From Siniperca chuatsi (lineage: Eukaryota > Chordata > Actinopteri > Centrarchiformes > Sinipercidae): a stretch of 64,000 nucleotides of DNA. Each line of letters begins with the position of its first letter. Position 1 is the stretch's first letter. The notes below the pieces were generated by a model. It had not been told where the DNA came from. It saw only the letters and a program-made list of their open reading frames with translations, and did not search any database. Location of the stretch: contig NC_058045.1 in the NCBI RefSeq assembly GCF_020085105.1, forward strand, positions 16,527,833 to 16,591,832. Reading direction: 5' to 3'. Positions 1 to 64,000 of this stretch are shown piece after piece. A program made the position numbers and the translations under genes.

Positions 1-159
1 ACTCCTGTGTGTGTGTGTGTCTGTGTGTGAGAGAGATACACACATCTCCAAATTCCTCACTGATCTTCAACTTTGACCAGCTGCTGAATGGCCTCGTGGC
101 AGAGGTGTGTTTGAACTGCTGTTCTGAATAACAGTAGCTTGACCCACAAAGTGCTATCT

Positions 160-7788
<7,629 letters not shown>

Positions 7789-7809
7789 CACCTCTTGAGG
7801 ACACTAGAG
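7789..7809 (-). other. polg: polg 5'UTR part of the first coding exon
   Basis: On the minus strand a polypyrimidine tract and AG end at 7810, just before the polg ATG at 7788. This implies a separate upstream non-coding exon, probably in 8.3-8.65 kb, that I could not place. An upstream in-frame GTG at 7791 is not needed as a start. Confidence 0.6.
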
Positions 7810-8822
7810 CTGGAAGACATTGACACGAGATCAACATTATGACATGACACAGCTTAGCCTGTTTGCCTCTCATGTAATGTAATGACAGGAACAAACTGGG
7901 ACTAGATGCAGCTAGCTATATCTATGTACAAGGTAGGTTCTAGATACAGATCAATAGTGGTTGATTTATCTTATGATGTGTGATTTTGCTAAAGTGGTCT
8001 TTAAGGGTTCGTTAAATGATATCTAAGCCAATTTCTGAGTTTATTTTTTTCTGAGTAAAACAAAATCTTGGTCTTTTTCATTCATCCCTACCTACTTTAC
8101 ATTTAACTTCACGTACTGACACACAATTTAGTCACATTATAGAGGACGAGGAACTGAATCAAAAATACTTAATATTTTACTCTGATAAGGTTAACTTACT
8201 CAAAAAAAGAATCAACTTTAACATTAACGCTAGACATAAGTTACGTTAACTAACGTTTAACGTTAGCTAGCTTAACCTACTGTAGCTTAGTATAGCTGGA
8301 TAAGTTACACTCGCAGAACAATAGTCACCTCCTTGACTTTCTTGGTTAAATTAACAGTCCACCAACCTGATAACGTGTGTTTACTAACACTTGACCCATG
8401 CTCACCCCATGCTAATGTGTGAGCAACCAAACAAAATAATAACGCTCGCTAAATGTGTTAGCTAGACTGTGGCTAAAAGCAAAAAGGGCACCTCACCAGA
8501 TCTGTGTTATCAGGTATAACGTTAAAGTTATAAACTAAAATATGTTTAAAATCGCTCCACAGCAAATGAGGTTGCTACCTTAGCATGTCTACCCACGGGG
8601 GTGTGGGTTGTAAAACCAAAGCAAGACGAAGCGTTAGCGACCCCAAGCGGTCCGGATGACTGCATCTGTTTTTAAACAATACAAACAAATGATAGGATTA
8701 ACAGTATGGAGGATAAGACACAGTTTTGTACAGTGGGCATAGGTGGATTAGCAACAATTCTTTGTTTAAATTAATTCATGTGGGTGATAAAACGATATCA
8801 TGCCCGTTAGCTACACATGGTG
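7810..8822. other. polg / tRNA-Arg intergenic region
   Basis: This AT-rich DNA should contain the polg promoter and non-coding first exon, because polg is transcribed leftward from here. I see no open reading frame of interest, no clear TATA box and no recognisable repeat. The segment around 8580-8660 is more GC-rich and is the most likely transcription start area. That placement is an inference from composition only. Confidence 0.35.
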
Positions 8823-8895
8823 GGCCGCGTGGCCTAATGGATAAGGCGTCTGACTTCGGATCAGAAGATTGCAGGTTCGAGTCCTGCCGCGGTCG
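8823..8895 (+). tRNA. tRNA-Arg (anticodon TCG)
   Basis: This is a 73-nt cloverleaf. The 7-bp acceptor stem pairs GGCCGCG (8823-8829) with CGCGGTC (8888-8894) with one G-T pair, and the discriminator base is G. The D-arm has the A-box TGGCCTAATGG. The anticodon loop CTTCGGA (8854-8860) carries TCG at 8856-8858, reading CGA arginine codons. The T-arm GCAGG-TTCGAGT-CCTGC is the B-box. A TTTT run at 8897-8900 is a typical pol III stop. CCA is not encoded and there is no intron, as expected of a nuclear gene. It sits between the divergent polg and tvp23a. Confidence 0.97.
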
Positions 8896-9192
8896 AAATT
8901 TTGATGCTCTGACTGCATTTCGTCGCGTTTCCTTCAGTAAAATGCAGAACCGTTAGCGACATTTGACTGATTTGACTGCTATACGACAAGGAGTTTTATT
9001 GTAGTGGTAAATTAAGTCCAGGCCATCCTCTTTACCTTGAAATAATTTTAAGCCCAGCTTCCTGATGTGGATGTGAATGTAGTGACTGAGGAGGTCGGTC
9101 TCATTTCACTGCAACACCTGGCTTATTCCAGCTCTATTTACAGCTACGCGTTCCCCGAATGGTACTTCGCTTTGCTTTACACATCTACGATC

Positions 9193-10669
<1,477 letters not shown>

Positions 10670-10907
10670 AGATGACCTCCTGTACCTGTACAGCCACTCT
10701 GCTGTGCTTATGTGTGTGTTCATGTGTGTGTCTCTCTCTGTGTGTGTGTGTGAGAGAGATAAAGAGGGAGATAGATGAGTGCTGCCTCATCTCCAAAGTT
10801 CTAACAAGCTGCATCTACTTGAATGGCTGTGTGCCTTCCTTGTGCATGCCTTATGCTGCTGACTGTTCATTCCCATGTTGCCCATGGATTGGTCTGGCTA
10901 TTATGTC

Positions 10908-10913
10908 AATAAA
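10908..10913 (+). terminator. tvp23a: poly(A) signal of tvp23a
   Basis: A canonical AATAAA lies about 240 bases after the tvp23a stop codon, in the same orientation. It is the first such hexamer downstream. Confidence 0.7.
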
Positions 10914-10929
10914 AGATAAGTGCATTTAA

Positions 10930-12780
10930 AAAAATGTCTTACTCAGTAAATTATTGTTGTTGGTTGAACACCATATACCTGCAAATTCATTTATTATGAA
11001 AGAAGCAAAAAGCATGTCGTTTTTATGTACAAGCCAGATTTCTAGATTGTGATATATATGTTCTTTGACTTGCTTTCAGTAAACGTCTCTGTGGCATGTA
11101 CATACTTGACCATGATAGAAAACACAGGGCTAAATCTGATGTAAGGACTCCTAAACTAGCATTAGTAGCCTACCTGTTAAAAAAATTGGATTCACTGAAG
11201 GAAGAAAAGAGAGTTGGTGTGTATGAAATGGAGTGATTGTGTCTCCAATGTTTGACTGAAATTGTTCCACTACACCTCTAAAGGTTTCAACAAGAAATGC
11301 TGATGGCACCTCAGATACAGTGTCAAGCATTAATGATATGTGGACAAACAAATGACCATTAAAGTCTGAAATGTAGACAGTTGTAATCTGTAGTAAGGCT
11401 ATGTGTTGTGGCAGGCAGATTTTCTGTGCTTCAGCACGCCACATGATGAATAAATGAGCAAAAGCACACGAACCATGCTTGTCTTGAAAACTGAACCAAA
11501 AAAACGATTTAAACATTATTCAAGCATAAAATCCTATAGAGACCAGTGCATATAAAACGTTTCAGATTATAAATCTTTTGGTATGAAAATTTCTTCCATG
11601 AGAAATTGAGTTTTAGAAATATTCATTTGTGTACCGCAGGTTACAATCTAACTCAAATGTATTTACTCCCCAACATCTGGGGGGAAACTAGTTATTTTAC
11701 ACTGGCCAGGTTGAGCTATTCCAATTTTAGTAGTTTACCACATTAAAGGCCCTCAGACAACATTTTCTTCTGACCATACAGATTTGGAGGGAATTGTTCA
11801 TACTACTCTTGGCCATGGCCCCTGTGCTCTCAAACCATCACTTGCCACATACAAAGGCCTCAAGACCTTAAAGATGTTTTATTTATCAAGAATGCTCACA
11901 CCCGCTTCCAGCCTGTGAAACCCTGTGAACAGGGTAGGGTGGGAAATCATTTTATTGTGCTCACAAAACTTACAATAGCCTATATTGTAGTATGCTATGT
12001 CCAGCAGATAGTCCAGTGATAGAATAAAATATTAACCCATACGTAGCACCATTTGGCTGCCCGTGGTCACCAGAATTGCTTATGCTGGCTTGAGCCACAG
12101 TCAATATAATAAGGGAGTTTTTTCAGTAGTTGAAATTGTTTGAGTATACATAACATGGCAGTGGAATTGATTTTCTGAAGAAATGTTAACAAGCTCAAAA
12201 ACTAACATGGAAGAACTATAGAGCCATATAAAGTGGAGCTGGATTGTCACACAGAATACAGGACTGAAAATCTCTCATAAAGGATTACAAGACCTTTGAA
12301 ATTCTGATGAAAGCATTTGTTGTTTTTTAAGCCTTCAGCTGGAAATAGTAGATCACAATCTGGCCTCACTAGACGTCTAGTCTATTTAAAAGGAACAATA
12401 AATATATATCAAGTGAAATGATCAAAAGCCCCAAAACAGCTGCTAAATGGACCTCGAGGTGATGTTGTTTGGTCAGCTGCTGTTTCCAAGGTATGAACCT
12501 TCAGTTTCAACTTTCAAGCCAACATGGACAAGTATTCCTAAAAGTGAAAGAAAAAATGGAAATTTGAACATTTACAACTTTCAAGACAACTGGACAAACT
12601 CCTTACTAAAGTAACTAAAGTTACTAAATGGACCTAGGGGTGAGATTGTTTTGTCAACTATTGAAAAAAGGGTTTGTCTTGTGCATTTCTTGGTCTTGTC
12701 CATATAGGTTCTTCTTCTTATTATTATTAGTAGTAGTAGTGGTGGTGGTGAAGAAATCAACAAAAAGCAAGAGAAAACTG
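10930..12780. other. Gene-free spacer, tvp23a to mir-9 host
   Basis: I see AT-rich DNA with no plausible exon. The longest reading frames are short and match no family I know. Near the right end (12717-12747) there is a run passing through TTA, TAG and TGG triplets. Confidence 0.6.
12717..12747. repeat. Compound trinucleotide repeat (TTA/TAG/TGG)
   Basis: Consecutive short blocks of TTA, TAG and TGG units lie directly upstream of the inferred mir-9 host promoter. Confidence 0.7.
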
Positions 12781-12794
12781 TGAGGAGTGAGATG

Positions 12795-12900
12795 TCTCGC
12801 TGAATTCGTGTTCTTTGGTGCCGGCGGACTCTGTGATTGGTCAACACGCCCTGGTCCTGGAATGACGTCAGTGCGGGAGCGAGTAGAGGAAGCGCGCGGA
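12795..12900 (+). promoter_or_regulatory. Inferred promoter of the mir-9 host transcript (CCAAT + CRE)
   Basis: An inverted CCAAT box (ATTGG, 12836-12840) is followed by a full palindromic cAMP response element TGACGTCA (12863-12870), in a local GC-rich island that is otherwise rare in this AT-rich region. A good splice donor follows at 13075. The pairing of a CRE and a CCAAT box before an exon-like segment suggests a TATA-less promoter firing to the right, toward mir-9. The start site itself cannot be read from sequence. Confidence 0.5.
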
Positions 12901-13074
12901 CTGGAGGAGAGGCAGAAGCCGGAGGACTGAGGATGAAACTGGACTCACCTGGAAGCAGCAGCGCCGACGCTCTTCAAGGGCCCGATGGAAACGCAGAAAA
13001 ATTCATCTGGGAAATTCATTACAGCCTGAAGTTCAGGACATTTCTTTGCAGAGTCTGCTCTGCTTCTGAAACAG

Positions 13075-14580
13075 GTAAGAAACGCGCCTGGAAACAGACA
13101 TGATTTGCACGGCATTACAGCATTACATTTTAGCAGCTTTGAATCTGTTCTCATGCCATGTCCATGTGTCTTATGCAGATAATTTAGGGACACATGTGAT
13201 GCATGTTAAGTTTACCTTATTGTTTAATATTTTTTCTTTACGGGAGGTCACATAGCCAGAAACGCCCTTGCGTTTCATTTGAAATGAGGGGGAAGCGTAT
13301 GGCTTTGGTCCCTAAACAGACAAAAACCCTTGTTCTTTAAAGTGCAAGAATATACCACCACGCTCCTCTGCCTATTATTATGATCTGTAACAAATTGCTT
13401 TCTGTAATAGCTCATGCGGATAATCCTGGTGGTGTGAAATAGTCAAGTTTTAGAAGAAGTAGGCCAATCGCAACTCTCATTAAAAGTGGGGATTCGTTGC
13501 CCCCAGGGAGCACTGAAGAGCCAAGAGCAAATTAAAGCATCTTAAAACCCAGCCGAGTTCCGATTTAGTAGCCTAGATTTTTCAAACGTGTCAGCTGTTG
13601 ATCTCGGAGCACCTCTGAACCTGCTGCTGCAGCGAAGAGCCATTTCTTTACCTAACGCGGTCTCAGGTTCGTGGTCATGGTCGAGCCTTCAGGCCGCCCC
13701 TGTCTGACGTTTCATGATCATCCAGTGAGACAAAATAGGCTTTTTAGTATTATACCACCTTACATGTGTAGATGCAGACAAGTTCTAAAGCCAGTATCTT
13801 TGTGATTTTACAACAACATGTCAGGTAAAATACCACCAGTCATTCATTCAGTTTGTTAAGATGTCATTAGTTGTATAAAAGTCTGAATGGTGCCCTAAAT
13901 GAAAAATACCTAGTGTAAAAGGAAAGGGTATCTGCAGAATACAGGCCTGTCCTAACTAAATATCCTTCAGCGTGCAGGTGGATATTTTTGAATGCAACTT
14001 AACACGTGAAATGTGACTGGCTTATATTTCAAATTGCCAGTTTAAACTCGTTTTTTAAGGTCTCATTTGACACGTTCTGCTTTGTAAAATGTGCAATATT
14101 ATATCCGACTCCTTTTAGACATATAGTGCAAGAGATGCTTATGCAATAGGCCCCCATATATTTCCGTAAAAATACAAAATCATATTTGTATGTTCTTACG
14201 GAAAAACAAAAACCCCTACAGTAATCATATAATATTTTTCAAGGAGGCTTTTCAAATCTAACTACGATATAAAATGACATTTGCAGAACTAAAGTTAGGC
14301 CACTGTAATCTCAACATTGACAGACCTTCAACCACACAGCTTGTGTATCACGACAGGGATATTTGACGGCTGAATGCTTTAGTTTGTAGCTTCTTTAACC
14401 CACAAAATATGTGTTCAAATTGAACACATCTGTTCCATATCCTCCCCACGTGCTAGGCTGCTGTTATTCTCCATGGCCTCAACTGTTTAGCTGCGATTCA
14501 AAAACAGTGTAGCCTAAATGAGCTGGAAATGTCTTTTTAAACATTACAGGCCATACTAATGCATCTTCAACTCCTCTTAG
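13075..14580. other. Inferred intron 1 of the mir-9 host
   Basis: No reading frame or recognisable repeat. It may hold regulatory DNA, but I identified no specific site with confidence. Confidence 0.4.
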
Positions 14581-14623
14581 ATGACGCCAGCACCACGTCG
14601 GGCTACAGCACGAGCGTGTGAGA

Positions 14624-14713
14624 GGGGCTCTGTTTCTGTCTTTGGTTATCTAGCTGTATGAGTGTTAAATACCTGTCATAAAGCTAGATAACCGAAAGTA
14701 GAAATGACTTCCG
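14624..14713 (+). ncRNA. mir9-3: mir-9 precursor hairpin (mir-9-3 by location)
   Basis: The mature miR-9-5p (TCTTTGGTTATCTAGCTGTA then TGA) occupies 14639-14661, and the star strand miR-9-3p (starting ATAAAGCTAGATAACC) occupies 14678-14699. They pair around a short loop, and the flanking stem bases resemble vertebrate mir-9-3. miR-9 is a deeply conserved neural microRNA controlling progenitor proliferation and differentiation. The mature sequence alone cannot distinguish paralogs; the mir-9-3 call rests on linkage to rhcg and polg, as in human 15q26.1. The hairpin starts about 43 bases after a good 3' splice site, so it is exonic in the inferred host. Confidence 0.97.
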
Positions 14714-15465
14714 TAACGTTGTGTTCCTTCCCGAAAGAGCAGGGACTTTGATTTGACGGATTTCGACTTTTCACCTCAAAAAGGTAAGAAACTACTTCTG
14801 CTTTGTGGTTTCCTTAAAGTTTGTTAGGAAAATTAGCATACAAACAATCCCAAATGGTTAGTACAACACGCACAAACGAGGTCTACAAGTAATATTAATA
14901 AGTGAGGGTTTTTTTGCTTTCATACAAACTTTTTAGCATATGGGAGATTTATAGGCATTTTAATATTTTGCAGAGCTTTTTCTTTGCAGAAAAATGTTTA
15001 TCTGTTAATTGTATATATCACCCTGATATCAGTCATGTAATGATAAGGAAAACAAAAATGCCTTTCACACAGTATGTGTTGATTTTTAAAAAAAAATTTT
15101 TTTTTTTGAAAGACAAAAGCATAAAGTTCACCCAGCTTCTCATTGATCACTATGTTACAAAGTTTGATGTAGGCCCAGAAATCTTTATTTTTTTTAAATT
15201 AAATCTCATTTCAGTTTAATTGAGGATTCAGTCAATAACTGGCCCTGTTTTTACTTGGTGGTTATAAGGGTTGCTGTCCATTCAGGTCCTCTGCAACATG
15301 GGGCTGAATGTTAAACAGGTCGCCCAGTGAACAAGAACTCCCAAACTTTCTCCATTTCAAGGGCTCCCATGTGGATATGCATGAGACCTGAGATTTAGTA
15401 ACATCATCTGAGAAGAATTTAGCTTTAATTGTGCAAATAAAAGCAAATAATGTAGGCAGGGAGGT

Positions 15466-15822
15466 GCTTAAGATGTTGAGGTTCTCTTTGGGAGTGACGA
15501 GGACGGACAGGATCAGGAATGAGTACATCAGAGGGACAGCTCATGTTAGATGTTTCGGAGATAAAGTCAGAGAGGCCAGATTGAGGTGGTTTGGACATGT
15601 TCAGAGGAGAGATTGTGAATATATTGGTAGAAGGATGCTGAGGTTGGAGCTGCCAGGCAGGAGGTCAAGAGGAAGACCAAAGAGGAGATTTCTGGATGTA
15701 GTGAGAGAGGACATGAAGTTAATTGGTGTGAGTGAAAAGGATGCAGAGGACAGGGTTAGATGGAGGCACATGATTCGCTGTGGCGACCCCTGAAAGGGAA
15801 CAGCCGAAAGGAAAAGAAGAAG
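15466..15822 (+). mobile_element. 5'-truncated RTE-like LINE with target-site duplication
   Basis: A 357-bp insertion encodes the last part of a non-LTR reverse transcriptase: RLRWFGHVQRR, GRRSRGRPKRRFLD and DRVRWRHMIRCGDP, the C-terminal signature common in RTE/BovB-like elements, ending in the stop of CGDP*. A short 3'UTR (CTGAAAGGGAACAGCC) ends in an AAG-rich tail. The segment is flanked by a perfect 17-bp direct repeat AATGTAGGCAGGGAGGT at 15449-15465 and 15823-15839. This marks target-primed insertion with strong 5' truncation. It cannot move by itself. The exact clade needs a library comparison. Confidence 0.85.
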
Positions 15823-15852
15823 AATGTAGGCAGGGAGGTAATATTCACAATA

Positions 15853-16054
15853 GGCCTTTTTCACAGCAGACATTTTGACTTGTCATAGTAGGAAAAGCAC
15901 AGGTGTTACTAACATTAACAAAGGCTCTGTTCTATTCAAGTCTGCCAGCATGTACAATACCAGGACCCTGAAACCAAAGCAGTTAAATGGAATTCAGCCA
16001 TCATTCATTTTATTATTTAGCTGAGCTTTTCCTACTGTGACATGTCAAAGTGTA
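15853..16054. mobile_element. MITE copy 1 with inverted ends
   Basis: The left arm begins GGCCTTTTTCACAGC and runs through GGAAAAGCACAGGTG. The right arm GCTTTTCCTACTGTGACAT (from 16025) is its imperfect inverted complement, though the outermost right bases are lost. The internal part (CCAGGACCC...GCAGTTAAA...GAATTCAGCCATCATT) recurs near 46.1 kb, and the left arm recurs near 47.2 kb. Small size, inverted ends and no coding capacity indicate a non-autonomous DNA transposon. Confidence 0.65.
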
Positions 16055-17442
16055 TATATCTCTGATCGCTCCTGCTCTCCTTACTTTGTTTAGGGCCTCT
16101 AGGATTTCCCTCAAGGATCCCTGGAGGTACCTGCTTTGGGACACACTGCGGTGTTGCCCCGCCATCCCTAATGCTCATATTTTACCAAAGCAGATCCTCT
16201 TTTATCTGATTTATCTTTTGCATTTAACAGCACCCTGTTTAATTCATTTACTTTTATCTTTTGGGAGAGTATTTTCCATTTGTTTAAAAAAAAAAAAGCA
16301 TTTTAGATTTCACCTGTGAGACTTATAGAAGAAAGAAAAGGGAGGACACTACTTTGTCCAGGCACTAACGTCTCCAGGACGGCTAATAATGCAGTTGAGT
16401 GGTGTAGCACCCTACACACACAGGGTTGAAAAAAAACACTTGGCTGTATTTAAAGCTGTACCGAATCTTGGAGCCTTTGGGATACATTGTGTCTTCCCTC
16501 AATGAGAAGGCCAGGGCCATCCTGCAGACAGGAGCTGAACTTTTTAACTTGGTACTTCAGCACTGTGCAGTGCAAACGCTCAGCCCAGTGAATGCCACTA
16601 AAGCCTAAAGAGCACCAAAGTGAGATGAGTTTTCATTCACTCTGTTAACTACCTTTTGCAGTAGAGCTCGCTGTCAAACTAGGCTAATTGCTTCGTTTCA
16701 CAGCGAGATATTGGATATGTGAAAAGGCCGTGGTCCTGAGCTTTGCCTGTTACAGGTAGCGAATCAACTTGGCACGCCTCATTAATGAATGGGAATAAAA
16801 ACACACAGGCTTTATTTATGGGATGGTCCAATGCATCCTTGTTTCAACCTGTGTACATGTATAATGCAAATTATTCTTTTTGTGCTTTTATTGCAGCAAA
16901 AATACACACTCACGCACACAAATAACACAATGACGAGATTGCTCTTTAAATCTTTAAAAGTTTTGATAACTTTATAACCACAACTCACGTGTGCACATGT
17001 AAAGTGCTGCTGGTCAGTTGTTTAAATAAGATCAAAAGGTTTAGCTATACTGATAACTAAGAGTGCAAAATGTGCTTTTCATGTTTTATTCCTCTGTTTT
17101 CTCTCTTCCATCTGCTCTTGTTACAGGCTTCCGACTAATAGCATTGAATGATTTGGGGTTCCTGAAAAGAGGGTAGAACCATCATTAAAAGAAAACGGGG
17201 GGGTGGGGGACACCCCCCTCCTCACCCTTTTTACCCAAGAGCATCTAATGCCATCTGTACTGCCAACGGGGGGGACACTTTGCCTGTGCCAGGAGACGAA
17301 CAAAGACTCCTTGGAGTATGGGCGCACTCAGAGGAGCCATCTTGAGAGATGTTGCTGCGACACCTAAAATGGCTGGGCTGGCATACGAGGTGAGCTACAT
17401 CATGGTTTTCTGTTGGGTACCAGTGGAGGTGGTGGTGGTGGG

Positions 17443-17444
<2 letters not shown>

Positions 17445-17480
<36 letters not shown>
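17445..17480. repeat. (GT)n microsatellite
   Basis: Eighteen GT units lie just after the inferred third host exon. Confidence 0.95.
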
Positions 17481-17482
<2 letters not shown>

Positions 17483-18611
17483 TGGGGGATGGGGGAAGAT
17501 AGAAGGATGAGGGAAAGAAGAAGAGTTTCCCATTTCCTCCCCAGTCACACATGGCCTTTCTCCTCTATCTTCTGCTCCTGCTAATTAGCAGTTAAGGGGG
17601 GGTGTCGGTGGTGGTTGATGGTGGAAGGGGGGGCTGGGTATCAAACAAAATTAATGAGCTGGCACTGGTTGAAGGAAACCTGCCATCCTCTCTTGTCATG
17701 GTGCTTCTTTACTCCCTGATACACACCAGGCAGTGGTGTACGTCGTCTTTCCACTCAACAAAAATCGTAGATAAATTCATGCAAAACTGCTTTTGTTATG
17801 AAATTCACATTATGATATTTAGTACAGAATCTTAACTATCTTAATGTGCTGAACCCCTCAGGTGAATTTTGTTAAGGAGGCGGTGATAGGGGATACTCGG
17901 ATAATTTCCTATTTGGGGATTCACATTATTGTATTTAAAAGTAGAACCATTCCAATCTATTTAATTTACTTTATGAACAAAGATATTTTATGTGTAATAA
18001 TATCAGCACTGAATATTAGCAGTTTTTGCATTTCAAAACATTTATATAATGATGTTCATCAGAACATTTGAAGTGTTTGAAATGGCATTTTTGAAACATT
18101 TCAAAGACTGGTTACATGTTGGATCTCAAAAATTATATTAAATTGATTACAGTTACAGTAACATTGCTACTACAATGCTGCACACACAGTGAAGAACTTT
18201 ATATGACACATACAGACAAAAAATGTCAAACATCACTGATGTAAAAATGTCACAATCTTGCAAAATCTGACAGGGGGAAAACAGCGACCGCCAAATATCA
18301 CAGCTCCAAATCTTTACCACTTCCATCCCTGTAACCTCACACACACACACACGCAGATCCTGCGAACACTCCTTATCATGGCGTAGAGCTGCTCTCTACC
18401 CCTGGTGGCTCTGGCAGCAACCTGAAGCAGAGAAGCAGAGACACGTGAGCATGTGTGTCCAGAGCCAATATGTGCAGCTGCAGTGCTTGTGTGTTAATGA
18501 ACAGCGCCGTGCGTTTTCACATTATCATTCAGCCCTGCTCTCACTCTCTCCCCCCCTCAATAGCTGTTTAGTCCCGTCCCCCCCTCTCCCCGCCCTTCGT
18601 AAAGGCCTGCT

Positions 18612-18670
18612 TTCCCACCATTGTGGGAGCTGGTGCTGCGGCAGGCCTGGGCTGGGGGGCAGGGTGGGAA
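18612..18670. promoter_or_regulatory. Cluster of RBPJ (CSL)-like sites
   Basis: TTCCCAC (18612), GTGGGAG (18623) and GTGGGAA (18664) lie within 60 bases; the first two are in inverted orientation. GTGGGAA is the core bound by the Notch effector RBPJ. This is motif matching only, and the patch is GC-rich, which raises chance matches. Confidence 0.25.
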
Positions 18671-21464
18671 AGACCCTCCAGACTAGACATGAGCAGATGC
18701 CTGAGACATTAGACTGTCGTGCGGATCACCGGGGTCGGGTGAGCCGCAGAGTTTTAATTTGTGTGCAAGTGTATGTGTGTGTGATGGGGGGTAGTAGCCC
18801 AGGCCCTGGAGTGCCACCTGACTGTTCATTAGTCTATTCAGCCTCCTCTGCATGTCTGAAAGGCACGGAGATGCTGTTTTTTCTGCTAAATGGGAAGGAT
18901 TTCACTGCCATTAGAGATGCATTCATACATGATACGCTCAGGCCAGCACCCTGCACCACAGTAGATCACAGTTTGCCATTAGAGTGTATCAGAGTTGTAA
19001 TGCAATGATATTTCAACACCAACACACCGAGATGCATTTTCACGTTTTTAACAATAAGAATCAGATTTTATTTTATGCCGCGTGCCGGTCATCAGCCATG
19101 CACTCCTTTTTCTTTGCTCAGTTTACCAGCTGGATATGATTTGTCCCTCATGCAAACAGAATCTGCATATTTGTATTGCTCTCAGGTGGTAAAAAGACAG
19201 ACATCATGAAAATCTCACAAGACAGTTGGTGGCACGTGCATCACTGAGAATGACTCAGCTAAGGCGATGGGTGTGCCTAACAAGCAGAATGATGTAACCC
19301 GCGGATTATTAATGAGCCTCATACTGTACTACTACATACTGTGTGCCTCCAAAAGATATGTAAGGCATGTGCAGCCCACGTGTCATATCTTTATTCATAT
19401 AAAAGACTCAGAGCTGTCTTTGTAATTGCATTTGTGCTGCTCATCTGTGATATACAGCGCATTCCTTTGGGCAGGTTTGACAGAAGAGAGAAAGCAAGGT
19501 GAAGGCGAGAAATTAATCTTGGAGATACAGTAGCTTGCTCCATGCTACGTCTCTGTTGCAGATCTCCATTGTGCATTAGAGAAAACAGAGTAGCAGGACG
19601 GGTAATAAAATTGTTGCTTTCGAAAAGTAAAACTAAAGATTGGCTCATCAAGAAAGGGTTAATGATAGTGGAGGCAACAGAGGCAGGTGTAGCACATGGG
19701 CAGACATGTTTGAGCCACCAGTGTTACCTCTGCATTTGCTGATGAAGCTAGCTTGTGTTAGCTTGTGCAGTGCCATGCTAAAGCAATTTGCAGCCGCAAA
19801 AGCTGGGCACGGAGGGCTGGTGTGTGTGTGTGTTATCGAAAAGAGTAAATGTGGGGAGGTCGGCCTGCAACTGTATGTGATAGCTGCTGCAGTCGACAGA
19901 GACATCGTGGTCAAAGAGTGACTGAATCGAATTTGTCAGGAAAATGTATTTATCCTTACTATTCCTGCTAGAAGAGCATTCACTTTTTTTTAGTATTTGG
20001 AGGATGTAAAAATGAGTGACACTCGCACAGAATATTTATTCGTCTAATGATTACTGTCTGTAATTCTGGCTAATTGCAATACGCAGGTTGAAATAACGTG
20101 AAATGAGCGGTAGGGAGTGAACACAATAAAATACGCTATCATGGTGGTATCAATTTGATTTTAATATTATGTGATGTCTTAGAAACACTTTGGTTAAAAT
20201 TGCTTAAGAGTCTAGTTTTAATCTGCTCTGAAACAAAGAGAGTTTTCAGATTTCAAGAGTGTCGAAAACCAGTGAGGTCAGCGGCTCAGGGGGATTTAGG
20301 ATCTGAACGTCCCTGAATCTTCCTCTGCACACTGTAGATACAGTGACTTGAATATTCATTATTCAATTCCTTCTTTTACATTACCTAAAAAATTACTTTC
20401 CACTCCAGAAAATGGCAGAATATAGATGATTACCGTTCCTTTCTTGCACCTCTCTTTCCTCTATTATTCATTATTAACTGTGTATTGCTTTTGCTATGTG
20501 GGATTTTCAGTGCAAGAAAATTATAATGTGACATGATGAAGTGACAGTAGCCAGTGCTCACTTCCAATTCTGTGTGGGTGAAGCAGTGAAGCCATAGTAG
20601 CGATAAAATGTTAATACCATATAGCTCCTGGGTTACCTCTTCGGATTCTCCTCACTATGTGTGGACACTATTAATGTTTTAACGGCTCTGCTGTGATATA
20701 TAAAGCCCAGCTCACGGGCCGCCCATAGTCTTGGATGAGGTCCAATGTGGGTCAAGCGAGGCTCATCAGGGTTTTTTAATGCAACTTTGGCCGAGACTAA
20801 TCTACCACAAAGCCTGACATTAAGTATCTTAGAGGAAGATGGAGAGAAGTTTCTACATCCCAGACTTTTCAGATTACGTCTGTTGGCTGTGGCGTCCCTG
20901 AGTAGGGGTCCTGTATGCTCCAATGAAAGTAGAGGAGAATTAGGTGACTGAGCCTTTAATACAGCGGCCCTTTGTAATCATATCAGGAGGAGATGAGGTT
21001 CTAGAGTGAGGAGAATTAGGGGGAATCCTTGGTGTGACCTCATTTTTACATGTTTTTTTTAATTCTACTGGTACAGTATGTGAATGTGATATCAGGGCAA
21101 AGGGTGAAAAAGGGAGTTAGAGAGGAAATGTTCATGGAAAAATAACAAAAAGGTCCAGAGCATATTCTCATCCTTATGTCACTATTCCTGCGTCAGATGG
21201 ATATTTTGATCCATCACTCAGAAATCAAGTCAAGTTCAAGTTCGTGGGTGCAGCCGCTCTGTCTGCGGCCAGTCGGGGAGTTAAGAGAGTCTCTGGCCAC
21301 CCTGGAGTACAAGAGGAGGTGGAGGTTGTGGGTGGGTGGGTGGATGGGGGTACATAGCCTTTGACCTCTGTTAGGGTTGCTATGGGAAAGAGGCCGGCCG
21401 GCTCAGTAATGTACGACTGAAAAGGCCGAACTGTCAGAGCTGTCCAGCAGACGTCAACCCCCCA

Positions 21465-21465
<1 letters not shown>

Positions 21466-21500
<35 letters not shown>
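21466..21500. repeat. (CA)n microsatellite
   Basis: About 17 CA units. Confidence 0.95.
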
Positions 21501-21503
<3 letters not shown>

Positions 21504-23683
21504 CTCTAACCCGTTCACACAGATGGCACGGGCCAGCTTGGGAATGTTAGCTGCGAGAGAACACTTTATGTTCATCAGACACCGTTATAATTCATCCAGC
21601 CTTTAGAGTTACACATTACCAGTCTACACCTCTCCCTCAGTGCATCCCCACCATTGTGTTGGACCACTTCTGTCTCATTTCTCAGCCTCATCCTACACAT
21701 CTGAACGCCCACTGTGTGTGTGTGTGTGTATGCTGTGGACTTATGGGCTTAAAAGACACCAGATATATACCATTACTATGACAACACTTGTCAGAAAATA
21801 AAATAACTTCTTACATTGCAAACAAAGAGCTTTGTCTCCTTCCCCAAGTTCTACAAAGACTGTTGGCTACAAAGAAGGCTTCCCAACTGAAACATAACTC
21901 AAGTCATTTCAACCAGAAAGCAGCAGAGATGAAGGACATTTTACTAAAAAGTGTAGCCTTTACATAATCATATAAAGAGCAAAACGTAAAACATAAAATT
22001 GACATTGTATTCAATCTCAATTAAATTATATAACAAACTAAGCCTTTCCTCTTCAGGAGAGCAACAAATAGAAGTGTCTGTGGCGCATAAAGATCTTTGA
22101 CTTTTGGTTAAATTCTGCTTCTACACTATAGTTTTTTTTAATAAGACAATATGTGTGCTTTATTTAGGAACAAATTACACATATTACACTGTAACCTGTT
22201 TTGAAAAATTAAAATGTAAATGAATGTGCCATCCTCTGTGGCCCACACCATCGTTCTTGTGTTATCTTTTCTGTTATCCATGGATAAACTACATGTATGG
22301 ATGAAATAATCCGCTAACTGTATATTTCTGTCTGCTCATTTTAAAATGGTCGGTGCTTGATGTTTGAGTGACTGCATGTCAGAGAGGGCATGCAAATCCA
22401 CTGATTGTAATATGTGCATGTTTCCATGCCCCCCTCTGTAAATGTGTGCAAGTGTGTCCTCATTTAAGGTTGCATTCATTCAGGGGAGGGGTCTCAGGAA
22501 TAAAAGAGTGTGTGTATTTGCATACGCTGCATGCTGTCTGCAGAGAGGGAGCAGTCAAAAAAAGATGTCAGAGGTGGACAAAGAACGAGGACAAATCCTT
22601 CATTGTGGTTTTGGTGGGAGAAAGGCCCTGTCTGAATTGGGGAGTGGGTGAAAATTGACAGAGAAAGAGTTCGGGCTGGTTCCCTGTGGGGATAAAAGCC
22701 TAAAGATCGCTCCATGCATACAGCCTGAAAATGGGAGAGAAGAACAACATGCAGAGCTTAAGGGCCTATTTTTTTTTTTTTTTACAGGGTATGAAAAGGA
22801 AGTTTGTTTTTCTGAAACACTTCCTGCAATTTCTGATGTACAAAACTAAAAATCGTGCACAACAACAAATTCAGTATTGTCAAAACATACTCATCAGCAT
22901 TTCGAAAAAACCAAAGAGCTTAGGTTTGCAGAATCATTATTGCCTTTATTATATACTTGGTCTTTAAACATATCTCCATAGACTCGCTTTTATTTGACAG
23001 TATGTTTATGTGGGAAGTTTATTTACCCTTTTTATGTGTTGTTTTACCCTGTGGCCCTTTGTTTTTTTTTTGTTGTTGTTGTTTTGATCTCTTTTATTGC
23101 AAATGTTTCATTGACTGCTCACCACTTGCTTTACACATAAAGCTTTTAATAATTACTATGAACGTTTTATGTACTAGTTCTTGACAAAACTAATGAACGT
23201 TTTATGCTACATTGTCAATACCGTCTAACCCTAGAGAGTATGTATTGTAGTGAAACAATCTTCACAACTTTTCTTTTTTTTTCCCTTTCTGCCCAAAATG
23301 TGAAATATGATTACCGGCCATGCAGAGTGGAAGAGTTTGATTGTCATGCTAATGATTCCCTCCATCATTTATTCTCAGGATGTGAGAGGATCTGCAAGCC
23401 CTTCTGCACTCTGTAGGAACCTGCTTTGGCACGAGGAGATTGTGGACCAAATGCAACGAAATGTTGTCGTCAGAGGCCCTCACCAGAGCATGAGGATTAT
23501 CAGCCACCTAAACACTGCAAAAGAGTGTTATGTTAAAGGACTGTAGGAGCAAAAGAGATATATAAGCCTGCATGTAAGCCTGAAATGTAATTTATTTTAT
23601 TTATTTTGTGTGTTCTGTATTAATGATCAAGTGTGACATGTTAGACATGTTTAAATCGAATCTATTATTTTAAAAACTGTGCA

Positions 23684-23689
23684 AATAAA
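23684..23689 (+). terminator. poly(A) signal of the inferred mir-9 host
   Basis: AATAAA lies about 305 bases after the 3' splice site at 23378, in the plus orientation, and would close the inferred last exon. Confidence 0.45.
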
Positions 23690-25119
23690 AAAGCCTTAAA
23701 TGTTCCTACTTACATCTCACTCAGTACATTATGTGCATTTTCATAGCTAATACATGTTTTAATTAATTCAGTTATTGATTCATTGATCTCATGTCTAAAT
23801 TGAAATAGTAATTAATAGGATATAAATGCATTACTGATGAAGTTTAATGTTTTAAGTTTACTGCTGTCAATGACATTTCTTTGAAATAAAAATAATGAAA
23901 ATATCAGCATCTCCTCGCTCTTTATTTTGGTGATCAATTAGGCGGGGAAACAACAGAGTGTCACACTGGATTGCTGACATGCTAAAGGATTTGTATCGAA
24001 TATTTTCAGCAGCGTTTTGTCTTTAGGAAGAAATAAGTCTAAAATAGCTTAAGTCGACGTGTTAAGGAGTCAAGGCTGTAGGACCTTTTCTCCCCTTTTT
24101 ATAGATTCAAATGGTAATGTGTGTGAGAAAGTGTTTGAGTGACCCCGCATTAAGTTTTAATTAGGAGGAGCAGACAGAGGGACGTGTGTTGAATCAGTGT
24201 GGGAAAGTTCATCAGCCACAAAACTCAGTGGCTATTAAAATATATAATAAGGGTTTTGTTCATTCCCCTCATATATTATTTATCAGGAAAACGTAAACGG
24301 GTCTGTTTGTTTTAGCTTTTTTTTTGGTGGATTTCTTGCTGCACTTTGCGAAAAATTGAAGTCCTAAACTAATGATGTAAAAAGAGTCTGTTATATTTGA
24401 TGAATACTTAGGCCTATTTGTGTTTAAATCCAGATGTATTACTGCCCACTAGGCCCCAGTTTTGACGATTAATCACGTTTGGATTGGGATTACAGGCCGT
24501 CAGTCGGACCTCAATCAGTGTCCGACTGATCTGTGTCCGGAGTCAAACAACAGATGGACACGCGCAGGGTCAACAGGGGATTATTTCCGTCTCTTGATGT
24601 GGAAACAAGCAAAACGCCTAAAAGTGACAGAAAAAAACCGAGACATGTCCATTAGTTACAGAATTCTGAGTCCAGAATTGAGTCATTTCCTCTCTTTGAA
24701 AATGAAAAATGTTTTATTCAGTAGGGAAGGTAGATAAAAAATATTGTGACAGGGGAACGCTTTGTGTTTTCAAGTTGTTACATTTTTCATTTATTATATT
24801 TTAGAGGTTTAATGTATTTTTTCGAACAATGAACAATTATTACTTCAATGGGGATCACTTAAATGATATCGCATTTTATTATAATAATTAAAACATAAAA
24901 TGGTCTTTTAAAAATAGCACGCTGCTATAACATTAAAGTGGATGCTCAATGTATGAGTTTCATCTACAAACTGTATATGACAACAGCTATTTTACTTTGA
25001 AATCAGCAATGAAATGTTTTCTTCAATTTTACAGCGACCATTTTTGTCACTTTTACAGGTGAAATGAATAACGTGTAAGAACATCACAATCTCCTTATGA
25101 GAGAGAAATCAAGATTTAA

Positions 25120-25400
25120 AATAAAAGAGAAGCTTTATTTATCCCAAGCAGGGGAAATCAAGTGTCACAGCAGCAGGAGAACAGGTGCATGAAGATAAAA
25201 TTTTTTTTTAAGAAACTAGAATACTATATACATTATGAGCATATACTATATACTAAATGGGGCATCTAGAAAACAAAAATAAAGGTAGGCTATTGATTAC
25301 AATATACAGTAAATAGTAACTATAAAAGGACAAAAAAATTGTCACAAATAAAGTGAGAAGGAAGTTGCAATAAAAAAAATGCAATTAAATAAGTCACTTC
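25120..25400. repeat. Probable dispersed repeat remnant
   Basis: The phrase AGCTTTATTTATCCCAAGC followed by GGGGAAATCAAGTGTCACAG and CAGCAG is close to a sequence block I associate with a common interspersed teleost repeat. Borders and family are not defined. Confidence 0.4.
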
Positions 25401-25922
25401 AGTGTGCATGTAAAAACACTGTGTTTTCACATCTGCTTAAATGTAAAATCCTACTCGTGTAGCAGTGGAGATCTCACTCATGGAGGCCCATGCAGGAGTC
25501 AGCATGTTTTCAATCCATCCACTACAGTGACTGATTTCGGTGATTAGTTCCCCTCTCTGGATGAATGGAAACCAATTAGTGAAATCAGCCTCTGTAGAGT
25601 CTGGATGGAACGAAAGCCCAACTGTTCAAATGATTTTGTAAAAACTGTAACACTGGTGTGATTTTCATCATTAAAAAATGTTTCATGTTATGTTGCCTTT
25701 ACCCTCTATGCTCTCCAAATGTGTGTTTTTATGTTTCTTTCTGCAAAACAAATGTTACAGAGCTCCAGTAAATAATCCTGACAGCGTCAACATCCTGTCA
25801 TCCTTCTGCAGATGTAATTGCTTGAATCAGCTACTTGGGTTAAATGTTGCTTTTTGATGAGGGTCTTGTGAGGTGGGGCGGCTGGTCAGGGACCTGTTGG
25901 TGAAGTCCCTACAGGTCAGCAG

Positions 25923-25935
25923 GGGTCAGGGGTCA
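25923..25935 (+). promoter_or_regulatory. DR1 nuclear receptor element
   Basis: GGGTCA-G-GGGTCA is a direct repeat of the receptor half-site with one-base spacing, the arrangement bound by RXR heterodimers, HNF4 and COUP-TF (NR2F) proteins. A further half-site-like AGGTCA lies just upstream (25913-25918). Confidence 0.4.
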
Positions 25936-26022
25936 TGATGTGGACAGTTCCCCAGAGGACAATAAACAGGCTGGAGAGATGCTGAGGTCAGGAGCCATCT
26001 GAGCCAGAGCCAAAGGTCAAGG

Positions 26023-26039
26023 GCCACTAATTAAGTGGC
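26023..26039. promoter_or_regulatory. Near-palindromic NKX/homeodomain site
   Basis: GCCACTAATTAAGTGGC contains two inverted CACT(T)AA-type NK homeodomain cores around TAATTA; only the two central bases break the symmetry. It lies about 90 bases from the DR1 element. Confidence 0.35.
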
Positions 26040-29000
26040 TATTTCCTGTTATCCCCCGGTGACCGCTGGACTCAGACGGACAGGGAAGTCTATTTACAGG
26101 AAGTTAATAAAACCTGGTTAATAGAGAAAATTAGTGACTGGAACAACAGATAAAAGGGCGAAACAACAGCAGGATCCCCTCCTAGGAGCTTTTTACAGTA
26201 GGGAATAAAAATAAAATCCCTTTTCAAAATACCTCATTTAGCTCTGATTTAAAGAGGACAGTTTTGCAAATCTAGAAAAAAAATAATGCCCTATATACTG
26301 CATCTCTTCTTGTACAAAGTTTGAGATTTTTAACATCATTTAGACTTTGATACAAGAGTATAGATGCAAACAAACATTTCTGGAAGACTTCCAGTTCAAT
26401 AATCTCACATCACAACCAATTTCCAGTTGAGAAACAATAAGAGAGAGAAACAGAGAAGCAGGACCTCAGAGCTCAAGTTGAGGAATCCAAACATTTTGGA
26501 GGGAAAGTCGGTAGAAGCTGTTTATGCCTTTGCAGCCACTGAATGAGCCTATGTGCATGATCCTTTAGCATAAGAATGGAGACGGGGCCTGTGAACTCCT
26601 CTGACACTGACCTTTCTCCCAGGATGTGAATAGTATCACTCAAGGGCTGCCCGGCAGCCTTTCAGCCAGACCTGAGCCATGCCCTCGCCTAAACTCCTAA
26701 TCAGGCTGATTTAATGTATCCTACAAGTCCTTCCTCACCAGCCACCCCACTGCTGCTTCAGAAGAGTCGCTCTGCAGCCATTTACTGGAGGCACACACAC
26801 TCCACACAGCCCTGCCTCTGGGCCCCTGCACTTTGGGAAGTTAGAAGAGCTGGTTTGAAACAACAGGGGGCCCTTTCTCCTTCCATAGAGTCTGGGTCTC
26901 TTTATAATCAATTGGTTCCTCCCCTAAGGAGCTGATGCTTAATCCAAACTTCAAACTTTGGATTTCTCAAACAGTTAAGGTGTAGAGAATGGAAATATGT
27001 AAAAAGAAAGCTTTTCATTTTTTGAAAGGATCCAGTAGAATGGAAAGTGACAACCAAAAAAACAAAACATAGACAAATAAAACCCTACATTTAGCAAAAT
27101 GTTTACATTTATTTTCAGTGTAATAAGTCATTTTGGAGCATATACTGTATGTAGCTTTGTCAAGGGTAGAGGCCAAAACGTTTTTTTTTTTTTTTAGGCG
27201 TGTAGTGCTGAAAGGACAGCGCCAAGTAGAAACTGATCCTGGAACAAACTCATTTGCCGTCATACACACCATCATCTCAAAAACAATTCTTGGGTGTAAA
27301 ACCTCATGTAAAATCACCACAAAATGCTACCTAGTATAAAGTGAAAAACGGGTTAATAAATAATCCTGTCAAAGTTGCAGTGGTCCTCTGGTTTGGGGTT
27401 TATAAAGCTCACTTTAAGAAACTGAATAAGTATTCTTTATCTAGGTGTCTCTATGATGTTCCTATAACAAAGCTTTAGGTATAGTTTATAGTTTATCAGT
27501 AATCCTTAAATTATAAAAAATGGTATATTGTAAATTTCAATGATCAAATGGATTTCTGTTCCTTTTGAGGGGGAAATGAAATTTGACTTAATCTAATGTT
27601 TTTATTTAAAAACACACATTTATTTTTTCGTTCTTGTGAGTGGTTGTTTTAGTTGACTGAATGTTAATTTGCACCTTTTTATTTATGACTTTCCATCATT
27701 GTTTACAGCTAAAGTGCCTCCCTTGATTGGTGCGTAATCCCATCAGTGCAGCGTGCACCGCCTCTTGTTGCAGCTCATGCCCGGCCTATAATACAGTTAA
27801 TGGACAACCGGTGTAATGTAGTGTAGTTCCTCTGAGAGCCAACCTGCACAAGCTCTGTGTAACTCTATCACTCTTCTATTACAGGCCGCACGGCACATAA
27901 ATGATTGTCTGCTGGGATTTTAAATGGTTGGTCATTACATGAATTCAAAATAAAGAGACACAGATAAATGTGATTTTATAAAGTTTTCATTTTGACGGCG
28001 CCTTGCAGTGAAGTTGGGCTACCAGTGGGTTGTTAACAACTAATAATGCAAAATATTGCGAAAAGCACTTTTCTATGTACAACCAGACATTCGAGGATAC
28101 AAAAAAGTATACAAACCTTTTCATGTTTAACAGGCCTGTGTAATTACACAAAATTCTCCACAAATAACCGAGCAACGGGACGCTTTGGCTTCCGTTACAA
28201 CCATCTCGAGAAAAAAAAGAAAAGATCTTTTATCTTAAATCAGATGCAGCCTTGTAGACGCTGTCACTATTCAACACACTGCCAAAGGCAAATGTAAAAC
28301 ACAGAAAATCAGTTATGACAGGAAGGACACCAGCGAGTCAATTAACTCTCAAATAGGCCAATAAAAAGTTAAAGGTAATTTGATTCAAATAAACTACCTT
28401 GTTTTATCATTCTATTAACTTTACTAATACTTCACTTTTTGTGCTTATTGCTCTTCTTTGATATCCATTTCACTTATTGCTAATTTACAGAGGACTTAGG
28501 GGGGAAAAAAAAACATTTACATTCAAAATGTCATCTACACATCCAAAACTATCACAGTCAGAAGCTTTCTTCCTCTTCAGACAAGGGGTTCAAAAGCAGC
28601 TGGAGTCAGCTGATAATCTGCAGGTTGGGGTTTTGGTGCTGCTGAAGGCTTTTACTTGTTTGGACAGTGTCCAGTTTGTGTTAGAGGAGGGGAAGCTTTG
28701 TGTGTGTCTGATTCTTTGTGTGCTATTTGTCACCCTGCTGATGTTTGCAGGTGTGCACATCACTGTCCATGTACAAGTGGGGACAACATTCATAAACCCC
28801 TCTGTTGACTGCTGGGTTTGTCCTGTCCTGTCCTGTATAGTGTTGCACTTCCCTCCTCAGATTGTGGTCTACATCCAGACTGTCATAGGAAACACTACAT
28901 AAATGGGCTTGTTAGAATGTAAAATGTCTTCCAAAGAAATTAGTTGATTTACAAATTTACATCTGAGCGAGCAGAGGGAAAATGATGGGGGATCTTAATG

Positions 29001-29758
29001 AGACAATCTGAGAATATTTGTTGTGACAAAAAAAAAACTGAAATGCATGTCTACTACATGACTCAAAAAGAAACAGAGAGTGGTAGCATGTGAGAGAAAG
29101 AGAGATGAGCCCATGTTGAGACACAATCAGCACAGTGCGCATGCTCACATGAGGCGAGGAAAGGCTCATCAGAGCCTCACACTGTGTGGGTTGGCATTTT
29201 TCAAAAAGCCACGTGAGGATGCTGCCGTTCCCTTCTCTCACAAATCTGTCATGACATGCTGGTAGCTCGGCTGTGATTGGCTGAGGACGATGTGAATCAG
29301 CAGTCAAAGGTGAAAGGTAAAATGTGGCATGGCTGCTTGGAAATGGTACTTACTGCGGCTGAAAGCTGAGTGTCTTTTTATGAATAAAGTAAAATTATAG
29401 ATGTGCGTTTTCAGCTGCTGTTTAAATATGACCAAAATATTTATTTGGACTACAAATTTTATTTTTTTTACTTTAAATCCATAGTCCTGCAGGATGAGAC
29501 AGAGAGAAGCAATAAATGCAATAAAGTCTAACCATTTGGTTTTATAGTCTTCATATCTTTTCACAATAATTTCTAATGGCCTCCCTGAGATCTTTGGGTG
29601 TATCTCTGCAGGAATTTAAAGCCACATTCCAACAGGCTGATTTTAGGGTGATATACCATTCAGCATTCATAGACGGGGGGACTTGAACCATGTCTGATGT
29701 GTGGCTGCTGTGTTAGCCTTTGACCCCAGACTGTCTGGAGGGCCACGGTGACAGAGAG

Positions 29759-29776
29759 TCAAGGTCAAGGTCAAGG
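29759..29776 (+). promoter_or_regulatory. Tandem monomeric nuclear receptor sites
   Basis: TCAAGGTCAAGGTCAAGG contains two overlapping TCAAGGTCA sites, the extended half-site bound by NR5A (SF-1/LRH-1) and ERR monomers. A TGACCC half-site lies about 40 bases upstream. Confidence 0.4.
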
Positions 29777-30219
29777 GGGATGGGAATGAGCATCTGACAG
29801 GTGGAAGGGCTCCCTGTCTGGGAGTGCAGAACCCAGACACTCCCAGACGTCTATCTGAGGGGAGACGGCGTTGTGTGTGAACCCCTTTAGATCCCCACGT
29901 CCTGCCCTGTCTGTTCCCACTCACCTCCGTGGCGCTGGCGGAGGAAACAGGGGCCGCTGACGTCTAGAGACCGGCGGGGTAATGGTTCCCAGGCTGGAGG
30001 AGGAGAGACAGAATTCTGAATGTCACTAATCCTTTGGATGCAGATATACGCAAACCCCCAGCTTTATTGACTGATGATGATTTAAAAATCCCAAATGTCC
30101 AACATATTCTGTAAATCCACTAAACTTTATTTGGAAAATATTGTAAATTTCCACCAAAGTGCCATTTCTACTCATCAGATGGTTTAATTCAAATAACTGT
30201 TTGGAGACCAAAAGAAGTA

Positions 30220-30620
30220 AAATTATCCATTATTTCACAAAAAAGCAAAGATTAGAGAAAAGTCAAAACATAAATAGAGATTTGTGAGGCAAAACTTTGT
30301 TTATGCTTCTTTCCCACCACATTAATCATATCCCAACCCCTCATATTTATCTTGTGACCCTTAGGAGGGCCTCGATTGCTAATTGGGAACCACTGGACTA
30401 AACTACCGAACTGTATATAAAGTAATTAAAACTAGATCCACCACGACCAGCTACAACAGTAAAATGCTGCTCATGCATCAGTGCATCAGTATGAAGAATC
30501 TAATAATATCACGTAGTATCAGTCATGTGGGCCATTTTTCTGCAGAAGTACTTTTACTTTTGATACTTTGAGTACATTTTGCTGATAATACTTCTGCATT
30601 TTTACTTGAAGACATGTTTG
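30220..30620 (-). mobile_element. hAT-like non-autonomous fragments
   Basis: GGGAACCACTGG near 30388-30399 is the inverted form of the CCAGTGGTTCCCAA end typical of hAT elements. The flanks (AAAGATTAGAGAAAAGT on the left; GAAGTACTTTTACTTTTGA and GCTGATAATACTTCTGCAT on the right) recur in inverted form at 31.5-32.2 kb. No transposase frame is present. Confidence 0.6.
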
Positions 30621-31480
30621 AAGATATAAAAATACTCTGCTTGGATTTACAGTTTGTGTCTGATCTGTTTTTTCCACAAAAAAAAGTCAGGTTCAATTAC
30701 CTAGTTAAAAATTGTTAAAATTACATCTATTCCCTTCTCTCCCCCCACCCCACCCCAACACAGTAGATTATTACAGAGTGATTGAAGCTCCCTCTACAGG
30801 TAATAAACGGTGCCACTTTCATGGTGGCAGAAACCTTCTAGGCTATATGCCCACAACTCCCCTTGTTCACTCTGCCAACTAACATAACCTGTCATAGACA
30901 CACACACACACGGTCACAGATATACGGCCTCCCAGACCTCCCGGGTGATCCGCAGTGGAGCGTGTAGCCACCTGTCAATCACCAGATCTTGGCCGCCTTA
31001 AGAGAGACATTTCGTCTGGGACAACGGCAGCCCGTCCCTCCCCATACATTCTGCCTCCCCTAGCAACCATCGCCGGATGACTGAGGGGCTTTGTCCCCTC
31101 ACAACGGGAGTCCACCATTGAACCCAGAAGCCCGTAGCAACCAGAATTAGAGAGTGCCAGAAAGGGGTCTTTTCTGTGAAACGGGGGTGAAAGCTCTGTT
31201 CTTGTCCCTACGTCTGGGATTCATATCAGGGGCCTGAATGGCATCCCCTCCTCCTTCTAAATGCTGGTGTAACGGAGCGTATGAAGGGGCTAGCGGTGAG
31301 CGGATAGGATCATGGTTAATCTGCTGTTCCTCTCCACTGTGGTCCGATAGGGACACTTAAGCAGCCTCTGTGGACAGTCAGTGGTGTGGGGAGGCCTGTG
31401 GATACCTGGGGCAGGCAGAGCTCGGAGGTTCATCAGCAGGTTGCAAACTGAAGTAAAAGAAGTGATGGGCAGTGGGAGGA
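30620..31480. other. Spacer between hAT-like fragments
   Basis: Mostly unique-looking DNA, more GC-rich at 30.9-31.4 kb. It contains one copy of a 14-bp E-box/TALE motif (30968-30981) and no exon. Confidence 0.4.
30968..30981. promoter_or_regulatory. E-box + PBX/MEIS composite motif, copy 1
   Basis: CCACCTGTCAATCA joins an E-box (CACCTG) to TGTCAATCA, whose complement TGATTGACA is a PBX-MEIS/PREP (TALE) site. The identical 14-mer recurs at 33201. Confidence 0.4.
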
Positions 31481-32400
31481 GAAGTAGCCTACACTAACCT
31501 AAAGTCCTTCATTCAAGTATTATCAGCAAAATGTAGTCACAGTATCAAAAGTTAAAGTACTGGTTCTGTAGAAAAATGGCTTCTGTAAGTGATATGTTAT
31601 TATATATGACATTATGAGATTGTTAATACTGATGCATTGGAGTGTAACGGCATTTTGCCGGTGTAGTTGGTCAAGATGGAGCTGATCTTAACTATTTTCT
31701 AGAGGCATACAGTTAAGTATTTTAGTCCAGTGGTTCCCAACTTAAGGGTTGGGCCCAGTGGTAGAAGAAGTATTCAGAGCTTTTACTTAAAAGTATCAAT
31801 ACCACAGTGTAAATGTGCTCTATTACAAGTAAAAGTCCTGCATTCAAAATGTTACTTAAAAGTACACGAGTATTATCAGCAAAATGTAGGCTACTAGTAT
31901 CAAAGTTGGGTAGTTTTATCTACAACAATGTATCATTTTTCATGAACTGATTAGATCTTTTCTTTTTAAAGTAACTATAGCTGTCAAATAAATGTAGTGC
32001 ATAAAAAGTAGAATATTTGTGTGCACTAGTGCAGTGCTTGAGTAAATGTACTTAGTTAGCTTCCACCAATGAGCGGGTCACAAAATAAATCTGAGAGGTT
32101 GTCAGATGATTAAATGGTTAGGAAAGAAGAAAAAACAATGTTTTCCTACACAAATTCGTATCAATTTAAAAAAAAACTTTTCTCTAATCTTTGCTGTTAT
32201 TGGTGAAGTAATTGATAATTTGACCTCTTTGGGGCTCGGACAATTATTTAAATGAAATGATCTGAGAAGTTTAGAAGGGAAATCACTCTGGTGGAACTGC
32301 TAACAACTCATGAAACGTGACGAGGTGCCCCAACTAAACACTGCTTCTTTGGGTCACAAGCCAAAAAGGTTGGGAGCCAATAAACTGTATTTTATAAGTT
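31480..32400 (+). mobile_element. hAT-like non-autonomous fragments, second cluster
   Basis: CCAGTGGTTCCCAACTTA (31731-31748) is a hAT-type terminus. Upstream and downstream blocks (AAGTATTATCAGCAAAATG, GTAGAAGAAGTATTCAGAG) are inverted relatives of 30.4-30.6 kb. The right end GGTCACAAGCCAAAAAGGTT with GGGAGCC is the opposite-facing end of another copy, so several nested or adjacent insertions are likely. Confidence 0.6.
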
Positions 32401-33200
32401 TATCATATATTTTTTTTAATGTAAAATCTTTACCCTGGTTACTTTCCAGCACTGGTGATGAGGACAGGACTGATGGTGGGGAATTATGACAGCTCAGTAA
32501 GTGCCAGGATTGGGCATCAAAAAGACAGTCCAGATCTAAATGTTCAGAGAGGTTTTGGAAGTCAGATGCACCTGCTGAGAAGTAACCTTTAGGGGACACT
32601 GAAGCGGTATACAGAGAAAGTATAGAGAGAAAAGAGAAAGGGCTTGAATAGTTTATGAACAGTTCCATGGACTTGTGGTTGCTTTCAATAGGGGCTTTTG
32701 CTGCTCTCTTTATAAGGGAGTGAACATGGATCCCTGAATACCTCTCTAACCGCTGTAAATCCTTGTAACTGTAAAGTGAATTCAATGGAGTTTTACTACA
32801 GTAACTGACATATCTGTAAACTGCAAGATTAAAGCAATCAGCTGAATGCACTGGCAGGCAACATAATCACCATCAGACATATGACGTTGTTTTCATAGAA
32901 TAATGGTGAAAAATAAGAAAACAAAAAGCCAAATAGGCACAACCAGGCGCTCTAACGCGACCTCCCACGTTGTACTTAGCCCTGTAGTGTTCTGTATATT
33001 TTACATTACCATGTATAGAAGATTACAAACTAATCTCGACCTACAAACAACATCGCTGGCATGCAGAGAAAACATGGCTTTCCGGGTATGTTCTTTATCA
33101 TTAATGAGCGTCTCCGCAACCCCCTGTATAAGAGTATGTTTTGTGCATTTCCCATTCTAAGCTCTCGTCCTGCACCCTCTTTCCCACCCTCTTCTTCTCT

Positions 33201-33214
33201 CCACCTGTCAATCA
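33201..33214. promoter_or_regulatory. E-box + PBX/MEIS composite motif, copy 2
   Basis: Identical 14-mer CCACCTGTCAATCA to that at 30968, followed by AAAGATCATGATTGA, which adds a second TGATTGA-like half. Confidence 0.4.
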
Positions 33215-33645
33215 AAGATCATGATTGAGCCCGGATGGCAGGCGGTCAGTCATCAGCAATGAAAGTGAGGCCTCATTCTCTGTCCGTCCCTCCCCTTTTC
33301 ATGCCCCCTTGCCTCCTGAAGTTTTTCCATCTCACCTTCTCTGTGGCCTCTCAGTCCCCCCTCTCCCTCCCTGCTTTCCCAGTACAGTTTGTGTTTTCCC
33401 CTATGGAAGTCACATCTGTGGTCAGTATCTGTCCAGAGGAGGGTAAACTTCTTCAAACACGGCTGTCATGATGCCATAAAGCTTGGCTCCCTCAACCTCA
33501 GACAGGGAAGGCCTGGTATCATTAATAAATAAGTCTGATTTAGTTTTAACAGGCCTCTGCATTTGCCCTTTAAGTGGCTGATGAATAAACATGAGTGGAG
33601 TTGGGGTGGGAACTGCATGGGGGTAGGATGGGAAGAGGCCCGGTT

Positions 33646-33684
33646 TGTGTGCGTGCGTGCGTGCGTGCGTGCGTGTGTGTATGT
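33646..33684. repeat. (GTGC)n/(GT)n microsatellite
   Basis: Tandem GTGC units pass into GT units. Confidence 0.95.
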
Positions 33685-35715
33685 ATTAGGGGGGTATCGA
33701 GGGCAACCTTTCTTCCCAGCAGGGCTGCATCTCGTTTAATTGGAGCACTTGTGGCACCATTACCTCCTTTCCTCAAACACGTTACTGATGACAAAAGAAA
33801 ACAGCACTAAGCCTGCCTTTGTTAGCCGGGAGACTGGACGAGGAGACAGATTCCTCACTGCTACTCATGTGTGGGAATCATTCGCACTCCCACCGTGAGC
33901 TGCTGCCTTCAACCAATGAAACACTGCAGCCAGGTGGACAGAAGACGGAGCACATGGAAATTACAGCTGTCATCAGAAAATGATGGACAGAAGGGCGGTT
34001 TATCAGATACAGAAATAAACTGCGTAGTAAAATGACATTCAGTATTTCTAGACAAACCGGGCATCGTGTTCCATTTATTGAAAGATTGTTTCTCTTGGAA
34101 ACAATCGACTCCTTCACATTTCTATCTGTCAACGTGCAAACGATAGCACTGATATTCAGCGTATGAACCCACAGGAATTCTCTCTATCAATCCATTTAAA
34201 ATGATTGAGTCCAGCATATGTGCGCAGCCCTGTCAGTGACCTTGCCCTTTTGCTTCTGTTAGACCCGAGGTCATGATGATGTTCGTTTGTGGTCACCCCC
34301 GTGTCCCGAGAGAGCAATAAGGGTGTAACCTTTAAACTCCGTCTGACCCCACTTGAGAGGGGACGCTCAAGGGCTCTTAAATAAAAAAGGGAAACAAATG
34401 ACCTCTTAAGCTTTTTATTGGTAAATCTTGATTTTTGAATTCATTATTTTCTACAAGTGGTTAAAGATATTCAAAAGCTAAAAAAATATACTTAATTTGT
34501 TGAATTCAAAGGCGGGCACAACATACTGTATATCATGCACTTACATGATATTTAATTAACAATTCTTTATTCATTTTCAAAATTACATTACCATTGACAA
34601 ACTTTTCATAAATATTCTACTGTGTACATTGTCTAAATGTATCTATTTAGCACTTATAAGCAGTACATAAACCCTAAAATGGTTTGTATTACACTATAAT
34701 GTAGTTGTGAGCATATATCAGGGTTTATGAATGTTTTTCTCAGCAACTATATACACTAGCCTCTACTTACGGATGCCCACAGGAGGAGCTAAACAGATGA
34801 TAAATGACAATATAGTAAAACTGTTGTAATAATATAGGAGATAAGTTGTAATTGTTGACAAATACTGTACATTAATAAATACTTAAAATATTACTTTTTT
34901 GTTCTTACAACTACACTATAGTGTCTTGTAAACCATTTATTAAGTGTTTATGTAGTGCTTATAAATGCAAATATCACAGCTCTTATTTTTAAAATCCATA
35001 ATCAGTGACATGATACATAACTCATTACGTGTAAAAGTTCTCCATGAAGACACACAAAAATCATTTAAGTTCTGTTTATAATGCATCTAATAAAGGAGAA
35101 GATGCAAATAAACATAACAAGTGAGGCTGACAGCATAAACTTGCCTAAAGGTCTGTGTATTCTCTTCAGATTTTACCTGCAGTCTGTTACGTCACATGGA
35201 CAGAAAACATTTAAATCAGGAAAAACTAAGATGTGAAAGCTCCTGTGGAAAATCCTTATTGTGCAGCTCAAGTGGGTCTGAAGAAAATGTAATACAAAAC
35301 ATGGTTTTAAATATTTCTCTCACAACCACCTACAGGAACCATGGTTATGTTCTCACGGTCATGTTTAAGTTAGTTTTAGTCCTCTATGTTGAAATGAGGC
35401 AATTCACTCCACTAGTACCATGATACTGTCACTCATTTAATAGAATATTTGAATGAATGTTAATTGATTTAAACTGAAAATAAATATCATGGGAAGAAGA
35501 AAAGATCTTATTCCACTAGCAGATTTTTTCACTTCAATCAAAAAAGATTTTAAGACTCAATTCTAGGCTAAAGAACCTGTTAACAGACATATTACCTGTA
35601 TGAAAAATAACAGGGTTTTGATTGGTGGGGAATAATCGTATCATATGAACATTTCTGTCCAGCAGGAGAATAAAAAAAAAGGAACAAACGGGTCATGTGT
35701 GATAAAGGCCTAGCG

Positions 35716-38700
35716 TCAGTTCTGCTCCATGGTGAAATTTGATTCCGCTCTGAAACAAAAAGCATTACATTGTGAAAAACAATGACACCTCATATACTCA
35801 GAGTATACATGAAAGTATTATCAAATCAAACTTTTTTAAATAAACAAACAGTGTGGTGTCAAGGTTTAGATATTTTAAATGTATTTCCTTTTATGGCCTG
35901 CATTAAAAAAAAACATTTTATTTATTGCGATTCGGCCCGTAGATGTTCCTGTATACTCTAGATCACTCTACACTGAAGATAATTTTTCATTCATTAAAAT
36001 TTAAATTAATATGGAATCCACGTATCAGCTACGTCTTATAGTATCATTTTCATTTCCACAGTAAACATGACTTCTGTTGCACAACTTGAAGGTCACTTTG
36101 AAGAGCTGTACATATGGAGCTGTGCTGTGAAAAACCCCTATCAACCAACAGGTGAGCATCACTTGGAAGTACAGAGCACGAGTCCACCTCAGCATTTCAT
36201 AATCTAGAATCTAGAGTTACAAGGATGGCACAGGCCTCTGTGACAGCAGTGCCATGCTGTCTATAGCTGCATCCTGACTGTGTGCTCATACTGTATTCAA
36301 CACTATGAATAGATATTCCCAACAAAGGGCAGTCCAGTGAGTCACTGCAAATTTGGATCTGCTGCCACCAAGAGGACAGTGAATGTAACACATTTCGCAA
36401 CGACAAAGGCACTCCTTGCATCGATTGTTTGGTATGAGCATAGCATATCTCCATGACCAGAACACTGTTGTCAGAAAAACTAAAAAGGACACTTACACAT
36501 CTTTGTTCCGCATGTGGTTGTTGTACTGAATGACTGGTGGGACAATCTCTTCATCCTCAGGAAGCTGTGAACAACATAATGATTCAGGGGGAGAATAATC
36601 ACTACATGATCAACAAAAGGTATGATGCTGTGTGCACTTGTTAATGTCATAAAAAAGGAAAATTATGAATTGTTTCTTTATAAACAGAAGTGGCAGGCTA
36701 TTCATTAACGTACATAATGAGTGGGAAAATAGCCTCAGGGCAAGGAACACTGAACAGTCAAATGTTTCTGAACAAAAATATAGAACAAAGTACAAAAGTA
36801 TGTCTAGACTGTAAATCAAAGATTTTTCATATTTATATACACATAGGATATATATCACATAGGAGTATCTCTTGTAGTGCATCACAGATGGACTTGGTCC
36901 TGATTGGCTCCTCGCAGTAAAGAATTACTGAAATTCTCCCAGTCAGATCAGATTGGAACAGATGAACTGAAAAGCCTCCAATCAGCAGCTGATTAATCAA
37001 GGCCCAGCATTGTGACTGTTTTTGTGATTTGATATTGACATTCCTGTTTCAAACTGTAAAAACTTCTTTATGACTGTAAAGAGTTGTCTCTTACCTCCCA
37101 GTATAGCTCATCATCAAAACAACTGTCATCTGCAGGATCTCCCCAGATAGGTAATCTTAAGATACAACCTGAGAAGAATTATACCAACACATGCAGTCCA
37201 TCATCCACTGTGCGTAAACACACCCATCTTATTCAAACACAGTAATGTCACAGTTGTTTACATACATACTGTATATTTTCAGTTATATGGTTAAACTGAA
37301 GGGCATTTGCAGTGGTTATTCCTTACCGACTAGGATGCCTCCGCCTACACCAAAGCAGATAGCCACACAGAGGCCTGCAGCCTGGTGACCACCCTGCCGT
37401 GTGGGTATCATGTCTTTGAATTGACCCTCAAAGTCAAAGGTGTTAATCAGCCTTTAATACAAAAAAAAGAAAAAAAAGGAGGGAACTCACAATGTTGTTC
37501 TTTCATAACAAAAGTCCATATTTGGCCACAAGAATGCAAATATTCCTGCTTTCCTTTTCTGAGCCTTTACTGGTTGATAATCTTATATCCATTTAATTAA
37601 AAAAGCTAAAGTTACTATGACCTCTGGCTGCTGGTTTCCTATTTTTATGCAAAAACCACTCACCCTTCATGGCCATAAACTGACTCTGTTGCACATGCAG
37701 CAGTAATGGCTCCCACAATGCCACCTATGACTCCTGGCATGGCATGCAGGTTATGGATTCCACATGTGTCTTGGATCTTGAGGTACTTCTCCATGAACGG
37801 CTGAGAAAGAACGATCAGTTAAGTTTCACAGACACTGACTGACAGTTGACTTAGAGCAGTAAAAGCAGTGGTCAGGTAACTGAGTGGCAAATTTAGGAAA
37901 ACACCTTATGTGCTGAAGAAGATAGTCTAGTTAACTCTGACCTCATTTTTATATGACTGTGGCAAGTCAAAGTGTTTTGTATTTTCATTTATATTTGTGC
38001 ATTTTTGTACCTAATTGCCTGGATTGACTAATGAACATGTTCAAAAACTAAACAAAAGCTTATCTCATAATAGCTAGAACACAATAGACCAGAAACACCA
38101 TACCGTGAGATATAGGTATCCCAGTGTGGAGATGACACCACAGCAGAACCCTACGATCAGAGACCCGTAGGGCATCAGCATGAACTCTGCTGCAGTTCCC
38201 ACTGCAACGCCTCCAGCAAGAGTGGAGTTCTGGATGTGAACCTGAGAAACGTGCAGAAAAAAAAAAATGATTTGCTAGTCTCAGAAGAAATACATTAGTG
38301 CATTAGTCTGACCTCTCTTTACTGAATGATGTGTTCACGGTATCAGGAGAAACAGCACGCCATCACTTCAAGGCAAAATTAAGTTTGAGTTTGTTCAGGT
38401 GGGGCACAAGTCATGCACGTCATGTTTGACAATTCAACACAGTGATTTATTTCAGCATAAATACTGTCAACTTGACAAATATACACACCTCCTATTATCA
38501 TAATTATGTACATCATACATAATAGCTTAATTTTATGATGAGTGTTCTTCACTGACATAAAAAAAAAAAACAGTGCTGGTCGTTACCATGTCTAGTTTTC
38601 CATGCTTCTGGGAGAGGCTTGAGATGGCCACACTAGTGAGCACAGTTGAGGCCAAAGCCAGGTAGGTGTTGATGACTGCTCTGTGCTGCCCGTCCCCGTG

Positions 38701-41700
38701 GTCTGTGATGGCTGAGTTGAAGCTGGGCCAGAACATCCACAGGAAGAGGGTGCCTACGCAGAAAGAAGGGTGGAGATACTGATGAAAAGGACCTTAAAAA
38801 TCCAGAGTACCTCCTGAATAATGGGAAGTATTGTGAAAGTTAAAAAAAAAAAAATTCAATATATAATTAAAATCATGCCCACCAATCATAGCAAAGACAT
38901 CTGAATGGTAGACAGAGCCCTGCAGACGACTGCTCTGTTTCAGGTTTGGCCGATAGAGCATCCACGAGATGGAAAGACCATAATAACCTCCAAATGTGTG
39001 GATCACCATGGAGCCTCCAGCATCTCTGGCCTTCAGGTAAGAAACTTAGCATTAGTAGAAGTAGTAGTAGATACGTTAGTTACAGCTACAAGGATGAAGG
39101 AGGTGTTTGATAGGTGGTTACTGGTACTTGATGCTGTTTGTAGGTGGTTTATCACCAGGGGTTCCTCCTGGAGAAGTGTCTATTTTCTGAATGTATTTTT
39201 ATTTTTTAAATCTTTTAAAAATGTGTGGAATTTCATTTTGAATATTGAAAGATCAGCTCGATCTGCCAAAATTAAAGCAGCAAGAAGCAACGAGCAAAGT
39301 CACTTCAGCTTAGGGTTCAAACTGCTAAGTGGTAGAACCCTATTGAGTTTGTGCCAATTATTAAATTATTATTATTATAGTTCAAACCGCGAAATGTGCT
39401 CTACAAAAAAAGCCTCTTAGAACATTAAAGTCCGCCATGATTATGCTAATTAGCATAATGTGAAAAACAGTAAAATTAATAAAAGTTTTAGAATTTTGAC
39501 TATCAACACCAACATTTTTATACAGCATTGCAGGACTGAGATACACGTTTCTATTATAAATTAGTAAGATCGGTCGAAAACCATGGCCACCATCAACCAA
39601 AATATCTTCGCAAAAGGCCCGAAATTGCACGAAATTGGCCATAACTCATTAACGATTTGTCTAATCATCATATATCTTGGGAGATATCTTCAGTTCGTGT
39701 TTGGGAATAGGCGTGCCAAAGTATTTTGAACTCAACCCATAGGGGGCGCCACAAATGCCAGAAAAACTGTACCTCAAAACCCGGTGGACAGAATTTCACC
39801 AAATTTGGTGTGCATGCTCTGGGGGCAAGTATTAACCAAATATGATGGTATCATATTGATTGGTTTTAGTGGACATGGCCTATCACATATTTGCCTGATC
39901 GAGTTGCTTCCTTTCGTTGAGCGAAAAAAGGTTTGAACCCGCCCATTGGCGCCTGCAGCTATATTTATTGTTTCAACTTACATGAATGAGATTCAGGATA
40001 ATATATTCCTCCACAGCAAACAATGTGATCCCAAACAGAGTTAGAACCAACAGCTGGACTGGACTGACTTTACCAAGCACTGCCCCGTAGGCAATTAAGC
40101 AGCCCGCCACACAGAAGTCAGCATTGATCAGGCTGAGGAGGGGAAAAAAAAGTCTAAATGTAGTGGACAAACAAGGCAATATGGGATAATTTGTAATCTG
40201 TACTGGCCAAATATGAGACAATATTTATTTTGGCTCTAAGGATGCACCTATTCAAGAACAGTTATAATCACTGAACGGATCATAAATGTATCTACTTATC
40301 CTGCTCTGTCTTACAGACACACACAGATCATACACCTATCATATATGCTGACACACAGTGACTTGGCTGCACATTAGCAGTATCATGATTTCTCATTACC
40401 ATGAGTTTCTGTTTATCTTCGTAACACAAATAATAAAACTAATGTGCCTAGAAATATCTTTATGGAATCGTGTCAGTCAGACTGGTTTCTCCACCTCACT
40501 GTGCATCCCTGTGTTTTTTCTATGGAAACCATGCAGGTGGAAACACATTCCTGTCAGACATATTTCCCAGTAATTAAAACACAAGAACCAGAGCTGAATA
40601 ACATCACTTGCTTCAGACAGTCACAGTTGTGGCCTCTTATATATTATCATTGAGCCATGAGTTTCTGTTAGATGCATACCTTCATCAAAATTAAAAGATA
40701 ATAAGAAGAAGGGATCCTTTTAACTCTTTGATAATAAAACTGAACAATTACTTTTCAATTCCAATTTTGATCTTTCCATCAGTGTAGTCCAGGGAGTGGA
40801 ACCAGCCTTGCATTAGCAGCGCCCATTGGAGGCCAAAGGCTGCGATGAGGAAGTTGAAACCCACTGCACCAAAGCTGTACCGCTTGAGAAATGTCATCAG
40901 GAAACCAAATCCAACGAAGATCATCACATGGACATCCTGGAAACCTATGGCAAAGACAGAAGAAGGGAGAGAAGGGTAAGAACTGGCCCAATGAATAGAA
41001 AAGGGGAGGAACAGCATGGTGCACCAGTGATCAGAATTATTGTATTTCATCACTGCACTGAAAGACCGAGATTCAATCTTCATCTCCACAAGTGGAGTGC
41101 CTTTCTTCCCGCAAACAAAGTCAGGTGGCTTGAAGCCTCTGTTTGTGGTAGTGCTGGTAACATGTCTGGTTAACACACTGCCCAGGGTTTGCTGGGATAG
41201 ACCTCTTCTAAGAATTAAGATGCCAATTATGTTGATGAACTAAAGTGACAAATGTCTTTCACTTAGTGCTCACAAATCATCTTCTCATTCCTCTGTCTTG
41301 TTGAGGTGTTTCCTCTGTTAGAAAAATCAATATTGCTGTAAATTATTGCCTTATCACAGCTATATCTCTCTGCTCTCTCGAATATATTTTCCAATATGAA
41401 AGAAAAAAACACATAATGCATAAAAAGAAACCGTGTCATATATAATTAAATCATAATTAGGGTTATCATCTTTTATCTAACCACTAAATCAATAGTATGA
41501 ACTTCTGAATGAATTAATATGCCAGTGAAGTTACTTTATATGGACTTTTTGCTTTCATATGTCACCACAGTGCAGGGACACATGAGGGCATATTAGATAA
41601 GAAGGGGAAATCACGTGAAGATGACTCAAGGACATAATGCGTTTACTGTTACTTGCTGATTATATGTTATGATGATACTGAGCTATACAGGTGCCATTTC

Positions 41701-43533
41701 TCTGAGGCTTCCAGGAACTAAAAATAGCTTTGAAACAACATTTGGACATACAGATGTTATGTGTATAGTAATGCACTAATAAAATACTAGATGCCAAAAT
41801 TATACTATAATGCCTCAATGATAACTGACAATTCCATATGCTGAGGAAGTCCATGAGATGTAGTTGAAAACTTCAGAAACATAATAACAGACTCAAATAT
41901 AGAGTGGTAACAAAGAGCTTGATTTATTGTTGGAAATGAAAACGTGTGAAGCATTTCTGAAACAAGTGGCTTTTCTTTGCGAGGCAGTTAACATCTGCTA
42001 TAAATCAGCAAACAGTATGTATACCAGCATAAACCATCCAGTGTCATTTACAACACTGACCGCCCGACACACCTCGGGGCACAAGATGATCCCACTGCAC
42101 TGTAAAACAGAATAGACTGCATAGAAAAATGTATGATACACCGCCTATATCCAATGTCACGTCAGACTGACTGCATATTATTTTACAAACAACAAAGGCT
42201 CCTGAGAACAAACAGGACATACATTTATCACCTGAGATCCAACACCATAGAGATGGCTTCATGATAGCTTGACACTGACACCGCGGGTTGTGTGGGAAGT
42301 GTACAGTACAACCACACACATACAATGCACTCACACCCCAAATTGCAGATAGATAGATAAATAGATATTAAATAAAAACACGTTCTGTACAAAGAGGTAA
42401 GTGTTGATATGTCAGCTACAGTTAAACTGGAAAGAAAAGTGTCAAACATCAGGGGAAATGTGCACCTTTGGGTGTCAGATAATTGTCATCAATGTAGGAA
42501 TACTCTGATAGGTCGACACAGCCTGAGAACTATCATCAATTTGGTTGCTCAAGTAGAAACGTATTTTACTACAATGAAAACAGACAATTTACAACCAAAT
42601 ATTAATAAAATTATCAAACAAAAAGCTAAACGTGCAGAAATGTGGATGCATAAAGATAGAGATGTTTAGTTTATAATAGAAAGACGGATGTGTAAAAATG
42701 TAAGGGTTGCTAGATTAAAAGGTGGGGTATGCGATTCTAATCCAATACACGTTTTTTTTTTTTTTTTTGGTCATTTCTCCTCACAGTCCGCTAGCTGTCC
42801 GTTCAGTGTGCGCTGAAAAGGACTCCGGTGTTTGTGCACAGCCCTGGCTCTGTAAACTGGAAACAAACAAAGAGGCTCGGACCGAGCCACACAACACTAT
42901 TCCTGCCATGATTTGTGTGTCAGATAACATTAAATGACTTGCCCGCGGACATTCAGCAACTTTCTACTTTGCTAAGACGCGTTGTTGTTGTGCTGTAAGC
43001 ATTAGCAGCAGGACAGCTGTGAGTGTCGCTGTCTGAAGCTGGTCTGCTGGCTCTGGGAAAAGTCTCGTCCTCCTCACATGTTAGCTGTAGCCACAGTTTG
43101 CTAACCCACAACTTAGCTAAGGATAGTTATATTTATATTAATTGCTGTGTCGTTGTTCGCTCTATGTAATGTTATTTGATTTCTCTAGAATTGCATACCC
43201 CACCTTTAACAAATTAAGAAATAAAAGTGATGCTTGAGATATTAGACATTTGGAAAAGAGAGTATATTAGAAAAAGAAGAAAAAAAGAAAATCTAAATGA
43301 AGTCACTTACTTGGATATCTGAAGTAGAAGTCGTTCTCAATGTCACTTGATATATTTGCAGCTTTTCTGTGCTCTATCCAGTGTGGGTCAGATTCTTCAT
43401 CATAACGAATAAAAATCCCAAACAAGATGATCATAGCTGTTTGCCACACAACGCAAACTGCTGGAAGACTGAGACGAACATTAGTATTTTTTGGACCGTC
43501 ACACAACTCCCTGAAGCTTTGAACGCAGCCCAT
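35716..43533 (-). CDS. rhcg: Rh family C glycoprotein, ammonia channel, complete
   Basis: Conducts ammonia across epithelial membranes; in fish, Rhcg proteins act at the gill and kidney. Exons on the minus strand: 43533-43311, 40944-40752, 40132-39982, 39030-38883, 38753-38587, 38241-38104, 37800-37664, 37451-37327, 37168-37095, 36564-36497, 35749-35716, giving 485 residues with consistent phases. The pore twin-histidines are present: H200 in VIHTFGGY and H359 in NLHAMPG, matching human RhCG H185 and H344. Other family signatures are [14 protein letters not shown] and [12 protein letters not shown] near residue 60 is a likely glycosylation site in the first extracellular loop. The last exon adds a short tail ending MEQN; if it is skipped, the frame stops one codon after the 36497 junction. 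Fish carry rhcg paralogs (a/b) and I cannot tell which this is. Introns 1 and 3 hold transposons. Confidence 0.96.
39240..39970. repeat. Probable dispersed repeat in rhcg intron 3
   Basis: The intron between rhcg exons 3 and 4 contains a block with the flavour of an interspersed element: CATAGGGGGCGCCAC, CCATAACTCATTAACG, CACCAAATTTGGTGTGCA. A GGGTTCAAAC / GTTTGAACCC inverted pair lies at 39313-39322 and 39931-39940. Its composition differs from the rest of the gene. I cannot name the family or fix the borders. Confidence 0.45.
40945..43310. other. rhcg: rhcg intron 1
   Basis: The 2.4-kb first intron carries the MITE at 42718-43208. The remainder is AT-rich without recognisable elements. Confidence 0.6.
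42718..43208. mobile_element. MITE in rhcg intron 1
   Basis: The ends are inverted repeats: AAAGGTGGGGTATGCGATTC at the left and its near-perfect complement GAATTGCATACCCCACCTTT at the right, one mismatch over about 20 bp, enclosing about 450 bp without a coding frame. The interior is more GC-rich than its surroundings. Confidence 0.75.
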
Positions 43534-45798
43534 GTTTTTGGTTAGTTTTGATCTTTTGTAATTTGTTTCTTTTTTTTTAAGGTATGGGAGCTGCTAAACA
43601 GATGAACTGTTAAAGTGAGCTGTCTTCTGCTAAACTAACAGACACATTACAGGGCCTGAGCATCTTAAGCACGAGTGATGACGGGCAAGGATGGGTGTCT
43701 GCTTTAATAAGAGGACACTCCCACAGTCACTCCCTCCACTATTGCACCTGGACTGTACTAGACTTGCTCTTCAGGTGGTTACACATCTTATGTTAGAGAA
43801 AATTACGTGACTCTCAATGCTTTATAATAATTTAATATAGTATTTTTTTTCCAAGCATTTTGTATGGGCATAAGTCATCACACAATGTAAAAATGGTACT
43901 GTACCATAAAATTCTACCACTGCTAAGGTTCTGTGGTAAAAGGACAGAGGAAACATGCTTCATATCCCGATCAAACAGGAGAAAAATTATATTTATTTTG
44001 GGACATCCTGTAAAGAGATTGTGTTGGTTATACCAGTCTGGTTAGGATGTAATCCAGTCAACAACTACAAGGATTAGATAGCTTTGACATTTTCTTGGGG
44101 CCTGCTCCCTTAACACAGACACTCTTTGTATGTAAGAGAAAGATAAGCTGTCATTTTTGTACATGTGAAACTTATAATATTCAGACAGGCTTCTACAGCA
44201 CTTACAAATTTTGTTTTCTTACTACAAGTCAGAGAACAGGGACATTTTTATCTCCTACAGGGCTGATCCTGTGAAGCATTAACTGTAAATAATGTGTATC
44301 CATGCCTGACTCAGTCAGCCATCATAGTCATAGGGTACAAGGTCGAGACAAGGGTCCAGTATTTATTTATTTATTTATTATTACTTAAGTCTGGGTTTTT
44401 CTGCACTGTTGCATTGCACATTTTAAAATAATAATTTAAGCCCTCTCTGGACAATCTGAACGTCAATACCCAGAAATCATGTACTGTGACAATCAGTAAA
44501 CCTCATGTGTCACACACTGTGATGCCTCATACTTAGGACAAAGTTGCAAAAGGGACAAAGACATCCAATGTCAGTGAAATGTCAAGCTATTACGGTTATC
44601 TGCTAACTACAAGGTGTAATCTTTAATGTTAACTTTAATGTTAATGTTTTAACTGACCAAAGCCAGCATTATTATATCATGATAAATAAAGTAAGGTGAT
44701 GAGACATACATGCATTTCCAGCATTTTGTGTTTTATATGATGCAATTTAACAGCTCTCTTATTTAGTTACATATGGTCATGTATAACAAATACATTCTAC
44801 ACATGCAGTATATGTGAGTATGACGTATAAGTGAATGACCTTTCATCTTTGAGTAATCACTGTAGAGATCACATTATTTACTAAACAGACACAGCATCAT
44901 TCCTGGGAGTGACCAGGCACTGACTGGCTAGAACAAGCGCTGAGGTGTGACAGGATGATGACCATGAAGGTGACTCTCTTTGAACATAACAGATATCCTC
45001 AGTTACCTCTATTAAAGGCGACACCAACAACCTAGCCAGTGTTGGGTTTTTTTCAAAACTGAAAACCTCTCTCTCAAGAAACCAACTAGCCATTTAGTGC
45101 ATAGAAGAGATTAGACATAATTTTATGAGTAAAGAAATACCAAAGTGACTCCACAAAATTCCACAAATAAGTGTGACAATCACTTAAATATGTAACCAAG
45201 ATGTAATTCTTATGTATTTTTTGCTACAAACTTGCATATAGGCCTTTTTATTGCTGCAAAATTGTTGAGTGCTGCAAGGAAAGATTATCATAAACTGGAG
45301 AATGCGTTTTTGTTCTCTGCTAGTCAAATATCCTGCACACGACACTGTATCAAAGCTTAAAGGCATTACACCACACAGTTTTCTGGTCAAGGCAGTACAA
45401 AATAACTGCAAAAGAAAATATCTTATCGAGTCATTATCTCACTAGGAGAAAAATGAGCATGTCAGCAGTTAGATCAATGCACTGGTTGTGTGCTCACCAA
45501 TGAGGAACCTCATTAAAGTGAGTGAGCAGGCGTCTGTGCTCACTGATCTTACTGCTCGGCTTAGCACTGCCACCTTGGTGATGTAATTCTGGCAGATGAT
45601 GTGCTCTTCAGGGATGATGTGTAGAGTTGATCCTACTTGATCTGAGCACCACTGTCAGGCTTGTTGAAGCAGCTTTTGTATCTAATATTTTCTTTAGTAT
45701 AAAGGAAAGACACAGAGTCAATTTTTGTCATTATGTTAAACAAATAAAACATGTTTTATTTGTGCAGCATGTGTGTTACCTATGCCTAAGGCTTTCTT
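43534..45798. other. rhcg upstream region
   Basis: This should include the rhcg promoter and 5'UTR, immediately right of 43533. I see no clear TATA box and no other gene. A TTTA repeat run lies near 44361-44380. Confidence 0.4.
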
Positions 45799-45799
45799 C

Positions 45800-45962
45800 T
45801 CTTTTTTAAAACCTTTATTTATTCAGGGAAGTCACTGGTAGTAACGAGGGAGGGGCAAGTGCAGCTTTTTCACTTTCCCCACCCAGATTTATCCTGCAAG
45901 TCCGGGGATCAAATAGGCAACCTTCCAGTCACAAGCCCACTTCTCTAACCTTTAGGCCACCA
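45800..45962 (-). mobile_element. tRNA-derived SINE, minus orientation
   Basis: Read on the minus strand, it begins GGTGGCCTAAAGGTTAGAGA (tRNA-like A-box), then TTTGATCCCCGGACTTG (degenerate B-box), a body including CAGTGACTTCCCTGAA, and a tail AATAAATAAAGGTTTTAAAA. This is the structure of common teleost tRNA-derived SINEs. Confidence 0.75.
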
Positions 45963-47225
45963 GAAACAAATGCGCTTCATTTTGCGTCACTTCAACTGTC
46001 AGCTGCACAATGTTTGAAGTAGCAAGTGCCTGTGAATAATAAAGAAAGGTGGTGACTACACTCATACATCCCTATAGTCCCACAAGTGTTAGTAATCTCA
46101 GTAAGCCATGACAGTGAGCCAGCATGCACAGTACCAGGACCCCAAAACTGAAGCAGTTAAATTGAATTCAGCCATCATTCATTTTATTATTTATACCTTT
46201 GCTTTTCCTACTGTGACATGTCAAATGTTTCCACAACTTCTTGCTTAAGCCCTGACACAACCGTAGTGCACCCACCTACACAGGTGTTTTCAATTATTGT
46301 AGCTGACTAAATCTCTACTCAGGAGTGTGTGGGTGTGTACAGACAGTGCTTGATTGACAGCTGTTGTGTTGCATGAGTAGTGGGATTTTGTTAGCAAAAA
46401 GTAGTGTACATGGCATGGGCTGAGAATTCTGACACTCAAATACAAAGGTGCAGAGTAAAAAATAATGCAAATAGGAAGTGATTTTGGACACTAGAACAAA
46501 TACCTTGATTTTTTTTTCCTTTTTATTTTAGATCCAAGGAGTCTCCCAGAGCAGAGGGAAATTCAAAATAAGATCTCTTCTTTGTCCAGCTTATTTCTCC
46601 TAGACATAACTGAGCTCAACATAACATTATTGAGATTTTGACCATTTTCGCATACTTCTTAAATTCAGCTCCTGAGAAATGGCCTTCCTCTTGTGCCCAA
46701 TCTTAAAATGCTCTTCTTTTCACTGTCAGTGCACTGACATTTATTGTCTGAAATAATCAGCTCCTGAGAGAACAGTAAGATCCAAAAGAAAACTAGATTG
46801 GCTTGTAAATGAGCCTGCACAATATCAGAGATTTGTCTCAGTGATGAAATTCAACTCAACTATGAGCACAGCAAAAGAATTCCTACTTTTCTTGTGTTTC
46901 TACTGTTATTCTCAAACTGGACAGGATCATTTGTCTTAGATTGTTTTTCTTCCAGGGAGCAGCAACATTTTCCTCTGGGCTTGCTCAATCTCTCTCTCTC
47001 ACACACACACACACACTGTTGTCAGCATCATCAGTGATTTTCAGTTTACACAACTCTTCTGTTGAATGATCCCACTCTTGCCACTGTTTCCTGTTGCTAC
47101 AAGAGAACAGCCAGAAAGCAACACATTTTGTTTCCAATACATTTTCATCACTTCGTGCTGGTCTCGGCGTTGTCCTCATAAATGTACCTCTGTGTTCCTT
47201 TTGTTACTTTACAATAAATAAACGT
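45963..47225. other. Spacer between SINE and MITE copy 3
   Basis: Apart from MITE copy 2 and a short CA run near 46999-47017, I see nothing functional here. Confidence 0.4.
46112..46232. mobile_element. MITE copy 2, partial
   Basis: GCCAGCATGCACAGTACCAG through GAATTCAGCCATCATTCATT and GCTTTTCCTACTGTGACATG closely match the internal part and right arm of the 15.85-kb element. The left arm is missing. Confidence 0.6.
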
Positions 47226-47228
47226 CAT

Positions 47229-47430
47229 GGGCCTTTTTCACAACAAATATTCTGACTTGTCTTCACAGGAAAAGCACAGGTGTATATTAACTTTAACTAA
47301 CAATGGCTCTGTTCCATTTCCTTCAGTGCCAGCATAAACAACCAAAGCCCTTAAGGTGGAACACAAAGTTGGAATGCAGACATTAGTAAGCTTTGACAAA
47401 AGGCCAAAATGTGTGTTGTGAAAAAGGTAT
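47229..47430. mobile_element. MITE copy 3 with both inverted ends
   Basis: The left end GGGCCTTTTTCACAACAAAT and right end TGTGTTGTGAAAAAGGTA are inverted complements. The left arm then shares GAAAAGCACAGGTG and GGCTCTGTTC with the 15.85-kb copy. The element is about 200 bp long with no coding frame. Confidence 0.65.
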
Positions 47431-47530
47431 TTAGTGGCAAAGACTTGCTTCACATACACATCTGAGAACTGAAACTCACAAAATAACACAAAAACAACTA
47501 ATATATTTCTGAATAAAATACTTTTGGCAT

Positions 47531-47536
47531 TTTATT
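47531..47536 (-). terminator. gdpgp1: poly(A) signal of gdpgp1
   Basis: AATAAA on the minus strand about 310 bases after the gdpgp1 stop codon. Confidence 0.5.
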
Positions 47537-47842
47537 TGAAACCAGTTTTAATACAACACATCCATTAGTCCATTAAATATATTCTCATTGATAAATATAT
47601 TTATGTAGGAAGGTATTTTTGTGCACATCCAATGTTATATTTAATAAGATTCAACATAGCTCCCAAAGTATAATCCAGTGTGAAGATATGCTCTCATTTT
47701 CTTAATGACATCTGACATCTCTTGATCTTGTCAACAAAAACACATTTCCGACCTTTCACTGAAATTGTGAAGAATGTTTAGCTTCTGATCTAGTTGATTT
47801 GAACTAAAGGACAGGCTTGAACAAGGCATTGATGTCCATGCA

Positions 47843-49021
47843 TTATAAATCCATGAAATGACGAGTAAGCTGCTGTTCCAACGTGAGTAACTCTGCATCA
47901 GGTAGAAGATACCTCTGGATGATGGCTTTTACATCTTTCTCAGTAGTGAGCTCATAGTCTTTCTTGTTCTTAAATGGTAAATGTCCAGCCAGCTCACAGA
48001 GAGCAACATTGAAGGCAGACTCCTCCTTGGCACCGAAGCACGAAATTCTGGGCCACACAACGATACGAACACCTTTTCTTGAACAGTGATCCTCTTCATT
48101 CTGTACGTGATCACAGGGCGGACATCCTCTAGTCAAGAACAGGTTGTGAGCAATATTGGAGTCCACAAGAAAGTCTGTGACTTGACAGATGGCTCTGGCA
48201 ACTTTCTCCACCCACTCAGATTCTGTGTAAAACAGAAAGCCTCCAGGAAAGTCCAATAAGCGATAAAACCCCTTTTCAGGAACCAGCGGCTTGACTGGCA
48301 TAGATTCTATCTTGAGCTCATGGTCCAAGTAATACCCATGTAGGTGTAAATGATTGACAGATGCAAATGCTCCTAGACTGTTGAACCCCACACGGAAGCC
48401 AGCATCGGAGCTCAGGAGCACAGATTCAATACCAACCTGGATGGTGAATCTCGTCAGGACCTGTGGGAAACAGCGTGAAGGATCTGGAACAAAGAGACAA
48501 TGCCCAAACTCCAAAGGGCTGACATTGACCAGCACAACCATCCTGCAGGGTTGATGCAATTGTCCCTTTTCATTTCTTCCCTCAGTGTCCTTTATCATCT
48601 CAAATATGATTTCTTCTGGACTGATTTTGTTAAAATTAAACTGCTTGGCATTGAACTCCTGCTGAATGCTCAGTATCTCCTGAGGCTTTCTTCTCTCTGT
48701 TCCTCTTTGAACATTCAGCTGGGCCACATAGCCATGCGGGCCCGGCAGGATGCGTGTTTGTAGATTGCCCAGATGGTAGCGAAAGAGTCCCCTGTCCATC
48801 CTGTCTGTCCAGCCGGCTTGGATGGTTGTGTCAAACTTTGCTGGAGGAGATGCCATCCCAAGACTATTTCCACTGCTCCTACACACATCTGTGACAAAGT
48901 CCTGGTTGCTGTACACAAACTGCAATGGCATGGTTGGATCTGCTGGTGAACAGTGAGGCAGAGAGGCATGACAATAGGGTTCACTATGGTAGGTCAGGTA
49001 GGTGTCATCCTGCTGAATCAT
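47843..49021 (-). CDS. gdpgp1: GDP-D-glucose phosphorylase 1
   Basis: Breaks GDP-D-glucose with phosphate, probably to clear GDP-glucose formed in error by GDP-mannose enzymes. The 392-residue protein is encoded in a single exon, as in mammals (385 in human). The catalytic HIT-like motif NHLHLHGYY has histidines at 224, 226 and 228. Family blocks FRYHLGNLQTRILPG, RVGFNSLGAFASVNH and FNVALCELAGHLP are present. A 3' splice site (TTATTTGCAG) lies just upstream, so the exon starts at 49061 and a non-coding first exon lies further upstream. I start at the first ATG inside this exon (49021). It is head-to-head with the titin-like gene, with 1.6 kb between. Confidence 0.96.
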   Translation of the reverse strand: MIQQDDTYLTYHSEPYCHASLPHCSPADPTMPLQFVYSNQDFVTDVCRSSGNSLGMASPPAKFDTTIQAGWTDRMDRGLFRYHLGNLQTRILPGPHGYVAQLNVQRGTERRKPQEILSIQQEFNAKQFNFNKISPEEIIFEMIKDTEGRNEKGQLHQPCRMVVLVNVSPLEFGHCLFVPDPSRCFPQVLTRFTIQVGIESVLLSSDAGFRVGFNSLGAFASVNHLHLHGYYLDHELKIESMPVKPLVPEKGFYRLLDFPGGFLFYTESEWVEKVARAICQVTDFLVDSNIAHNLFLTRGCPPCDHVQNEEDHCSRKGVRIVVWPRISCFGAKEESAFNVALCELAGHLPFKNKKDYELTTEKDVKAIIQRYLLPDAELLTLEQQLTRHFMDL

Positions 49022-49061
49022 CACAGAGCCCGGCCACGTGTGGGGCCTGCGGACATCAGGG

Positions 49062-50143
49062 CTGCAAATAACGATCATCAATTCTGTCTGCCCATAATTT
49101 TATTGATACATCCATTAATTGTACAGTGAACAAAATGTCAGTAAATAGTGAAAAATGGCGATCACGATTTCCCACAGCCCAGGTTGACATATTCAAAATG
49201 TTTGTTTTGTCCGACCAATGGCCCAAAACCCAATAATAGTAACGTTTACTGTCATATAAGACAAGAAAACCAGAAAACGTTCACATATCAGTAGCTGGAA
49301 ACGGTGAATTTTTGGCATTTTTTCTTGAAAATCATTTAAACTATTAATCAATTATCAAAATTGCTGCCAGTTAATTTTCTCAGTAATTAGGCCTAACTGA
49401 CGTATCATTTGATTTCAACTGTTTACATTATACAGAGTAAGCAGTCTAAAGCTGGGATACATTAACACAACATACAAATGATTATTTTATGATATTTTGC
49501 ACTCATGCTCTTTTCATCGGTTGTTTGCCCATGACACATACATGAGTTAATTTCATTTAATATATGTATACTCACGTTTTATTTTAACTCTATATGACTG
49601 TGTCGAAGTGAGCGTCTTGAAACAAAGAGCAGATTAAACGCCTTTAAAAGGCACATCTAACTCTTATTCACATAATTTGTTTTTATTAGGTTTTTTCCCT
49701 AGTATCGGTTTGCTAGGCTAGCTAGCTTCCTTAGTGATATGTGTTCTTCTTCGTTGGTGTTTATTGGTGTATTTCCGGTTATTTTTTCAGAATAAATGTT
49801 TCAATAAAAGTATTTATTTGTATATAATCTCGGGGTTACCACATTAAACATTGTATACATTTATGTTAACACTTCTGTAATTACATTTTAAACATCGTTT
49901 TATTTACACATTTATCTGCATTTTGATAGGTTGGTAATGATTGTGGTAGTAGAGATAGCAGTCATAATCAATTTAAAAAAGGAAACATAGGCCGCAGTTA
50001 CAATTCATTAACAAACAAGGTACTGTTACATACTATACATGTTGCTGAAGACAGATCCCTGCAGATTCCATGCACTTATATTAATAAAAGTACATGTTAC
50101 CAATAGTATTGTAGTGGTTGACCATTTGTTCACGAAGGCTCTT

Positions 50144-50233
<90 letters not shown>

Positions 50234-50605
50234 GACAAACACAAGACAAACATTGGTATTTAAAAGACATCTAAAGTGTAAAGCCACATGGTAAATCCCC
50301 TTGTAACTGGAATAGTATGTGTGCAGTATTTTACTGTTGAGCAACTTTCCAGTTTTTCCTTGCTGACCCATGTAGGCTCACCTAACATTGAAAGAATGAG
50401 CAGCTGGCCAATCAGGCATCATGGCTATTTTAGTCACTGCATGCTTTTGGAGATAAAGCAGGCAGTGATTGGCAGAGTTGTGTATGTCTGCCACAGAGTT
50501 TTGGGGCTCACCACAGTTGATGCATCTTAAATAACCGATTAACTGAACAAGCTGAACATTAAATTTTTCATACATAGGCATAAGTAAGGACAAGTAAGGG
50601 AAAGA
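49062..50605. other. Divergent promoter region, gdpgp1 / titin-like gene
   Basis: Both genes are transcribed outward from this 1.5-kb stretch, so it should contain the gdpgp1 first exon and promoter and the promoter and 5'UTR of the titin-like gene. A long CA microsatellite occupies 50145-50232. I did not find a clear TATA box or a convincing muscle motif set. Confidence 0.45.
50145..50232. repeat. (CA)44 microsatellite
   Basis: Eighty-eight uninterrupted bases of CA lie about 370 bp upstream of the start codon of the titin-like gene. It is the longest simple repeat in the window. Confidence 0.98.
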
Positions 50606-53600
50606 ATGGAAGCCAGCAACAATGAAGTAAGTACAATTGTGTTTGAAAATGTAATACTTTTAAGCAATAATATCTTAAAAGTTATTGAAATATAGTACAG
50701 AAAGAGGTGAAGGCTCCTAAGAATAACTTTTTGATAATGATTTTTTTCTTACTCATGTAGTGAAATGGTTTAAACCTTATGAAAGCTTTAAGAGTAAGAT
50801 AATAATAGAGTTGTATGTGTTTGGTTGAACAGATGGCAGTCTGGTCCTCTAGTTATGTTAAACACCATCGAGAGTTTCTATTACCAACACATCATACTCA
50901 CTAAGATAGCCTACATTCTAGCTTGTTTAAAAGTTAGTTTTGTAAAAATCCTATTATGATTGAATTTGTATAGCTATTTTAATGTGGCCATAAAACTACA
51001 GTCTACTTTCAAACAACATAACAGTCTTAGAAAAAAAGAAAAATAAGAAACGTATTGCCCTGATTGTGTCAGCTTGTCTTTAATTTCATTTTCTCTGACA
51101 GTTTTGTGCCATTCTCTTTTGTAGACAGGAAAGAAAGCAGAGGATCAAGCCCACACTCTAAATATAAATATGACCCCAGATACTGATGCAGAGCTCACAG
51201 CAAAGGATGTCCAAGGTATGTCATGCATTCATCCTATCACTGTGTAGTCTAGATAGTGAATATTAATACATTCCTTTAAATTTAAATTTAAATTAAATCA
51301 CATTTAAACAGTTATAAAAAATAAAAGATAAATGCAATAAACATACATGTGTGGAACAAATAATATAAGATTCATAATAAAGTGTAACAAAAATAATCTA
51401 AATTCAAACATCTACTTATTAACTTTCTGGAGCTTCAAACTGCTCCTGGTGGTGTTATTACTGTGAGATACTAGCTAGAGATACTAGGTCTAGTTAGTAT
51501 GTAGACCTTTGAGCTTGGATTAATTTGTCACATATATTGTTACCAAAGGTCTAGAATAAAATTTGTGCTCAGATAGGCCTATATTAAAAGTAATTCAAGC
51601 AGTTTTATGACATTCTATAATAGTCTCAAACATTATTAAGAATTGACCTAAGGCATATCTTGTTATGACCTACTTAATATACAGTATGTCATAATTTTTT
51701 TTTCTGGGAAGCCAAATTTTCAGAATACACAATAAATTATAATACATTGAAAGCAAATTAAATACTGTATCCATATTTTAATGGTCAGATAGTCACATAG
51801 ATTGATTTGGCTTACTAAGTACCATATACATTTTGTATAATTAGTCTGAGTCTGCACAGTGATTTAATGTTCTAATGTTGTACTTGTTTGATGCTTTTCT
51901 TTTCTCACACCAGGTCAGCATGCCACTTCTGCAGAGAACGGAGAACACAACCCTAAAGTTCAACCCGGCCCTGTCACAGATAAGGAAAATGCTGTTAAGC
52001 CAAAACTCCAGATAACTTTTAACACGTTTACTGTCAAGAATGGTGAAGATTTGAAAGTAGAGGTCCCAGTGGTTGGGCACCCAGCACCAAAGATTGAATG
52101 GAGAAGAGATGGTCAGGCAGTCAAAGAGACATCAAGGCTAGAGGTTTCAAATACATCGTCATTAACGGTTCTTCATATCAGACGTGCTGCCAGGGAGCAG
52201 TCTGGTCAATACTCTATCACAGCAAGCAACAGTGCTGGAAAATATACAGGAGAAATCATTGTGGTTGTTCTTGAGAAGCCGGACCCACCCACAGGGCCTG
52301 TGAGGATTGATGAGGTCAGTTCTGACTATGTTACCATCTCCTGGGAGCCACCAGAATACACAGGAGGCTGTCAGCTAGACAACTACATAGTGGAGAAACG
52401 GGAAACTACAAGTACAGAATGGCAGACTGTGTCAGCAACGACAGTAAGAACCACAATCAAAGTCACCAAACTGAAGACAGGAAGTGAATACCAATTCAGA
52501 TTGTTGGCAGAAAATAGGTATGGAAAGAGTACTGCAATCACCTCTCCTCTTGTAACTGCACAATATCCTTTTAGTGTGCCCACTGCTCCTGGCACCCCCT
52601 TTGCGTCCGCAGTGACAAAGTACAGCATGGTGGTTGAATGGGAGCCTCCAGCCAAAGATGGAGGCAGCCCCATCATCGGCTATCACCTTGAACGCAAAGA
52701 GAAGAACAGCATTTTATGGACCAAACTGAACAAACTTGTTATACCTGATGCTCGCTTCAAAACAGGTGGACTGGAGGAAGGCATTGAGTATGAATTCAGA
52801 GTCTTTGCTGAGAATATTGCTGGACTCAGTCCATCTAGCAAGATATCTGAGTCATATGTGGCAAGAGACCCGTGTGATCCACCCGGTAAACCTGAAGCTG
52901 TTGTCATTACTAGAGAGAACATCACACTTCAGTGGGCAAAACCCAGGTATGATGGTGGAAGCACCATTACAGGCTACGTTGTTGAAAAGAAGGAGCTCCC
53001 AGATGGCAGATGGATGAAGGCAAACTTCACCAGTGTTATTGAGAATCAGTTCACAGTCACAGGTCTGACAGGAGGCCAAAGTTATGAGTTTAGAGTAACT
53101 GCTAAGAACGGTGCTGGTGTTTGGAGCACCCCTTCAGAAAGTGTAACCATCATCGCTCAGGATGTTATTGAAGGACCCACAGCATTCATTGATCCTAAGT
53201 TCAAGAGTACTACTGTTGTTCAGGCTGGTGAGACATTCGTTATTGATGCTGATTACTTCGGGAAGCCCCTCCCTGAAGTAACATGGCTGAAAAATGGAAA
53301 AGGAATTGACAAAGTTACACCGAGAATGGAGGTCAAAAACACCCTCACTCATACAACTCTGACCGTCAGAGACTGTACACGAGTGGATGGAGGACACTTT
53401 GTCTTGAGCCTCAGTAACACTGGTGGAACTACATCTATCCCAGTTAATGTGAAGGTCCTCGATAGACCTGGTCCTCCAGATGGACCTCTGAAGGTGAAAG
53501 TTGTCAGTGCAGAGAAGTGTAATCTTCACTGGAACCCCCCTGTAAATGATGGCGGTGCCAGTGTTTCCCACTACATCATTGAAAAAAGGGAGACCAGCCG

Positions 53601-56600
53601 TGTTACATGGACAGGGGTTGAGCCTCACGTTGAGGCTGTCAGTTACAAAGTGACAAAACTGGTGCCTGGTAAAGAATATATATTCAGGATTGCTGCCGTG
53701 AATAAATTTGGTGTTGGTGAATTTCTGGAATCAGACCCCTTCATTGCACAAAACCCTTTTACAGCACCTAGTGCACCTTCTACCCCTACAGCCAGCGCTG
53801 TGAATGGTGACTCTGTAGTGCTAACATGGGAAAGGCCTGAGACTGATGGAGGCTCAGAGATTGATGGCTACATCCTGGAGAAACGTGACAAAGAGGGTGT
53901 CAGGTGGACTAAATGCAACAAGAGAAGACTAAATGATTTACGCTTCAGATGCACAGGGCTCGCTGAGGGACATTACTATCAGTTTAGAGTATCGGCAGAG
54001 AATGCTGCTGGTCTGGGTGCACCCAGTGAGCCAAGTGAGTATATAAAAGTATGTGAAGCTACGTACCCACCTGGTCCCCCTACCAACCCCAAAGTGACAG
54101 ACTATTCCAGCAGTACTGTGTCTCTGACATGGTCAAAGCCCATCTATGATGGTGGAGCAGCCATCAGTGGATTTGCAGTTGAGATGAAAGAAGCAGCAGA
54201 AGATGAGTGGATCACTTGCACACCAAGCACAGGTGTAGAGGACACAAACTACACTGTGAAGAGACTGAGAGAAAATGCAGAGTACAATTTTCGTATATGT
54301 GCGATGAACGCCGCTGGAGTTGGAGAACATGTGGATCTACCTGGGTCTGTGGTAGCTGCTGAAAAACTGGAGGCACCAGAGATTGAGTTGGACACTACCT
54401 TGAGGAAAATGGTCAGTGTTCGAGCCTGTTCCACATTATGTCTCTTTGTCCCCATCAGAGGAAGGCCAGAGCCTGAGGTTAAGTGGTCAAAGGAAGGTGG
54501 CACTCTCAGTGAGTGTGCTCAAATTAAGGTAACAAGCTCCTACACAGAGTTATTGATTGAGAATGTCAATAGAAATGACACAGGAAAATATGTGTTGACT
54601 GCTGAGAACTGCAATGGTTCTAAATCAGCATTCATCAATGTCAGAGTATTGGACTCTCCCAGCGCACCAACAAATTTAGAGGTAAAGGATGTAAAGAGAG
54701 ACTCTGTGTCCATCTCCTGGGATGCACCTCTCATTGACGGAGGAGCAAAGATTTCACACTACATCGTAGAAAAACGAGAGGAGGCTAGGAAGGCATTCAC
54801 AAGCATCTGTAGCAACTGCGTGAGAAACTCATACAAGATTGACAATCTCCAGGAAGGATGCTTCTATTATTTCCGTGTCCTGGCTGTGAATGAGTTTGGC
54901 ACTGGACTGCCAGTAGAGACCACCGATGCTGTTAAAGTGTCTGAAGCTCCTCTGCCTCCTGGCAAAATCACACTCAGTGATGTTACTTGCAGCAGTGCAA
55001 GACTCTCTTGGGAGAAGCCTGACCATGATGGAGGAAGCAAAATCACATGTTATATCGTAGAAATGCAGGCTAAGGGAGATGACACATGGACAATATGTTC
55101 AGAGAGTAAAGCACTGCAAGTGACTATTAATGGGCTGGCAAAAGGAAAGGAATATTGCTTTAGAGTGACTGCTGTAAATGAAAAGGGAAAAAGTGAACCA
55201 AAGTCCCTTTTGGCACCTGTTACAGTAAATGATACTAGTGCTGAGCCCATTATTCATTTGTTGTCCAACACATTCAGTGTGAGGGCAGGAAATGATTTAA
55301 AGATTGATGTTCCATTCAAGGGTGTACCACCGCCAACAGTAGCCTGGAAGAAAGATGGCAACTTGCTGAAAGAGACAAGCAGGGTAAATGTGCACACATC
55401 TGACACATCATCTCAGATCATTATCAAAGATGCAACCAGAATAGACGTTGGTGTGTATGAGGTGACGCTGGCCAACTCAGTTGGAACCACATCCACTGAA
55501 ATCTTTGTTAATGTGTTTGAAAGACCTGGACCACCAAGTGACCTCAGCGTGGATGAAGTGAGTGCTGACTTTATGTCTTTGTCATGGCAGCCCCCACATT
55601 ATACTGGCGGATGTCAAATCAGTAATTATGTGGTTGAGAAGAGAGATACAGGCAGCACAACATGGCAGACTGTGTCAGCTACAGTTGCCAGAACATCAAT
55701 CAAAATTTCCCGTCTGACACAGGGCACTGAATATCAGTTTCGTATTGCTGCAGAGAATCGCTACGGCAAAAGCCACTTTGTTGAGTCTGAACCTGTTGTT
55801 GCCCAGTATCCCTTTAAGCCCCCTGGTCCACCAACCACTCTCCGAATTGTGAATGCCTCAAAGTCTGTCATGGTGGTTGCATGGAGCAAGCCAGACAGTG
55901 ATGGTGGCAGCCCTATTATTGGTTATCATATTGAATGCAAAGATCAAAGCAGTATTTTGTGGACAAAGTTAAACAGAAGCCCAGTGACTGACAACCAGTT
56001 CAAGGTAACAAGTGTTGAAGAAGGTCTGATATATGAGTTCAGGGTCTGTGCTGAGAATATGGCTGGTGTTGGACCATGCAGTAAGGCATCTGAGCCTGTA
56101 GCAGCAAGAGATCAGTGTGATCCCCCACGCAACCTCACAGTCACCAATATAACCAACAGCTCAGTTTCCCTCTCATGGGACAAACCAGAATATGATGGTG
56201 GGGCTAAAATAACTGGGTACATTGTTGAGCGCAAAGAGCTGCCAGATAGTTGCTGGCTTAAGTGTAACTTCACCAACTTACAGGACACCTTCTTGGAAGT
56301 GACTGGCCTCACAGAGGGTGAACAGTATGATTTTCGTGTGATTGCAAAAAATGCAGCTGAGCTCTTCAGTGCCTCCTCTGAAACCACAGGACCTGTTACA
56401 GTGCAGCATGACGTAGAGCCACCCAAAATTATCTTGGAGGACAAATTTAGACAGGTGGTGGTTGTCAAAGCAGGAGAGCTCCTAAGAATAGATGCTGACA
56501 TCTCTGGTCGCCCCAACCCTACAGTGTTTTGGTTGAAGAATGGTAGAAATATTGGCACCAAGGGAAGGGTTGAGATAACTGCAACAAAGACACATACCTC

Positions 56601-58433
56601 TCTACTTATCAGAGAAACGGTTAGGAAAGACTCTGGACAGTATACTCTGACCCTACAGAACACAGGTGGTACCACATCTAAGGCTATCACCTGCAAGGTC
56701 CTGGACAGGCCCAGCCCACCTGCTGGACCTCTGGAAGTGTCTGGACTCTCAGCAGAGAAATGCACCCTGTCATGGGGACCCCCTCATGAGACTGGCGGTG
56801 CTGAGATCATGCACTACATTGTTGAAAAGTGTGAAACCAGCCGTGTAGCTTGGATCCTTGTGTACGGTGACATGATGGCAACTACTTGCAAAATAACCAA
56901 GCTGCTCAAAGGAAATGAATACCTGTTCAGGGTAAGGGCAGTGAACAAGTACGGGGAAGGTGAGACTTTGGAAAGTGAGCCTATCAAGGCCATGGATCCC
57001 TTTAGTATCCCATCTGCTCCGATGGATGTTGAGGTCACAAGTGCAACCAGCGATGCTATGACTATCTGCTGGAAGAGACCTGCCACTGATGGCGGCAGCC
57101 GCATCAGCGGATACATTATAGAGAAGAGGGAGAAGCAGGGTGTTCGTTGGGTTCGTGTCAATAAGAAACCAGTCTATGACCTACGAGTCAAAGCCTCCTG
57201 CCTGCATGAGGGATGTGAGTATGAATTCAGAGTTTTTGCTGAGAATGCTGCTGGATTAAGTGAACCCAGTCTCCCATGCCCACTCACTCTGGCAGAGGAT
57301 CCAAAGTTTCTACCTTCCCCTCCTGCAAAACCCACCATAATGGATTCATCCAGGTCCTCCATCACTCTGTCATGGAACAAGCCGCTGTTTGATGGTGGAG
57401 CAGCAGTCACTGGGTACAAAGTTGAATTCAGAAAATCATCAGAAGAAGATTGGACTGTTGGTGTCCATAACACAGATAAAACTGAGTTTACAGTTACTGG
57501 ACTCGCTTCGGAGACGGAATACGTGTTTATTGTCAGATCCATAAACAAGATTGGCATCAGCGAGCCCAGTCCTGAAACAGATCCTCAAGTGGCCATGGAG
57601 AGAGAGGAGGAGCCCAGGTTTGATATTAGCACCGAGATGAGGAAGGCCCTGCTTGTTAAAGATGGCAGCTCCTTCACTTTGACTGTGCCTTTCATAGGCA
57701 AACCTGTTCCCAGTGTGACATGGGACAAAGCAGATGTAGATCTGAGAGTCAGAGGAATGATCAACACCAGCAGCTGCGTCACATCTATCACAGTGGAAGG
57801 GGCAACACGTGATGACTCTGGCAAATATATAGTAAAACTGCAAAACGTTGCTGGATCTGCCTCTTTGACGCTGAATGTGAGGGTTTTGGATTCACCTGGT
57901 CCACCAACTCATGTAGCAGTTAAAGATGTGACCAAGAACTCTGCCACTGTTTCATGGGACATCCCTGAGAATGAGGGAGGAGCCCCAGTCAAGAACTATT
58001 TTGTAGATATACGGGACATCAGCAGAAAAGGGTGGACGAGACTCACGGACAAATGCCGCCGACTGTCCTACAAGGTGTCTGACCTGGAGGAGGGAGGAAT
58101 CTACTTCTTCAGAGTCACAGCTGAAAACGAGTACGGGATCGGTGTTCCAGCAGAGACCAAGGAGGGAACGAAAATGGCAGGTACAATCTGTGAAGAATAA
58201 GCGCATTAAGAGTTGTTATATTTAGTAGGAATAAAAAAACCTAACTATTGTGACGGAATTAGTGGCTAAGTAGGATGTAAAATTTTTTAGAAAATGATTA
58301 GATATGTTAAGCACCAGAACTTCCTTCACGTTTCGCACATTATTCTTGTATGCATTGAGAGTAATTCTGTATTTTTATTATTATTATTGTTATTTCAGAT
58401 ACAACAGACTGGGAGACAAATCCAGGAGCTTAG
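50606..58433 (+). CDS. Free-standing titin-like protein: two A-band C-zone super-repeats
   Basis: Exons 50606-50626, 51125-51215, 51914-58180, 58399-58433 have good GT-AG borders and matching phases and give 2137 residues. An acidic, low-complexity N-terminus (1-67) starts MEASNNETGKK. Then come 21 domains: Ig about 68, three Fn3, Ig about 456, three Fn3, Ig about 856, two Fn3; then Ig about 1147, three Fn3, Ig about 1538, three Fn3, Ig about 1937, one Fn3; and a tail ending DTTDWETNPGA. Fn3 hallmarks (SW.PP..DGG..I..Y.VEKRE, Y.FRV.A.N..G.) recur throughout. The 4-4-3 spacing is the 11-domain super-repeat of the titin C-zone, the thick-filament part that binds myosin and MyBP-C. Kinase, PEVK, Z-disc and M-line regions are absent. 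The 6.27-kb exon has no stop, so a decayed copy is unlikely. The role is inferred (thick-filament or cytoskeletal binding). Alternative: a fragment of a longer gene, but the ATG, stop and poly(A) signal argue against that. Confidence 0.88.
51999..55239 (+). repeat. Titin-type super-repeat 1 (11 domains)
   Basis: Ig-Fn3-Fn3-Fn3-Ig-Fn3-Fn3-Fn3-Ig-Fn3-Fn3, about 1080 codons. It aligns domain by domain with the next unit; for example SPIIGYHLERKEKNSILWTK here matches SPIIGYHIECKDQSSILWTK in the second unit. Confidence 0.85.
55240..58180 (+). repeat. Titin-type super-repeat 2 (10 of 11 domains)
   Basis: Same order as unit 1 but ending after the first Fn3 of the last pair, so the final Fn3 is missing. 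The cut falls at a domain boundary and is followed directly by a splice donor. Confidence 0.85.
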
Positions 58434-58651
58434 CTTGTCTCCTTCCCCAGGGTTGAAGTAATCATCTCCCAGTCTTCTTGTCAAGATCCTCGACTATTTC
58501 TCATCTTCATCCAGTGTTGTTCAAAAAAATCAGTTAGCAAATGTGAATTAATACTTTACCAGAAGCTGCGGTTTTGTAGATATATGATTACATTTCTTTT
58601 CTAAATGTTTGTATACTAGAAAGCCTTATAAATGGCAGATTTTATTTAGAA

Positions 58652-58657
58652 AATAAA
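58652..58657 (+). terminator. poly(A) signal of the titin-like gene
   Basis: AATAAA about 220 bases after the stop codon at 58433, in the same orientation. Confidence 0.65.
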
Positions 58658-59211
58658 ATGATTTTGTTTGTTTCTGGTTCAAAAAATAATAACTACAAAA
58701 AAATGATGATGTTTGTTGCAAATATACAATAAATGAAGATGATTAGAAGAGTTATTAGAGTTTTACTTTTGATTTGTTATGGGAAGTTATATGCTATTAA
58801 CACTGGATGACATGAAGACATTCCAAAAGAATACAAATAAGACAAGATTAATGAATCAATTAAAATAAAACAAACAATATCAAACAAACAAAAAAAGAAA
58901 AGCGTGGAAAGATTTACTTTTATACTGTAAAATTTGAGGTAGAAGACTGGGACTTCACTTGAGTATTTCCATTTTGTATACTGTAGTTCATACAGTCCAC
59001 TAGTAAGTGACATCATTACTGTGTCATTAGAGAGTTTTTACACACTACCTGCTCCCTCCTGCAATAATTTCATTGTGTTAAATAATTAATTTAGCACTAT
59101 ACATACGTTTGAGTTTTTTTTTTACATTTCACTGCCAGTTTGCAAGTTTTACTTTTAGTTATTTTTTGCTGGAACCTTTTTATATTTTGGTATACAAAAG
59201 TAGTTAAAGGA

Positions 59212-59365
59212 TGGGATGGTGGCACTTTTGGTACTGTGATTGCAACGTCTCCAGTTCGATTCCATCCAGGACCCATTCAGCCTCTTTCTCCCCCCGTTCC
59301 CTCTCAACTGTTACTCTCGAGCAAAGGCAACAAATTTCCCCAAAATACTTTTAAAAAAAAAGTAG
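59212..59365 (+). mobile_element. tRNA-derived SINE, degenerate
   Basis: A tRNA-like head (GATGGTGGCACTTTTGGTAC, then CCAGTTCGATTCCATCC as B-box) is followed by a pyrimidine-rich body (CTCTTTCTCCCCCCGTTCCC as read, with small gaps) and a tail AGCAAAGGCAAC...AAAA. The layout matches a common teleost SINE that ends in AAAGGCA plus A-rich tail. Confidence 0.65.
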
Positions 59366-59735
59366 TTTAAGAATTTCATCAGTGGCATCTGACAAACAAA
59401 CTGAAAACAAAAACCAAAGTAAGAAGCCGCCAGGCCTTTTTACTTGTGGACCGTGTCAAAATAAAGCTACTTTAGGATGAAAAAGTTATAACTACACAAG
59501 TTAGCCCTGTTTGTCACCTGTTGGTTGTCGCCCTTTTGTCACGATAGGATCTGTTTGCATGTACGTCACTATGGAAACAGTTACGTAGCTAAATACAGGA
59601 AAGGGAATGTTAATGCAGACACCAGCTAGACACCGGAAGTAAGCGATGCAAAACCAACTATCGTTAGTTGCCTAGTAGTTCGGTGGGTAACTGTTTACAA
59701 CAACAAAAGTACATTTTCGAGTCGAAAGTTTCAAG

Positions 59736-61289
59736 ATGGGTACAACGGCAAGTCAACTTGGGAAGGATTTGCTCTCAGAATACCAAGTAAGTGAAGTGCC
59801 AAAAGCAAAGTCTCCGAAAGCAAATGCTGTATCGTTAAACGAGTGGCTCAAGTTGAAAACAGTTGTTGTTACGCCCCGTAATAACCAAGGGTAACGTCAT
59901 AGCTACTTAGCCTGACGCTTTAAGGCAAAGAAAACTATTAGGCTGGTCATCAGAAGTACATTATGATTTACTTGTGGTCTGTAACGTTTGTTGTAGTTTT
60001 TCCTATAACGGCAAACTAAACAGAATGTTAATGGCAGCTTTATTGAACTACCACTTGTTATCACGCATATTAGCTAATGTTGCTAATGTCACTAGTCAAA
60101 CCATGGATATATTATAGGATGTCAGACTGATAAAAGTATTCCAGTGTGGTAAAAAAAAAAAGTACTGCGGCAGGTTCATATGTGACTTTTATCATTCTAA
60201 TAATGCTCACTTTTACTTTTAGGAGCTGACATTCTTGACAAAACAAGAAATTCTTCTGTAAGTGATCAGCTGCATGCCACATTACAAATATGTTACTAGT
60301 TTTAAGCATTTTAATCGATCTAGAACAGCTTATTGCGATCCGTGATTAAACCTTTTGTTTTTTAGTGCTCACAAGAGATTCACTGAGCTGCTCACGAAAG
60401 ATGAGAAAGGCCTTCCAAATACCAGAGTACCAATGGAGAGGATTCTAACTCTGCCAGAGCTCAAGGTGAATTTGATTGTAAAACAGAGGAAATGTGGCGT
60501 TATGTGGACTGCTTAGTATATTCTGGAGGAAGTTCTTCCAGTACTAATAAACTGTACTGACCCTTGTACTTGTTCCTGTCACAGTCCAACCCTTTCAGGA
60601 AAAGAATCTGCCATGTATTCTCAACATCTGAACAGAAAGATGGAAGCCTCACATTTGAGGACTTTCTGGACCTCTTGAGTGCCTTCAGCGACTCTGCTAC
60701 TCTGGAAATCAAATCCCACTATGCATTCCGCATATTTGGTAAATAAATTGATTAAAAAAAATGAGCTGGTTATTAATAAAACATGTAAGGCTATCAATGG
60801 GTGGAATGAGCATATTGATCTTTTCAGACTTTGACGATGATGGGACTCTTGATGTTGTTGATCTGGAGAAGTTGGTTAACTGCCTGACCGGTGAGACAGA
60901 TGACACAAGACTAACAACCGAAGAAATGAGACAGCTCATCAGCAACGTGAGTTCACTGAGGCTTCTCCTCGTTGAAGATGAAGAGAGAAACACCAGATGG
61001 TTAAAACAGCTTGTGGTTGCAGGTTGGCACACTGATGTGTCAGTGGGCTTAACAGTTGTTTCCTTTGCATGTTGTTTAGATTCTTGAAGAGTCCGACATT
61101 GACAAGGATGGAACCGTGAACCTCTCAGAGTTTCAGCATGTCATTTCAAGGTCACCAGATTTTGTCAGGTAACTAGAAATCTTATTGCTGTAATCACCCA
61201 TATGCACTTTACTCAACACAATTTTGTTCACTCTAACTGCTTCTGTTATATTTTGATTTCTCCACAGTTCTTTCAAGATTGTGCTGTGA
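59736..61289 (+). CDS. cib1: Calcium and integrin-binding protein 1
   Basis: An EF-hand protein that binds the integrin alpha-IIb tail and several kinases, and is myristoylated at the membrane. Exons: 59736-59786, 60223-60257, 60366-60465, 60585-60738, 60828-60946, 61080-61168, 61268-61289, giving 189 residues (human 191). The start MGTTASQLGKDLL carries Gly2 for myristoylation. Calcium loops: DFDDDGTLDVVD (114-125) and DIDKDGTVNLSE (159-170). The first two EF-hands are degenerate, as in the family. FRKRICHVFSTSE is a CIB signature. Convergent with rccd1; the two stops are 394 bp apart. Confidence 0.97.
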
Positions 61290-61457
61290 AGACCTGTAGC
61301 AGGCGGTGGCAATGCATTACCCTTTAACTCCCATATGGTGTTTAATTTTCAGTTAGAACAATTTTAGATATTTGCCTTAAATTATATTTACCTGTGGATT
61401 TTACTGCCTTAACTGTTGTATCATTTGTGAAATATAAAACCTGTGATTTTTTAAAAA

Positions 61458-61463
61458 ATTAAA
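61458..61463 (+). terminator. cib1: poly(A) signal of cib1
   Basis: The ATTAAA variant about 170 bases after the cib1 stop; no AATAAA precedes it. Confidence 0.4.
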
Positions 61464-61526
61464 AATATTTCCAAAAACTACTCATTTACAAAGTTTCTTT
61501 CTTTATGTAAACAAATGAAAAGATCT

Positions 61527-61530
61527 AATA

Positions 61531-61567
<37 letters not shown>
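61527..61567. repeat. (TA)n microsatellite between cib1 and rccd1
   Basis: An imperfect TA run interrupted by TG steps lies in the convergent intergenic gap. Confidence 0.9.
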
Positions 61568-61570
<3 letters not shown>

Positions 61571-61582
61571 ACAAATTACACA

Positions 61583-61588
61583 TTTAAT
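61583..61588 (-). terminator. rccd1: Possible poly(A) signal of rccd1
   Basis: ATTAAA on the minus strand about 95 bases after the rccd1 stop. Confidence 0.3.
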
Positions 61589-61682
61589 TCAAAGTCTCCT
61601 ATTTGTTGTGATAATTTACACTTGGTGTACACCTGGTATGTTGTCCAAAGTCCACATTTATCAAGGGGATTCCATAGTATTT

Positions 61683-64000
61683 TTAAGAGCAAGCTACTTC
61701 TTCCTTGACGACAGCAGCAAAAGTGTTCCACGCCCCGCACACTACATCAACCACACGCATCTGCTGCTCCCTGAAGAACTCCACAAGCTGGGGCTCATCT
61801 GAACTGATTAAAGTCTGGTGTCCAAGTTGGCCGTAGTCACCTGAAATGGTAATAGAAGGAGAGATGAACAAGGTAAGTTCAACATATACCTAAGCTGTGC
61901 TCTAAGATTACTGATTAATTGAATTGGTACTGGGAACATGCTACAAAGATGTAACAGATTTGCAACAGATTAAAAATCTGTTTAAGTGTCAGTTTAGCTC
62001 CAAATTCAAACTTACCCCAGCCCCAAGTGTAGAGGTCACCTGTGGCTGAAATTAGAAAATACGAGATAAAGATGACATTAACTTGCCAAGAAATTGTGCA
62101 TCAATATACTTCCACTGTCAAGTGAGGTTTCGTACTTGTTACTGCAGCTGTGTGGCGGCAGCCACAGCTGACTGCCCTGATCTCACATGATGGAGTGATA
62201 TCTAGCAGAGCCGGGAATGCTTGGATCGATATGAATACATCTTCATGTTTCTCTCCCTCCCGTGGCTCTTCAGCAGGAAATGTGCTGGCATCTTGGCACG
62301 GTGTTCCTGTTCAGTACAGTTAATGTCGCAGTTCTTACTACAACATAAGTCATTACTTTAAAAAAGGGACAGTTCACCCCCAAAATCAAAAATACATATT
62401 TTTCCTCCTACTTGTAGTGCTATTTATCCATCTAGATTGTTTTGGTGTGAGTTGCTGAAGTTTGGAGTTATTGGCTGTAGAGATGTCTGCATTATTTTTT
62501 TTTTAATATAATGGGACTATATTATAGGAACTATAGCGGCAAAAAACTTTTTTTTGAAAAATTCAACAGCAATGTCTCTTTCCAGAAATCATGACCCTTT
62601 CTGTGGATTATCTTGAGTAACCAGGTCATGATTTCTGGAAAGTGTGCTGTTTGGCGCTTTGAACACCACAAGCCGAGTGCCATATAGTCCCATTATATTC
62701 AAAAAATGCAGACGTCTCTATGGCCGATATCTCCAAAACTCGGCAACTCACAGCAAAACAATCTAGATGGATAAATAGCGCTACAGGTAAGAGGAAAAAT
62801 ATGTATTTTTGATTTTGGAGTGAACTGTCTCTTAAGTGACGACTATGAGCAGCATGCCTGGCAACATATATGAAATATTTAGTTAAGGGGGTGGTTCATC
62901 CATGAACAATATAAGGCATTGTCCATACCTCAAGAGCTATCGATGCACTGAAATAGTTTGTGAATTAGCAAAGATTTTGAGATATCAACTGTAGCTCACA
63001 ATGGAGCTTGATGGCACAGGCGAGTGCCAAAAATACACACACAAACTGCACAATGCAACTGAGAGAGATGTATTGGGGTAAAGTACACCTCAGCTAATTA
63101 CACAAAAGTGTTTGGATTGATAGCACTGTAGGTAACAAATTATGAGTTTGATGCAAACAGATTTACCTGCTTGTTGGCTACTTTGCTGCTGCGGTGCTTT
63201 CCTCAGACCTCGTGATGGAAGTCCAAGCTGGCCACTTTCATTCCAGCCCCACACATAAAGGTCACCCCCGTCTGAAGAAAAGGTAATTTGAGGTCTTTAT
63301 TCATTTTTTTTTAAACCTCAAATTGAGGGCATAACCTTTTTTCACTGCCAACATCTTGTATGACACTTACCACTAATGCAGACAGAGTGCCAGCCTCCTG
63401 TAGCTACACAGCTCATGGGCATCCCCCAGAGTGCCTCCACTGCCCTGGGCTGCTCCTCAGAGGTGAGGTCTCCATGCCCCAACTGACCATGGCTGTCAAA
63501 TAAACACATGCAGGCACGAAACGTCAAGACATGCTTGATGGTGTTGTTGCTCAGATTCCCAATAAAGACAGACGTGTGAGTATTATGTCTACCTGCCCAG
63601 TCCCCATGTGTACACAGCTCCAGAGGCACTGAGAAGGATAGCATGCTCTGCACTGAGTGCCAGACTCTTGGCTTTCAGCTGTGGTGATAAGGGGCGGTAG
63701 AAGGGCGGTTTTGTGGCTATGTAACCCCCAGGGACCAATGGGAGATTCAAAGGGGGTCCTGGAAAGCAGCAAGAAGTGTGCTGTTTAGCAAGTTATCACA
63801 ACACAGGCTACTAGCAGCTGTCAAAGGAGATTAGGATATACATTACCGGAGCTCTCTGTTTTTATTTCCATGCTCCATGATGGGGTCTTCTCTTTTTTTT
63901 GCAGATCCCAGGACTCAATTCTGTCCGGGAAAGCGAGGGTCAAGTACAACTCACTGATGAAGGCATCTTTACAGCCAGGGGTCTCTTTCATAGAAATACC
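61683..64000 (-). CDS. rccd1: RCC1 domain-containing protein 1, partial (5' end off the window)
   Basis: A chromatin-associated beta-propeller protein; in human it partners the demethylase-family protein KDM8 and affects chromosome stability. Exons on the minus strand: 64000(open)-63847, 63758-63593, 63492-63371, 63271-63167, 62306-62136, 62045-62016, 61840-61683, with phases agreeing throughout and the stop after [11 protein letters not shown]1-repeat signatures: [60 protein letters not shown] and [10 protein letters not shown]. One exon is only 30 bases. The order matches human RCCD1, including the [12 protein letters not shown] linker before the repeats. The start codon and first exon lie beyond 64000. 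The 860-bp intron 62307-63166 carries a fold-back element. Confidence 0.95.
62364..62833. mobile_element. Fold-back MITE in an rccd1 intron
   Basis: A 470-bp element whose outer arms of about 155 bp are inverted copies. The left arm begins AAGGGACAGTTCACC and includes TTATCCATCTAGATTGTTTT; the right arm ends in the complementary GGTGAACTGTC-like sequence and includes AAAACAATCTAGATGGATAA. A second inner palindrome (CAGAAATCATGACC / GGTCATGATTTCTG) is at 62583-62637. There is no coding capacity. Confidence 0.85.

Follow-up and report, generated by a model that had tools for sequence, protein, structure and literature searches.

The 64-kb stretch of Siniperca chuatsi DNA analysed here (the window) carries a free-standing gene of titin C-zone type, and comparison with the two tandem titin genes of the same species (ttnA and ttnB) showed that the 3' 6.2 kb of a long ttnA exon was copied into the interval between gdpgp1 and cib1 after the split of ttnA and ttnB. 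Codon analysis showed that the gene has since been kept in frame and that purifying selection has acted on every one of the 21 domains. Its main exon (exon 3; 51914..58180; 6,267 nt, all features given here being on the forward strand) encodes 21 Ig/Fn3 domains like those of the titin C-zone and lies inside an open frame at 51892-58200 that runs for 2,102 codons without a stop, in agreement with the 6.27-kb stop-free exon described in the first-pass annotation. That annotation also named gdpgp1 and cib1 as the neighbours; the identity of cib1 was confirmed by sequence, whereas the other gene, which we take to be gdpgp1, gave no match in Pfam, PADLOC, or PDB.

Searching the open frame with Pfam identified 15 fn3 and 6 I-set stretches, and HMMs built from the gene's own and titin domains resolved 21 domains in the order IFFFIFFFIFFIFFFIFFFIF, both corroborating the six Ig and 15 Fn3 domains in titin order that had been read from the translation. 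The titin C-zone order Ig-Fn-Fn-Ig-Fn-Fn-Fn-Ig-Fn-Fn-Fn is present as one full super-repeat of 11 domains, with 8 domains before it and 2 after, a protein about two super-repeats long as originally estimated. Super-repeats of the source were numbered by counting back from the titin kinase, the motif of which was located in ttnA by a search of the ttn stretches. With this numbering, domains 1-4 (Ig Fn Fn Fn; 52030..53121) and 5-8 (Ig Fn Fn Fn; 53215..54324) match titin C6 positions 4-7 and 8-11, domains 9-19 (54412..57561) match the entire super-repeat C7, and domains 20-21 (Ig Fn; 57652..58143) match C8 positions 1-2, the source thus comprising part of C6, the whole of C7, and the start of C8. 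The first Ig of domains 9-19 (54412-54636) occupies super-repeat position 1, which is described as MyBP-C-binding in PMC10665226.

The best genome match of the predicted protein was ttnA (72% amino-acid identity over query residues 19-2089), against 56% for the colinear part of ttnB, and all 38 other listed matches fell at the ttn loci on C12 (22 of 413 candidates scored). At the DNA level, identity to ttnA is 73%; homology begins near 51998 and ends at the parental splice donor, and the flanks are without match to ttnA. The copied part corresponds to the last ~6.2 kb of the ttnA long A-band exon, with one cut in mid-exon and the other at the exon donor. The GT of the retained donor (58181..58182) stands at the same place as that of the parental exon (...GGCAG/GTACAA in the window vs ...CACAG/GTATTG in ttnA). 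Because the homology goes no further than this donor and the copy lacks the following parental exon, the copying took place at the DNA level, as had been proposed for part of the long exon, and a processed retrocopy was rejected. A recent or assembly duplicate was likewise rejected, given the 73% DNA identity and 51% identity at third codon positions. There was no long identical tract indicative of gene conversion with ttnA: the longest identical run is 23 nt, and third-position identity in 60-codon windows ranges from 0.37 to 0.72. A domain-by-domain comparison with the titins of the same species, suggested at first pass, placed the colinear ttnA domain as the best match among 119 for 20 of the 21 domains; the exception, domain 4, is closest to ttnA domain 30 rather than to the colinear domain 41.

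Independence from further titin-like exons, on which the earlier interpretation depended, held in the region covered: Ig/Fn3 HMMs detected none elsewhere in the window (up to 52 kb upstream) or in the 19.9 kb beyond its right end, the best match outside the exon having an E-value of 0.016 (threshold E < 0.01). Splicing from the retained parental donor into further exons of a larger titin-like gene is conceivable, but with no such exon in the region covered we regard this reading, together with that of an assembly artefact, as extremely improbable. The gene is a single locus on C4 with flanks free of other long matches, and a misassembled copy should hardly differ from ttnA, in contrast to the divergence observed.

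The preferred model of the whole gene has four exons (50606-50626, 51125-51215, 51914-58180, and 58399-58433), with GT-AG borders at all three introns, a single open frame, and a product of 2,137 aa (about 234-235 kDa). In this best-scoring 5' model, predicted exon 1 (50606..50626) supplies the start codon and 7 aa, with A at -3 and G at +4 of the ATG and a GTAAGT donor, and predicted exon 2 (51125..51215; 91 nt) has AG/GT borders and preserves the frame; predicted exon 4 (58399..58433), with weak splice signals, would add the final 11 residues and a TAG. The model ranked top of the nine passing a simple splice score, which used vertebrate frequencies and allowed one or two upstream exons only; 1 of 40 Markov-shuffled upstream sequences matched or beat the score of the best 5' model. 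Since the exon 3 donor (0.3) and exon 4 acceptor (2.6) score weakly, translation may instead run without splicing to the stop at 58198-58200 (2,132 aa), and an AATAAA at 58230, within predicted intron 3, could serve such an unspliced form. The previously noted poly(A) signal is present 3' of the predicted tail exon (AATAAA; 58652..58657), with others at 58728 and more downstream. The GT-AG sites and frame of the four-exon structure were recovered; the short exons are plausible predictions, the 3' tail being the least secure. No source gene for exons 1 and 2 was found among the matches listed in the S. chuatsi genome; the 13 other listed matches of the upstream DNA all represent a dispersed repeat in intron 2. 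The 405 bp upstream contain no match to MEF2, CArG, MCAT, or TATA, and give no clear support for muscle promoter motifs; three CANNTG E-boxes (one of them CAGCTG; window average 2.3 per 405 bp) and three CCAAT boxes are present.

The neutral distance between the gene and ttnA is approximately 0.6 of the ttnA-ttnB distance, and by this measure and the third-position identity the copy is old and has been kept intact over a very long time. Codon maximum likelihood (ML) on 2,058 codons with free branches gave a gene-branch omega of 0.159 (bootstrap 0.127-0.211), and omega = 1 was rejected both in this setting (2dlnL 38.9) and when the gene and its parent were assigned equal neutral time (2dlnL 646.4). 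Under equal neutral time, omega was 0.167 for the gene vs 0.090 for ttnA (2dlnL 36.1), whereas with free branches the difference was not significant (2dlnL 3.5). Per-domain values ranged from 0.06 to 0.31 across all 21 domains, and omega was 0.31 in the quarter of the gene that spans residues 1051-1575. Ig domains showed higher values than Fn3 domains (0.243 vs 0.143), with the same trend in ttnA (0.118 vs 0.080). For the 519 Ig codons alone, free branches yielded a gene-branch omega of 1.37 with very uneven branch lengths, which we took for a degenerate optimum; under equal neutral time the same codons gave 0.243, and omega = 1 was rejected (2dlnL 111.4). Unique residues number 206 in the gene vs 112 in ttnA. 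The faster protein evolution would fit a decaying duplicate that is open by chance, but this pseudogene reading is highly improbable. The dN/dS analysis called for at first pass, made here against titin genes of the same species, gave 0.16-0.17 with omega = 1 rejected; the gene has 0 stops in its 2,102 codons, vs ~72 expected under neutral decay and at least 50 in 30 of 30 neutral simulations from ttnA; and only 3 gap columns separate it from ttnA. Pseudogene status is refuted for most of the gene's history, a very recent loss of expression being possible.

Retention of super-repeat register was assessed at conserved columns, defined as those identical in all six other super-repeats of ttnA and ttnB. 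Of these, 291/322 in the first repeat (ttnA 303/322, ttnB 299/322) and 234/287 in the second (ttnA 232/286, ttnB 237/287) are kept by the gene. For register-specific columns, the values were 80/99 in the first repeat (87/99 in both ttnA and ttnB) and 59/89 in the second (59/89 and 60/89, respectively), and for the position-1 Ig columns 17/18 and 13/18 in the gene and 16/18 and 13/18 in ttnA. Losses in the first repeat amount to 24 columns for the gene (kept by both titins) and 11 for ttnA (kept by the gene and ttnB); the second repeat had 7 such losses in the gene and 9 in ttnA. Register residues are retained to the same degree as in titin in the second repeat, and to a somewhat lower degree in the first; their retention is partly due to shared ancestry with ttnA, besides selection. 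Four of the seven second-repeat losses fall in position 7, a clustering noticed after the fact. The candidate surface motif of the position-7 Fn3 domain is given as LPDGRxxxxxFTNxx[DE] in PMC10665226. The gene has LPDGRWMKANFTSVIE in repeat 1 (one change) and LPDSCWLKCNFTNLQD in repeat 2 (two changes), where ttnA has LPNGRWLKCNFTNLQD (one change); LPDGR became LPDSC in the second repeat of the gene.

We consider it probable, judging from the sequence features above, that the gene encodes a functional short titin on the thick filaments of some striated muscle, acting as a supplement or filler. The product would be a 21-domain rod spanning about two super-repeats of 43 nm each and lacking the Z-disc, I-band spring, kinase, and M-band regions of titin. 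In such muscle the rod would sit at the C-zone surface of the myosin filament and hold myosin tails and MyBP-C in register with no tether to the Z-disc, as a supplement or filler rather than a ruler. Counting against a thick-filament location are the upstream region without muscle motifs, the faster evolution of the gene than of ttnA, and the altered position-7 surface.

The missing muscle motif cluster and the faster evolution, together with the column losses in repeat 1 (24 vs 11 in ttnA) and the altered position-7 surface in repeat 2, would be consistent with a function outside the sarcomere, as a cytoplasmic Ig/Fn3 scaffold, for example in smooth muscle or germ line, with the rod as a stable spacer. 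We find this unlikely, as register-specific residues are kept nearly as in titin, which would be needless for a generic spacer. Faster evolution of Ig than of Fn3 domains is a trend common to the gene and ttnA. In muscle, the protein might instead be a competitor or cap that occupies titin or MyBP-C sites on thick filaments, thereby limiting or tuning titin-dependent length or strain sensing. A protein with no anchoring ends and two super-repeats in largely intact register would suit this role, and deletion of two C-zone repeats in mouse titin gave shorter thick filaments according to PMC5648799, which argues that a two-repeat unit matters for filament length. However, sequence cannot separate a competitor or cap from a neutral filler, and we rate this reading decidedly less credible than the scaffold.

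Control of thick-filament length and positioning of MyBP-C are roles attributed to the titin C-zone repeats, which to our knowledge occur in known vertebrate genes only inside giant titin. A separate gene in which two of these repeats persist under strong selection would offer a natural test of their own role, and shows that a piece of a giant exon, cut mid-exon at one end and at a donor at the other, can become a lasting gene. More tentatively, many spiny-rayed fishes may carry a third, C-zone-only titin gene, an unanchored two-super-repeat unit on thick filaments that would tune filament length, MyBP-C loading, or myosin-off-state stability apart from the titin spring; if true, the ruler/scaffold repeats have already been separated in nature from the rest of titin. 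Among the titles and abstract beginnings listed in a literature search that covered few subscription journals, there was no description of such a gene, and this search gave no paper treating titin together with gdpgp1, with or without cib1. Some papers (PMC4232633, PMC4220927) reportedly name a titin-like protein in fish, and public annotation may list the gene as titin-like.

In eel, zebrafish, and fugu, two titin genes share a chromosome according to PMC12198301, and PMC12241362 also gives the teleost count as two; the present gene would correct this picture for fishes. It resembles teleost ttn.1/ttn.2 in domain types, order, and exon border, one of the tandem pair being its direct parent, but has 21 domains, another chromosome, and its own 5' end. 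Unlike complete titin, it has no other Ig/Fn3 exon of the Z-disc, I-band, or M-band regions nearby (the kinase motif was searched in the ttn stretches only). It shares with titin C6-C8 the position pattern and most register-specific residues, but is not covalently joined to the remaining titin, begins at C6 position 4 and ends at C8 position 2, and has the altered position-7 surface in its second repeat. Cronos and Novex-3 are also shorter titin products, but these isoforms come from the TTN gene itself, whereas the present gene is separate and has C-zone domains only. Free-standing muscle Ig/Fn3 proteins include MyBP-C, myomesin, obscurin, IGFN1, and the invertebrate mini-titins. Among solved structures, the top match of the gene was titin chain 8q6t_I (1,604 bits, residues 318-1395), with far weaker matches to the MyBP-C/myomesin entries 8g4l_bo (238 bits) and 5fm5_M (108 bits).

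The titin fragment gene (50606..58433, forward strand, between gdpgp1 and cib1) represents a long-established third titin gene with C-zone domains only, in addition to the two tandem titin genes ttnA and ttnB on C12. A separate gene of titin C-zone type with a long stop-free exon had been proposed in the first-pass annotation and proved real: the open frame at 51892-58200 (+) comprises 2,102 codons and specifies 21 domains, 6 of them Ig and 15 Fn3, in the order I-FFF-I-FFF-I-FF-I-FFF-I-FFF-I-F (I, Ig; F, Fn3). The top match of its protein among solved structures was the titin chain 8q6t_I, which we take to be human C-zone titin. Translation of the domain-coding exon 3 (51914-58180) revealed no methionine in the first ~240 codons, and thus a protein with all 21 domains requires upstream coding exons. 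In the earlier exon model, the predicted exons 1 and 2 (50606-50626 and 51125-51215) were the best of nine models and outperformed 39 of 40 shuffles. The 3' splice to the predicted exon 4 (58399-58433) is its weakest part; without this splice, the protein stops at 58198-58200. Including the predicted short exons, the product has 2,137 aa, 234 kDa, and a pI of 5.6.

We searched the 64-kb window and the 19.9 kb past its right end with HMMs built from the titin fragment gene and titin domains and found no further titin-like exon, in agreement with the proposed free-standing status. A marginal Ig match at 1889-1939 (E 0.016) was taken as chance. Among the matches that the genome search listed, the remaining 38 were all at the ttn loci on C12, and exons 1-2 with the upstream region had no other match among those listed, except for a dispersed repeat fragment in intron 2 (51492-51574; 13 other genome matches listed). 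A long (AC)n microsatellite was seen by eye upstream of the gene, at ~50145-50233.

The window occupies C4:16527833-16591832, and the presence of cib1 and of a tandem titin pair in this genome indicates a teleost. In the whole-genome search (719 Mb, 65 contigs), the closest relative among the 22 of 413 candidates scored was C12:28642613-28648825, which forms the 3'-terminal part of an open frame of 5,732 codons in ttnA. The protein is 72% identical to ttnA (query residues 19-2089) versus 56% to the colinear part of ttnB, and ttnA and ttnB are about 60% identical there; therefore, the copying postdates the ttnA/ttnB split. For 20 of the 21 domains, the colinear ttnA domain was the best of 119. 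The homology starts mid-exon, directly ahead of an Ig domain, and ends at the parental splice donor, while the ttnA intron and exon that follow were unmatched in the flank of the titin fragment gene. This pattern fits a DNA copy with a decayed non-coding part rather than a retrocopy, in line with the suggested DNA-level copying of part of the long titin exon. Domain 4 (52876-53121) matches ttnA domain 30 better than the colinear domain 41 and retains the position-7 motif LPDGR; at domain 41, the unique changes of ttnA are about as numerous as those of the titin fragment gene.

In ttnA, the domains downstream of the long exon finish an 11-domain repeat; three further repeats follow, and after these come Ig-Ig-Fn-Fn-Ig-Ig-Fn and the kinase (split Fn3 hits merged, one Ig hit of score 8 disregarded). 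The C-zone has 11 super-repeats according to PMC5648799. With the last ttnA repeat numbered C11, counted from the kinase side only, the copied stretch corresponds to C6 positions 4-11, C7, and C8 positions 1-2.

Over 2,058 ungapped codons, third-position identity was 51% between the gene and ttnA and 42-44% in comparisons with ttnB. The neutral gene-ttnA distance was 0.605 of the ttnA-ttnB distance (60 bootstraps, 0.46-0.74) and, as stated in PMC12198301, the ttn duplication predates teleost diversification, which together suggest that the copy would be roughly as old as the radiation of spiny-rayed fishes, although the sites are saturated. The two titin genes lie on the same strand of C12 (ttnA, 28.61-28.85 Mb; ttnB, 29.15-29.35 Mb), a pattern as reported for teleosts, and the open frames that contain their long A-band exons comprise 5,732 and 5,788 codons.

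The dN/dS check called for earlier spoke against neutrality. Omega on the gene branch was 0.159 (bootstrap 0.127-0.211) with free branches and 0.167 in the equal-time fit, which imposes equal neutral time on gene and parent because both share one genome; omega = 1 was rejected in both (2dlnL 38.9 and 646.4, respectively). The equal-time values ranged from 0.06 to 0.31 across all 21 domains, and the free fit gave 0.15, 0.10, 0.31, and 0.15 by gene quarters. For Ig codons alone, the free fit was degenerate (1.37) versus 0.243 with equal time. Constraint was looser than in ttnA in the equal-time fit (0.167 vs 0.090, 2dlnL 36.1); with free branches, the difference was not significant (2dlnL 3.5). 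Unique residues numbered 206 in the gene versus 112 in ttnA. Simulated neutral decay from ttnA over the same distance gave ~72 expected stops (at least 50 in 30 of 30 runs), compared to none observed.

Columns identical in 6/6 reference repeats (super-repeats 1-3 of the long exon in ttnA and in ttnB) were kept in the gene, ttnA, and ttnB at 291/322, 303/322, and 299/322 in the first repeat and 234/287, 232/286, and 237/287 in the second. Register-specific columns, tied to super-repeat place and excluding those common to Ig or Fn3 domains generally, were kept at 80/99, 87/99, and 87/99 and at 59/89, 59/89, and 60/89, respectively. Conserved columns lost in repeats 1 and 2 numbered 24 and 7 in the gene alone and 11 and 9 in ttnA alone. 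Thus, preservation of the second repeat equals that in titin, whereas the first repeat is slightly less well preserved. PMC10665226 identifies the position-1 Ig as binding MyBP-C, and this Ig is conserved as well as in titin; position 7, the other candidate surface in that paper, is nearly intact in repeat 1 and changed in repeat 2 (LPDSC). The gene therefore retains most of titin's register, beyond the fold alone. This retention favors a thick-filament location, possibly with one surface altered, as support rather than proof, since part of it reflects common descent. Judging from sequence, the protein would most likely act in some muscle as a short rod on the thick filament, without anchorage. 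In ttnB, the position-11 Fn3 gave two HMM hits in 3 of 5 long-exon super-repeats, apparently due to a ~20-residue insertion absent from ttnA and the titin fragment gene.

Elsewhere in the window, polg lies at 600-7800 (-), with Pfam DNApol_Exo above and DNA_pol_A below cut-off, and a gene for an Rh/ammonium transporter, probably rhcg, at 38000-43600 (-). We take this set, together with gdpgp1 and cib1, to resemble human 15q26.1. Two inverted-repeat-like arms seen by eye beside cib1 (~62370-62840) are possibly a small transposable element.
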